Source: an uncultured SAR86 cluster bacterium (lineage in GTDB: Bacteria; Pseudomonadota; Gammaproteobacteria; Magnimaribacterales; D2472). From it: DNA of 47,845 nucleotides. Made by a program: the position numbers and the translations under genes. A model generated the notes under the pieces. The model was not told where the DNA came from. It worked only from the letters and a program-made list of their open reading frames with translations, and made no database searches. The DNA is taken from the NCBI GenBank assembly GCA_902560315.1, contig CACELG010000008.1, positions 1 through 47,845 on the forward strand. Reading direction: 5' to 3'. Positions 1 to 47,845 of this stretch are shown one piece after another. Each line of letters starts with the position of its first letter. Within the stretch, counting starts at the first letter, position 1.

Positions 1-637
1 AAAAGCTTTCAGCATTTTTATCTGTAACACTTCCACCATACAAAACTTTTGGTAAAAGGTTATTAGGAGAGTTGGATTGTACAACATCTTTTATGTATTT
101 ATGAATTTCATTTATATCTTTTGGTTCTGGTGTTAGACCACTTCCAATTGCCCAAACAGGCTCATAAGCGACTGTAAATTCTTTATCTAATTCAAGTTTA
201 TTAACTACCTCAAGCTGATTTTTAAGAATATCTTTAGTTAACCCTTTTTCATTTTCTTCTTTTGTTTCTCCAATACACAAAATAGTCATAACTCTTTTAT
301 TAAGACTTTTGAGTTTTTCTTTTATTAAATCATTGTCTTCATTGAATATCTCTCTTCTTTCTGAATGACCAATGATTGCAAATCTACAGCCTGTTTCAAT
401 GATCATATCAACTGAAATTGCTCCTGTTCTAGAGCCATGTGAATAATCTACATCTTGCACACCTGGTTTAATTTCAACATTCTCTTTACCTAAATTAGTA
501 ACTAATTTATCAAGATATATTGTTGGTGGAGCTACTCCAATCATTGCCAAGTCAGGCATAGATTTATAAGAATTATTGAAATTCATACACCATTTATACA
601 CATCAATAGTATTTGATTTCCAGTTAGCTATAATCAT
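1..637 (-). CDS. tpiA: Triosephosphate isomerase, 3' part cut by window edge
   Basis: This enzyme interconverts dihydroxyacetone phosphate and glyceraldehyde 3-phosphate in cytosolic glycolysis and gluconeogenesis. The visible 212 residues begin MIIANWKSN, which carries the family's N-terminal Asn and Lys. They include the GHSERR segment with the catalytic His and the AYEPVWAIGSG segment with the catalytic Glu. The C-terminal phosphate-binding end begins (LYGGSV) and runs out of the window. The ATG shares four bases (ATGA) with the glmM stop, so the two genes are probably translationally coupled. The glmM-tpiA order matches Pseudomonas-like genomes, where secG usually follows. Family assignment is certain; only the C-terminus is unseen. 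Confidence 0.97.
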   Translation of the reverse strand, partial: MIIANWKSNTIDVYKWCMNFNNSYKSMPDLAMIGVAPPTIYLDKLVTNLGKENVEIKPGVQDVDYSHGSRTGAISVDMIIETGCRFAIIGHSERREIFNEDNDLIKEKLKSLNKRVMTILCIGETKEENEKGLTKDILKNQLEVVNKLELDKEFTVAYEPVWAIGSGLTPEPKDINEIHKYIKDVVQSNSPNNLLPKVLYGGSVTDKNAESF

Positions 638-1956
638 ATTTTTGATTTAATTAGTTTTTTAATATCTTCAGCAAACTTTTCTGCAACATTTTTTTCAGGA
701 GCTTCAACCATAATCCTTATCTTTGGTTCTGTTCCAGATGGTCTGACTAGTATTCTTCCAATAGTTAGATCTGATTCAATATCTTTTAAAAAAGACTTTA
801 ACTCTTTGTCATTTATAATGTCTTTATTATTAACTCTTATAGCCTTATTAATTTGAGGAACCTTTTTATAATTTGATAATACCTCACTTGGTCTTTTTTC
901 TAAAAGTAGTAAAGATGATATTACTTTTAAAGCTGCTACAGTTCCATCACCAGTACTTACAAGGTCTTTGCATATAATGTGTCCGGATGTTTCACCTCCA
1001 AGCATCCATCCTTTTTTTGTAAGCATTTCGCTAACATATTTATCTCCAACATCTGCTCTAATGAATTTATAACCTAATTTTTCAATGCCTTGCTCAAGCC
1101 CAAGATTGCTCATATGTGTTCCTACAACACCAGACCATACCCCAGTTCTGTTTGGGTTTGAAAAAGCCAATATATACAAAAGGTCATCTCCATCAAGCAA
1201 ATTACCTTTTTCATCAACTAAAATAACTCTATCACCATCTCCATCAAGAGAAATACCATAATCTGCTCTATGCTTAATGACTGCTTCCTTAATAACTTCA
1301 GGATGAGTTGAGCCACAATCTTGATTAATATTATATCCATCAGGCTTATTGCCAATTGTAATAACCTCTGCGCCTAACTCTTCAAAAATTTCAGGACTTA
1401 CTTTGTAACAAGCACCATTTGCACAATCTAAGACTATTCTTAAAGATGAAAAAGATATATTAGGAGGAACTGTTGATTTGCAAAACTCTATATATCTAGG
1501 TCCAGATTCATCAAACCTATAAGCTTTTCCGATTTTAGATGTTTCTACAGGTGATAAATCTTTTGATAGATGCTTCTCTATTCTTTTTTCAATATCTCTT
1601 GAGATTTTTTCTCCATCTTCATTGAAGATCTTTATTCCATTATCAAGAAAATCATTATGAGATGCGCTAATAACCACCCCAAACTTATTTCTTAAAGTTT
1701 TTGTTAGATAAGCTACGCCAGGAGTTGGTATCGGTCCGAGCAAACGAACGTTAACTCCTGCAGCAATAAATCCTGCCTGAAGAGCAGATTCAAGCATATA
1801 TCCTGATATTCTTGTATCCTTGCCGATTACAACAGTATTCCAACCTAGCTCTTTCATTACTAAGCCAGTTGCATGGCCTATTTTAAGACAAGCTTCGGGA
1901 GTTACGATGCTCTCAACGGGTCCCCTTATCCCGTCAGTGCCAAATTTAAGATTCAT
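634..1956 (-). CDS. glmM: Phosphoglucosamine mutase
   Basis: GlmM converts glucosamine-6-phosphate to glucosamine-1-phosphate, feeding UDP-GlcNAc for peptidoglycan and lipid A. The 440-residue protein has every hallmark of the family: an N-terminal FGTDGIRG, the phosphoserine loop ISASHN with catalytic Ser99, the Mg-binding DGDGDR at 238-243, GETSGH at 321-326 and the phosphate-binding RPSGTEP at 405-411. Length matches the E. coli enzyme (about 445). It lies 9 bp after ftsH. In most relatives folP separates ftsH from glmM, and that gene is absent here. The product supplies UDP-GlcNAc, the substrate of LpxA, which is encoded later in the window. Confidence 0.98.
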   Translation of the reverse strand: MNLKFGTDGIRGPVESIVTPEACLKIGHATGLVMKELGWNTVVIGKDTRISGYMLESALQAGFIAAGVNVRLLGPIPTPGVAYLTKTLRNKFGVVISASHNDFLDNGIKIFNEDGEKISRDIEKRIEKHLSKDLSPVETSKIGKAYRFDESGPRYIEFCKSTVPPNISFSSLRIVLDCANGACYKVSPEIFEELGAEVITIGNKPDGYNINQDCGSTHPEVIKEAVIKHRADYGISLDGDGDRVILVDEKGNLLDGDDLLYILAFSNPNRTGVWSGVVGTHMSNLGLEQGIEKLGYKFIRADVGDKYVSEMLTKKGWMLGGETSGHIICKDLVSTGDGTVAALKVISSLLLLEKRPSEVLSNYKKVPQINKAIRVNNKDIINDKELKSFLKDIESDLTIGRILVRPSGTEPKIRIMVEAPEKNVAEKFAEDIKKLIKSKI

Positions 1957-1965
1957 TGAAAAGGA

Positions 1966-3876
1966 TTATAACTCTTCTGCAGCACCTTTTATTGAAGTTT
2001 TTTTAGAAGATTTGCCTGCAGAGGTATCATCATCTGACCACCCCTTTGGTTCTCTTGGTGTTGCTCCAGCCATAATATCGTCGATCTGACTAGCATCAAT
2101 AGTTTCATATTTAAGCAATGCGTCAGCCATTACATTTAACTTATCAAGATTTTCTTTAAGTATATTTTCTGCTTTTTTATAACATGTATCTATAATTGAC
2201 TTTACCTCTTTATCTATAAGTTTTGCTGTTTCATCGCTCATATTTTGTACAGGAGAAGCAGCAGTCCTTCCTAGGAAAGGACTTCCCTCATCTTCTCCAT
2301 ATTTTAATGGTCCTATTGTTTTTGATAGGCCCCACTTAGTAACCATATTAGTTGCAATATTTGTAGCAACTTCAATATCATTTGAAGCTCCTGTGGTGAT
2401 ACCTTTATCACCATTTATAATACTTTCTGCAATTCTTCCTCCAAAGAGTGCTGCAATTCTTCCTTCTAAATATTCTTTACTTTGCATATAGGTGTCTTCT
2501 TCAGGTAAAAACATTGTTACTCCAAGAGCTCTTCCTCTAGGAATAATAGTGACTTTGTAGACTGGGTCATGTTTTGGAGACAATCTTCCAACAATAGCAT
2601 GTCCAGCTTCATGATAAGCCGTGATTCTTTTTTGTTCTTCACTAAGGATCATTGATTTTCTTTCTGCACCCATCATTATCTTGTCTTTTGCTAAATCAAG
2701 ATGAGACTGATCTATTTTCTTGTCAGAATATCTGGCTGCAAACAATGCTGCTTCATTTATTAGATTTGCTAAATCCGCGCCGGAGAATCCAGGCGTTCCT
2801 CTTGCTATTACTAATGGATCAACATCGGCATCTAGTGGAACTTTTCTCATGTGAACCTTGAGAATGGCTTCTCTTCCTCTAATATCAGGAAGATCTACTA
2901 CTACTTGTCTATCAAATCTTCCTGGCCTTAACAATGCAGGATCAAGAACATCGGGTCTATTTGTAGCTGCAATAACAATAACACCGTCATTACCTTCAAA
3001 ACCATCCATTTCAACTAATAACTGGTTTAAAGTTTGTTCTCTCTCATCATGTCCACCACCAAGCCCAGCACCTCTATGTCTTCCAACGGCATCAATTTCA
3101 TCAATAAAAACAATACATGGAGATTGTTTTTTGGCCTGTTCGAACATATCTCTGACTCTTGAGGCACCAACACCAACAAACATCTCAACAAAATCAGAAC
3201 CGGAAATTGTAAAAAATGGAACTTTTGCCTCTCCTGCTACTGCTCTTGCAATCAAAGTCTTACCAGTGCCTGGAGGACCAACCATTAATACACCTCTTGG
3301 TATTTTTCCACCCAATTTTTGAAATTTTGTAGGATCTTTAAGAAAATCTACTAATTCTTGAACATCCTGTTTTGCCTCTTCGCATCCAGCAACATCTTTA
3401 AAAGTTGTTTTAACTTTTCCGCCTTCCATTAATTTAGCTTTACTTCTTCCAAAAGACATTGGACCGCCTTTACCAGACATACCACCTTGCATCTGACGCA
3501 TGAAAAAGAAAAATATTGCTAGAAGAAGTATTATAGGAAATGCACCAACAAGAAGTTGTGAAAATAAGGATGGTTGCTCTATCTTTTCATAAACCGCAAT
3601 TACTCCATGATCTTCTATTGCATTTTCTACTGCCTCGTCTCTTTTAAAAATTGGATGAGTTGTTTCAAATTTAGAGCCGTCGAGTCTATCTCCGATTATG
3701 GTCATTTGATCTCCTTTATAGACGATTTTGGCAACTCTATCTGATAATACATCTTGTTTAAATTCGCTATAACTAATTTGTTCTCTTGCAGATGAGTTCT
3801 CTACATTATTAAAAACAAAGACCATAAGCGATCCAAGAACTACCCAAACAACTAAATTTCTCATAAAACTACTCAT
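1966..3876 (-). CDS. ftsH: ATP-dependent zinc metalloprotease FtsH
   Basis: FtsH is a hexameric inner-membrane AAA+ protease that degrades misassembled membrane proteins and regulators; in E. coli it also degrades LpxC and so sets lipid A output. The 636-residue protein has transmembrane segments at about 5-23 and 107-126 around a small periplasmic domain. The Walker A motif GPPGTGKT is at 200-207, Walker B (VFIDE) at about 256-260, and the zinc-binding HEAGH at 422-426. An ATG at residue 5 could also start the protein. It follows rlmE by 3 bp, the usual rlmE-ftsH pairing. All catalytic residues are present. Confidence 0.98.
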
Positions 3877-3879
3877 AAA

Positions 3880-4440
3880 TTACTTCACTCCATAAAGATA
3901 TATCTCACCAGATTGTTTTTTTGACGCAGCTGGTTTATAAGTTTGAACTAACTTAAAAGATAATTCCATATTTTTTCTTAAACTTTTTAAATTATTATTC
4001 TGAAATGTTTTCATTATTAGTGCGCCACCTTTTTCTAAAAACTTATGTGCAGTATTTATGGTTAAGTGATTTAAATCTAATACATTTTCACTATCGACTG
4101 CACTTATACCAGTTAAGTTTGGGGCTATATCAGAAATTACAAGATTAAACTTACCTTTTAACGAATCTATATCTTCTATTTCTTCTATTTTCTCAATACT
4201 TATTTGAAAAAAATCCACTCTATCAATTTTCTCCATATCTAGTATATCTATTGCGAACACTTTTGAGTTTGGATAATTTTTGATAATCAATTGTGACCAT
4301 CCGCCTGGCGCGGACCCAAGATCTAAAACATTTGATATTTTTTTTAACTTAGTTTTTTTTAAGATTTCTTGAAGTTTAAAAACAGCTCTTGAACGATAGC
4401 CTTCATCTTTAGCTCTTTTGGCCCAATTATCTGATTGCAT
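3880..4440 (-). CDS. rlmE: 23S rRNA 2'-O-ribose U2552 methyltransferase
   Basis: RlmE (FtsJ/RrmJ) methylates the ribose of U2552 in the ribosomal A-loop using S-adenosylmethionine. The 186-residue protein has the SAM loop DLGSAPGGWSQ at about 40-50 and the K-D-K-E catalytic tetrad at Lys22, Asp104, Lys144 and Glu179. It is about 20 residues shorter than the E. coli protein, entirely at the N-terminus, where the non-catalytic extension is missing. It sits between greA and ftsH, the conserved setting for this gene. yhbY, which normally lies divergently between greA and rlmE, is absent; only 4 bp separate the two genes. Confidence 0.96.
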   Translation of the reverse strand: MQSDNWAKRAKDEGYRSRAVFKLQEILKKTKLKKISNVLDLGSAPGGWSQLIIKNYPNSKVFAIDILDMEKIDRVDFFQISIEKIEEIEDIDSLKGKFNLVISDIAPNLTGISAVDSENVLDLNHLTINTAHKFLEKGGALIMKTFQNNNLKSLRKNMELSFKLVQTYKPAASKKQSGEIYLYGVK

Positions 4441-4444
4441 TTAT

Positions 4445-4921
4445 TTATATATGCTTTACTTCTATGATTTCGTAATTTAAATTGCCAGAAGGTGTTTTAA
4501 TAGAAACCTCATCATCAACAAATTTTCCAACTAGTCCTCTTGCAATAGGCGTATCGATTGATATATTTCCTTGTTCAGGATCTGATTCAAGATTTCCAAC
4601 AATCTTATAAGTAATCTCATTATCATTATCGATGTCATAGATTTTTACAGTTGCTCCAAAAACCACTCTTCCTGTTTCAGGAATTTCCTTAACATCAATA
4701 ACTTGTGCATTAGCTAAAGTATTTTCCATTTCAGCTATTTTTGCTTCAACTAGTCCTTGCAACTCCTTTGCTGCATGATATTCAGCATTTTCTTTAAGAT
4801 CTCCATGAGCCCTTGCCTCTGCTATAGCTTGAGAAATTTGTGGTCTTTCCAGAAATTTTAAGTTTGAAAGCTTTTCCTTAATGGAAATTTCACCCTCTTT
4901 TGTCAATGGTATTCTGCTCAT
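4445..4921 (-). CDS. greA: Transcript cleavage factor GreA
   Basis: GreA enters the RNA polymerase secondary channel and stimulates cleavage of backtracked transcripts. The 158 residues match the E. coli length. The N-terminal coiled coil (about 1-75) carries the acidic tip motif GDLKENAEYHAA with the catalytic Asp41 and Glu44 at the same positions as in E. coli. A C-terminal FKBP-like domain includes SPIARGL-type sequence (here TPIARGLVG). It is 21 bp downstream of carB, the carAB-greA order typical of Pseudomonas-like genomes. Confidence 0.97.
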   Translation of the reverse strand: MSRIPLTKEGEISIKEKLSNLKFLERPQISQAIAEARAHGDLKENAEYHAAKELQGLVEAKIAEMENTLANAQVIDVKEIPETGRVVFGATVKIYDIDNDNEITYKIVGNLESDPEQGNISIDTPIARGLVGKFVDDEVSIKTPSGNLNYEIIEVKHI

Positions 4922-4942
4922 TTGAGCATTATAGCAATTTGA

Positions 4943-7900
4943 TTAATTATTTATTTCTTGGAGGGTGTCGTAAGTCCAATTTTCTTCATTACTCTTAAAT
5001 GCATCAATTATTGCAAAAGCCCCAAACATAGTAGTTGTACAAAAAATTTTATTTCTTAATGCGCTTTGTCTTATCGAAGCAGAATCTTTGATAGACTGTG
5101 ATCCTTCAGTTGTATTAATAACCAAATCAATCTGATTATTTAGTAAGCTGTCAACGATATGAGGTCTTCCTTCTGTAACTTTATTTATAGTTTCAACTTC
5201 ATATCCTAATTTTTCTATGTGATCGGCAGTTCCTGAAGTTGCTACAATTTTAAATCCAGCACTAATTATCTCTGGTACAAATTTATCAAGGTATTTTTTA
5301 TCAGATGATTTAACACTAATAAACACAATACCCGATCTTCTGAGAATCTTATTTGCTCCTTTTTGAGCTTTTGCATAAGCCTCTCCAAAATTTGGTCCAA
5401 TACCCATAACTTCTCCAGTAGATTTCATTTCAGGCCCCAAAATTGGATCAACATGAGGAAATTTATCAAATGGCATTACAGCTTCTTTTACAAAAAATAA
5501 GCCATCGGGCAACTTTGATGAAAAACCTTGATCTTTAAGAGTTTTTCCAATCATTGCTTTTGAAGCAACTTTTGCAAGAGAGGTACCAATAGCTTTTGAA
5601 ATAAATGGGACTGTTCTTGAGGCACGTGGATTAACTTCGATTATATAAACCTCATCGTCTTTAATTGCAAATTGAATATTCATTAATCCTATTACTTTGA
5701 GTTCGTTAGCAATATTTATTGCTTGTTCTTTCATTTCTTTTTGAACTTTTTTTGAGAGGCTATATGGGGGTAATGAACATGCAGAATCTCCGGAATGTAT
5801 TCCTGCTTGTTCAATATGTTGAAGAATGCCGCCAATTTCAATATTTTTTCCATCCGAAACAACGTCTACATCCACCTCAATAGCATCAGTAAGATAGCTA
5901 TCTAAAAGAATTGGTTTACTATTTGAGACTTCAACAGCCTCATTTAAATATTTATTAAGCTCTTGCATATTATTTACAAGCTGCATAGCTCTTCCACCAA
6001 GAACATACGACGGTCTAACAACAATTGGAAACCCAATCTTTTCAGCCTTTTTAAGAGCCTCTTTTAAGTTCTTTGCAGTTGCATTTGTGGGTTGTTTCAG
6101 ATCTAGTTTATTTACTAATTCTTGGAATCTCTCCCTATCTTCAGACCTGTCTATAGCATCAACATTAGTGCCTAAAATTTTTACACCTTTTTCTGAAAGC
6201 ACATCTGCAAGTTTTAAAGGAGTTTGCCCTCCAAACTGAATGATAACTCCCTCAGGATCTTCAATATCAATAATATCTAATATTTTTTCAGCTGTTATTG
6301 GTTCAAAATATAGTCTGTTAGAAACATCGTAATCAGTAGAAACTGTTTCTGGATTGCAATTTACCATAATAGATTCGTATCCTTCCTCTTGCATTGCCAA
6401 TGAAGCATGAACACAGCAATAATCAAATTCAATACCTTGGCCAATTCTATTAGGTCCGCTGCCTATAACTAGTATTTTTTTCTTTAAAGTTGGGTCGCTT
6501 TCACATTTTCCACCATATGTTGAATACATGTAACATGTCGATGTTGCGAACTCTGCAGCACACGTATCTACACGTCTATAAATTGGATGAATTTTATGTT
6601 TTTTTCTATGTTTTCTTAAATTATCTTCAGTTTCTCCAATCATTTCAGCTATTCTGCTATCTGAGAATCCTTTTTCTTTTATCTCTTGAATATAATCTTT
6701 ATTTAACTCATCAATACTTAAGCTACTTAATTTTTCTTCAATTTTAATTAATTCTTCGATTTGATCTAGAAACCAATAATCAATTTTGGTTAGAGAGTAA
6801 ATTTTTTCAATATCCCAGCCTTTTCGAATTGCATCTGCAATATAAAATATTCTTTTAGGTCCTGGAATTGTTAATTCACTCTTAATATCTTCATCAGATG
6901 GAAAATTCGAATTTTCAAATAAAGAATTTAGTCCATTTAATCCTTCTTCCATGCTGCATAAAGCTTTTTGAAATGATTCTTGAAAGTTTGATCCCATTGA
7001 CATTACTTCTCCAACAGATTTCATTTGGGTTGTAAGCTTTGGACTAGCTTGTGGAAATTTCTCAAATGCAAATTTTGGTATCTTTGTAACTATATAATCA
7101 ATACTAGGCTCAAAAGATGCAGGAGTAAGGCCCCCGGTGATATCATTTTTTAACTCATCCAATGTATAACCAACTGATAGTAATGCAGCAACTTTTGCAA
7201 TTGGAAAACCAGTAGCCTTAGATGCTAATGCAGAAGATCTGCTAACACGAGGATTCATTTCTATGACGACCATCTTTCCATTATCAGGATTCACTGCAAA
7301 CTGAACGTTAGATCCTCCAGTATCAACGCCAATTTCTCTCAAAATTTTAAAAGATGCATTTCTCATTAACTGATACTCTTTATCTGTCAAGGTTTGTGCT
7401 GGAGCAATGGTAGTTGAGTCACCGGTATGAATGCCCATCGGATCTAAATTTTCAATAGAACAAACTATGATGCAATTATCTTCACAATCTCTTACTACTT
7501 CCATCTCATATTCTTTCCAACCAATTAAAGACTCATCAATAAGAAGTTCGTTTGTAGGAGACAATTCTAAGCCTTTCTCACAAATTGTTTTAAATTCTGA
7601 AATATTATAAGCAATACCTCCTCCTGTTCCTCCCATAGTAAATGACGGCCTTATAATGCATGGAAAGCCTATTTTTTCTTGAACTTCTAAAGCATCATTC
7701 ATTGAATGAGCAATGCCTGATGCTGGAGTCTCAAGATTGATTGCTTTCATTGTTTCATCAAAAAGTTGTCTATCCTCTGCTTTATCAATAGCCGCCCTAT
7801 TTGCTCCAATCAAAATAACATTATGTTTTTCTAATATTCCCTCTTTATCTAACGTTAATGCAGTATTTAAGGCAGTCTGTCCTCCCATAGTCGGCAAAAT

Positions 7901-8155
7901 TGCATCTGGTTTTTCTTTTTCAATAATTTTTTCAACAGACTCCCAATGAATTGGTTCAATATATGTTGCATCAGCCATTAGCGGATCAGTCATAATTGTT
8001 GCAGGATTTGAATTAACTAAAATTACTCTAAACCCTTCCTCTTTGAGAGCCTTGCAAGCTTGTGCGCCCGAGTAATCAAACTCACATGCCTGACCAATAA
8101 TAATCGGTCCTGCACCAATTATAAGTATTGAAGATATATCTTTACGTTTTGGCAT
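4943..8155 (-). CDS. carB: Carbamoyl-phosphate synthase large subunit
   Basis: CarB makes carbamoyl phosphate from bicarbonate, ATP and ammonia delivered by CarA, supplying pyrimidine and arginine synthesis. The 1070-residue protein (E. coli 1073) has two homologous ATP-grasp halves: the first starts with [21 protein letters not shown], shown here by its GAGP core near residue 12, and the second with [17 protein letters not shown] near residue 565. An oligomerisation region lies between the halves, and a C-terminal MGS-like allosteric domain from about 930 contains ATSGTADH. The start overlaps the end of carA by 14 bp, which suggests coupled translation. Nothing is missing. Confidence 0.98.
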
Positions 8156-9263
8156 ACTCTCTTACCATTAAACTAAATTTTTTAAAAAGAACTTGAATCT
8201 CTTGAGGACCAGGACTTGCTTCAGGATGACCTTGAAAACTGAATGCAGGGGCATCATTAAATTCAATACCTTGTAAAGATTGATCAAAAAGAGATAAATG
8301 TGTAACTTTAATATTTGGGGGTAAAGTCTTTTCGTCAACTGCAAAACCATGATTTTGGCTGGTTATAAAAACATCCTTAGTAATGATATCTTGAACGGGA
8401 TGATTGGCCCCATGATGACCAAATTTCATCTTATATGTTTTGGCACCTCCTGCAAGCGCCAATAATTGATGACCAAGACATATCCCAAAAATTGGAAGCT
8501 TATGCATTAAACATTTTTTTATATTTTCAATAGCATAATCACAAGGCTCTGGATCACCTGGGCCATTGGATAAAAAAATACCTTTTGGATTTAACTTAAT
8601 AATTTCTTCAAATGGAGTTTTAGCGTTCACAACATGTACTTTTCCGACATGCTCAGTCAAAAGCCTTAAAATATTCTCTTTAATTCCATAATCATATGCA
8701 ACCACTGAAAAAGATTCATCAGACTTTTTATTTTGAGGCCAAATGCCTTTATTCCATTCATATTTTGATTCTGTTGATACTACTTTTGCTAAATCCATTC
8801 CTTTAAGGCCATCAAAATCTTTAGCTGCTAAGATTGCCTCTTCTTTGGTTATCAGTGATGAAGATGCTATACAGCAATTCATAGCTCCCTTTTCTCTTAA
8901 GAGTGTAGTAATTTCTCTGGTATCAACCTCTGATATTCCTATAATCTCGTTCTCAAATAAAAAATCCTCCAACGAGGCTTTTGATCTCCAATTACTTGGT
9001 TTAGAACAATAATTCTTTACAACTATGCCTGAAGCATGAATGATGTTTGATTCCATGTCTTCATAATTGATTCCGGTATTTCCTATATGAGGATGAGTAA
9101 ATGTAATAATTTGTTTTTTATAGGACGGGTCTGTAATAATTTCTTGATAACCAGTCATTGATGTATTGAAAACTAATTCACCTACATCAAATTTCTCTTT
9201 CCCAAAACCCCTTCCATGGAATACACTTCCGTCTTCAAATGCTAAAATTGCCTTGAATGACAT
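8142..9263 (-). CDS. carA: Carbamoyl-phosphate synthase small (glutaminase) subunit
   Basis: CarA hydrolyses glutamine and channels ammonia to CarB. Starting at the ATG at 9263 gives 373 residues beginning [13 protein letters not shown]. This start is preferred over a TTG seven codons upstream because a GGAG Shine-Dalgarno sits about 8 bases before it. The class I amidotransferase triad is intact: Cys262 in GICLGHQ, and His346 and Glu348 in GHPEA. It is the first gene of carA-carB-greA and diverges from map. Upstream lie a perfect TATAAT (9347-9352) and a 10-bp inverted repeat around it. In E. coli carAB is repressed by several regulators; here the operator is only inferred. Confidence 0.97.
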
Positions 9264-9329
9264 TAGAAATTCTCCATAAAACAAGGGAAAATAAAGAAAA
9301 ATTTAGGGAGACTATTTAAAGAATTTTTT

Positions 9330-9368
9330 AATTTTAATGAGCTAAAATTATATGCTGACATTAAAATT
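9330..9368. repeat. Perfect 10-bp inverted repeat around the carA -10 element
   Basis: The left arm AATTTTAATG (9330-9339) and right arm CATTAAAATT (9359-9368) are exact reverse complements separated by 19 bases. Arm centres are about 29 bp apart, close to three helical turns, and the dyad centre coincides with the TATAAT of carA. The geometry suits binding by a dimeric regulator that would block polymerase. Chance is a real alternative because the arms are AT-rich. Confidence 0.45.
9347..9352 (-). promoter_or_regulatory. Candidate -10 element of the carA promoter
   Basis: Read on the minus strand this is a perfect TATAAT, with no convincing -35 hexamer at 16-18 bp. It would start transcription near 9340 and give carA a leader of about 77 bases. 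It lies at the exact centre of the inverted repeat at 9330-9368. The assignment rests on sequence match alone in an AT-rich gap. Confidence 0.4.
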
Positions 9369-9385
9369 GTACTTTATAGATTAAG

Positions 9386-9399
9386 TTGTCTATTGTCTA
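9386..9399 (+). repeat. Tandem 7-mer just upstream of map
   Basis: TTGTCTA occurs twice head to tail (9386-9392 and 9393-9399), followed directly by TATATAAA and then the map ATG at 9417. The TATATA/TATAAA overlapping the end of the repeat could act as the map -10 element, giving an mRNA with almost no leader. No good -35 is evident. It may be a regulator site or simple slippage. Confidence 0.3.
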
Positions 9400-9416
9400 T
9401 ATATAAATGAAAAAAA

Positions 9417-10184
9417 ATGGAAAAATTAATAAAATCAACTGAGGATATCCAAAAAATGAGAGTTGCTGGGAGATTGGCAGCAGAAGTTCTAGAAGTGATT
9501 ACTCCTAAAGTTGTTCCAGGAATATCAACAGGAGAGTTAGATAAATTATGCTACGAACATATTATAAATGTTCAAAATGCAATTCCTGCAAATGTTGGAT
9601 ATAAGGGTTATGAAAAAACAATCTGCTCAAGCATTAACCAAGTAATATGCCACGGCATTCCAAGTAATGAAAAAATTCTTAAAGATGGAGACATCTTAAA
9701 CATTGACGTTACTGTCATAAAAGATGGATGGCACGGTGATACTTCAAAGATGTTTCTTGTTGGTAAGTGCGCTCCACATAATGAAAGATTAGTTAAAATT
9801 ACTCAAGAATGTCTTTATAAAGGTATTGAAGTTGTCAAACCTGGAGCATATCTTGGAGATATAGGAAGTGCTATTCAAAAACATGCTGAAAACAATTACT
9901 ACAGTGTTGTTGAAGATTATTGTGGTCATGGTATTGGTGCTGTCTATCATGAGGAGCCTCAAGTTCTTCATTATGGAAAATCTGGAACTGGCATACAGCT
10001 TAAGGAAGGAATGTGCTTTACCATAGAACCAATGATTAATCAGGGTACAAAATATTGCAAAACTCTTAAAGATGGATGGACGGTTGAAACCAAAGATGGA
10101 AGAAATTCCGCTCAATGGGAACATACTATTTTGGTTACGAGAGATGGTTCAGATATCCTTACTAAAAGAAATGAAGAGCTTTAA
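9417..10184 (+). CDS. map: Type I methionine aminopeptidase
   Basis: Map removes the initiator Met from nascent proteins with small second residues. The 255-residue protein has all five metal ligands at the same numbers as E. coli: Asp97, Asp108, His171, Glu204 and Glu235, with His79 in the conserved VICHGIP segment. No Shine-Dalgarno precedes the ATG; the upstream bases are a run of A, and the likely -10 is close by, so the message may be nearly leaderless. It diverges from carA, whereas in E. coli and Pseudomonas map diverges from rpsB. The stop overlaps the glnD ATG by one base (TAATG). Confidence 0.98.
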   Translation: MEKLIKSTEDIQKMRVAGRLAAEVLEVITPKVVPGISTGELDKLCYEHIINVQNAIPANVGYKGYEKTICSSINQVICHGIPSNEKILKDGDILNIDVTVIKDGWHGDTSKMFLVGKCAPHNERLVKITQECLYKGIEVVKPGAYLGDIGSAIQKHAENNYYSVVEDYCGHGIGAVYHEEPQVLHYGKSGTGIQLKEGMCFTIEPMINQGTKYCKTLKDGWTVETKDGRNSAQWEHTILVTRDGSDILTKRNEEL

Positions 10185-12691
10185 TGAAAGAAAAAATACA
10201 ATCCATCAATAAAGAATTCTATAAAAATTTTCAAGAAATATACTCAAAACCTTCAAAAACAAATAAATATCTAAAAAAATATTCAAATATTGTAGAAAAA
10301 GATATAAAAAATAAATTTCTTGAATTAAATCTTAACCAAGATTTTGTGATATATGCTAATGGTGGATTCGGAAGAAAAGAAATTTTTCCTAATTCTGACA
10401 TTGATTTATCAATTGTTGAAAAAAATAAAATTAAAGATTTTACAAATCTAGAAAAATTTATTTCTTTATTATGGGATGAAGGATATAAAATCGGACACTC
10501 AGTAAGATCGATATCTCACATCAAAAAAATATCAAAAGAAGATTTAAAAGAATTTACTTCATATTTAACAAGAAGACCTATTATCTCATGCGATGAAATA
10601 GATATAAAAATTACTAAAGCTCTTTCTAGGTTATGGACAAAAAACAACTTTTATAACGGGAAATATATTGAACAACAGCAGCGCCATAGTGAATTCTTTT
10701 CAACTGCGTATAACTTAGAACCAGATTTAAAAGAATCACCAGGAACTTTAAGGGATTTCCAATCAGCTCTATGGATTCTTCAGCATTGCTTTGAACTTAG
10801 TTCTGTCGAAGAAATCTCAAGATCAAGATTACTAAATGGAGAATTAAATAATGCAATAAATGCGTATAACTTTATAAAATCTTTGAGATTTGCAACAAAT
10901 ATAATCACAAAAAAAAATCGTCTTAATTTTGAAGCCCAAATTGAGATTGCTAAGAAGGCTAAATTGAGCAAAAGAAATTCTACAAAATCTGTGGAAATAA
11001 TGATGAAGAAGTTTTATGAAATGGCTTCAACACTTTCCTATTTTAATGACATTGTCTATGAAAAATATAATGAAAAGTTTCCTAGAAATTATTTTAAAAA
11101 AGTTGCTGGAATATATAAATATAAAAATAAAATTGGTATTCAAAATATAAACCTTAAAAAAAATAAGAATCTGATATTCGAAATTTTTATTGAAATTGGT
11201 AAAAGTAAAAAAATAAATATTATTGATACTGTTACAAAATCACTAATTAAAAAAAATATTAGCCTAATTGATAAAGAATTTAGAAATAATAGAATTTACG
11301 CTGAACAGTTTTTAACCATATTAAGATCGAAATACAATTTATCATCAATTTTAAGAACCATGAAAACATTGGGAGTTCTTCAGAAATATATTCCTGAATT
11401 TTCTGAAGTTATAGGTCAAATGCAGTTTGATTTATTTCATACCTACACAGTAGATGAGCATACTTTTAAAGTTGTAAGAAATATTAGACAGATGAAGCTT
11501 TATAAACAAAGTGGATTTGAGCTTGAGCATGAGTTAGTTAATAAATTACCAAAGCTAGAAATCCTTTATATTGCTGGTTTGTTTCATGATTTAGGAAAAG
11601 GAAAAGGAGGAAATCATTCAGAAATTGGTGCAAAAACAAGCTATAAATTTGCAAAAAGACTTGGAATGTCGGAAACGGATGCAAATTTAATATCTTGGTT
11701 GGTAAAAGAGCACCTAATAATGTCGTCTATATCGCAAAAGAAAGACATTTCTGAGCAAGAAACTGTAGATGAATTTGCACTAATTATAGAACAAAGCGAA
11801 AAGTTGGACTATCTATACTTATTGACAGTAAATGATATTAGGGCAACAAACCCTGCTCTATGGAATGGATGGAAACATCAACTATTAAAGGATCTATATT
11901 TGCTTACAAGATCAAAGATAAATAAAGAGCCAATGAAAGTTTCATCTGAAATAGCAAAAGATAGGAAGGAAAATGTTCTAGATAATTTTCCTGACGAGGG
12001 AGAAAGAAAATTACTTAATGAATACTTTTCGTGCCTTGATGATAGTTATTTGAATAAAAATGCAACAAAAGAATTGAGTTGGCAATCTGAATTAATTATT
12101 AAAAATAAAAATAGCGAACTTATTGTGGGATGTAAAAAAAGATTTGATAACTTAATTGAAATATTTATTAAGGTTCAAGACTTTCCTGGTCTTTTCTACA
12201 AATTAACAAAAATACTAGAGCATTCTGGTCTTGAAATCATAGACGCAAATATTTTTACATCAAAGAATAATTCATTTGCTGCAAATACTTTCATCTCAAA
12301 ATATTCTCATCATGATAGACCTTTTAATGTATCTGAATTAAATGAACTAGCATTAAGGATTGAAAACAATTTCAAAAAATTTGATAAGATTACTAACCTT
12401 GATAAACAAGCTAAAAAGAAATCTAATTTTATAAAAGTTGTTAATATCTCAGATTTCATAAATAAAGAAAAAAAACGTAATCTAATAACTATTGAAACTG
12501 TTGACAGCCAAGGTTTGCTAGCTAATATTGCAAAGGTATTTTTGAAAAATAAGGTTTCAATCTTTTCTGCGAGAATTAATACTTTGGGAGAAAGAGTTGA
12601 AGATACTTTTGAAATTGAGAATTACAATAAAAAGATGGTTCCAAAATATAAAATTAAAAAAATTATATCGGACTTATCAAAAATAGTTTAA
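10184..12691 (+). CDS. glnD: Bifunctional uridylyltransferase/uridylyl-removing enzyme
   Basis: GlnD senses glutamine and uridylylates or deuridylylates PII proteins, controlling nitrogen assimilation. The 835 residues (E. coli 890) show the full architecture: a nucleotidyltransferase motif with Gly60-Gly61 and the metal-binding Asp72 and Asp74 (SDIDLSIV); an HD hydrolase domain with His419, His426 and His468-Asp469; and two C-terminal ACT domains at about 657-730 and 766-835 for glutamine binding. The sequence is very lysine- and asparagine-rich, as expected at this base composition. Position between map and dapD is the E. coli order. Both catalytic centres look intact, so PII-based control is expected in this organism. 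Confidence 0.97.
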   Translation: MKEKIQSINKEFYKNFQEIYSKPSKTNKYLKKYSNIVEKDIKNKFLELNLNQDFVIYANGGFGRKEIFPNSDIDLSIVEKNKIKDFTNLEKFISLLWDEGYKIGHSVRSISHIKKISKEDLKEFTSYLTRRPIISCDEIDIKITKALSRLWTKNNFYNGKYIEQQQRHSEFFSTAYNLEPDLKESPGTLRDFQSALWILQHCFELSSVEEISRSRLLNGELNNAINAYNFIKSLRFATNIITKKNRLNFEAQIEIAKKAKLSKRNSTKSVEIMMKKFYEMASTLSYFNDIVYEKYNEKFPRNYFKKVAGIYKYKNKIGIQNINLKKNKNLIFEIFIEIGKSKKINIIDTVTKSLIKKNISLIDKEFRNNRIYAEQFLTILRSKYNLSSILRTMKTLGVLQKYIPEFSEVIGQMQFDLFHTYTVDEHTFKVVRNIRQMKLYKQSGFELEHELVNKLPKLEILYIAGLFHDLGKGKGGNHSEIGAKTSYKFAKRLGMSETDANLISWLVKEHLIMSSISQKKDISEQETVDEFALIIEQSEKLDYLYLLTVNDIRATNPALWNGWKHQLLKDLYLLTRSKINKEPMKVSSEIAKDRKENVLDNFPDEGERKLLNEYFSCLDDSYLNKNATKELSWQSELIIKNKNSELIVGCKKRFDNLIEIFIKVQDFPGLFYKLTKILEHSGLEIIDANIFTSKNNSFAANTFISKYSHHDRPFNVSELNELALRIENNFKKFDKITNLDKQAKKKSNFIKVVNISDFINKEKKRNLITIETVDSQGLLANIAKVFLKNKVSIFSARINTLGERVEDTFEIENYNKKMVPKYKIKKIISDLSKIV

Positions 12692-12696
12692 TTATT

Positions 12697-13611
12697 ATGA
12701 AGATTTTAGGAATAGGAATTGCAAATAAATCTAAATCAGGAGAGATTCTTGACGTTTACTTTTCTAATATAGAATTTGGTGACATTAAGGTTAAAAATAA
12801 AGATTATGAAAAAAAATTAAGTACTCAGGAAAATATTCAACTTAATTGGACAATAGACGATCTAGAGAAACCAATACAGAATGTTCAAGAGGCTTATTTA
12901 AAGTTGCATCTACTTTCTTATAAGTTTGTCTTACCTAATACTATTAATTTAGAAGGATTATTTTCATGCCTTCCAAATGTCGCATGGACAAATAAAGGTC
13001 CTGTTTCAGTTGATGAGATAGATGAAATGCTTAGTCAATCAAAGTATCGTGAAAACGATCTTTACATAAAATCTTTAGATAAGTTTCCGTGTCTAACAGA
13101 CTACATTATTCCAAAAAAAGTGAGAATAGCAGATACAAGTAGAGTTAGATTAGGAGCATATTTAAGTGAGGGAACAACAGTAATGCATGAAGGCTTTGTA
13201 AACTTTAATGCTGGAACACTAGGAAAAGCAATGATTGAAGGAAGAATTTCTGCTGGTGTTATTGTAGGAAACAATTCTGATCTTGGTGGGGGTTCAAGCA
13301 CAATGGGAACACTTTCTGGTGGCAACAACACAAAAATATCTATTGGTGAAAACTGCTTATTAGGTGCAAATTCTGGCATTGGTATATCTTTAGGTAATAA
13401 CTGCATTGTTGAAGCTGGACTTTACATCACTGCTGGAACTAAAGTAAATATATTAGATGATAAAAATAATTTAGAGTATGTCTTTAAAGCAAGAGAACTA
13501 TCCGGAAAGTCAAATCTTCTATTTCTCAGAGATTCTATCTCTGGTAAAGTAATCGCCAAAAAAAATAAAATTAAATCATCTTTAAATAAAGAACTTCATA
13601 AAAATGATTGA
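12697..13611 (+). CDS. dapD: Tetrahydrodipicolinate N-succinyltransferase, Pseudomonas-type
   Basis: DapD transfers succinyl from succinyl-CoA to tetrahydrodipicolinate in the diaminopimelate/lysine pathway. The 304-residue protein has an N-terminal helical domain and a left-handed beta-helix from about residue 145, with hexapeptide repeats around GRISAGVIVGNNSDLGGG (about 188-205). The sequence style fits the second DapD type found in Pseudomonas and actinobacteria (about 340 residues) better than the 274-residue E. coli type. It overlaps dapE, the enzyme two steps later, by 8 bp. The DapC aminotransferase gene is not in the window. Confidence 0.94.
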   Translation: MKILGIGIANKSKSGEILDVYFSNIEFGDIKVKNKDYEKKLSTQENIQLNWTIDDLEKPIQNVQEAYLKLHLLSYKFVLPNTINLEGLFSCLPNVAWTNKGPVSVDEIDEMLSQSKYRENDLYIKSLDKFPCLTDYIIPKKVRIADTSRVRLGAYLSEGTTVMHEGFVNFNAGTLGKAMIEGRISAGVIVGNNSDLGGGSSTMGTLSGGNNTKISIGENCLLGANSGIGISLGNNCIVEAGLYITAGTKVNILDDKNNLEYVFKARELSGKSNLLFLRDSISGKVIAKKNKIKSSLNKELHKND

Positions 13612-14731
13612 GCTTCTTCAAAATCTAGTACAAATTAAATCAATATCTCCAAAAGATATGGGTTGTTTTGATTTGATTGAAAAAGAATTACAAGACTTGA
13701 ACTTCAAAATAGAGAGAATTAATTATCAGAATGTTGAAAACTTGTATGCAACTATTGGAACATCTGGTAAATTATTTTGTTTTTTAGGGCATACAGATGT
13801 TGTTCCAACTGGTCCTGAAGATAAATGGAAGTATCCACCCTTTTCAGCAACAATTGAAGGAGATCTTTTGTATGGAAGAGGAACAGCAGATATGAAGGCG
13901 CCTGTTGCAGCCTTTATTGAATCAGCAAAAGAATTTCTAAATTCAACTGAGGAACTTAATTTCAGGTTAGCAATATTACTTACCTCAAATGAAGAAGGAA
14001 CCTCTAAAGATGGTTTCATAGATAAGATAATAGATAAAATGATACAAGATAATGAAATTATAGATTTCTGTCTTGTTGGAGAGCCAACATCGAGTGAAAA
14101 AGTTGCTGATTGTGTAAGAGTTGGCAGAAGAGGTTCGCTTGGTGGTAATTTAAAAATATATGGCAAGCAAGGGCATATTGCTTATCCTGAAAAGGTTATA
14201 AATCCAATTCTTTTGTCAGGCGACTTAATCTCAGAACTGAATAATAAAATTTGGGACAATGGAAATACTTCTTTTGATCCTACAAGTTTTCAAATTTCCA
14301 ATATTAAATCAGGTACTGGAGCTCATAATGTTGTTCCAGGAGAATTAGAGCTAACCTTTAATTTTAGATTTTCACCAGAATCCTCTGAGGAAAGCTTAAA
14401 AGATGATTTTGAATCCATTCTTAATGATCTTAATTTAAATTGGGATTTAAATTGGGATTTAAACGGCAATCCATACTATACAGAGGAAAACTTTTTTAAG
14501 GATATTGTTTCAAATTCAATTAAAGAAATTACTGGATATACTCCTGAGTTAAATGCAAAAGGTGGAACTTCTGATGGGCGTTTTGTAGCTAAAATGAATT
14601 CTGAAATTATTGAATTAGGTCCTGTAAACAAATCAATTCATCAAATAGATGAACATGTAAAAATTAGTGAGCTGTGGACTTTAAAAGATATATATAAAAA
14701 AATATTATCCAATCTTAATCAAGCTCTTTAG
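13604..14731 (+). CDS. dapE: Succinyl-diaminopimelate desuccinylase
   Basis: DapE is a dinuclear zinc M20-family hydrolase that removes succinate from N-succinyl-LL-diaminopimelate. Its 375 residues equal the E. coli length. Metal and catalytic residues are visible: His63 and Asp65 (GHTDVV), Asp96 (TADMK), Glu130 and Glu131 (SNEEG), Glu160 (GEPT) and His346. At 278-285 the sequence LNWDLNWD is a perfect tandem duplication, where E. coli has a single equivalent segment just before the lid-to-catalytic domain return. The 3' end overlaps a small antisense-oriented ORF by 17 bp. Confidence 0.97.
   Translation: MIELLQNLVQIKSISPKDMGCFDLIEKELQDLNFKIERINYQNVENLYATIGTSGKLFCFLGHTDVVPTGPEDKWKYPPFSATIEGDLLYGRGTADMKAPVAAFIESAKEFLNSTEELNFRLAILLTSNEEGTSKDGFIDKIIDKMIQDNEIIDFCLVGEPTSSEKVADCVRVGRRGSLGGNLKIYGKQGHIAYPEKVINPILLSGDLISELNNKIWDNGNTSFDPTSFQISNIKSGTGAHNVVPGELELTFNFRFSPESSEESLKDDFESILNDLNLNWDLNWDLNGNPYYTEENFFKDIVSNSIKEITGYTPELNAKGGTSDGRFVAKMNSEIIELGPVNKSIHQIDEHVKISELWTLKDIYKKILSNLNQAL
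14434..14463 (+). repeat. 12-bp tandem repeat inside dapE
   Basis: The unit TTTAAATTGGGA is repeated twice exactly (14434-14445, 14446-14457), followed by a half copy TTTAAA. Because 12 is a multiple of three it stays in frame and encodes LNWD twice. It looks like a recent slippage duplication in a loop that tolerates insertion. Confidence 0.85.
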
Positions 14732-14837
14732 ATTTTTTCTTTCTATCATATTTTGTTTTGTCTTTATGCGTTTTTGGTTTATGGAATTTATCCATATTCT
14801 TTTTAACTGGATCTTTTTTTCCTTTAGTTGGCGCCAT
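14715..14837 (-). CDS. Small lysine-rich protein of 40 residues, function unknown
   Basis: I do not recognise this protein. An ATG at 14837, inside the last codons of the POT transporter gene and in another frame, opens a 40-codon frame ending TAA at 14715. The product starts MAPTKGKKDPVKK and contains NMDKFHKPKTHKDKTKYDRK; 15 of 40 residues are lysine, with no hydrophobic segment. Patterned Pro, His and Asp residues make it look less random than a poly-Lys reading of A-rich DNA. It fills the only gap between two convergent genes, and its end overlaps dapE by 17 bp. There is no clear Shine-Dalgarno, so expression would depend on coupling to the transporter gene. It could be an RNA- or ribosome-binding peptide, or spurious. 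Confidence 0.45.
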   Translation of the reverse strand: MAPTKGKKDPVKKNMDKFHKPKTHKDKTKYDRKKKSKELD

Positions 14838-16308
14838 GCATTAATTTTTTCAGAATAGGAGTTAAAACAGCTAGTAATATCCCACATCCTATGGCCATGA
14901 GACCTACGTCTGTATAAACGTCCATGAATGATTGTTTTTGAATGTTATCAAAAATCTCAGAAGAGTTTCCTGAAGACTCTGAGGCTGTAGCTTTTGCAAT
15001 CAATCCAGCTACATAATTACCAGCTGCTGAGGCAAAAAACCACATCCCCATCATAAAACCAACAATCCTTTGGGGTGATAATTTGGTTACAGATGACAAT
15101 CCAACAGGAGACAAACATAATTCTCCTAAAGTGTGTAAAAAATAAATTAATATTATCCAAAATACTCCTGTTTGAAGACCTTCGGAAGACTTCATGCCAT
15201 AAACCAAAGATAGGAATCCTAATCCAACTAGAACAATACCTATTGAAAATTTAATTGGCGTCGAGGGTTCCATATTTCTTTTTGCAAGAGCTATCCATAA
15301 CATTGCAAATAGAGGGGCAATGGTAAAAATAAAGCCTGCGTTTAAAGATTGAAACATTGATGCCGGAACTTCCCAACCAAAAATAACTCTATCTACTCCT
15401 CTATCAGTAAGAATATTTAAAGATGAACCAGCTTGTTCAAAAAGTGCCCAAAAAATTAGAGAAAATAATATTAATATTCCAACTACTATTAAACGATCTC
15501 TTTCTTCCGGATCGCATCTAAATAAGGCATATAATAGCCATGCTCCAATAAAAACAACTCCAAATCCACCCAAAAGTTGACCTACAAGTTGTGAATTTTG
15601 AACTAAAAACCATGTTGCAACAACCATTAAAATACCTGACATATAGGCCCAATATTCATATGTAATTCCTTTCAAACCAGGTACTTGTTCTAAATATTTT
15701 TTAGATGGAGGCTCTGCAAGGCCTTCAAGATATTTTTGGCCCCATAAGAAAATTATCAGACCAAACAACATCCCAATACCTGCTGCGCCAAATCCATATG
15801 CCCAACCAACTTGCTCTCCTAAATAACCACATAAAAGGGTTGCGGTGAATGCACCTATATTTATACCCATGTAAAAAATAGTAAAACCGGAATCTCTTCT
15901 TGGATCACCCTCATCATATAATGCTCCAACCATAGTAGAAATATTTGGTTTTAAGAAGCCAACTCCAGAAACAATTAATGCAAGTGATAAATAAAATATT
16001 TGCTCACTATTTTCTACTGTCATTCCTAAGTGGCCAAAAACCAATAGTATCGCGCCGTATGTAACTGCTTTTTTTGAACCTAAAATTTGGTCTGCCAACA
16101 TTCCTCCAAATACTGGCATTATGTATACCAAAGAAGTATAAGCGCCATAAATCAAATAACTTGTTGCATCAGAGAATTCCCAATGCTTAGTTAAATACAG
16201 TATTAAAAGTGCTCTCATTCCATAATAAGAGAATCTTTCCCACATCTCAGTTGCAAAACAAACAAATAAGCCTTTCGGGTGTCCTAAAAAATCAGAAGTT
16301 GTGCTCAT
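14824..16308 (-). CDS. Proton-coupled oligopeptide transporter, POT/PTR2 family
   Basis: This is an inner-membrane symporter that imports di- or tripeptides with protons. The 494-residue protein carries the family signature ExxER in transmembrane helix 1 (Glu21, Glu24, Arg25 in EMWERFSYYGMR) and the helix 4-5 motif FYMGINIGA near 145-153, with about 14 hydrophobic helices overall. It is closest in style to DtpA-type transporters, but exact substrate and E. coli orthologue cannot be told from sequence. It is transcribed away from an RDD-family gene 39 bp upstream. Peptide import fits a marine heterotroph that also encodes the aminopeptidase PepA nearby. Confidence 0.93.
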   Translation of the reverse strand: MSTTSDFLGHPKGLFVCFATEMWERFSYYGMRALLILYLTKHWEFSDATSYLIYGAYTSLVYIMPVFGGMLADQILGSKKAVTYGAILLVFGHLGMTVENSEQIFYLSLALIVSGVGFLKPNISTMVGALYDEGDPRRDSGFTIFYMGINIGAFTATLLCGYLGEQVGWAYGFGAAGIGMLFGLIIFLWGQKYLEGLAEPPSKKYLEQVPGLKGITYEYWAYMSGILMVVATWFLVQNSQLVGQLLGGFGVVFIGAWLLYALFRCDPEERDRLIVVGILILFSLIFWALFEQAGSSLNILTDRGVDRVIFGWEVPASMFQSLNAGFIFTIAPLFAMLWIALAKRNMEPSTPIKFSIGIVLVGLGFLSLVYGMKSSEGLQTGVFWIILIYFLHTLGELCLSPVGLSSVTKLSPQRIVGFMMGMWFFASAAGNYVAGLIAKATASESSGNSSEIFDNIQKQSFMDVYTDVGLMAIGCGILLAVLTPILKKLMHGAN

Positions 16309-16347
16309 AATAATTTATTTTTTTTAATAATTTAGTACTATACCAAA

Positions 16348-16758
16348 ATGAATGACAAATCATATGTTGTATTTCCTTTAAAAAGAATTGCTGCATCTAT
16401 TTATGACCTTTTTCTTCTTTTAGGTGTTTGGTTTGCTGTGGGGTCATTCGCCGTATGGATTAATGGAGGAATAATTGAAGCAAAATGGATTGGCCCATTT
16501 CTGGTCCTTGTAAGCACATGGATTTTTTATGGTTATTTTTGGACTCATGGAGGAAAAACACTTGGTATGGCAGTTTGGAAATTTGAAATTTATAGCATTG
16601 ATGAGAATAAAATAAATTTTCAAAAAGTTTCAATAAGATTTTTTTCAAATGTGATTACAGTTCTTCTAGGAGGAACCCCATTAATATTAATGTATTTCTC
16701 AAAAAATAATTTGTCTCTTAGTGACTATCTATCAAAAACTTCTTATAAGAAGATTTAA
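16348..16758 (+). CDS. RDD-family membrane protein
   Basis: This 136-residue membrane protein matches the RDD family: the segment LKRIAASIYDLF near residue 8 has the Arg and Asp residues of the name, and GKTLGMAVWKFEI near 70 is the second family motif. Three to four hydrophobic segments are visible. Family function is poorly defined; a role in transport or ion homeostasis has been proposed for some members. Its last 4 bases overlap the end of lptG on the other strand. RDD genes are often found beside lptFG in Pseudomonas-like genomes. Confidence 0.85.
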   Translation: MNDKSYVVFPLKRIAASIYDLFLLLGVWFAVGSFAVWINGGIIEAKWIGPFLVLVSTWIFYGYFWTHGGKTLGMAVWKFEIYSIDENKINFQKVSIRFFSNVITVLLGGTPLILMYFSKNNLSLSDYLSKTSYKKI

Positions 16759-17807
16759 ATTTTTTTGTATGATGATATGGACATCAATGCAAGAATTACT
16801 GAAGGAAGAATCACTCCAATAAATACTGGCAAGCTATAAGATATAAATATGCCTATAGAAAGATCTTGAAATAATTTAAAAAGAAAAGCTCCTAAAACAG
16901 CAACAATAATCCTACCCCCAACAGTAGACTCCCTTAGTGATGTAAAAATTAATGAGCCAAAGTATATTATTAATATCAATATAGAGATGGGTAAAAAAAT
17001 TAGTTTATAAAATGCTTTGTCTAAATGTGATTTAAATAAAATATCGCTATCTATATTGCTCTCTTTGAATAAATTTCTATAAACACTAATCTCATATAAT
17101 CCCAAATTACTAATATTATTGAAAGTTATCCTCGACTGAATAGGAATTTCAAATTGTTCTTTGTAATTCTTATTTTCCTTATCTTTGAAGTTCTTATAAT
17201 TTGAATTTTCATTAAAAACAATCTCTTTATTATCAATAAATGCTGTATCTGATTGAATTGAATAAGCGATCTCCTTTTTGTCAATTTTGATTAGTTTAGC
17301 TTGATATATTTCATCAGAAATTATATTTTCAAAACTTAAATATGAATTACCTGATTTAATCCATTTAATATCATTATTATTTGAATTATCTTTTTTCGAC
17401 AAAATATTTTTATTAACCTCTGCATTCAAATAAAGATTTCTAAAACTCATTTCATCTAGCGCCAATAAAGACATTGTTAGGATTAAAGCTCCAATTGAAC
17501 TCATTAAAATTATTCTAAGCGGTGGTTCTCCTGCTGATCTTAAAACATTTAGATTTCCTTCTTGATGAGATAAGCCTAGAGAAAGCATAACTCCCAACAA
17601 ACAGGCGCCTTCAATAAAATCAATTAGATTATGCGGTAATGAAAAAATGACATACCCTAATATGCTAAAAATATCATATTGGTGTGATGCATTTTCTAAT
17701 TCCGATATGAAGATAAATATTGAATCTAATACACCAAAAACCATCAAAATAAAAAATGAGAAATAAAATGATCGTTTAATTAAATATTTATTAAATATCT
17801 TAATCAT
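16755..17807 (-). CDS. lptG: LPS export ABC transporter permease LptG
   Basis: LptG pairs with LptF and the LptB2 ATPases to extract lipopolysaccharide from the inner membrane. The 350-residue protein has the YjgP/YjgQ family layout: N-terminal hydrophobic helices (about 12-33, 48-80, 98-116), a periplasmic beta-jellyroll of about 150 residues, and three C-terminal helices (from about 265). It starts with an ATG overlapping the lptF stop (ATGA). The segment GVMLSLGLSHQEGNLNVLRSAG near 72-93, with the EGNLNVLRSAG coupling-helix-like part, is typical. LptB, LptC, LptA and LptD are not in the window. Confidence 0.93.
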   Translation of the reverse strand: MIKIFNKYLIKRSFYFSFFILMVFGVLDSIFIFISELENASHQYDIFSILGYVIFSLPHNLIDFIEGACLLGVMLSLGLSHQEGNLNVLRSAGEPPLRIILMSSIGALILTMSLLALDEMSFRNLYLNAEVNKNILSKKDNSNNNDIKWIKSGNSYLSFENIISDEIYQAKLIKIDKKEIAYSIQSDTAFIDNKEIVFNENSNYKNFKDKENKNYKEQFEIPIQSRITFNNISNLGLYEISVYRNLFKESNIDSDILFKSHLDKAFYKLIFLPISILILIIYFGSLIFTSLRESTVGGRIIVAVLGAFLFKLFQDLSIGIFISYSLPVFIGVILPSVILALMSISSYKKI

Positions 17808-18964
17808 CCAAGAACCCAGTAAAAAATTAGAAAAATTAATCCAAATAATAAAAATCTTATAAAGTTATTATTCAATAAAATTAAGTTCGGCCTTAAGGTT
17901 TGACTCAGATGAGTTTTAAATAAAGTCAAAAGTGAGAAGCTTAAAAATATTATGTGGACATACCAAATATAATTTTGAGCATTATATGAATTTTCACTAT
18001 ACGATTCTCTAGCTAAAATCAGCAAGCTTAGGTAAAGAATGTAAACAAAAATTGCTGGCAGTAATACTGATAACCTGCCCTGCCTTGGGCCAACTTTAGC
18101 TAAGGTGACACCCAAAATTAATAGAATAAAAATTGTTATTGGAATTGAAATATTCCATTGTATTTCTGATTTTGAAGATTTGGTTGAAAAATCAAATAAT
18201 TTTGTAAAAGATAATCCCGAAACAGGATCTTTATCGTTTTTAACAGGTAGCTTTAATTTTCCAAAATAAGATACTACAGATGATTCGCTAATAAATATGT
18301 CTTGATATAAAACGCCATTTTGAAAATTTAGGTTTATTTCAGAATCTGAATAATCATAATCAAGTTTATCTGCAACTATAAGGGAAGAATAATCTTCATT
18401 TGATAAATATATAGTCACATTTTCAAAAGAGTCATTTTCCTTATTATCTGCGTAAATAAAACCATCCTCATCTTTTAAAGAAAATATTTCTTTTGATTTT
18501 ATAGATTCAAATTGTTCCTTTAGAGTATCTAAAGTTACTATTTCTTTAGAAAGTTCCTTTGTATATGGAGCGATATATATACTTAATAACATGGTAATTA
18601 AGAAAAAGATCAACGACTGTGGAAATAAAAATTTTATAAGGTCTTTTTCAGATAAGCCTCCTGAAAAATAACCATATATTTCTCTATCAGCATATAGTCT
18701 GCTAACTGTAATAACAATTCCAAGAAAAAAAGATAATGGCAGTAAGAGCGTTATGAAATCTGGAAACCTTAAGAAAACAACTTTAAATATTAAATTTGGA
18801 TCGATTAATCCCTCAGAGGCTTGTTCAAAATACCCTACAAATCTAGAACTAACCACCAAAAAGAAGAAAATTAATAGAATCCCAACTGTCGATTTAAAAA
18901 CTTCGGCATTCAAGCTTTTTGAAAGAATATTTCTTTTATATATGCCTTGTGAACTATGATGCAT
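17804..18964 (-). CDS. lptF: LPS export ABC transporter permease LptF
   Basis: LptF is the partner permease of LptG in the lipopolysaccharide extraction complex. The 386 residues (E. coli 366) show three N-terminal hydrophobic helices, a periplasmic domain from about 135 to 255 and three C-terminal helices. ADREIYGYFSGGLSEKDL near 91-108 is the cytoplasmic loop expected to contact the ATPase. The start at 18964 is an ATG in GTAATGCATCATAG without a clear Shine-Dalgarno. It diverges from pepA across 46 bp, the same arrangement as in E. coli. Confidence 0.94.
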   Translation of the reverse strand: MHHSSQGIYKRNILSKSLNAEVFKSTVGILLIFFFLVVSSRFVGYFEQASEGLIDPNLIFKVVFLRFPDFITLLLPLSFFLGIVITVSRLYADREIYGYFSGGLSEKDLIKFLFPQSLIFFLITMLLSIYIAPYTKELSKEIVTLDTLKEQFESIKSKEIFSLKDEDGFIYADNKENDSFENVTIYLSNEDYSSLIVADKLDYDYSDSEINLNFQNGVLYQDIFISESSVVSYFGKLKLPVKNDKDPVSGLSFTKLFDFSTKSSKSEIQWNISIPITIFILLILGVTLAKVGPRQGRLSVLLPAIFVYILYLSLLILARESYSENSYNAQNYIWYVHIIFLSFSLLTLFKTHLSQTLRPNLILLNNNFIRFLLFGLIFLIFYWVLG

Positions 18965-19010
18965 TACAATAAATATCTTACCAGTATTGAATTAAAAAGG
19001 AGATAAGAAA

Positions 19011-20558
19011 ATGACATATAAAGTACTTAATAATATAACTTTAAAGAATGTTAATAATGGAGTTATATCAAACATAGCTACTGACTTACTTGTTATACCT
19101 ATTAATAAAAAAGTAATGGCATCTGCTGAATTTAAAGAACTTGATAAAAAGTCAAAGGGATATCTCTCTAAATCTGCTAAAGATTCTCTAAGCCCCTCTC
19201 ATCAAAGTCATGTTATTACTTCTCTTGATTCTATTAGCGCAAAGAAAATTCTTCTTTTAAAAGATATTGACCAGAAAAATGATATATATTTATGGTTAAA
19301 CAAATACAAATCCATTGCAAAAATCGCTAATTCACTGAACTGTAAAAGTTTATCAATTTTAGATGGTCAATCTTATCCTGCTGGTAAAGATCAATCATGG
19401 TTCTTAGAAATGATTGCTAGATCAATTGAATCAGGAGCTTATATTTTTTCAACAACTAAAAATAAAACAGCTAAAACTGAAAAAGTTGGTAGTAATGTAG
19501 TGTCTAGTCAGGCTTCTTTAAAAAATGTTTCAATTATAACTTCAAAGCTTTCAGCAAATGGTATAAAGAAAGCTAAAGCATCAATATCAAGAGGTTTTTC
19601 TGTTGGAGAAGGTGTGAATACTGCAAAACATCTTGGGGATTTACCCGCAAATCATGCGACACCAAAATTGATTGAAAAAATTGTAAAAAATACTCTTAAA
19701 CAATATTCGGGATTAAAGGTTAAAACATTAAATGAAAAAGATTTAGCAAGATTAAAAATGGGTTCTTACTTAAGTGTATCTAAGGGAAGTGATGAACCTC
19801 CTAGGATGATAATCATTGAATATAATGGTGGTAAAAAAGCTGAAAAACCTGTTGCGCTAGTTGGAAAAGGAATTACTTTTGATACTGGAGGTATTTCAAT
19901 TAAGCCTAGTTCGGGTATGGACGAAATGAAATGGGATATGTGTGGGGCCGGAACTGTTTTTGGAGTAATGTGCTCTCTTGCAAGAGCTAAAGCAGATGTT
20001 AATGTTGTTGGCATTATGGCATGTGCAGAGAATATGCCTTCAGCAAGAGCAACAAAGCCTGGTGATGTTGTTACCTCAATGTCAGGTCAAACAATAGAGG
20101 TATTAAATACTGATGCTGAAGGAAGATTGGTCTTAGCAGATGCTCTGACTTATGTAGGAAGATATAAACCATCATATGTTATAGATATGGCAACTTTAAC
20201 AGGAGCAGTTGTTATAGCTCTTGGGAGTCATGCAAGTGGAGTAATGGCAAATAATCAATTTCTAGCTGACAAAATTATCGAATCTGGTGAAGAAACTGGA
20301 GATAGAGCCTGGCAATTACCTCTTTGGAATGAATATAAATCATGTACTAGGACTAATTTTGCTGATTTGGCAAATATAGGTGGTGGAAGAGAAGCTGGAA
20401 CAATTCATGCTGCAGCATTTTTATCTAAATTTGCTGAAGATTACAAATGGGCACATATGGATATAGCTGCATCAGCCTGGTCTAGTTCACCAAAGGGCGG
20501 CACTGGAAGACCGGTTCCTCTAATCTGTGATTTAATCTTAAACAAAAAACTTAAATAA
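19011..20558 (+). CDS. pepA: Leucyl aminopeptidase PepA
   Basis: PepA is a hexameric M17 dinuclear metal aminopeptidase; in E. coli it also binds DNA in Xer recombination and carAB regulation. The 515-residue protein has the metal and catalytic residues Lys286, Asp291, Lys298, Asp309, Asp368, Glu370 and Arg372, each 16 positions after the E. coli number. The motif NTDAEGR is intact. It has one of the best ribosome-binding sites in the window (AAGGAG at 18997-19002, 8 bases before ATG). Because carAB is also here with a dyad at its promoter, a conserved PepA role there is conceivable but unproven. It is followed 7 bp later by valS, with no holC between. Confidence 0.97.
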   Translation: MTYKVLNNITLKNVNNGVISNIATDLLVIPINKKVMASAEFKELDKKSKGYLSKSAKDSLSPSHQSHVITSLDSISAKKILLLKDIDQKNDIYLWLNKYKSIAKIANSLNCKSLSILDGQSYPAGKDQSWFLEMIARSIESGAYIFSTTKNKTAKTEKVGSNVVSSQASLKNVSIITSKLSANGIKKAKASISRGFSVGEGVNTAKHLGDLPANHATPKLIEKIVKNTLKQYSGLKVKTLNEKDLARLKMGSYLSVSKGSDEPPRMIIIEYNGGKKAEKPVALVGKGITFDTGGISIKPSSGMDEMKWDMCGAGTVFGVMCSLARAKADVNVVGIMACAENMPSARATKPGDVVTSMSGQTIEVLNTDAEGRLVLADALTYVGRYKPSYVIDMATLTGAVVIALGSHASGVMANNQFLADKIIESGEETGDRAWQLPLWNEYKSCTRTNFADLANIGGGREAGTIHAAAFLSKFAEDYKWAHMDIAASAWSSSPKGGTGRPVPLICDLILNKKLK

Positions 20559-20565
20559 GTAAGTA

Positions 20566-22785
20566 ATGGATAAAAGGTATAACCCAACCGAAGTTGAGGA
20601 GAAATGGGTTCAAATTTGGTCAAAGAAAGTTTTCTTCAATAAAGATAGTGAAGAATCTTTTTCACAGGTAATACCTCCACCAAATGTTACAGGAACTTTG
20701 CATATGGGACACAGTTTTCAATATGCAATTATGGATTTTTATACTAGATATCATCATATGAGTGGTAAAAAATCTCACTGGCAAGTTGGAGCGGATCATG
20801 CAGGAATAGCTACTCAGCTTGTTGTAGAAAATAATCTTGGAAAAGAAAATCTTGATAGAAAAGAAATGGGTAGAGATAAATTTCTAAGTGAAGTATGGAA
20901 ATGGAAAGATTTTTCGGAAGAAAGAATACAATCACAAATAAAAAGATTAGGGTCTTCTGTAGATTGGAATAAGTATAGATTCACTCTAGACGATGGATTT
21001 ACAGAAGCTGTAAACAAGGCTTTTATTGAGTTATATCGTAAAGATAAAATTTATAGAGGTTATAGGTTGGTTAATTGGGATCCATCTTTGAAAACTGCTG
21101 TTTCAGATCTTGAAGTCGTAAGACAAGAAAAAAAAGGTCTTATTTGGCATATTAAATATCATATAGATGATACAGATGAATTTATTACAGTAGCAACAAC
21201 AAGGCCTGAAACTATGTTTGGGGACATGGCAATTGCTGTTAATCCAAAAGACACTCGATATAAATCTCTTATTGGTAAATATGCTCTTCTACCTTTTGTG
21301 GATAGAAAATTGCCAATTATTGGTGATGAGTATGTAGATATGGAATTTGGTACTGGTTGCCTAAAGATAACTCCAGGGCATGATTTTAATGATTATGAAA
21401 TAGGAAAAAAATACTCTCTATATGAGGAAGATAATATTGTGCTTACCTCAAAAAATATTGATGATTTCAAGCCAATTAATATATTTAATGATGAGGCATG
21501 GACTAATGAAAATGTTCCAGAATTATTTAGAAACCTAGATAGGTTTAAAGTAAGAAAATTAGTACTAAGTGAATTGGCAAAATTAGAACTTCTTGTCAAA
21601 GAAGAAGAATATGATGTAAGTGTTCCTAGAGGAGAAAGATCAAATATAGTAATTGAGCCAAGATTAAGTAACCAATGGTATGTAAAAACTTCTGATATGG
21701 CTAAAAAAGCCAACAAGGAGGTTGAAAATGGAAATATCAAATTTCATCCAGAAAACTGGGTTAAAACGTATTTTAATTGGATGGACAATATTGAGGACTG
21801 GTGCATAAGTCGACAAATTTGGTGGGGTCATAGAATTCCTGCATGGTATGACCAAGAAGGAAATATTTATGTTGGTGAAAATGAAAAAAATATTAGGGAG
21901 CACTACAAATTAAATGATATTGAACTTCATCAAGATGAAGACGTTCTAGATACCTGGTTTTCATCAAGCTTATGGCCATTTGGTTCATTAGGATGGCCTG
22001 AAAATACTGAAGATTATGATAATTTCTTTCCTACATCACTTCTTGTTACAGGTTTTGACATAATTTTCTTCTGGGTTGCAAGAATGATGATGATGAGTCT
22101 TGAGTTCACAGGGAAAATACCTTTTAAAGATGTTTATGTCACAGGCTTAATAAGAGATGAAAATGGTCAAAAAATGTCTAAATCTAAAGGAAACATTATT
22201 GATCCAATTGATTTAATTTATGGCATTTCTCTTGAGGATCTTGTTAAAAAAAGAACAACCAATCTCATGCAAGAAGGAATATCTGAAAAAATTGAAAAGA
22301 AAACAAGAAAACAATTTCCTAATGGAATAGATTCCTATGGAACAGACGCTTTGAGAATGACATTCTTTTCATTAGCAACTCATACCAAAGACATCAGCTT
22401 TGAATTTGGTCGACTTAAAGGCTTTAGGAATTTTTGTACAAAAATTTGGAATGCAGCAAGGTTTATTGATGGATATCCAAAAGAAAGAGACTCTTTTATT
22501 GAAGAGAATGATAATGATAAATGGATATATGAAGAATTTCTCAAGTCAACAAATCAAATCAACAAAAATATTCAAGATTACAGATTGGATTTTGCAATTA
22601 ATGAAATTTATGAATTTTTCTGGAATAAGTTCTGTGACATTTATATTGAAGATTGTAAGAAATCTGGAAATACAGCGAACTTAAGACCTTTGTTAAAAGA
22701 AATCTTATATGTAATACATCCATTTGCTCCCTTTATCACTGAAGAAATTAATAGTATTTTATTTCAAGAAAGAATCATTGATTAG
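20566..22785 (+). CDS. valS: Valyl-tRNA synthetase, C-terminally shortened
   Basis: ValRS charges tRNA-Val and edits mischarged threonine. The N-terminal and catalytic parts are complete: HMGH at 46-49, CP1 editing domain about 185-345, a tryptophan-rich region with WWGHRIPAW near 419-427, and KMSKS at 536-540. The protein ends at residue 739, just after the HPFAPFITEEI helix (718-728) of the anticodon-binding domain. E. coli ValRS is 951 residues, and even short forms usually run on for 60 or more after this point, so the end of that domain and the C-terminal coiled coil are missing. Other frames downstream do not read as ValRS, and elaA occupies the space. It overlaps elaA by 11 bp. Confidence 0.93.
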   Translation: MDKRYNPTEVEEKWVQIWSKKVFFNKDSEESFSQVIPPPNVTGTLHMGHSFQYAIMDFYTRYHHMSGKKSHWQVGADHAGIATQLVVENNLGKENLDRKEMGRDKFLSEVWKWKDFSEERIQSQIKRLGSSVDWNKYRFTLDDGFTEAVNKAFIELYRKDKIYRGYRLVNWDPSLKTAVSDLEVVRQEKKGLIWHIKYHIDDTDEFITVATTRPETMFGDMAIAVNPKDTRYKSLIGKYALLPFVDRKLPIIGDEYVDMEFGTGCLKITPGHDFNDYEIGKKYSLYEEDNIVLTSKNIDDFKPINIFNDEAWTNENVPELFRNLDRFKVRKLVLSELAKLELLVKEEEYDVSVPRGERSNIVIEPRLSNQWYVKTSDMAKKANKEVENGNIKFHPENWVKTYFNWMDNIEDWCISRQIWWGHRIPAWYDQEGNIYVGENEKNIREHYKLNDIELHQDEDVLDTWFSSSLWPFGSLGWPENTEDYDNFFPTSLLVTGFDIIFFWVARMMMMSLEFTGKIPFKDVYVTGLIRDENGQKMSKSKGNIIDPIDLIYGISLEDLVKKRTTNLMQEGISEKIEKKTRKQFPNGIDSYGTDALRMTFFSLATHTKDISFEFGRLKGFRNFCTKIWNAARFIDGYPKERDSFIEENDNDKWIYEEFLKSTNQINKNIQDYRLDFAINEIYEFFWNKFCDIYIEDCKKSGNTANLRPLLKEILYVIHPFAPFITEEINSILFQERIID

Positions 22786-23236
22786 GCGGAGTATACATTT
22801 GAATATGGTCTATATCATCCTCTAAATAGACCTCGCCTCTCGATATGAATCCAAGGTCTTTATAAAATTCTTCAAGTCTATGTTGAGCTGAAATTACAAT
22901 TTCATGACTAGGATATTTTTCTTTTAAAAAGCTTTTTCCAATGTTTATTATTTCTATACCAAGCGACTGATTTCTCATAGTTTCTTCAACAACGATCCTT
23001 CCCATTGAGGAACCTTGATACTTAATATCAGGTGCGAAAGCTCTTAAATACGCTACAAGCTTTTCTCCTTCATACCCCAATAAATGAAATGCATTCTGAT
23101 CTGAATAATCAGCATCAATATATGGACAATCTTGTTCCAAAACAAAGACTTTTTGTCTTAAATTTAAAATAGCATATAAATCATCTAAAGATAATTCTTC
23201 AAATTTTTTCCAAACAAATTTAATTTTTTTATTCAC
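22775..23236 (-). CDS. elaA: GNAT-family acetyltransferase, ElaA-type
   Basis: This 153-residue protein aligns with E. coli ElaA along its length: LYAILNLRQKVFVLEQDCPY near 20-39, GRIVVEE near 77-83 in the acetyl-CoA binding region, and a C-terminal FYKDLGF segment. It is a GNAT fold presumably acetylating an amine; the substrate is not known for the family. It begins with GTG. The gene is complete although it collides with the truncated valS from the other strand, so it has not simply been damaged by whatever shortened valS. Confidence 0.88.
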   Translation of the reverse strand: MNKKIKFVWKKFEELSLDDLYAILNLRQKVFVLEQDCPYIDADYSDQNAFHLLGYEGEKLVAYLRAFAPDIKYQGSSMGRIVVEETMRNQSLGIEIINIGKSFLKEKYPSHEIVISAQHRLEEFYKDLGFISRGEVYLEDDIDHIQMYTPPNQ

Positions 23237-23267
23237 AAGCCTATTTAGTTTATTTTTGTATTACATA

Positions 23268-23273
23268 TATAAT
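23268..23273 (+). promoter_or_regulatory. Candidate -10 element for gpx
   Basis: A perfect TATAAT lies 33 bases before the gpx ATG, predicting a leader of about 26 bases; no Shine-Dalgarno is visible in it. The -35 region is poor. The divergent elaA promoter must share this 70-bp gap. The assignment rests on the hexamer alone. Confidence 0.3.
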
Positions 23274-23306
23274 ATCGAAATATTTTCGCACACATATTAA
23301 AAATTT

Positions 23307-23786
23307 ATGGAAACTATTTATAATTTTTCAGTTAAGGACGCAGAATTAACAGACATTTCTTTGAAAAAGTATGAGAATAAAATTATTTTAATAGTAAACG
23401 TTGCAAGTTTTTGCGGACTTACATATCAATATAAGGGCTTAGAAAATATTTATAAAAAATACAAAGATGAAGGTTTTGAAATTATAGGATTCCCTTGCAA
23501 TCAGTTCGCTTTTCAGGAACCTGGTAGTAACCAAGAAATTAAAGAATTCTGTGATACTAACTATGGTGTAACTTTTGAAATCATGAACAAGATTAAGGTT
23601 AATGGGCCCAAAGCTGATCCTTTATTCAAGTTTCTAAAAAAACAAAGGTCCGGAATTGCTGGTACTCCTCAAATAAAATGGAATTTTACAAAATTCTTAA
23701 TTAATAGAGATGGTGAAGTTATCAAACGATTTGGTCCAAAAATTGAAGCAAAAGATATAGAGTCAACTATTCAAAAAATTTTATAA
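23307..23786 (+). CDS. Glutathione peroxidase family thiol peroxidase
   Basis: The 159-residue protein reduces hydroperoxides. It has the Cys-type active site: peroxidatic Cys36 in VASFCGLT, Gln70 in FQEPGS, and Trp125-Asn126 in KWNF, the family's catalytic tetrad. Cys82 sits where the resolving Cys of thioredoxin-dependent members lies, so thioredoxin rather than glutathione is the likelier reductant. No signal peptide is present, so it is cytosolic. It ends one base before the convergent rimI stop. Confidence 0.93.
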   Translation: METIYNFSVKDAELTDISLKKYENKIILIVNVASFCGLTYQYKGLENIYKKYKDEGFEIIGFPCNQFAFQEPGSNQEIKEFCDTNYGVTFEIMNKIKVNGPKADPLFKFLKKQRSGIAGTPQIKWNFTKFLINRDGEVIKRFGPKIEAKDIESTIQKIL

Positions 23787-23787
23787 C

Positions 23788-24225
23788 CTATATATCTAGA
23801 CTCATTAAGACAGCATCATCAGGATATTCTCCTGAATAATAATTAGTTCTTAGTGCATCCTTAACAAAATTATATTTTTCATAAAATTTAATTGCATTTA
23901 GATTCTTTGATCTAACTTCTAAAAAGACCTTCTTTGCCCCTAATACTTTTGATTGTTTTATAAGTGATTCTATCAATAAGCTCCCAGCACCCTTTTTTCG
24001 CCATTTTTCTAGAACAGCAACATTTAAAAGATGACTTTCATTTTTAATTACTGAAAATACTATAAACCCTATTAACTCTTTGTTAGCTTTGCAGATTAGA
24101 GAATGATGTCCAACATCAAAAGATGAAAAAAAATTATTTCTTGACCATGGGGTTGGGTTTGATTCTTGCTCAATCTTATATGCATTTTCTAAATCAGATT
24201 GATCCATCAGCGCAATTTTAAACAT
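23788..24225 (-). CDS. rimI: Ribosomal protein S18-alanine N-acetyltransferase
   Basis: RimI is a GNAT enzyme acetylating the N-terminal Ala of ribosomal protein S18. The 145-residue product shows the family N-terminus with PWSRNNFFSSF near 27-37 and the acetyl-CoA loop EKWRKKGAGSLL near 74-85. The C-terminal FYEKYNFV and RTNYY segments are also typical. Its identity as RimI rather than another GNAT is supported by its position 6 bp after holD, the E. coli holD-rimI pairing. Confidence 0.92.
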   Translation of the reverse strand: MFKIALMDQSDLENAYKIEQESNPTPWSRNNFFSSFDVGHHSLICKANKELIGFIVFSVIKNESHLLNVAVLEKWRKKGAGSLLIESLIKQSKVLGAKKVFLEVRSKNLNAIKFYEKYNFVKDALRTNYYSGEYPDDAVLMSLDI

Positions 24226-24231
24226 ATCTTT

Positions 24232-24672
24232 CTATAAATCTAATTTCTGTTTTATATTTATCCAAAGATCTTTTTTTAGATTTTTTATATTGCTGAGCTC
24301 AGTTATAGATGGAGCTTTTATATATTCACAATCAGGTAAATAATCATTTGAAATTTTTCCAAACATAATTGCTAACTTATTATTAGGAATACTCATTATT
24401 TCTTTGTTTAATTCACTTTTTGAAGAGTATGTAATTGTTTTAAAAATTTCTTTTCCTTCATCGAGTTTTGTTGAACTAAGTATTGCTCTAAGTAAATCTT
24501 TATATTCATCAATTAAATCTTCATAAGGTTTATCAAGTAATGCTAGAATGTGCCCCTTTTGAAAGAAACTAAAATTCTTTAATGAAGCTTGGTCAGCGTT
24601 AGATCTTAATGAATATCTTTTAATGCCGATCTCTTTTAATATAAGATTAGTTTTTATTTCAGGAGTGAGCAT
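24232..24672 (-). CDS. holD: DNA polymerase III psi subunit (HolD)
   Basis: Psi connects the clamp loader to chi and SSB. From the ATG at 24672 the product is 146 residues (E. coli 137). Similarity is low but patterned: LKEIGIKRYSLR near 12-23 matches the E. coli LQQLGITQWSLR, the N-terminal region that contacts the clamp loader. SITELSNIKNLKKDLW near the C-terminus matches ALTDLRANPTARAALW. A longer frame to 24771 would add 33 residues and run into leuA; it lacks support. Adjacent rimI strengthens the call. The usual partner gene holC is missing from its normal place between pepA and valS. Confidence 0.8.
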   Translation of the reverse strand: MLTPEIKTNLILKEIGIKRYSLRSNADQASLKNFSFFQKGHILALLDKPYEDLIDEYKDLLRAILSSTKLDEGKEIFKTITYSSKSELNKEIMSIPNNKLAIMFGKISNDYLPDCEYIKAPSITELSNIKNLKKDLWINIKQKLDL

Positions 24673-24678
24673 AATTAA

Positions 24679-24684
24679 TATAAT
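24679..24684 (+). promoter_or_regulatory. Candidate -10 element for leuA
   Basis: TATAAT occurs 19 bases before the leuA ATG, in the 31-bp gap shared with divergent holD. Transcription would begin about 12 bases before the start codon, giving a near-leaderless mRNA with no Shine-Dalgarno or room for a leucine attenuator. A -35 match (TTTCAG, 16-bp spacer) is weak and inside holD. Confidence 0.3.
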
Positions 24685-24703
24685 AACATTTAGTTTATAG
24701 ATA

Positions 24704-26362
24704 ATGGATAACCCTACAGACAAATATTCAGCTTTTAAGCCAATAGATTTAAAAAATCGTAAATGGCCCAATAAGCTTATTGAAAAAGCCCCTATTTGGT
24801 GCTCTGTTGACCTTAGAGATGGGAATCAAGCTCTTATAGAGCCTATGGGTGCAGAAAGAAAAAATCGAATGTTTGATCTGCTATGTAAGCTAGGATTTAA
24901 AGAAATAGAAGTCGGATTTCCGTCAGCATCAAAAACTGATTTTGACTTTGTTAGAGATTTAATTGAAAACAAAAAAATTCCATCTGATGTCAATATACAG
25001 GTTTTAACCCAAGCAAGAGAAGAACTTATTATTAACACTTTTGACTCCCTTAAGGGTGCTTCCAAGGCAATAGTGCATTTCTACAATTCAACATCTACAT
25101 TACAAAGAAGGGTTGTTTTTGATCAAGATAAAGATGGGATAAAAAAAATTGCTACTGATGCCGCTGAATTAATTAAAAAATTAGCTAAAGAAAATGCTTC
25201 TACGGAATGGACTTTTGAATACTCTCCTGAAAGCTTTACAGGAACAGAATTAGAATATGCGAGAGAAGTATGTGACGAAGTTGTTGAGATACTAAAACCT
25301 GTATCTAAAAATAAAATAATTATTAATCTTCCTGCAACTGTAGAGATGTCAACACCAAACATATACGGTGATCAAATAGAATGGATGAACAACAATCTAA
25401 AGAATAGAAAAGATATATGTTTAAGTCTTCATCCTCATAATGACAGAGGTACTGCTGTTGCTGCATCAGAGTTTGGACTTATGGCTGGAGCAGATAGAGT
25501 TGAAGGAACATTATTTGGAAATGGTGAAAGAACTGGTAATGTCGATATAGTAACAATAGCATTAAACATGCTTACTCAAGGAATTGAACCAGAATTAGAT
25601 TTTTCTAATATCAACTCTGTTATGAGAGAGGTTGAATATTGCAATCAGCTTCCTGTTCATCCAAGGCATCCTTATGCAGGAGACCTAGTTTTCACAGCAT
25701 TCTCTGGTTCTCACCAAGATGCAATTAAAAAAGGCTTTCAAGCTATCAAGAAATCTAATGATCCAAAATGGGAAGTTCCATATCTTCCAATTGATCCAGC
25801 AGATTTAGGAAGAAATTATGAAGCAGTCGTTCGTATTAACTCTCAGTCAGGTAAAGGTGGAGTTGCTTTTCTTTTAGAAAAAGACCACGGGGTATCTCTT
25901 CCAAGAAGACTTCAAATAAGCTTAAGTCAAAAAATTCAAAAATTAGCAGATGAGTCTGGTAAAGAGATAAGCAGCTCAGAAATATGGGATATTTTTGAAA
26001 AAAGCTATTTGCAACCTGTTAATAATTTTTCTTATATAAAGCATGCATCTTCTTCGAAACAAGAAATGCATTCACTAGAACTCACAATGAATATGAATGA
26101 TAGAGAGACAATAATTCAAGGTTCTGGAAATGGTCCTATTGATTCATTTATTAATGGTTTATCAAATGAAGTTGGAGTGAATATAAAGGTAGCAGATTAT
26201 CATCAATCAGCAATATCATCAGGGTCTGATGCAAAAGCAGCAGCTTACATAGAGCTTGAAAATAATGGAGAAACCTTTTGGGGTGTAGGAATCCACCCTA
26301 ATACAACGAGAGCTTCTTTCGACGCAATAATAGTTGGTCTAAGTAAATTGCTTAAAGATTAA
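24704..26362 (+). CDS. leuA: 2-isopropylmalate synthase, LeuA2 type
   Basis: LeuA condenses acetyl-CoA with 2-oxoisovalerate, the committed step to leucine. The 552 residues belong to the longer form found in Pseudomonas and actinobacteria: CSVDLRDGNQALIEPM at 33-48 with metal ligand Asp39, and His244 and His246 in LHPHNDRG. GNGERTGN is at 273-280, and a C-terminal regulatory domain from about 430 would bind leucine for feedback inhibition. The TIM-barrel part appears complete. It stands alone, divergent from holD and convergent with the crotonase gene (4-bp overlap). leuB, leuC and leuD are not in the window. Confidence 0.96.
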   Translation: MDNPTDKYSAFKPIDLKNRKWPNKLIEKAPIWCSVDLRDGNQALIEPMGAERKNRMFDLLCKLGFKEIEVGFPSASKTDFDFVRDLIENKKIPSDVNIQVLTQAREELIINTFDSLKGASKAIVHFYNSTSTLQRRVVFDQDKDGIKKIATDAAELIKKLAKENASTEWTFEYSPESFTGTELEYAREVCDEVVEILKPVSKNKIIINLPATVEMSTPNIYGDQIEWMNNNLKNRKDICLSLHPHNDRGTAVAASEFGLMAGADRVEGTLFGNGERTGNVDIVTIALNMLTQGIEPELDFSNINSVMREVEYCNQLPVHPRHPYAGDLVFTAFSGSHQDAIKKGFQAIKKSNDPKWEVPYLPIDPADLGRNYEAVVRINSQSGKGGVAFLLEKDHGVSLPRRLQISLSQKIQKLADESGKEISSSEIWDIFEKSYLQPVNNFSYIKHASSSKQEMHSLELTMNMNDRETIIQGSGNGPIDSFINGLSNEVGVNIKVADYHQSAISSGSDAKAAAYIELENNGETFWGVGIHPNTTRASFDAIIVGLSKLLKD

Positions 26363-27132
26363 TCAAAATTTGGCTCTCTTTTTTCAAAAAATGCTTTGAC
26401 CGCTTCTCTATTTTGATCACTAACCGTTAATTCATTCTGAATTTCAGCTTCATTATGGAATGTATCCCAATAACCTTGATGTAAAGACTCTCTCATTAGT
26501 CTCTTAGTATGATTTAACGATTGTGATGATCTTTTTGCAAGTTTTTCTGCCCATTTGAAGGTTTCTGATTCTAAATCTTCCTTTTTAACAACTTTATTGG
26601 CCATTCCATATTTCAGACAATCTTCAGCAGATATTTTTTTTGCCTCGATTGCATGCTCATATGCTTTTGAAAAACCCATGAACTTTGGTAAATACCATGA
26701 TAGGCCTCCATCCGGAACTAGAGCGATATTGCTAAAAACAGAAAGAATATAACTATCTTCAGACATAACCCTCAAGTCACAGGACATTGCAATAGCAGCT
26801 CCAATTCCTGCTGCTGGACCAGATATTGCACCTATAACTGGTTTTGGCATGTTGATAATATTTTCAAAAAAAGGTTTATATCCTCTAATAAGTGCATCTT
26901 TTGATCCTTTCCAACTTGCTTTTCGCTCGCTTAAATCTGCACCTGCTGAGAAACCTCTTCCTGATCCCGTTATTATCACAACCTTTATTGAATCATCATT
27001 TTTTACATTTTTTGTAGCTTCTTGAAAGTCCCAAACTAATTGTTCATTTACAGCATTTAAAAGCTCTGGTCTATTTAATTTTATGGTCGCAACCTTATCT
27101 TTTTTTGTCACTTCAATTGTTTTAAGTTTCAT
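26359..27132 (-). CDS. Enoyl-CoA hydratase/isomerase family protein, PaaG-like
   Basis: This 257-residue crotonase-fold protein has the oxyanion-hole segments FSAGADL at 61-67 and GPAAGIGAA at 105-113. The two glutamates used by classical enoyl-CoA hydratases are not conserved (Ala113 at the first), whereas Asp141 in LVPDGG is in the position used by PaaG-type isomerases. An isomerase on an acyl-CoA is therefore likelier than hydration; the substrate is unknown. The Shine-Dalgarno AAGGAGG is very strong. It is last in the long run from rpsB, 11 bp after tilS, an unusual partner for this operon. Confidence 0.88.
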   Translation of the reverse strand: MKLKTIEVTKKDKVATIKLNRPELLNAVNEQLVWDFQEATKNVKNDDSIKVVIITGSGRGFSAGADLSERKASWKGSKDALIRGYKPFFENIINMPKPVIGAISGPAAGIGAAIAMSCDLRVMSEDSYILSVFSNIALVPDGGLSWYLPKFMGFSKAYEHAIEAKKISAEDCLKYGMANKVVKKEDLESETFKWAEKLAKRSSQSLNHTKRLMRESLHQGYWDTFHNEAEIQNELTVSDQNREAVKAFFEKREPNFD

Positions 27133-27143
27133 TTTCCCTCCTT

Positions 27144-28100
27144 CTATTTCTTTGAAATTATTAAAAAACCATTATCATAAGTAATCTTTCCTGCGTCCTC
27201 TTCTTTATCTGATCTTGACCAAGTAACAATAGATTTAGGACCAGGATTAGAATCTAAAAAGGTTTTAAGAATCTCTTCCATTATTTTGCTATTAGGCAAT
27301 GCAATATTACATTCCTTAATAGAATATCTCAAAATATCACAAGTAATTAACCTGGAGACTTTTTTCAATTTCTTTATTTCAATCTCCTTACCAATTAAGT
27401 TTTGATATTCATTCATAATTAAATCTGAATAATTTTTATTACGGTCTTGAATGATGGATGACATTTTATTTAATCTTTGTGGGAAATTATTCCACCTGTC
27501 TTCAAGGAGAGGAAAAATTTTATTTCTTAAAAAATTTCTATCGAATTTATTATCTTTATTAGAATCATCTTCAATAAAATCTACTTTATTTTCTTTTAAA
27601 TATTCCAAAATTTGTTTTTTTGAGACCTCTAAAAATGGTCTAATAAGAATTCCTTTTCCGAGATTTCTTTTTTGTTTAGGTCCTTCAATCCCCTCAACGC
27701 CTGTTCCTCTTAAAATTCTCATTAAGATTGTTTCAGCTACATCATCGCTATGATGCGCCAAAATAATCTGCTCATCGTCTTTAAGAATAGATTTAAAAAT
27801 TTTATATCTTGATTTTCTTGCAGCTGATTCTATTCCACCACCCTCAGATTTAATTTGAGCTGACTCTGTTATTAGATCAATATTTAAATCTAGACATACA
27901 TTTTTGCAATGACTCTCCCAATCGTCTGATTTGTCTGAAAGGTTATGATTGATATGAATTGCTTGTGGTGCTATTTTCATACAAGTTTTCATTTTAGAAA
28001 TAAGGTGAATCATAGCTGAGGAATCAGGACCACCACTAAAAGCTACATAAATCTTTTTATTTAGATCAACATTATTTTCAATTAATTTTTGAGTTAACAA
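27144..28100 (-). CDS. tilS: tRNA(Ile)-lysidine synthase, short form
   Basis: TilS attaches lysine to C34 of the CAU-anticodon tRNA-Ile, making it read AUA, a common codon in such AT-rich genomes. The 318-residue protein has the PP-loop SGGPDS at 22-27 and the HHSDDVAETILMRILRGTG region with the catalytic aspartates. It lacks much of the C-terminal extension of E. coli TilS (432 residues). The start appears to be TTG, three bases after the dnaE stop; the next in-frame ATG would remove the PP-loop. accA, normally between dnaE and tilS, is absent. Confidence 0.94.
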   Translation of the reverse strand: MLTQKLIENNVDLNKKIYVAFSGGPDSSAMIHLISKMKTCMKIAPQAIHINHNLSDKSDDWESHCKNVCLDLNIDLITESAQIKSEGGGIESAARKSRYKIFKSILKDDEQIILAHHSDDVAETILMRILRGTGVEGIEGPKQKRNLGKGILIRPFLEVSKKQILEYLKENKVDFIEDDSNKDNKFDRNFLRNKIFPLLEDRWNNFPQRLNKMSSIIQDRNKNYSDLIMNEYQNLIGKEIEIKKLKKVSRLITCDILRYSIKECNIALPNSKIMEEILKTFLDSNPGPKSIVTWSRSDKEEDAGKITYDNGFLIISKK

Positions 28101-28103
28101 TTT

Positions 28104-31100
28104 TTAAATCTCTAGAATATTCTTACCAAATAGATCTTCTAAATAAAATAAATTCTCAAGAGTTGGATTGAATTTGAAATTATCTCCAATATCTATTATT
28201 GCCTCAGACTTATCTGATGATACTTTTACATTAAGCCTGCAATTACCATCACCCCAAAAATTTTTATCAATCGAATCAAGAGTTTTAGAAAATTCTTCTA
28301 GAGAACACATCTCAGAATCCTTAATATTAATTAAAACCTCGTTAACTTTTTTATCTAGTTCACGGTCGATGGGACAAACTTCCTTTACTCGCATACGAAA
28401 CATAAGGCTTCCCAAGTCATTTGTTCTATAGTCATCTACCTCTACATTACCTTTCAAGTTTAAGATTGAACCCTCTTTTAAAAATTCGTGGCAACTTTCA
28501 AGGGTCTCACTTGAAACAATTCCATCCATAACTCCACTTCCATCATCAAAATTTATAAAAGTAAGTGGATTACCTTTTCTGTCTTTAATTTGTCTTATAT
28601 TATTTACTAAACAAACTAAAGATGCTTTTTTTGTTTCATTGGTTAATTCGCTAATTTTTTTTGAACGAATTTTTTTTATTTTATCTTCTATTGCCAATAC
28701 AGGATGTCCAGATAAATAGTAACCAAGTGATTTCTTCTCAAATTCTAATTTTTCACTTAATGTTAATTCTTGAATGTTTTTATATTTTTCATATGGATCA
28801 AAGCTTTCGTCCATTGATGAAAATAAATCACCACTCTTGAGGTTTGAATTGCCATTTAAGGAATTACCATCTCTCAACATATCTTTTGTACATGCTATAG
28901 CAATACTTCTTGAGGGCGCTAATGAATCAAAAGCGCCTGATTGAGATAAGGCTTCAAGAGACTTCTTACCTCCAATTTTAATATCTATTTTCTTGGAGAA
29001 ATCCCATAAATCTTTGAAGGTTAATTTTTCTCTACTTGAACATACATGTTTTATAAATGAATCAGCAACTCCTTTTATAGCACCAAGGCCAAACTCAATC
29101 TTCAACTTATTATTTACATTAAATCTTTTATTACTTGTTTGAATATTTGGATTTAATACTTCTATCCCCATGCGATCACATTCTTGAAGAAGAGCATAAA
29201 TTTTATCTGTATTTCCTAGTTCTGAAGAAAGAACCGATGCCATAAAATGTTCTGGATAATATGTTTTTAAAAAAGCTGTTTGATAAGACAATAGAGCATA
29301 TGCGGCTGAGTGGGATTTGTTAAAACCATATTCAGCAAACTGATTTATTAAATCAAAAATCTGTTCAGCATTTTTTTCCGTTATTTCATTTTTTAAGCAG
29401 CCTTTAACAAAAATTTCTCTTTGCTCTTCCATTTCTTCTTTCTTCTTTTTACCCATTGCTCTTCTAAGGATATCTGCCTGTCCAAGAGAAAATCCAGCTA
29501 GAACTCTTGCAGCTTCCATAACTTGTTCTTGGTAAACAATTACTCCATAGGTTTCCTCTAAAACAGTTTCTAATAGCTTATGTGGATATGTTACTGGGCT
29601 CTTTCCATGCTTTCTATCGACAAATTCATCATGCATACCAGAATTCAATGGACCAGGTCTATAAAGAGCAAGAAGAGCAGTAATTTCTTCAAACTTTGTA
29701 GGCTTTAATCTTTTTATTAGGTCTCTCATACCAGAAGATTCTAGTTGAAATACAGCCATAGTTTTTCCTGAAGATAATAGTTTAAATACGTTTTCATCAT
29801 TTAATGGAATATTATTAAGATCGATTTTCTTAGAGTCTTCTAAGTTACTATTTATTGACTTTACCGCTCTGTCTATTACGGTTAGAGTTCTCAGTCCTAG
29901 AAAATCAAATTTTACAAGACCAATTTTTTCAACATCGTCTTTATCATATTGAGTCATGACTGAATCAGATTGACGATCAACATACACTGGACAAAAGTCA
30001 GATATACTTCCCGGAGCAATTACAACACCGCCTGCATGTTTGCCTACATTTCTGGCAATCCCTTCAAGTTTGTATGATAAGTTTACTATTTCCCTTACCT
30101 CTGAATCATTTTTAATACTTTGAGCGAATAATGGCTGCTCAGACTTAGCTTTATCAAGTGTCATGCCAGGAGCAAATGGAATCATTTTAGATATCCTATC
30201 TCCAAGAGCATAGGGTTTACCTAATGCACGTGCGACATCTCTAACTACTGCCCTAGCTGCCATAGTTCCAAATGTAGCAATTTGTGAAACTGCTGATGAT
30301 CCATATTTTTTGCTTACATAGTCTATTACTAGATCTCTTTTATCCATGCAAAAATCTACGTCAAAATCCGGCATTGATAATCTTTCAGGATTTAAAAATC
30401 TTTCAAATAAAAGGCCATGAGAGATTGGATCTAATGTAGTAATTCCAAGAGCATATGCAACTAAAGATCCTGCACCAGAACCTCTGCCTGGGCCAACTGG
30501 TACATCATTATTTTTAGACCATTCTATAAAATCATAGACTATTAGGAAATAACTCGAAAAGCCCATGCTTTTAATTTGATTTAACTCATAGTCTAATCTG
30601 GATAAATATTCTTTTTGTTTTTTCTTATCAAAATTATTAATATATTTATGTAATCTTTTAGTAGATACTTCTTCAAGGTATGAATTAAAATCATGTTTTT
30701 TTGGAACAGGGTATTCTGGTAGAAAATAACCTTTTGTATTTAGAGAAACATTACACTTCTTTGATATTTCATTGGTATTATCTATCAAAGATGAATAATC
30801 TTTAAAAAGTTCAGACATCTCTTTTGGTGATTTAAAATATTGCTGATTAGAAAATAGCCTTTCTCTATTTGGATCATTTAAAGTTTTTCCAGTATTGATA
30901 CAAACCTTTGTTTCATGAATTTCATATTCATCTTCAGATGAAAATAAAACGTCATTAGTGGCAATTAAAGGGATGCCTTTTTCTTTGGCTAATGGAAGAA
31001 CATTTTTAAAGTATTCACTCTCGTCAATTCTATTAGTTTTTTGTACTTCAAGCACAAAATCTTCCTTAAAATTATCTCTTAATAGATCAATTCTTTTATT

Positions 31101-31544
31101 AGCTTCCGTAAAATTATTTGTTCTTAAATATTCATATATGTGACTATCTTTGCCACCAGAAATCACAATAACGTCGTCTTTTAGTGAAACTAAATCATTG
31201 AAATGAATTATTGCTGAGTTATAAAGATTATTATTATGCGCGCTAGAGATTATCTTCATTAAGTTTTTGTGTCCTTTGTTGGTTTTTGCTAAACAAAGTA
31301 ACTCAAACGCATCATCATCATCTTCAAAAATTAATTTAATTGATGAGCCTGATATTGGTTTAATGCCAGCAGCTTCACATTTGTTAAAAAACTTAACAAG
31401 TCCAAACATATTTGATTTATCTGTAAGTGCAACTGATGGAACTGAGAGACGTTTAGCATTATCAATAATTTGATCAACGGTTAATAATCCCTGAGAGATG
31501 CTATATTCCGATGAAACCCTTAAATGAGAAAATAATTCACTCAC
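28104..31544 (-). CDS. dnaE: DNA polymerase III alpha subunit
   Basis: DnaE is the replicative polymerase. The 1146 residues (E. coli 1160) contain the N-terminal PHP domain (HLRVSSEYS near 7-15, with a degenerate metal site as in E. coli), the palm with catalytic Asp395 and Asp397 (PDFDVDF) and Asp547 (KFDFLGL). The finger region has GYNKSH-type sequence (here EYGFNKSHSAAYALL), followed by tandem helix-hairpin-helix and an OB fold (about 990-1060). It starts with GTG, sharing one base with the rnhB stop (TAGTG), with AAGGAG 12 bases upstream. The rnhB-dnaE order is the standard one. Confidence 0.98.
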   Translation of the reverse strand: MSELFSHLRVSSEYSISQGLLTVDQIIDNAKRLSVPSVALTDKSNMFGLVKFFNKCEAAGIKPISGSSIKLIFEDDDDAFELLCLAKTNKGHKNLMKIISSAHNNNLYNSAIIHFNDLVSLKDDVIVISGGKDSHIYEYLRTNNFTEANKRIDLLRDNFKEDFVLEVQKTNRIDESEYFKNVLPLAKEKGIPLIATNDVLFSSEDEYEIHETKVCINTGKTLNDPNRERLFSNQQYFKSPKEMSELFKDYSSLIDNTNEISKKCNVSLNTKGYFLPEYPVPKKHDFNSYLEEVSTKRLHKYINNFDKKKQKEYLSRLDYELNQIKSMGFSSYFLIVYDFIEWSKNNDVPVGPGRGSGAGSLVAYALGITTLDPISHGLLFERFLNPERLSMPDFDVDFCMDKRDLVIDYVSKKYGSSAVSQIATFGTMAARAVVRDVARALGKPYALGDRISKMIPFAPGMTLDKAKSEQPLFAQSIKNDSEVREIVNLSYKLEGIARNVGKHAGGVVIAPGSISDFCPVYVDRQSDSVMTQYDKDDVEKIGLVKFDFLGLRTLTVIDRAVKSINSNLEDSKKIDLNNIPLNDENVFKLLSSGKTMAVFQLESSGMRDLIKRLKPTKFEEITALLALYRPGPLNSGMHDEFVDRKHGKSPVTYPHKLLETVLEETYGVIVYQEQVMEAARVLAGFSLGQADILRRAMGKKKKEEMEEQREIFVKGCLKNEITEKNAEQIFDLINQFAEYGFNKSHSAAYALLSYQTAFLKTYYPEHFMASVLSSELGNTDKIYALLQECDRMGIEVLNPNIQTSNKRFNVNNKLKIEFGLGAIKGVADSFIKHVCSSREKLTFKDLWDFSKKIDIKIGGKKSLEALSQSGAFDSLAPSRSIAIACTKDMLRDGNSLNGNSNLKSGDLFSSMDESFDPYEKYKNIQELTLSEKLEFEKKSLGYYLSGHPVLAIEDKIKKIRSKKISELTNETKKASLVCLVNNIRQIKDRKGNPLTFINFDDGSGVMDGIVSSETLESCHEFLKEGSILNLKGNVEVDDYRTNDLGSLMFRMRVKEVCPIDRELDKKVNEVLINIKDSEMCSLEEFSKTLDSIDKNFWGDGNCRLNVKVSSDKSEAIIDIGDNFKFNPTLENLFYLEDLFGKNILEI

Positions 31545-32095
31545 TAAGTTATAACTCCTTTGAATGATTTCCTATGTATTTTACAACTTCCAATTTGTTT
31601 GATGGCATCAAGATGTTCTTTAGTGCCATAGCCTTTATTTTTTTTAAAGAAAAATCCTGGATATTTGGTTTCATATTTAATCATTAAATTATCTCTATAC
31701 ACTTTTGCAATTATAGATGAAGCACTAATGGCTTCCTCAATTGAATCGCCGCCAATAATAGCCCTCATTGGGATATCTAGATCTGGTTTATGTATACCAT
31801 CGACTAAAACCATAGTGGGTTTTATTGGTAAGTTAAGTATAGCTCTTTTCATTGCCAATAAAGAAGCATTAAGAATATTAATTTGGTCAATTTTAATATT
31901 TGAGACAATTCCAAACCCATAATATGAACTTTTAAGAATTTCTTCTGATAGAAATTCTCTTTTTTTTGGCGACAAAGACTTAGAATCTTGTAAATTAGCT
32001 ATTTTACTCTTTAAAATAACAGCAGCCGCAACTACCGGACCAGCTAAAGAACCTCTACCAACCTCATCAGTGCCTGCAATAATAATTTTACTCAA
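31544..32095 (-). CDS. rnhB: Ribonuclease HII
   Basis: RNase HII cuts RNA in RNA-DNA hybrids and single ribonucleotides misplaced in DNA. The 183-residue protein has the acidic site GTDEVGRG with Asp10 and Glu11, a VDGIHKP segment with the third acidic residue, and SIIAKVYRD with the fourth. The start is TTG overlapping the lpxB TGA (TTGA), an unusual start codon combined with stop overlap. Placement between lpxB and dnaE matches E. coli. Confidence 0.96.
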   Translation of the reverse strand: MSKIIIAGTDEVGRGSLAGPVVAAAVILKSKIANLQDSKSLSPKKREFLSEEILKSSYYGFGIVSNIKIDQINILNASLLAMKRAILNLPIKPTMVLVDGIHKPDLDIPMRAIIGGDSIEEAISASSIIAKVYRDNLMIKYETKYPGFFFKKNKGYGTKEHLDAIKQIGSCKIHRKSFKGVIT

Positions 32096-33213
32096 AGTAT
32101 GGTTATAGTTTTGACTGCCTCTGAATTCCCTTTTCCTTTAAGCATATTTCGAAGTAATTCAGAGTTTTTGATACTTTCAGAAATGCTATTTTTTGTTTCT
32201 TCAACAGCATGAATAATATTTGCTACATTACAATCATTTTGAATAAGCTCTTTATAGACCCTATCACCTAATAATAAATTAGGAAGACCCACATCTTTTA
32301 TTTTTAACATTCTCGAAATTATTGAATAATTTAAAAAGTTAGTCTTATAACAAATTATAGGTGGGCATTCTAGAACTGCTGATTCTAGTGTTGCTGTTCC
32401 AGAAGTTGCTACAGATAGATCGGAAATCGATAAAAAATCTCTCATTGAGTTTTCTTTAATCAAAATAGGTAGATCTTTATTTAAAAAATACTTATTTATA
32501 ACCGATAGTATTTTTTTATCTGCTGCCGGAATTAAAAAAAAGTAATTCTCATTTTTTTTAGAGTATTCTTTAATGAAGTCGATGTAAATTGGTAGAAGAT
32601 TATCAATTTCGGATTTCCTGCTTCCAGGAAGAATAGAGATATAATTTTTAGACTTATCTAAATTATATTTACTAAATATTTCTTTGGAATCATTTTTGTA
32701 TAAATTAAAAAATGGATGGCCAAGGTGCAAGCTTTTATGTCCTACTTTTTTGTAATAATTATCTTCAAAATTGAATAAGCACAAAGTTAAATCTATATTA
32801 GTCTGAATTGATTTAATTCTATTTTGTCTCCATCCCCATACAGAAGGACTTACTACCTGAATATTCTTACTTGTATGATTTTTTTTGAGTATCTTATGAA
32901 TGCCCATATTAAAGTCTGGTGAATCAATTCCAATAAAAATATCAATATTTTTATTGATAAAAAGTGTGATTAAATTTTTTCTAAGTCTTGATAATTTTCT
33001 GAAGTTTATTAAAGGCTCTACAAGACCCATGATATTTAATTCAGAAAAATTGAATTCTGATTTTATTCCTAGTGCCTCAAGCTTTGGTCCGCCAACACCA
33101 TACAAATTAACTGATGTATTTTTTTTTATTTCATTTATAAGGTCTGCTCCTAGCCTGTCTCCAGAATGTTCACCGCAGACAATACCAATATTAAGAGAAT
33201 CTTTTTGAGACAC
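32092..33213 (-). CDS. lpxB: Lipid-A-disaccharide synthase
   Basis: LpxB is a glycosyltransferase that joins UDP-diacylglucosamine and lipid X into the lipid A disaccharide at the inner membrane. The 373-residue protein has the N-terminal GEHSGDRLGADL near 14-25, VGGPKLEALG near 41-50, the PSVWGWRQNR segment near 122-131 and a C-terminal SGTATLE nucleotide-binding segment. It begins with GTG immediately after the lpxA TAA. LpxH and LpxC, which act upstream of this step, are not in the window. Confidence 0.96.
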   Translation of the reverse strand: MSQKDSLNIGIVCGEHSGDRLGADLINEIKKNTSVNLYGVGGPKLEALGIKSEFNFSELNIMGLVEPLINFRKLSRLRKNLITLFINKNIDIFIGIDSPDFNMGIHKILKKNHTSKNIQVVSPSVWGWRQNRIKSIQTNIDLTLCLFNFEDNYYKKVGHKSLHLGHPFFNLYKNDSKEIFSKYNLDKSKNYISILPGSRKSEIDNLLPIYIDFIKEYSKKNENYFFLIPAADKKILSVINKYFLNKDLPILIKENSMRDFLSISDLSVATSGTATLESAVLECPPIICYKTNFLNYSIISRMLKIKDVGLPNLLLGDRVYKELIQNDCNVANIIHAVEETKNSISESIKNSELLRNMLKGKGNSEAVKTITIL

Positions 33214-33993
33214 TTACCTTAAAATTCCTCTTTCGGAAACTTCAAGAGATTGAATGAAGACATCTAGAAAGGGGTCATTAGCTTGTTTATTAAGCTCTTT
33301 AGACTTTTTAATTGCCTCTTCAATCTTTAAACCTTTTCTATAAACTAATTTATATGCTTTTTTAATTAAAGAGATTGAGTCTGAGGTTATATTGTTTCTA
33401 GTCATTCCAACAGAATTTAATCCAATTACTCTAGCTGGATCAGCTGCAACTTTTACATAAGCAGGAATATCCATATTAATTGAAGTATTCATACCAATAA
33501 AAGAGTAGTCTCCTATATTACAAAACTGATGAATGGTAGTAAGTGCGCCAATAGTAATATTATTTCCAACACTTACATGCCCTGCTATTCCAGCATTGTT
33601 AGCAAAAACATTACCATCACCAACAACACAATCATGAGCTATATGTGAATATGCCATAAGAAGATTATCTGAGCCAATTGATGTGATGCTATTATCTTGA
33701 ACAGTTCCTCTATGAACAGTTACTCCTTCTCTAAATATGTTTCTGTTTCCAATTTCAAGTTTAGTTTTTTCTCCTTTAAATTTTTTATCAGGTGTATCTT
33801 CTCCGATTGTTGAAAATTGATAAAAAATATTTTCCTCGCCTATTGATGTAGGCCCCTTAAGAACTATATGGCTTAGAAGCTTTGATCCTTTTTTTATTTC
33901 AACATCCTCACCAATAATACAAAATGGTCCAATCTCAACAGAATCATCTATCTTAGATTTTGGATGAATTATTGAAGTTGGATGAACTTTCAT
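33214..33993 (-). CDS. lpxA: UDP-N-acetylglucosamine acyltransferase
   Basis: LpxA adds a hydroxyacyl chain from ACP to UDP-GlcNAc, the first lipid A step. The 259-residue protein has a left-handed beta-helix from hexapeptide repeats over about 1-190 and a C-terminal helical domain. The catalytic His is His120 in HIAHDCVVG, with His117 beside it, matching E. coli His125 and His122. GHVSVG and IHQFCNIG follow as expected. The ATG overlaps the fabZ stop (ATGA). Shared substrate pools link it to FabZ and LpxD in the same run. Confidence 0.97.
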   Translation of the reverse strand: MKVHPTSIIHPKSKIDDSVEIGPFCIIGEDVEIKKGSKLLSHIVLKGPTSIGEENIFYQFSTIGEDTPDKKFKGEKTKLEIGNRNIFREGVTVHRGTVQDNSITSIGSDNLLMAYSHIAHDCVVGDGNVFANNAGIAGHVSVGNNITIGALTTIHQFCNIGDYSFIGMNTSINMDIPAYVKVAADPARVIGLNSVGMTRNNITSDSISLIKKAYKLVYRKGLKIEEAIKKSKELNKQANDPFLDVFIQSLEVSERGILR

Positions 33994-34433
33994 TTTGCTT
34001 TCCTATCTGCACATAAAATAATAGCTGAACATACGAGCTCATCATTTAATTCAGCCCTACAATCAAATTTCCAAATTCCTCTCTTTTCTCCAAGAACTTT
34101 GCTATATATATCTATGGTATCACCTGGCCTTACTCTTTTTCTAAATCTTACTTTATCTACTCCAGCTAATACATAGATTGAACCTTCTTCTGGAGTCTTT
34201 CCCATTGTTAAAAAGCCCAGAATACCAGAAGCCTGTCCAAGAGCTTCAATTATTATCACGCCAGGAAATATAGGATTGTCTGGAAAATGGCCTTCAAGAA
34301 AATACTCATCCTTGGCAATATATTTTCTTGCATGAATTTCATTGTTTATATCAATATCTACTACTTCATCAATAAATAAAAATGGTTCTCTATGCGGTAG
34401 ATATTTTTTAATATCATCTTTTGTGATTTTCAT
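33990..34433 (-). CDS. fabZ: 3-hydroxyacyl-ACP dehydratase FabZ
   Basis: FabZ dehydrates 3-hydroxyacyl-ACP in fatty acid elongation and competes with LpxA and LpxD for the hydroxyacyl-ACP pool. The 147-residue hotdog protein has His49 in GHFPDNPIFPG and Glu63 in IIIEALGQ, the catalytic pair. Its place between lpxD and lpxA is the classical arrangement balancing phospholipid and lipid A synthesis. It is one base from the lpxD stop. Confidence 0.97.
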   Translation of the reverse strand: MKITKDDIKKYLPHREPFLFIDEVVDIDINNEIHARKYIAKDEYFLEGHFPDNPIFPGVIIIEALGQASGILGFLTMGKTPEEGSIYVLAGVDKVRFRKRVRPGDTIDIYSKVLGEKRGIWKFDCRAELNDELVCSAIILCADRKAK

Positions 34434-34434
34434 C

Positions 34435-35370
34435 TTATTTGCCTAATTTTTTTATGAAAACAGAAGATTGTGCCCAATCTTTATGGCTTTGTGCAGGCAT
34501 AATTCCAACATAATTTCCAGATTCTTCAATATTCTTAGTAATTAATGTATGCGCTCCAACGCTTACGTTATCACAAATATTTAAATGGCCTAACACTCCA
34601 GATAATCCACCCATTTGGAAATTTTTACCAATCTTTGTAGAGCCTGCAACTGCACACGAAGCAGCTATAGCAGAATTTTCTCCAAGAATTACATTATGAG
34701 CAATGTGAACTAAATTATCTAAAATAACTCCATCATGGATTACCGTATTATCAATTGCTCCTCTATCAATTGTGCAATTAGCTCCAATTTCAACATTGTT
34801 TCCAACCTTAAGTCCACCCAGTTGTTCAATTTTTACATAGCCTTCATTTGTAGGTGCAAATCCAAAACCATCAGAGCCCAAAACTGATCCATGATGTATT
34901 GTAGTTCCAGATAATATTTGAACATCTTTTACTAAACTACAATTAGCATGAATAACAACATTTTCTTGAATGTTACAGTTTTGTCCAATATAAACATTTG
35001 GACCAATGTAAACATTCTTGTGAATTGAAGTGTTTTCTGAAATTACAGCAGATTCGTGAATAAAGGGAATCTTAATATCATCTTCTTTCTTAAAAAACTT
35101 TGTAATTTTTGCATAAGCTAAATATGGATCTTTAGATTTAAGGTAAATAAAATTTCCATCTTCCTCAAAATCTATACTAACAATAACTGCGCAAGCTTTT
35201 GATTGGCTTAAAGAATTCTTATATTTATTATTAGTTAAAAAGGTTATAGATCTTTCATTGGCATTTTCTATTGTAGACAGATTGTCTACAGAACAACTTT
35301 GATCACCAATAATTGATGAACCAGTAGCTTCAGCTAATTCTTTTATAGTGAAGCTTTTGAGCTTTGACAC
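34435..35370 (-). CDS. lpxD: UDP-3-O-acylglucosamine N-acyltransferase
   Basis: LpxD adds the N-linked hydroxyacyl chain in lipid A synthesis. The 311 residues (E. coli 341) comprise a uridine-binding N-terminal domain (about 1-100), a left-handed beta-helix (about 105-285) and a short C-terminal helix. The catalytic His is His225 in VHIAHN, and GSDGFGFAP at 165-173 is a conserved loop. The start is GTG, sharing a base with the skp stop (TAGTG). The C-terminal helical part is shorter than in E. coli. Confidence 0.97.
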   Translation of the reverse strand: MSKLKSFTIKELAEATGSSIIGDQSCSVDNLSTIENANERSITFLTNNKYKNSLSQSKACAVIVSIDFEEDGNFIYLKSKDPYLAYAKITKFFKKEDDIKIPFIHESAVISENTSIHKNVYIGPNVYIGQNCNIQENVVIHANCSLVKDVQILSGTTIHHGSVLGSDGFGFAPTNEGYVKIEQLGGLKVGNNVEIGANCTIDRGAIDNTVIHDGVILDNLVHIAHNVILGENSAIAASCAVAGSTKIGKNFQMGGLSGVLGHLNICDNVSVGAHTLITKNIEESGNYVGIMPAQSHKDWAQSSVFIKKLGK

Positions 35371-35906
35371 TAATCAGACTGCGATGAAGCCCCAGAAGCA
35401 GCAACATCCAGCATTGATGTTACATCATCAGTAAGATCAAGAGCAGGGTCGCTAAAAAGCAAGGTTTCGTTCTTTGCAAGTAATACCTTAATTTGTTTAG
35501 CAGTTATTAACTCACTAATAATCTTCTGCATTGCAGCACCTGAATCATTAAAAACTTTTGCTGCAGTTTCTTCTTGTGCTTGTTGAATTTTTCCTGCAAG
35601 AAACTCAAGATCTTGTCCTTTGTCCTGAATATCTTTTTGCATTTGTGCAATTTCTTCTTGCGATAGAGTTTCAAGTTCTTTTTGGAGTTTTTCCGCAATA
35701 GCCTGCCTATCAGCCTGTAAAGACTTAGCTTCTTCAAGATTTGCTGAATAATCAGGATCTTCTTCAAGCGCTTTAAATGCATCTGCAGCTGATTGAGTTG
35801 ATAAAACAGCTGTTCTCATATCAATAACAGCTACGCCTTCCATTGCAAATAATGGAACTGCAACAAAAATCGACGATAGCAAGTATAGTTTTAATATATT
35901 TTTCAT
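35370..35906 (-). CDS. skp: Periplasmic chaperone Skp/OmpH
   Basis: Skp holds unfolded outer-membrane proteins on their way to BamA. The ATG at 35906 is chosen over a GTG two codons earlier because AAGGGG lies 5 bases upstream. The 178-residue product has a signal peptide (MKNILKLYLLSSIFVAVPLFA, stated here by its first and last residues M1 to about A21), a short beta region (VAVIDMRTAV), and a long alpha-helical coiled coil over about 45-125 rich in Glu, Lys and Gln. The C-terminus is extended by an acidic, Ser-rich stretch relative to E. coli (161 residues). It follows bamA by 36 bp. Confidence 0.92.
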   Translation of the reverse strand: MKNILKLYLLSSIFVAVPLFAMEGVAVIDMRTAVLSTQSAADAFKALEEDPDYSANLEEAKSLQADRQAIAEKLQKELETLSQEEIAQMQKDIQDKGQDLEFLAGKIQQAQEETAAKVFNDSGAAMQKIISELITAKQIKVLLAKNETLLFSDPALDLTDDVTSMLDVAASGASSQSD

Positions 35907-35942
35907 AAACACCCCTTATTGGATTTGAACATTTTATATTAA

Positions 35943-38363
35943 CTAGAATACATTTCCTACTGTAAATTGGAATTCTTCAGTTCTCTCTTGAGGTCCTGCA
36001 TTTGTTGGTTTAGCTATAGCAAGACTTAATGGACCAAAACCTGTAATCCATGTAACTCCAACTCCATATGAATATCTTAAGTCCTCTACAGCCGGTTTTG
36101 CACAATTTATTTGATAATCTTTACAGTTGTCTGAAAAAACATTTCCAAAATCAAAGAAAAAAGCTGACCTAAGAGATCTTTGATCTTCAATGAATGGAAG
36201 CTTAAAAATTAACTGTAAACTTCCCTCAACTTTTATATTTCCACCTATTGGTCTATCCCTATATCTTGAAGTTGAATTTGCATATGGGTTTATGTAAGGT
36301 GAATCTAATTCACCGTCAAAATCTGTATCAATAAGATTTGGGCAGGTTTCTTCTTCATAATTAAACTCATAACATGGAGCATCAGTGCTTCTAGGCCCTA
36401 ATGTATTAGATTCAAATCCTCTTAAAGACCTAGGTCCACCAGCATAGAAATTTTGAAAAAATGGAGTTTCTTCTGTATCTCCATATGCATCTAGATATCC
36501 CAGCTCACCGTGGAATCCAAAGACAAAATTTTGAGATAAAGGTCTGTAATATCTTTGTCTTACACTTGCCCGATAATAATTTAAATCACTACCAGGTATT
36601 GTTGAACTCAGGCTGAAAACTGTTGAGGATCCTGCTGTAGGAAATAGCCCTCTATTTAGGGTTACTCTTTGCCATGAAAATTGTGCAGAGACTGTTTCAA
36701 ATATATTTCCTTCTTTTGAAACAAAATCATATATCTCCCTAGCCGGCAACGTACCTATATCAATGTCAGTCTTATCATAAGTAATATTAAAACCTAATCT
36801 AGTAATATCTGATGTTGGATAACCAAATTGAGCTCCAATTCCTTGAGAATTAGTCAAATAGTTTGCAACATTAAATTCTCCATAGTCTGTTTCCCTGAAA
36901 TAGATGTTGTAACCTAAACTAACTCCATCTTTTGTTGCATAAGGGTCTGCAAAAGACAAGTTATAGCTCTCACTGTAAATGTTTTTATTTATGCCAATGC
37001 CAACAGTATTTCCACTTCCTAAGAAATTCTGTTCCTGAAGATTAAATCCTAGCATAAGACCAAAATCACTATATCCAATGTTTCCTCCAACACTTCCAGT
37101 GGTCTCTTCCTCAACACTATATACAATATCAATTTGATCTTCAGTGCCTATCACAGGTATAGTCTCAACATTAACCTCTTTAAAATAACCTAATCTTTCA
37201 AGCCTAACCTTGCCAGCTTCTATACTGTTATCAGAGGACCATGCACCTTCAAATTGTCTCATTTCCCTTCTTAGAACATGGTCTTGAGTGACGTTATTAC
37301 CTGTAAAAAGAATCTTTCTTGTGTATGTCTTATTTCCTGGGACTACAGAAAAAGTCAGTTTTACTTGGTTTGTGTCGTCAATAATCTCAGTATCGCCACT
37401 TACTTCAGCAAATGCATAGCCTCTATTACCAAGGACATTTATAAAAAACTCTTCAATAGATGTTATTTGGGCTTGAGAATAAGTCTGATCTTTTAAATTG
37501 TTTACTATGTCTAAATACACTTCTTCTTCAAAGGGAACTTCGCCAATCACGTTGACATCATCAATAGTGTATTTATCACCTTCATTTACGTTGTATGTTA
37601 TAAAAATTGATTCCTTGTCACGCGATAAACTTATTTGAGATGATTCAATTGAAAATTTTAAATAGCCTCTATCTCTATAATATGATTCAAGGGTTTCTAT
37701 ATCACCAATAAGTTTCTCTCTAGAGTATTGGTTGTTGCTTGAAAGAAATGAAAAAAAAGATCCCTCGGACAACTCAAAACTATCAAGTAAATCTTCATCA
37801 GAATATATTTCGTTTCCAATAATGATAATTTTTTCAATTTTTGCACTATCGCCCTCATCTACTTCAATATTTATTTCAATCCTATTTCTTGGCTTAAGCA
37901 ACTCTTCTATTTCAACTCCTGCGCCATATCTTCCATTAGAAGCATATGACCTCACAAGCTCTGACTTGACTTTTTCAAGCGTAGATCTTTTGTATACTTC
38001 ACCTTCTTTGATGCCTACGCCATCAAGACTTTCTAAAAGCTGCTCGGTTTTAAGAGCCTTATTACCAGATATTTCTATCGCTGATATGGAAGGTCTCTCA
38101 ACAACTGTAATTATTAGAGTATTACCATCCTTCCCTATTTGGATATCATCAAACTGTTCTGTTGAAAACAATGATTTAACAATATCATTAGATTTTCTTA
38201 TATCAATTCTATCTCCAACAGAAATAGGTATTACATTGAATATACTTCCAGTTGAAACTCTTTGAAGCCCAATAATTCTTATATCACTTACCAAAAATTC
38301 ATCAAATGCAGCAAGATCAAAACTTAACAACAAAGAAAGAAAAATTAACTTAAATTTTTTCAC
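35943..38363 (-). CDS. bamA: Outer-membrane assembly factor BamA
   Basis: BamA is the Omp85 core of the BAM complex that folds beta-barrels into the outer membrane. The 806 residues have a signal peptide (about 1-19), five POTRA repeats (about 24-420) and a 16-strand barrel. The loop 6 motif LRGF (in GPRSLRGFESNTLGPR) that locks the barrel is present, and the last residue is Phe as in typical BAM substrates. Loop 6 has two Cys and a DTDFDGELD stretch at 679-687 that resembles a calcium loop. The start is GTG with AGGATAA upstream. Confidence 0.97.
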   Translation of the reverse strand: MKKFKLIFLSLLLSFDLAAFDEFLVSDIRIIGLQRVSTGSIFNVIPISVGDRIDIRKSNDIVKSLFSTEQFDDIQIGKDGNTLIITVVERPSISAIEISGNKALKTEQLLESLDGVGIKEGEVYKRSTLEKVKSELVRSYASNGRYGAGVEIEELLKPRNRIEINIEVDEGDSAKIEKIIIIGNEIYSDEDLLDSFELSEGSFFSFLSSNNQYSREKLIGDIETLESYYRDRGYLKFSIESSQISLSRDKESIFITYNVNEGDKYTIDDVNVIGEVPFEEEVYLDIVNNLKDQTYSQAQITSIEEFFINVLGNRGYAFAEVSGDTEIIDDTNQVKLTFSVVPGNKTYTRKILFTGNNVTQDHVLRREMRQFEGAWSSDNSIEAGKVRLERLGYFKEVNVETIPVIGTEDQIDIVYSVEEETTGSVGGNIGYSDFGLMLGFNLQEQNFLGSGNTVGIGINKNIYSESYNLSFADPYATKDGVSLGYNIYFRETDYGEFNVANYLTNSQGIGAQFGYPTSDITRLGFNITYDKTDIDIGTLPAREIYDFVSKEGNIFETVSAQFSWQRVTLNRGLFPTAGSSTVFSLSSTIPGSDLNYYRASVRQRYYRPLSQNFVFGFHGELGYLDAYGDTEETPFFQNFYAGGPRSLRGFESNTLGPRSTDAPCYEFNYEEETCPNLIDTDFDGELDSPYINPYANSTSRYRDRPIGGNIKVEGSLQLIFKLPFIEDQRSLRSAFFFDFGNVFSDNCKDYQINCAKPAVEDLRYSYGVGVTWITGFGPLSLAIAKPTNAGPQERTEEFQFTVGNVF

Positions 38364-38372
38364 TTATCCTGC

Positions 38373-39725
38373 CTAAAAGAATCTGGAAATATCATTAAAA
38401 ATTGCAAAAAACATCAGCATAATAACAAGCGCAGCCCCACCTGTGAAAACCATATTCTCAATTTTTTCTGGCAAAGGTTTTCCTCTTATGGCTTCTATAC
38501 CCAACAATGTCAGTTGGCCCCCATCAAGAACTGGAATGGGTAATAAATTTAAGACAGCTAAACTAATGCTTAATAACGCCATAAGATACATAAATGGTAA
38601 AAATCCAGCTTGCGCTGTATCACCGGCCATTTGAGCTATTCCAATAGGGCCACTTAAATTTTCTGTTCCCATATTTCCAGTTAACATTTTCCCAATAAAT
38701 TGAAGTGTTTTTAAACTTAAATTATAAGTTTCATAAATTCCTTTCGAGAGTGATTGAATAAAGCTCCTTGTTGTCCCAAAGGATACCCCTAAGACTCCAA
38801 TAGTTTCATTTTGATTAACTTGAGAGCCAATATTTACAGGCAAATATAAAATTTCTTCATTTCTAATGATTCTAAATTCAGCACTAGTATTCGGATTTAG
38901 TGAAACCTCTTTTCGAATATCATCTGCAAAATTTATATTTTTATTTCCAATTTTTAAAATTCTATCATTCGGTTTTATGCCGGCAATGTCTGCAGATCCA
39001 CCTGAAATAACCTTACCTATAATAGGATTCATCAAATATGAGATTTCAATTCCTAAATATTGAGTTGGATTGCTTTGAGATTCAGAAGTAGGAAGAAAAT
39101 CAATAACATCTATTCCAATAGTTATAGGATTATCACTATCTGATCTCATCACAGAAAAATTTAATTCTCCTGAAAAGCCTGCGTAACTTAAAAGCTCTAA
39201 ATTGATATCTTTTGCATCTTTAACGGATGTATCGTTAATGGATAAAATTTTATCGCCATCCACGAATACTTGGGTGGTTGAATATGCTATATCTTGATTT
39301 GATGAATTAATAACCGGTACAGTCTGAGGGTCTATAGTATTTAAAAAGATTGCTGTAAAGATGAATATAGATAATAAAAAGTTTGCTAAGGGGCCTGCAA
39401 ACATAATTGATGCTCTTTGCCATTTTGGTTTTGAATCAAATGTATTCTTAAGTTGCTCTTGGGTTAAACCTTTTACAGATTCTGGATCTACTTCAATAAG
39501 TTTATTTGTAATCATTGAAACATAGCCACCTAATGGAACTGCAGAAAGAGCAAATTCTGTTCCATGCTTATCATATTTTTTATAAAAAACTGGTCCCATT
39601 CCTATAGAAAATCTTTGAACATGAACTTTGCACATTCTTGCGACAATAAAATGCCCAAATTCATGAATTGTTACTAGAACTCCTAAAAGAGCTAAAAATG
39701 ATGCTATATATATAATTGTAGTCAT
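38373..39725 (-). CDS. rseP: Site-2 intramembrane zinc protease RseP
   Basis: RseP cleaves membrane-bound substrates such as the anti-sigma factor RseA and leftover signal peptides. The 450-residue protein has the zinc motif HEFGH at 21-25 in the first transmembrane helix and LDGGQ at 400-404 in a later one. Two PDZ-like periplasmic segments lie between, including SGGSADIAGIKPNDRI. It is 9 bp before bamA, the standard dxr-rseP-bamA order. RseA and RpoE are not in the window, so whether a sigma-E pathway exists here is open. Confidence 0.97.
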   Translation of the reverse strand: MTTIIYIASFLALLGVLVTIHEFGHFIVARMCKVHVQRFSIGMGPVFYKKYDKHGTEFALSAVPLGGYVSMITNKLIEVDPESVKGLTQEQLKNTFDSKPKWQRASIMFAGPLANFLLSIFIFTAIFLNTIDPQTVPVINSSNQDIAYSTTQVFVDGDKILSINDTSVKDAKDINLELLSYAGFSGELNFSVMRSDSDNPITIGIDVIDFLPTSESQSNPTQYLGIEISYLMNPIIGKVISGGSADIAGIKPNDRILKIGNKNINFADDIRKEVSLNPNTSAEFRIIRNEEILYLPVNIGSQVNQNETIGVLGVSFGTTRSFIQSLSKGIYETYNLSLKTLQFIGKMLTGNMGTENLSGPIGIAQMAGDTAQAGFLPFMYLMALLSISLAVLNLLPIPVLDGGQLTLLGIEAIRGKPLPEKIENMVFTGGAALVIMLMFFAIFNDISRFF

Positions 39726-39736
39726 ATTTTAAATGT

Positions 39737-40885
39737 CTAAGTGAGGGATTTTACCACCTTCTCAGCTTTAATGCGTGTTTGCACATCAGCTTCATTTATT
39801 GATTCTATTGATAAATCATTAGACATATGATTTTTATCAAAAGTTCGATAAATAACCTCATAAATTTGATTGAAATTTATCTTTTTATTTAAGAAGCTCT
39901 CAACAGCAACTTCGTTTGCTGCATTAAATATAGTTCCTAAAAAGCCGCCTTCATTACAAACTTCACGTGCAATATCTTGAATTTCGCTTCTATCTGATGG
40001 GAACTCCTGAAAAGATAAATTTAAATTACTAAAATCTAAGTTATTAAAATCTATTGGCAATCTTTGCTCTTCAGATAGTGCATGGGCAATAGGAACCCTC
40101 ATGTCAGGCGCACTCATTTGACACAGACTTGATCCATCTATGAATGTTACTATTGAATGAATTATGCTTTGTGGATGAACTACTAATTCAAAATATTTTT
40201 CATTCATATCAAATAAATATTTGGCTTCAATAAGTTCTAGACACTTATTAACCAAAGTAGCAGAATCAATCGTAACTTTACTACCCATTTTCCAATTTGG
40301 ATGATTGAGAGCCTCTTCAACAGTAACATGCTTTAATTCTTGAATAGGGGTATTAATAAATGGACCCCCAGATGCTGTAATAGTTATACGTTTGACATCT
40401 TCTGTACCCTTCTCACCAGATAAACACTGAAAGATTGCATTATGCTCACTGTCTATTGGGATAATTTCAGAATTATTTTTTTTGGCTAAAGGTAAAATTA
40501 AATCTCCACCGGCAACAATACTTTCTTTATTTGCTAATAAAATTTTCTTTCCCGTCTTGGCAGCAATATATGCAGCTTTTAGACCTGCAAATCCAGATGT
40601 TGCACATACAATAATATCAATCTCTTCTTTATTGATAAGTTTTTCCAGATCTCCCTCATCATTTAAATATCTTTCTGAATCCTCGCTTGCCAGACTTTTA
40701 AAGGAATCATGATCATCAATGAAAATATAATCAGGAGAATATTCTTTCAATATCTCTTGAGACTTTAGAATATTTTTGTTTAATGATATGCCAAATAAAT
40801 TTAATGATTTTTTATTTTGAGAAATGACACTTAGAACACTTTCTCCTATGCTTCCTGTAGCACCAAGTAAAAGAATATTCTTCAT
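39737..40885 (-). CDS. dxr: 1-deoxy-D-xylulose 5-phosphate reductoisomerase
   Basis: Dxr catalyses the committed step of the MEP isoprenoid pathway, feeding undecaprenyl and quinone synthesis. The 382-residue protein has the NADPH loop GATGSIG at 8-14, LANKES at 117-122, and the metal-binding DSEH at 145-148 with Asp145 and Glu147. The lid sequence ASGGPF and the NHPNWKMG segment are present. The ATG overlaps the cdsA stop by 4 bp. Its product pathway supplies UppS, encoded two genes upstream. Confidence 0.97.
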   Translation of the reverse strand: MKNILLLGATGSIGESVLSVISQNKKSLNLFGISLNKNILKSQEILKEYSPDYIFIDDHDSFKSLASEDSERYLNDEGDLEKLINKEEIDIIVCATSGFAGLKAAYIAAKTGKKILLANKESIVAGGDLILPLAKKNNSEIIPIDSEHNAIFQCLSGEKGTEDVKRITITASGGPFINTPIQELKHVTVEEALNHPNWKMGSKVTIDSATLVNKCLELIEAKYLFDMNEKYFELVVHPQSIIHSIVTFIDGSSLCQMSAPDMRVPIAHALSEEQRLPIDFNNLDFSNLNLSFQEFPSDRSEIQDIAREVCNEGGFLGTIFNAANEVAVESFLNKKINFNQIYEVIYRTFDKNHMSNDLSIESINEADVQTRIKAEKVVKSLT

Positions 40886-41487
40886 AAGAATAATATTAAG
40901 ATTGGAGTTGCTATAAGATGAGAATCTATTCTATCTAAAATTCCACCATGACCTGGAAGTATTGAGCCAGTGTCCTTAACACCTGACTGTCTTTTAAAAT
41001 AACTAATAAATAAGTCTCCCATGAATGCTAAAAATGCTCCTAATACAAAAATAAGTGCTATAAAATTAATATCGTATAGATAGCCTAGCATTAATCCAAA
41101 AATTGCCGATCCAATTACACCTCCAACTAATCCCTCAAGAGTTTTATTGGGACTAATTTTTTTTACAATAAAATTAGCTCCAAATTTAGATCCAACAACG
41201 TAAGCAAACGTATCAAAGATTGCGGTATTAATAATAATTAATCCATATAAAACATAGGCATTTTCATCGAGTAAAACATAAAGGATTGAACATAAGCCAA
41301 AATTAAAAATAATAAAAAATCCTAAAAAAAGATTCTTAAATTTATTTTTTACCCACTCAAACATTCCTAATAGGCAAACGAAAGATATTGCTAATGAAAA
41401 TATCCAAATATTTCTAGAATAAATGATAAAAAAAATAATCAGTATTAAAAATAAGGATGTTGCAAGTCTAGTTATCATAGAATTCAT
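40882..41487 (-). CDS. cdsA: Phosphatidate cytidylyltransferase, compact form
   Basis: CdsA makes CDP-diacylglycerol, the precursor of all phospholipids. At 201 residues it is much shorter than E. coli CdsA (285), with fewer membrane helices at the N-terminus. The C-terminal signature is complete: SYFKRQSGVKDTGSILPGHGG at about 163-183, seen as SYFKR, KDTGS and LPGHGGILDRID. The start overlaps the uppS stop (ATGA), and an upstream extension is not available. Genes uppS-cdsA-dxr keep the usual order. Confidence 0.95.
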   Translation of the reverse strand: MNSMITRLATSLFLILIIFFIIYSRNIWIFSLAISFVCLLGMFEWVKNKFKNLFLGFFIIFNFGLCSILYVLLDENAYVLYGLIIINTAIFDTFAYVVGSKFGANFIVKKISPNKTLEGLVGGVIGSAIFGLMLGYLYDINFIALIFVLGAFLAFMGDLFISYFKRQSGVKDTGSILPGHGGILDRIDSHLIATPILILFL

Positions 41488-42203
41488 TTTCTCTTACCAA
41501 ATCTTCTTTTAATATTTTTAAAATTATCGAGACATTTTAAAAAGTCATTTTTATTAAAATCAGGCCAATATTTATCAATAAACATAATTTCAGCATATGC
41601 TATTTGATAAAGAAGAAAGTTACTTATCCTCCTATCACCACCTGTTCTGATTAATAGATCTATTTCATCAACAGGAACTGATGACGCATTGTGTAAAGTT
41701 TTTTCATTGATATCTTTTAATTTAATTTGTTTAGCTAAAACGCTTGATGATATTTTTTTAGCCATGTCTACAATGTCTTGCTTGCCACCATACCCTAGGG
41801 CAACATTCAAATCTAGTTTACTATTTTGTATATATGTTTCTTCTTCTGCATAGCTTATTTTATCAATAACCTTTTTACCAAAGTCATATATGTGCCCAAA
41901 AAACTTTAATCTAACTTTCTGCTCTTTAAGATCAGAAACTTGATCGTTAATTGCATCCACAACTAGTTTTTTTATAGCGGTCACTTCGGTTTTAGGTCTT
42001 TTCCAGTTCTCAGAGCTAAATGCATAAATCGTTAAAGAAGATAGATCTTGCTTAACTGATTCCTCTACTATGTCTTTTACAATGCTAACTCCTTTCTTAT
42101 GGCCTTCACTGATCTTTAAAGAGTTTTTGATAGCCCATCTTCCATTGCCATCCATAATAATGCCAACATTTTTTGGGGAATTTATTTTGCTAGTATTAGC
42201 CAT
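41484..42203 (-). CDS. uppS: Undecaprenyl diphosphate synthase
   Basis: UppS is a cis-prenyltransferase making the C55 carrier lipid for peptidoglycan and O-antigen. The 239-residue protein has the catalytic IIMDGNGRWA with Asp18, the SSENWKRP segment at about 66-73 and the C-terminal DLLIRTGGDRRISNFLL motif with Arg residues binding the diphosphate. It follows frr by 9 bp. Confidence 0.97.
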   Translation of the reverse strand: MANTSKINSPKNVGIIMDGNGRWAIKNSLKISEGHKKGVSIVKDIVEESVKQDLSSLTIYAFSSENWKRPKTEVTAIKKLVVDAINDQVSDLKEQKVRLKFFGHIYDFGKKVIDKISYAEEETYIQNSKLDLNVALGYGGKQDIVDMAKKISSSVLAKQIKLKDINEKTLHNASSVPVDEIDLLIRTGGDRRISNFLLYQIAYAEIMFIDKYWPDFNKNDFLKCLDNFKNIKRRFGKRK

Positions 42204-42212
42204 CTTAGGCCA

Positions 42213-42767
42213 CTAAATTTCTAGAAGGTCTGATTCTTTATTTTTTAAATCCGAATCAACAATTGAAATGAATTTGTCGGTTTCTTTTTGAATGAGATCT
42301 TCTATCCTTCTGAGATCATCTTCAGATATTTCAGAAGATTGTTGTTTATCTTTTGCAACTTGATTTGCATCTCTTCTTATATTTCTTATAGAAATTCTTG
42401 AATTTTCTGCTTCTGAACGCGCCTGCTTTATATAATCCTGTCTTGTCTCTTCAGTTAATACTGGCATCGTAACCCTAATTAAATCTCCGCTTGTACTTGG
42501 ATTTAAACCAAGATCTGAACTTAATATTGCTTTCTCAATTTCAGGTATTAAATTTTTATCCCATGGTGATATCACTAAAGATCTCCCTTCCTCAACACTA
42601 ATATTAGAAGTCTGATTTATTGGAGTCTGATTTCCATAATAATCAACGTTTATATCATCTAATATTGAAGGATTAGCTCTTCCAGTTCTAATTTTATTAA
42701 AAGCATTCCTAAGAGCGGATAAAGACTTATCCATTCTTTGTGTTACATCATTCAATAAGTTATCCAT
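42213..42767 (-). CDS. frr: Ribosome recycling factor
   Basis: RRF splits post-termination ribosomes with EF-G. The 184-residue length is typical. RTGRANPSILDDINVDYYGNQTP (about 27-49; core RTGRAN and YYGNQTP) and a three-helix domain ending in IQKETDKFI are conserved. It starts one base after the pyrH stop. The frr gene sits in the standard pyrH-frr-uppS order. Confidence 0.97.
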   Translation of the reverse strand: MDNLLNDVTQRMDKSLSALRNAFNKIRTGRANPSILDDINVDYYGNQTPINQTSNISVEEGRSLVISPWDKNLIPEIEKAILSSDLGLNPSTSGDLIRVTMPVLTEETRQDYIKQARSEAENSRISIRNIRRDANQVAKDKQQSSEISEDDLRRIEDLIQKETDKFISIVDSDLKNKESDLLEI

Positions 42768-42768
42768 A

Positions 42769-43482
42769 TTAAGTTATAAGTGTACCTATTTTTTTACCAC
42801 AGATAATATCTTTTAAAGCGTTGTGATTATTAACATTAAAAACATTTATTGGTAGTTTATGATCTCTTGCAAGCGTTAAGGCAGTTGCATCCATGACTTT
42901 GAGGTTTTTTGATATAGCATCATCAAAAGATAATGAATCAAAAAATTTAGCGTCTTTATTTATTTCAGGATCAGAATCATATACCCCATCAACTCTTGTT
43001 GCTTTCAACATAAGATTGGCTTCAGTCTCAATGGCTCTTAAACATCCAGCAGTATCTGTTGTAAAGAAAGGATTTCCAGTTCCAGCAGTAAAAATAACAA
43101 CAAAACCATCGCTAAGTAATTGGATGGCTAATCTTCTATCATAATGTTCAACAATTCCAGACATAGAAATAGCAGACATTACCCTAGTTTTTATTCCTGC
43201 TCTTTCTAGCGCATCTCTTAAAGCAATCCCATTCATAACTGTTGCTAACATTCCCATGTGATCACCGGCAACTCTATCCATACCTGCTTTATTTAACTTT
43301 TCACCTCTAAAAAGATTTCCTCCTCCGATCACAATACCAATTTCAGCTCCTATCTCTTTGCAAGATTTTACTGAATCCGCCATATTATCTAATATCTTTG
43401 GATCTATGCCGTGTTCATCATTTCCAGCAACAGATTCTCCACTAAACTTAAGTAGAATTCTTTTGTGCTCTAATTTAGACAT
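42769..43482 (-). CDS. pyrH: UMP kinase
   Basis: PyrH phosphorylates UMP to UDP in pyrimidine synthesis and is hexameric in bacteria. The 237-residue protein has the N-terminal KFSGESVAG phosphate loop near 12-20, GGGNLFRG near 52-59 and [12 protein letters not shown] near 133-144. It belongs to the amino-acid kinase family. It lies 3 bp after tsf. Carbamoyl phosphate for the same pathway comes from carAB at the other end of the window. Confidence 0.97.
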
Positions 43483-43485
43483 ATT

Positions 43486-44343
43486 TTATTTTAACTGTTC
43501 GGCAACCTCTTCTGCGAAATCTTTGGTATTCACCTCAATTCCTTCACCCACTTTTAACCTAACAAATGCAACAATACTTGCATTATCTTTTTCTAAATAA
43601 TCTTTTACAGTTATATCTGGATCCTTAACATAATTTTGTGACAATAAAGACACTTCAGATAAGAATCTTTTTACCTTTCCTTCAACCATCTTATCCATAA
43701 TTTCTTGGGGTTTCCCAGAATCTTGAGCTTGATTTTGATAAATTGCTCTTTCCCTTTCTAAAGTATCCTGATCAATATCATCTTGAGATAAACATAAAGG
43801 ATTAAATGCAGCTACGTGCATTGCAATATTTTTTGCCATATCATTATTTCCACCCTTTGTAATAACTATTGAGCCAAGTTTTGAGTCAGAATGAAGATAC
43901 ATTCCTATATTCATATCTCCAGTGTATTCCAGTGTTTTAACTTTTCTAAGTTGAATATTTTCACCAATGGTTTGAACTAATGTCTGTCTTTCATCTTCCA
44001 ATGGTGATTTTATAAAAGCCTCGGCATCTAATACTTTATTTTTTGATATATATTCTTTAACTTTCTCACCAAATGATAGAAAGTTGGTGTCTTTAGCTGC
44101 AAAATCTGTCTCAGAGTTTATCTCAACAAGTGTTGCATAACTTTCAGCTACCGTAGTTATCAAAATTCCATCAGCGGCTACTCTAGATGATTTTTTTTCT
44201 GCCTTTAATGCACTGTTCGACCTCAATAGATCGAGTGCCTTTTCAATATCTCCTTTACATTCAACAAGTGCCTTCTTGCAGTCCATCATTGCTACACCTG
44301 TCATATCTCTCAATTCTTTAACTTGTGATGCTTTGATTTCCAA
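43486..44343 (-). CDS. tsf: Elongation factor Ts
   Basis: EF-Ts regenerates EF-Tu-GTP. The protein is 285 residues from a TTG at 44343, which directly follows the rpsB TAA by one base. GAGG lies 9 bases before TTG, and the next residues EIKASQVKELRDMTG align with the E. coli start. A longer frame starting inside rpsB adds 26 unrelated residues and is rejected. The EF-Tu-contacting TDFAAKD segment near 81-87 is conserved, with the core and dimerisation regions following. Both rpsB and tsf use TTG. Confidence 0.96.
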   Translation of the reverse strand: MEIKASQVKELRDMTGVAMMDCKKALVECKGDIEKALDLLRSNSALKAEKKSSRVAADGILITTVAESYATLVEINSETDFAAKDTNFLSFGEKVKEYISKNKVLDAEAFIKSPLEDERQTLVQTIGENIQLRKVKTLEYTGDMNIGMYLHSDSKLGSIVITKGGNNDMAKNIAMHVAAFNPLCLSQDDIDQDTLERERAIYQNQAQDSGKPQEIMDKMVEGKVKRFLSEVSLLSQNYVKDPDITVKDYLEKDNASIVAFVRLKVGEGIEVNTKDFAEEVAEQLK

Positions 44344-44344
44344 T

Positions 44345-45205
44345 TTATTTATCCTCTTCGTTATTTTCTTCAGGTGAACCTTCTTGAGGTTCTTCAGTAG
44401 CATCTGCTTCATTATTAGCATCTACCCTAGATTCTTTTATAACATCTTCTCCAGCTTCAGCATCTTCTTTTTTTAGAGTCTGAATTACCGGAGAATCTGA
44501 TGATTTAGGCGAAAAGCCTTTTGAAGATTCAATACCCCTTAAGCATGCATCTGAAATTACTTTAGTAATTAGTCTAATTGACCTGATAGCATCATCGTTT
44601 CCTGGAATCACCGTATCAATACCATCAGGATCAGAGTTGGAATCAACTAAAGCAATAACAGGAATACCCATTTTTTTAGCTTCAAGTACAGCTATCTTTT
44701 CATATTTAACATCTATTACAAAAATTGCATCAGGCAGCCCTTTCATATCTTTTATACCACCCACACTTGCTATAAGTTTGGTATATTCTTTTTGAATCTC
44801 TACAGCTTCTTTTTTAATAAGTTTCTCAATTCTTCCAGAAGACATCATTTCTTCAATATCTATAAGCCTTCTTATTGAGCCTCTTATAGTTTTCCAGTTT
44901 GTCAATGTTCCACCAAGCCATCTTTTATCTACATAGGGCAATCCTATTTGAGATGCCTCCTCTTTAATTGTTTTACTAGCAGATCTTTTTGTGCCAACAA
45001 ATAATATTTTGTTTCCTTTTGAGCATATATCTTCTACTTTAGATGCTGCTGCACTTAAGTGTTCTTGAGTTAATTCAAGATTAATTATGCTAATTTTTTT
45101 TCTTGTGTCATAAATATATTCTTCCATTTTTGGATTCCAGAATCTTTGTTGATGACCGAAATGAACACCTGCTTGAAGCAGGTCTTTTATTGAAACTATA
45201 CTCAA
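44345..45205 (-). CDS. rpsB: 30S ribosomal protein S2 with acidic C-terminal tail
   Basis: S2 sits on the 30S back and recruits S1 partners. The 286-residue protein starts from TTG at 45205, chosen because AAGGAG lies 7 bases upstream and the following residues [18 protein letters not shown] match E. coli S2. The globular core ends near residue 235 (ACLRGIE). About 50 more residues, rich in Glu, Asp, Asn and Ser, follow, whereas E. coli S2 is 241 in total. The upstream 97-base leader may mediate S2 autoregulation of rpsB-tsf. The gene lies after dapB rather than beside map. Confidence 0.96.
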
Positions 45206-45302
45206 TTTAATTCTCCTTCGGGGTTATTCTCCGATTCACAATAAAGTTGACTTATTAAAAGCACCCCAACTTTACAAAAAAATGAATCTTCGTGTTAAAA
45301 GT
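45206..45302 (-). promoter_or_regulatory. Candidate S2-type leader of rpsB-tsf
   Basis: The untranslated region holds a perfect 8-bp stem (TAAAGTTG at 45242-45249, CAACTTTA at 45267-45274) whose 17-base loop begins GGGGTGC-like sequence on the minus strand. It also has a short 4-bp stem (45218-45221 with 45231-45234) abutting the AAGGAG of rpsB. In E. coli the rpsB-tsf operon is repressed by S2 binding the leader. These two hairpins in the right place suggest a similar element, but homology was not tested. Confidence 0.4.
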
Positions 45303-45308
45303 TTGGGT

Positions 45309-45337
45309 ATTCTATAGAAAATTTAGAGTTTTTGAAA
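45309..45337 (-). promoter_or_regulatory. Candidate promoter of rpsB-tsf
   Basis: On the minus strand TTTCAA (45332-45337) and TAGAAT (45309-45314) are separated by 17 bp, a sigma-70-like layout with three or four mismatches in total. Transcription would begin near 45302, producing the leader described at 45206-45302. The sequence is between dapB and rpsB, where an independent start for the long ribosomal and envelope run is expected. Confidence 0.35.
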
Positions 45338-45345
45338 GATTTATC

Positions 45346-45999
45346 TTAATTAATAATATCCTCAAACTTATAAATGTTTGGCTCTAATTTATGAATCTTG
45401 CTAGCACATTCTAATGCTCCTGTTGCAAAAATATCTCTAGATAAGGCCTCATGTTTGAAACTAATTGATGTTTCTTCCATGGTAAAAGTTATTTTATGTA
45501 TTCCAAAAACATCATCTACCCTTTTGGAATTGATTTTTATTGAACTAACATTTTTTTTATCATCTATATGATCAATAAAATCATTAATTTCTATTGCGGT
45601 ACCTGAAGGAGAATCGACTTTTTGAGTATGATGTATTTCCTCAATCAAACAATCAATTTTATTTTCATTATATTTTAGAAAATTATGTATCGATTTTTTT
45701 AATTGCAAAATACCAATGCTCATATTTGAAGCTAACAAAATTGGTATGTTTTTTGAAGCATTAGTAATTTCATTTAAAATTTCTTTATTTAATCCTGTTG
45801 TTCCAATAATTAATGGAATTTGTTTAACTGAACATTCTTGAACTATTTTAAACGTTGAGCTGGGATGAGAAAAATCAATCACAACATCAGATAAAGAGAT
45901 ATCTTCACTAATTAGATTAAATTTCTTATTTTGATTAATTAAATTTATTAAAGAAAGCCCCATCTTTCCTGAAGAGCCATTAATAAAAATCTTAAACAT
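45346..45999 (-). CDS. dapB: 4-hydroxy-tetrahydrodipicolinate reductase, compact form
   Basis: DapB reduces the dihydrodipicolinate-derived intermediate to tetrahydrodipicolinate, the substrate of DapD encoded at 12697. The 217-residue protein (E. coli 273) keeps the NAD(P) loop INGSSGKMG at about 6-13, DFSHPSS at 42-48, GTTG near 66-69 and the catalytic IHHTQKVDSPSGTA with His123, His124 and Lys127. A segment of some 40 residues after the nucleotide loop is missing. The ATG shares one base with the dnaJ stop. carA usually follows this gene in Pseudomonas, but here rpsB does. Confidence 0.94.
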   Translation of the reverse strand: MFKIFINGSSGKMGLSLINLINQNKKFNLISEDISLSDVVIDFSHPSSTFKIVQECSVKQIPLIIGTTGLNKEILNEITNASKNIPILLASNMSIGILQLKKSIHNFLKYNENKIDCLIEEIHHTQKVDSPSGTAIEINDFIDHIDDKKNVSSIKINSKRVDDVFGIHKITFTMEETSISFKHEALSRDIFATGALECASKIHKLEPNIYKFEDIIN

Positions 46000-47102
46000 T
46001 AATCTTTAATTTTTGAAATTGCTTTCAAAAATGTATCTGTGCCTGGGTAGTTCTTTTTTTGATCTAAAGCTTCACTTAACTGATTTAATAATTTAATTTG
46101 TTCTCTAGATAAATTTGAAGGGGTCTCAACAACTACCCTACAGAGAATATCTCCTCTTCTTCTATCTCTGACCAAAGATGCTCCCATACCTTTAATTCTA
46201 AAAACTTTGCCTGTTTGAGTGTTGGATGGAATTTTTAATGATATGGACTTTTCCAAGGTTGGAATTTTAATTGATCCACCTAATACTGAGGTTTCGAAGG
46301 GAATAGGTGCTTCTATATATAAATGTCTTCCATCTCTTTCAAAAATTGGATTGTCATTTACTCTTACAGCAACATAAAGATCTCCTGATTGTCCTCCTTG
46401 CATCCACTCGCCTTCACCAGAAAGTCTCACCTTATCTCCATTATCGACTCCAGCAGGAATGTTTACAGATAAAGTTTTATTTTCTTTAATTGCGCCAACT
46501 CCTCCGCAGGTCTTACATTTGTCTTTAATAACTTGTCCAGTTCCTGAGCATACTGAACATGTTTGTTGAACAGAAAAAAAACCTTGTTGCATTCTAACTT
46601 GGCCTGTTCCATTACAATTCATGCATGTAACAGGACTAGAGCCTTTTGCAGCACCACTTCCATGACAATCAGGACACTCTCTATGAGAGGGTATTTTTAT
46701 TTTTTTTTGAGTGCCAAGAACTGCTTCTTTTAGAGATAATTCAATGTTATATTGAAGGTCTGAGCCTCTTCTTTGGCGTCTTGATTGAGATCTAGTTCCA
46801 AAAACATCGCCAAAAATATCTCCAAAAATATCATTAATATTAATATCATTAAAATTAGGGCCGCCTCCCCCCATACCCTCAACACCTGAATGACCAAATT
46901 GATCATAAGCAGATTTTTTTTGAGGATCGGATAGAACGTCGTAGGCCTCTGCAGCTTCTTTGAACTTTTCTGCTGCCTCTGGATTATCAGGATTTCTGTC
47001 AGGATGAAACTTCATAGCTTTCTTTTTGAAAGCTTTCTTTAATTCGTTTGATGAAGCGTCGCGAGAGACCTCAAGAGTTTCATAATAGTCTCTCTTCGAC
47101 AT
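45999..47102 (-). CDS. dnaJ: Hsp40 co-chaperone DnaJ
   Basis: DnaJ delivers unfolded proteins to DnaK and stimulates its ATPase. The 367-residue protein has the J-domain HPD at 33-35, a Gly/Phe-rich linker (about 73-105), four CxxCxGxG zinc repeats (starting with CPDCHGSG, then [16 protein letters not shown] and CKTCGGVG) and two C-terminal substrate domains. It follows dnaK by 9 bp in the classical dnaK-dnaJ operon. A heat-shock promoter would lie upstream of dnaK outside the window. Confidence 0.98.
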
Positions 47103-47111
47103 GATATTTAT

Positions 47112-47845
47112 CTACTTTTCTTCTTCTTCTTTTTCTTTTTCTTTTTCTTTTTCATCATCTTTTACTTCTTCAAATTCTGCATCAACAGTATTCTCTGAAG
47201 ATTCTTCAGAAGTAGAATCTGATTCTGAGTTTCCTTCTTGATTCTCTTGTTTGTATAACTTTTGAGTCAATGGGGTAAGCACATCATTTAAGTTCTTGGT
47301 AGAAGATTCAATAGCTTCAATATCCTCAGATGTTATTGCTTCTTCTAATGATTTTAGTGCATCTTCAACTTGTTTTTTTTCATCTTCTTCAAGTTTACCA
47401 TCAGACTCTTCGATAGTTTTTCTAGTAGCGTGGACTAACATATCTGCATTGTTTTTGGTTTTAACAAGTTCTTCAAATTTTTTGTCATCCTCAGCATTTG
47501 CCTCAGCATCTTTTACCATTTTTTCAATATCTTCATCAGACAATCCACTGGATGCTTTTATAACAATAGATTGTTCTTTACCAGTATTCTTATCTTTAGC
47601 AGATACATTAAGGATACCATTAGCATCTAAGTCAAATGAGACTTCAATTTGTGGCACTCCTCTGGTAGCAGCTGGTATATCGGTAAGGTTAAACTGGCCT
47701 AGTGATTTATTTTGAGATGCTTGAGTTCTCTCACCTTGAATTACATGAACTGTAACAGCGGTTTGATTATCTTCAGCAGTTGAGAATACTTGAGACTTTT
47801 GTGTAGGTATCGTTGTATTCTTCTCAATTAATGGAGTAGCAACCC
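47112..47845 (-). CDS. dnaK: Hsp70 chaperone DnaK, C-terminal part only
   Basis: The visible 243 residues cover the end of the nucleotide-binding/linker junction region onward: the substrate-binding beta domain ([12 protein letters not shown], then [16 protein letters not shown]) and the helical lid. The 5' two-thirds are outside the window. The protein normally ends in EEVKD-type sequence; here [10 protein letters not shown] is followed by a tail of alternating Glu and Lys, then Glu4-Lys. This tail is encoded by hexamer and triplet repeats at 47120-47152. Family assignment is certain. Confidence 0.97.
47120..47152 (-). repeat. Simple repeats encoding the DnaK tail
   Basis: On the plus strand (CTT)3 at 47120-47128 is followed by (CTTTTT)4 at 47129-47152. 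On the coding strand these read as GAAAAA and GAA units, giving four Glu-Lys pairs and then Glu residues. The purity suggests slippage growth, and copy number may vary between strains. Confidence 0.8.

Follow-up and report, generated by a model that had tools for sequence, protein, structure and literature searches.

A conserved short valyl-tRNA synthetase in two families of the SAR86 order and an associated enlargement of the tRNA-Val(UAC) D-loop

Results

The short valS gene and its neighbours

The stretch of DNA analysed here (the window, 47,845 nucleotides) comes from a genome of the SAR86 order, 1.08 Mb in size and available as a draft of 19 contigs. At positions 20566-22785, on the forward strand, lies valS, a complete gene with an ATG start and a TAG stop (22783-22785) that encodes a short valyl-tRNA synthetase (ValRS) of 739 amino acids. 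Its upstream neighbour on the same strand is a gene that we read, as the best assignment, as pepA (19011-20558). On the reverse strand, a gene for an elaA-like GNAT acetyltransferase (22775-23236), recognized as an open reading frame with family matches, converges on valS and shares 11 bp with its 3' end; the protein scores 104.8 bits against PRK10314, under the cut-off of 171. This gene encodes a GNAT protein and is no fragment or remnant of ValRS.

The valS product passes both NCBI equivalog cut-offs for valine--tRNA ligase, with 899.5 bits against TIGR00422 (cut-off 612.1) and 987.3 bits against PRK05729/NF004349 (cut-off 704), and the alignments break off at model positions 699 of 863 and 683 of 860, respectively. 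The sequence and an alignment of 119 rows place the HIGH-type signature HMGH at residues 46-49 (20701-20712, forward strand), with H46 and G48 invariant and M47 and H49 nearly invariant, and the KMSKS signature at residues 536-540 (22171-22185, forward strand), with K536-K539 invariant and S540 nearly so; we take these to be the class I signatures. Residues 191-349 match the ValRS chains 1wka (147 residues, E 1.9e-29) and 1wk9 (146 residues, E 2.9e-29), which are presumably structures of the editing (CP1) domain, and such a domain appears to be present in the window ValRS. By score and signatures the protein can be assigned to the ValRS family, with an architecture that appears to be new. A sequence-only reading of this DNA had stated that all catalytic and editing motifs are retained and that the frame stops at residue 739, about 11 residues past HPFAPFITEEI. 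Both statements are confirmed: HMGH, KMSKS and the CP1 match are all present, and HPFAPFITEEI forms residues 718-728, followed by 11 residues and the TAG.

The short valS is the single match in the window's genome at E <= 1e-120. Three open frames there, of 931, 802 and 740 codons, match the Pfam model Anticodon_1 (PF08264); the first two were considered as a second ValRS and rejected, as their length and their weak, partial matches make them read as IleRS and LeuRS.

Predicted structure

The AlphaFold2 model of the window ValRS, made with the 119-row alignment, has a mean pLDDT of 92.1 and a pTM of 0.87. Its anticodon bundle (22405-22764, forward strand) consists of four helices, at residues 614-635, 649-670, 674-700 and 706-717 plus 722-733, with pLDDT block means of 88-98. 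The first VIA-align match is 1gax_A, the ValRS of Thermus thermophilus with tRNA-Val (Z 40.4, rmsd 1.8 over 675 residues, chain residues 3-702 of 862). The catalytic, editing and four-helix parts superpose on this enzyme, which combines PF00133, PF08264 and PF10458, whereas the short form is without Thermus residues 703-862. Within the bundle, K626 and N629 are invariant and F633 is nearly so in the alignment, and they correspond to Thermus K581, N584 and F588, which we take to be the residues of the anticodon pocket described by Fukai et al. (2003); the K, N and F of that pocket are thus kept in the short form.

The last six residues (22765-22782, forward strand) form a short tail, recognized by comparing the tails of the short forms, and at the point where it stops the full-length forms continue into helix 5, an alpha-beta subdomain and a coiled coil. 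In a model of the full-length SAR86 enzyme of genome G138, the parts past the truncation point are a helix (residues 777-793), an alpha/beta subdomain (803-858) and a coiled-coil hairpin (865-926). The models thus predict that the short ValRS retains the catalytic and editing domains and the complete four-helix bundle, and that it is without helix 5, the alpha/beta subdomain and the coiled coil, about 160 residues in all. The sequence-only reading had placed the cut within the anticodon domain. This holds for the Pfam domain, which is incomplete in the window ValRS (Anticodon_1 aligned over positions 1-87 of 148 only), but the structural cut falls after the fourth bundle helix, so the four-helix core is complete.

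Conservation and distribution

The fetched loci held 62 complete short ORFs, which encode 57 distinct proteins, all of 738-744 amino acids. Among the matches listed, at least 76 copies are short and uninterrupted, in open frames that span 739-754 codons, and further matches of the short type end at contig ends. Comparison of the tails shows that the new C-terminal end is itself conserved. The sample of the order comprised 203 genomes, of which 180 have a ValRS match at E <= 1e-120, and a ValRS match was present in all 40 genomes with a completeness of 90% or more and a contamination of 5% or less. Five pairs with the window valS, all inside genus g1 and four of them with dS > 1, gave a dN/dS of 0.06-0.08 for the whole gene; over the last 60 codons it was 0.00-0.11 in four pairs and not computable in the fifth. 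The short valS is under purifying selection, and the truncation is real and conserved. That the stop at 22783-22785 reflects gene decay or a mistake in sequencing or assembly, which a 19-contig draft might lead one to suspect and which had been raised at the outset, is excluded for practical purposes by the common end that dozens of independent genomes share at identities of about 70-97%, among them the one-contig assemblies G034, G041, G044 and G139, and by the dN/dS of about 0.06.

Within the order, the short form is found in family f1, in genera g1, g2, g3, g12, g13, g15 and g17 and in one g16 genome, and in family f4, in genus g6. The full-length form, where listed or extracted, is found in g14, in g18, in the other six g16 genomes, and in families f2 and f3. 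Family f1, the largest, presumably corresponds to GTDB D2472 ('Suzuki') and f4 to TMED112 (CHAB-I-7), and f2 and f3 are presumably SAR86 (Magnimaribacteraceae) and AG-339-G14 (RedeBAC7D11); the names and kinship of these families follow PMC11582366. The full-length SAR86 enzymes (31 complete copies of 910-934 amino acids) have all C-terminal parts and are 49-57% identical to the short form over the common part. Two other genomes of this kind deviate, in that the full-length valS of G167 ends at a contig end and the full-length-kind valS of G130 is interrupted.

For a comparison beyond SAR86, the best 80 of at least 591 ValRS loci were surveyed. Seven were SAR86-like and 73 were not; among the latter, 71 were complete, with 869-1057 amino acids, one ran off a contig end at 834 amino acids, and one was interrupted at 409 amino acids.

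Search for the missing C-terminal part

The C-terminal coiled coil, PF10458, is usual in bacterial ValRS and is not defining for enzyme activity. At E <= 10, PF10458 had no match in the genome of the window but matched 13 of 14 control genomes, and the claim first made from the sequence, that the coiled coil is absent, therefore stands. At E <= 0.01, PF10458 was present in 357 of 370 sampled gammaproteobacterial genomes. The 13 others comprise two short-type SAR86 genomes (G000 and G015) and eleven from outside SAR86 (G218, G223, G307, G341, G363, G369, G399, G445, G497, G500 and G561), two of them of 0.4 Mb. Only nine of the 14 named controls matched at this stricter threshold, so that the absence of a match is weak evidence; a short ValRS may occur outside SAR86 as well.

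A profile was also built from 25 full-length C-terminal tails. It matched all six full-length controls, with E values no higher than 7e-51, gave no match in the window's genome, and left 19 of 20 short-type genomes, four of them one-contig assemblies, without a match at E <= 10. The one exception, G047, has a match of 37 columns (E 0.019) in a frame of 235 codons. No C-terminal piece was thus detected in trans. A split ValRS, with the C-terminal part encoded elsewhere and joining in trans, would account for the loss of a domain that is otherwise so widespread in the class, and it could draw on the match in G047 and on a PF10458 match of 4.8e-5 (place not printed) in the class survey for the f4 genome G038, the third short-type genome of that sample, in which the tail profile found nothing. 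However, the G047 match spans columns 55-91 of 184, outside the terminal coiled coil, and PF10458 is a plain coiled coil with at least two matches in some genomes, so the G038 match need not be ValRS. Together with the empty tail-profile searches, this makes a split enzyme very improbable, and the suggestion that the missing part is supplied elsewhere finds no support, though the tail profile could miss a C-terminal partner that has diverged strongly.

Phylogeny and locus

In a tree of 44 ValRS sequences (720 columns), the 21 short forms make up one clade with a support of 100 and a stem of 0.94, and the clade is recovered in a 29-row tree with 100/100 and a stem of 1.29. One clade, a long stem and a common end in every complete extracted copy argue against the recent loss that the sequence-only reading had allowed for. 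One scan, which covered close relatives only, gave no viral_contigs match that would point to a viral origin of the long stem. The full-length f1 forms group with f2/f3 in the first tree (94) and adjoin the short clade in the second (88/85), so that the nearest relative of the short lineage varies with the tree.

The ValRS and RpoB trees are incongruent. The ValRS proteins of three short-type f4 genomes are 72-75% identical to that of the window, with only 61.5-63.6% for RpoB, whereas three full-length f2/f3 genomes have 53-55% for ValRS and 64-66% for RpoB. The f4 enzymes are thus closer to the window's than RpoB predicts, which suggests a transfer between families. The f4 short forms lie inside the f1 short forms in the 44-sequence tree and beside them in the 29-row tree (80/84). 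This leaves the direction of transfer either way, and a nested position of f4 within f1, which we had considered, was dropped because the other outgroup set puts f4 beside f1. A second discordance concerns genome G139 of genus g16, the RpoB of which goes with those of the full-length genomes G138 and G142 (100/99) and the ValRS of which is short and groups with the short forms of g12 (97/98). Compared with RpoB, the identities say that the short valS has probably moved horizontally, both between families and into the genome of a full-length genus.

The locus is shared by both types. Of 89 SAR86 loci of either type that were tested, 88 carry pepA on the upstream side of valS, and the exception (L035) has just 254 bases upstream on its contig. 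The gap between pepA and valS is 8-56 bases in f1 and about 400-470 bases in f2, f3 and f4; in four loci that were read, the larger gap contains an ORF, which is holC in one f2 locus and has no significant family in one f4 locus. From this arrangement, the short valS appears to have replaced the full-length valS in place, behind pepA.

Alternatively, the common ancestor of the two families may have had the short gene, which would then have been inherited vertically, with g14, g16 and g18 regaining the full-length form. The two families have a shared origin according to PMC11582366, and with fewer outgroups the f4 short forms fall beside those of f1, as noted above. We nevertheless consider this unlikely. 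It does not agree with the excess of ValRS over RpoB identity between f4 and f1; the full-length f1 enzymes branch in the order (g18,(g16,g14)), as in RpoB and as suits a native gene, although this RpoB order is itself weakly supported (83/73); and G139 breaks with its own genus.

tRNA-Val and enzyme type

The tRNA genes were searched with patterns of free D-loop size in 64 genomes and without the D-arm in 21. The first search found tRNA-Val(UAC) in 27 of 30 short-type f1 genomes, 13 of 18 full-length-type f1 genomes, seven of eight f4 genomes and none of eight f2/f3 genomes; the second found it in three of five f2, five of five f3 and two of three f4 genomes. A second attempt without the D-arm in nine of the genomes lacking it, eight from f1 and one from f4, also gave none. 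Wherever tRNA-Val(UAC) was found, the length of its D-loop is associated with enzyme type (57 of 57 genomes): it is enlarged in all 36 short-type and compact in all 21 full-length-type genomes, a set that includes G130 with its interrupted gene. Twenty of the 57 tRNAs were read whole; the 11 from full-length-type genomes have 76 nt and the nine from short-type genomes 77 nt. Read between AG (AA in f2/f3) and AGAG, the compact loops are TTGGG in 13 of 13 full-length-type f1 genomes and TTGGT in eight of eight f2/f3 genomes, and the enlarged loops are TTTGGT in 27 of 27 short-type f1 genomes and TTGGTT in nine of nine f4 genomes. Escherichia coli tRNA-Val(UAC) is of the 76-nt form, with CTGGG. 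The extra base is 17a in f1 and 20a in f4, and the changed bases flank G18-G19. Among the whole reads from f1, the two types differ in the D-loop as described and otherwise by no more than one base. G20 was considered as a covarying element of tRNA-Val(UAC) and dropped, since the full-length f2/f3 genomes carry U20.

Genus g16 contains both states. The D-loop is enlarged in G139 and compact in its full-length congeners G136, G138, G140, G141 and G142. The tRNA-Val(UAC) of G139 also carries a stem variant otherwise seen in g12 (three of the four sampled), and its tRNA-Val(GAC) equals that of the g16 congeners over the scored stretch. The valS and tRNA-Val(UAC) genes of G139 are unlinked, about 580 kb apart.

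As a control, 16 anticodon classes were compared in seven genomes, 15 of them present in both types and with some cells empty, and UAC alone splits the types fully by D-loop. tRNA-Phe comes near, with one D-loop in three full-length genomes and G139 and another in the other three short-type genomes, so that clade history explains part of the tRNA pattern. The D-loop of tRNA-Val(GAC) is enlarged with both enzyme types, which indicates that the full-length ValRS tolerates such a loop and that its size is no strict lock.

These observations allow two readings of the change in tRNA-Val(UAC). It may reflect no more than shared ancestry and drift, either through relaxed constraint after the loss of the clamp or by coincidence, and we give this nearly an even chance. 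The RpoB tree provides only three independent contrasts, which agree in direction (sign test, p = 0.25); the D-loops of tRNA-Val(GAC), tRNA-Phe and tRNA-Asp, which lies beside tRNA-Val, vary as well, in length in the case of tRNA-Asp; and the extra base is placed differently in f1 and f4. Against drift stand the agreement of all 57 genomes, the enlarged loop of G139 against five compact congeners whose tRNA-Val(GAC) it shares, the failure of every other anticodon class compared to split the types fully, and the location of the altered bases around G18-G19. We infer a compensatory or permissive role for the change, not an incidental one. With three independent contrasts only, compensation for the lost clamp is unproven. 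The further proposal that a clamp-less ValRS and a compensating tRNA-Val(UAC) with an enlarged D-loop spread horizontally as a co-adapted pair, with their unlinked genes exchanged together as in G139, is one that we put forward tentatively and with some doubt.

Discussion

Our results make it likely that much of two SAR86 families uses a functional short ValRS, which arose once and spread horizontally, and that this enzyme and tRNA-Val(UAC) were mutually re-fitted. Its occurrence in two families, a dN/dS of about 0.06, a confidently predicted fold and its place as the sole match at E <= 1e-120 agree with the original suggestion of a functional minimal ValRS. This view is well supported by sequence and model, and it is from these that we infer activity. 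The short enzyme would activate valine and edit, and its retained four-helix bundle would read A35/C36. The hairpin that it lost is the part with which Thermus ValRS grips the elbow of tRNA-Val formed by the D- and T-loops, so that the short enzyme may lean on contacts with the anticodon and the acceptor and would charge its tRNA without a clamp. In the sampled material the short gene would have had a single origin, after which it would have replaced the full-length valS behind pepA by transfer between families, with at least one such replacement inside a full-length genus. The extra nucleotide beside G18-G19 sits at the very elbow that a retained arm would grip. Most likely, enzyme and tRNA have each been adapted to the other, and the altered D-loop may either steady the elbow without the clamp or have drifted after clamp loss.

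In the laboratory study of Fukai et al. (2003, RNA 9:100), deletion of the coiled coil from Thermus ValRS reportedly raised the Km for tRNA about 28-fold and lowered kcat about 19-fold, and the deleted arm is said to contact nucleotide 20 and the G19-C56 pair. That deletion was artificial and crippling, whereas the loss in SAR86 is natural, older and larger, and the remaining gene is under purifying selection. PMC5766645 lists A35, C36, G19, A20 and C56 among the interacting nucleotides of the Thermus complex, in which a 'coil-to-coil' arm contacts the T-arm, and places G19, A20 and C56 of tRNA-Val in a region within 3.3 A of ValRS with a strong effect on kcat. In E. coli, G20 and G45 are minor identity elements for valine, according to PMC9976931. 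No natural ValRS shaped like this one was described in the literature searched (listings and the beginnings of abstracts, with limited coverage of subscription journals). Within SAR86 itself, the full-length enzymes of g14, g16, g18, f2 and f3 share the locus behind pepA with the short form but have all C-terminal parts and go with a compact tRNA-Val(UAC) D-loop in the 21 genomes that yielded this tRNA.

ValRS is essential, and the elbow clamp is almost always retained in the genomes sampled. This abundant group of free-living ocean bacteria manages without it, with an enzyme that by sequence and model looks fully functional and with a tRNA that appears changed at the matching place. This bears on how a synthetase survives the loss of a tRNA-binding domain and on whether a synthetase and its tRNA have to travel together, by descent or by transfer, and the presence of both types within one genus offers a natural set for testing the purpose of the clamp. 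Bacterial MetRS, also of class Ia, likewise ends in an anticodon helix bundle and is not known to have an editing domain of the ValRS kind. Its structures fill many rows of the VIA-align result, at Z 29-31; MetRS is a different family, and the similar chain end is an analogy only.

Residues that distinguish the two types of ValRS, and divergence among full-length C-terminal tails

The short and full-length enzymes also differ in the catalytic part, at positions distant in sequence from the truncation. Residues 89, 118, 137, and 161 (numbered as in the ValRS of the window) are nearly fixed in both types, but differently, in the short (n = 47) and full-length (n = 72) sequences; residue 118 is E in all 47 short enzymes and G in all 72 full-length ones. 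In the full-length ValRS of family f1, the C-terminal tail is itself strongly diverged in our alignment of full-length tails: that of locus L134, from the f1 genus g14, is 20 to 26% identical to the tails of families f2 and f3. Judged from these sequences, it is as if the constraint on the tail were already weaker in full-length f1 enzymes.

Relationships of valS with its neighboring genes and with tRNA genes

The ValRS of genome G015 (genus g1; L029) is 91% identical to that of genus g17 versus 77% to that of G000, and its tRNA-Val(UAC), encoded at a locus unlinked to valS, shares the T-loop variant TTCGATCC with those of G151 (L157) and G160 (L153). These similarities perhaps reflect another joint exchange of valS and tRNA-Val(UAC), although the RpoB tree places G015 in g1 with only moderate support (90/88). 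The tRNA-Asp adjoining tRNA-Val(UAC) also varies in D-loop length across SAR86, with the anticodon at position 34 to 37 (L206, L208, L211, L212, L214, L223, L224, L229, L231 to L234, L241, and L242), and these differences follow, in part, the same clades.

We also compared the pepA-valS interval in L040, L034, L052, and L046 with that in f1 loci, where the gap is too small for any gene. One f2 locus harbors holC (PF04364) in this interval, and at the matching position f4 harbors a 134-residue open reading frame, for which a Pfam search of one f4 representative gave no significant match.

Exceptional valS genes and genomes

The coiled-coil domain PF10458 had no match at E ≤ 0.01 in eleven gammaproteobacterial genomes, among them G218 and G445, each at least 90% complete; they are candidates for another clamp-less ValRS, a missing valS, or a divergent tail. 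Within the full-length lineage, valS of G130 (L165), on a 1.19-Mb contig, breaks after about 635 aligned residues, leaving an open reading frame of 678 residues, which reflects either a sequencing error or a broken gene. A short SAR86-type valS is also present on a contig of 4,239 bases (L057; CAJVZM010000096.1) labelled as an uncultured Flavobacteriaceae metagenome-assembled genome; the encoded ValRS of 741 residues is 74% identical to that of the window and has an f4-like tail, and the contig is probably mis-binned or mis-named.
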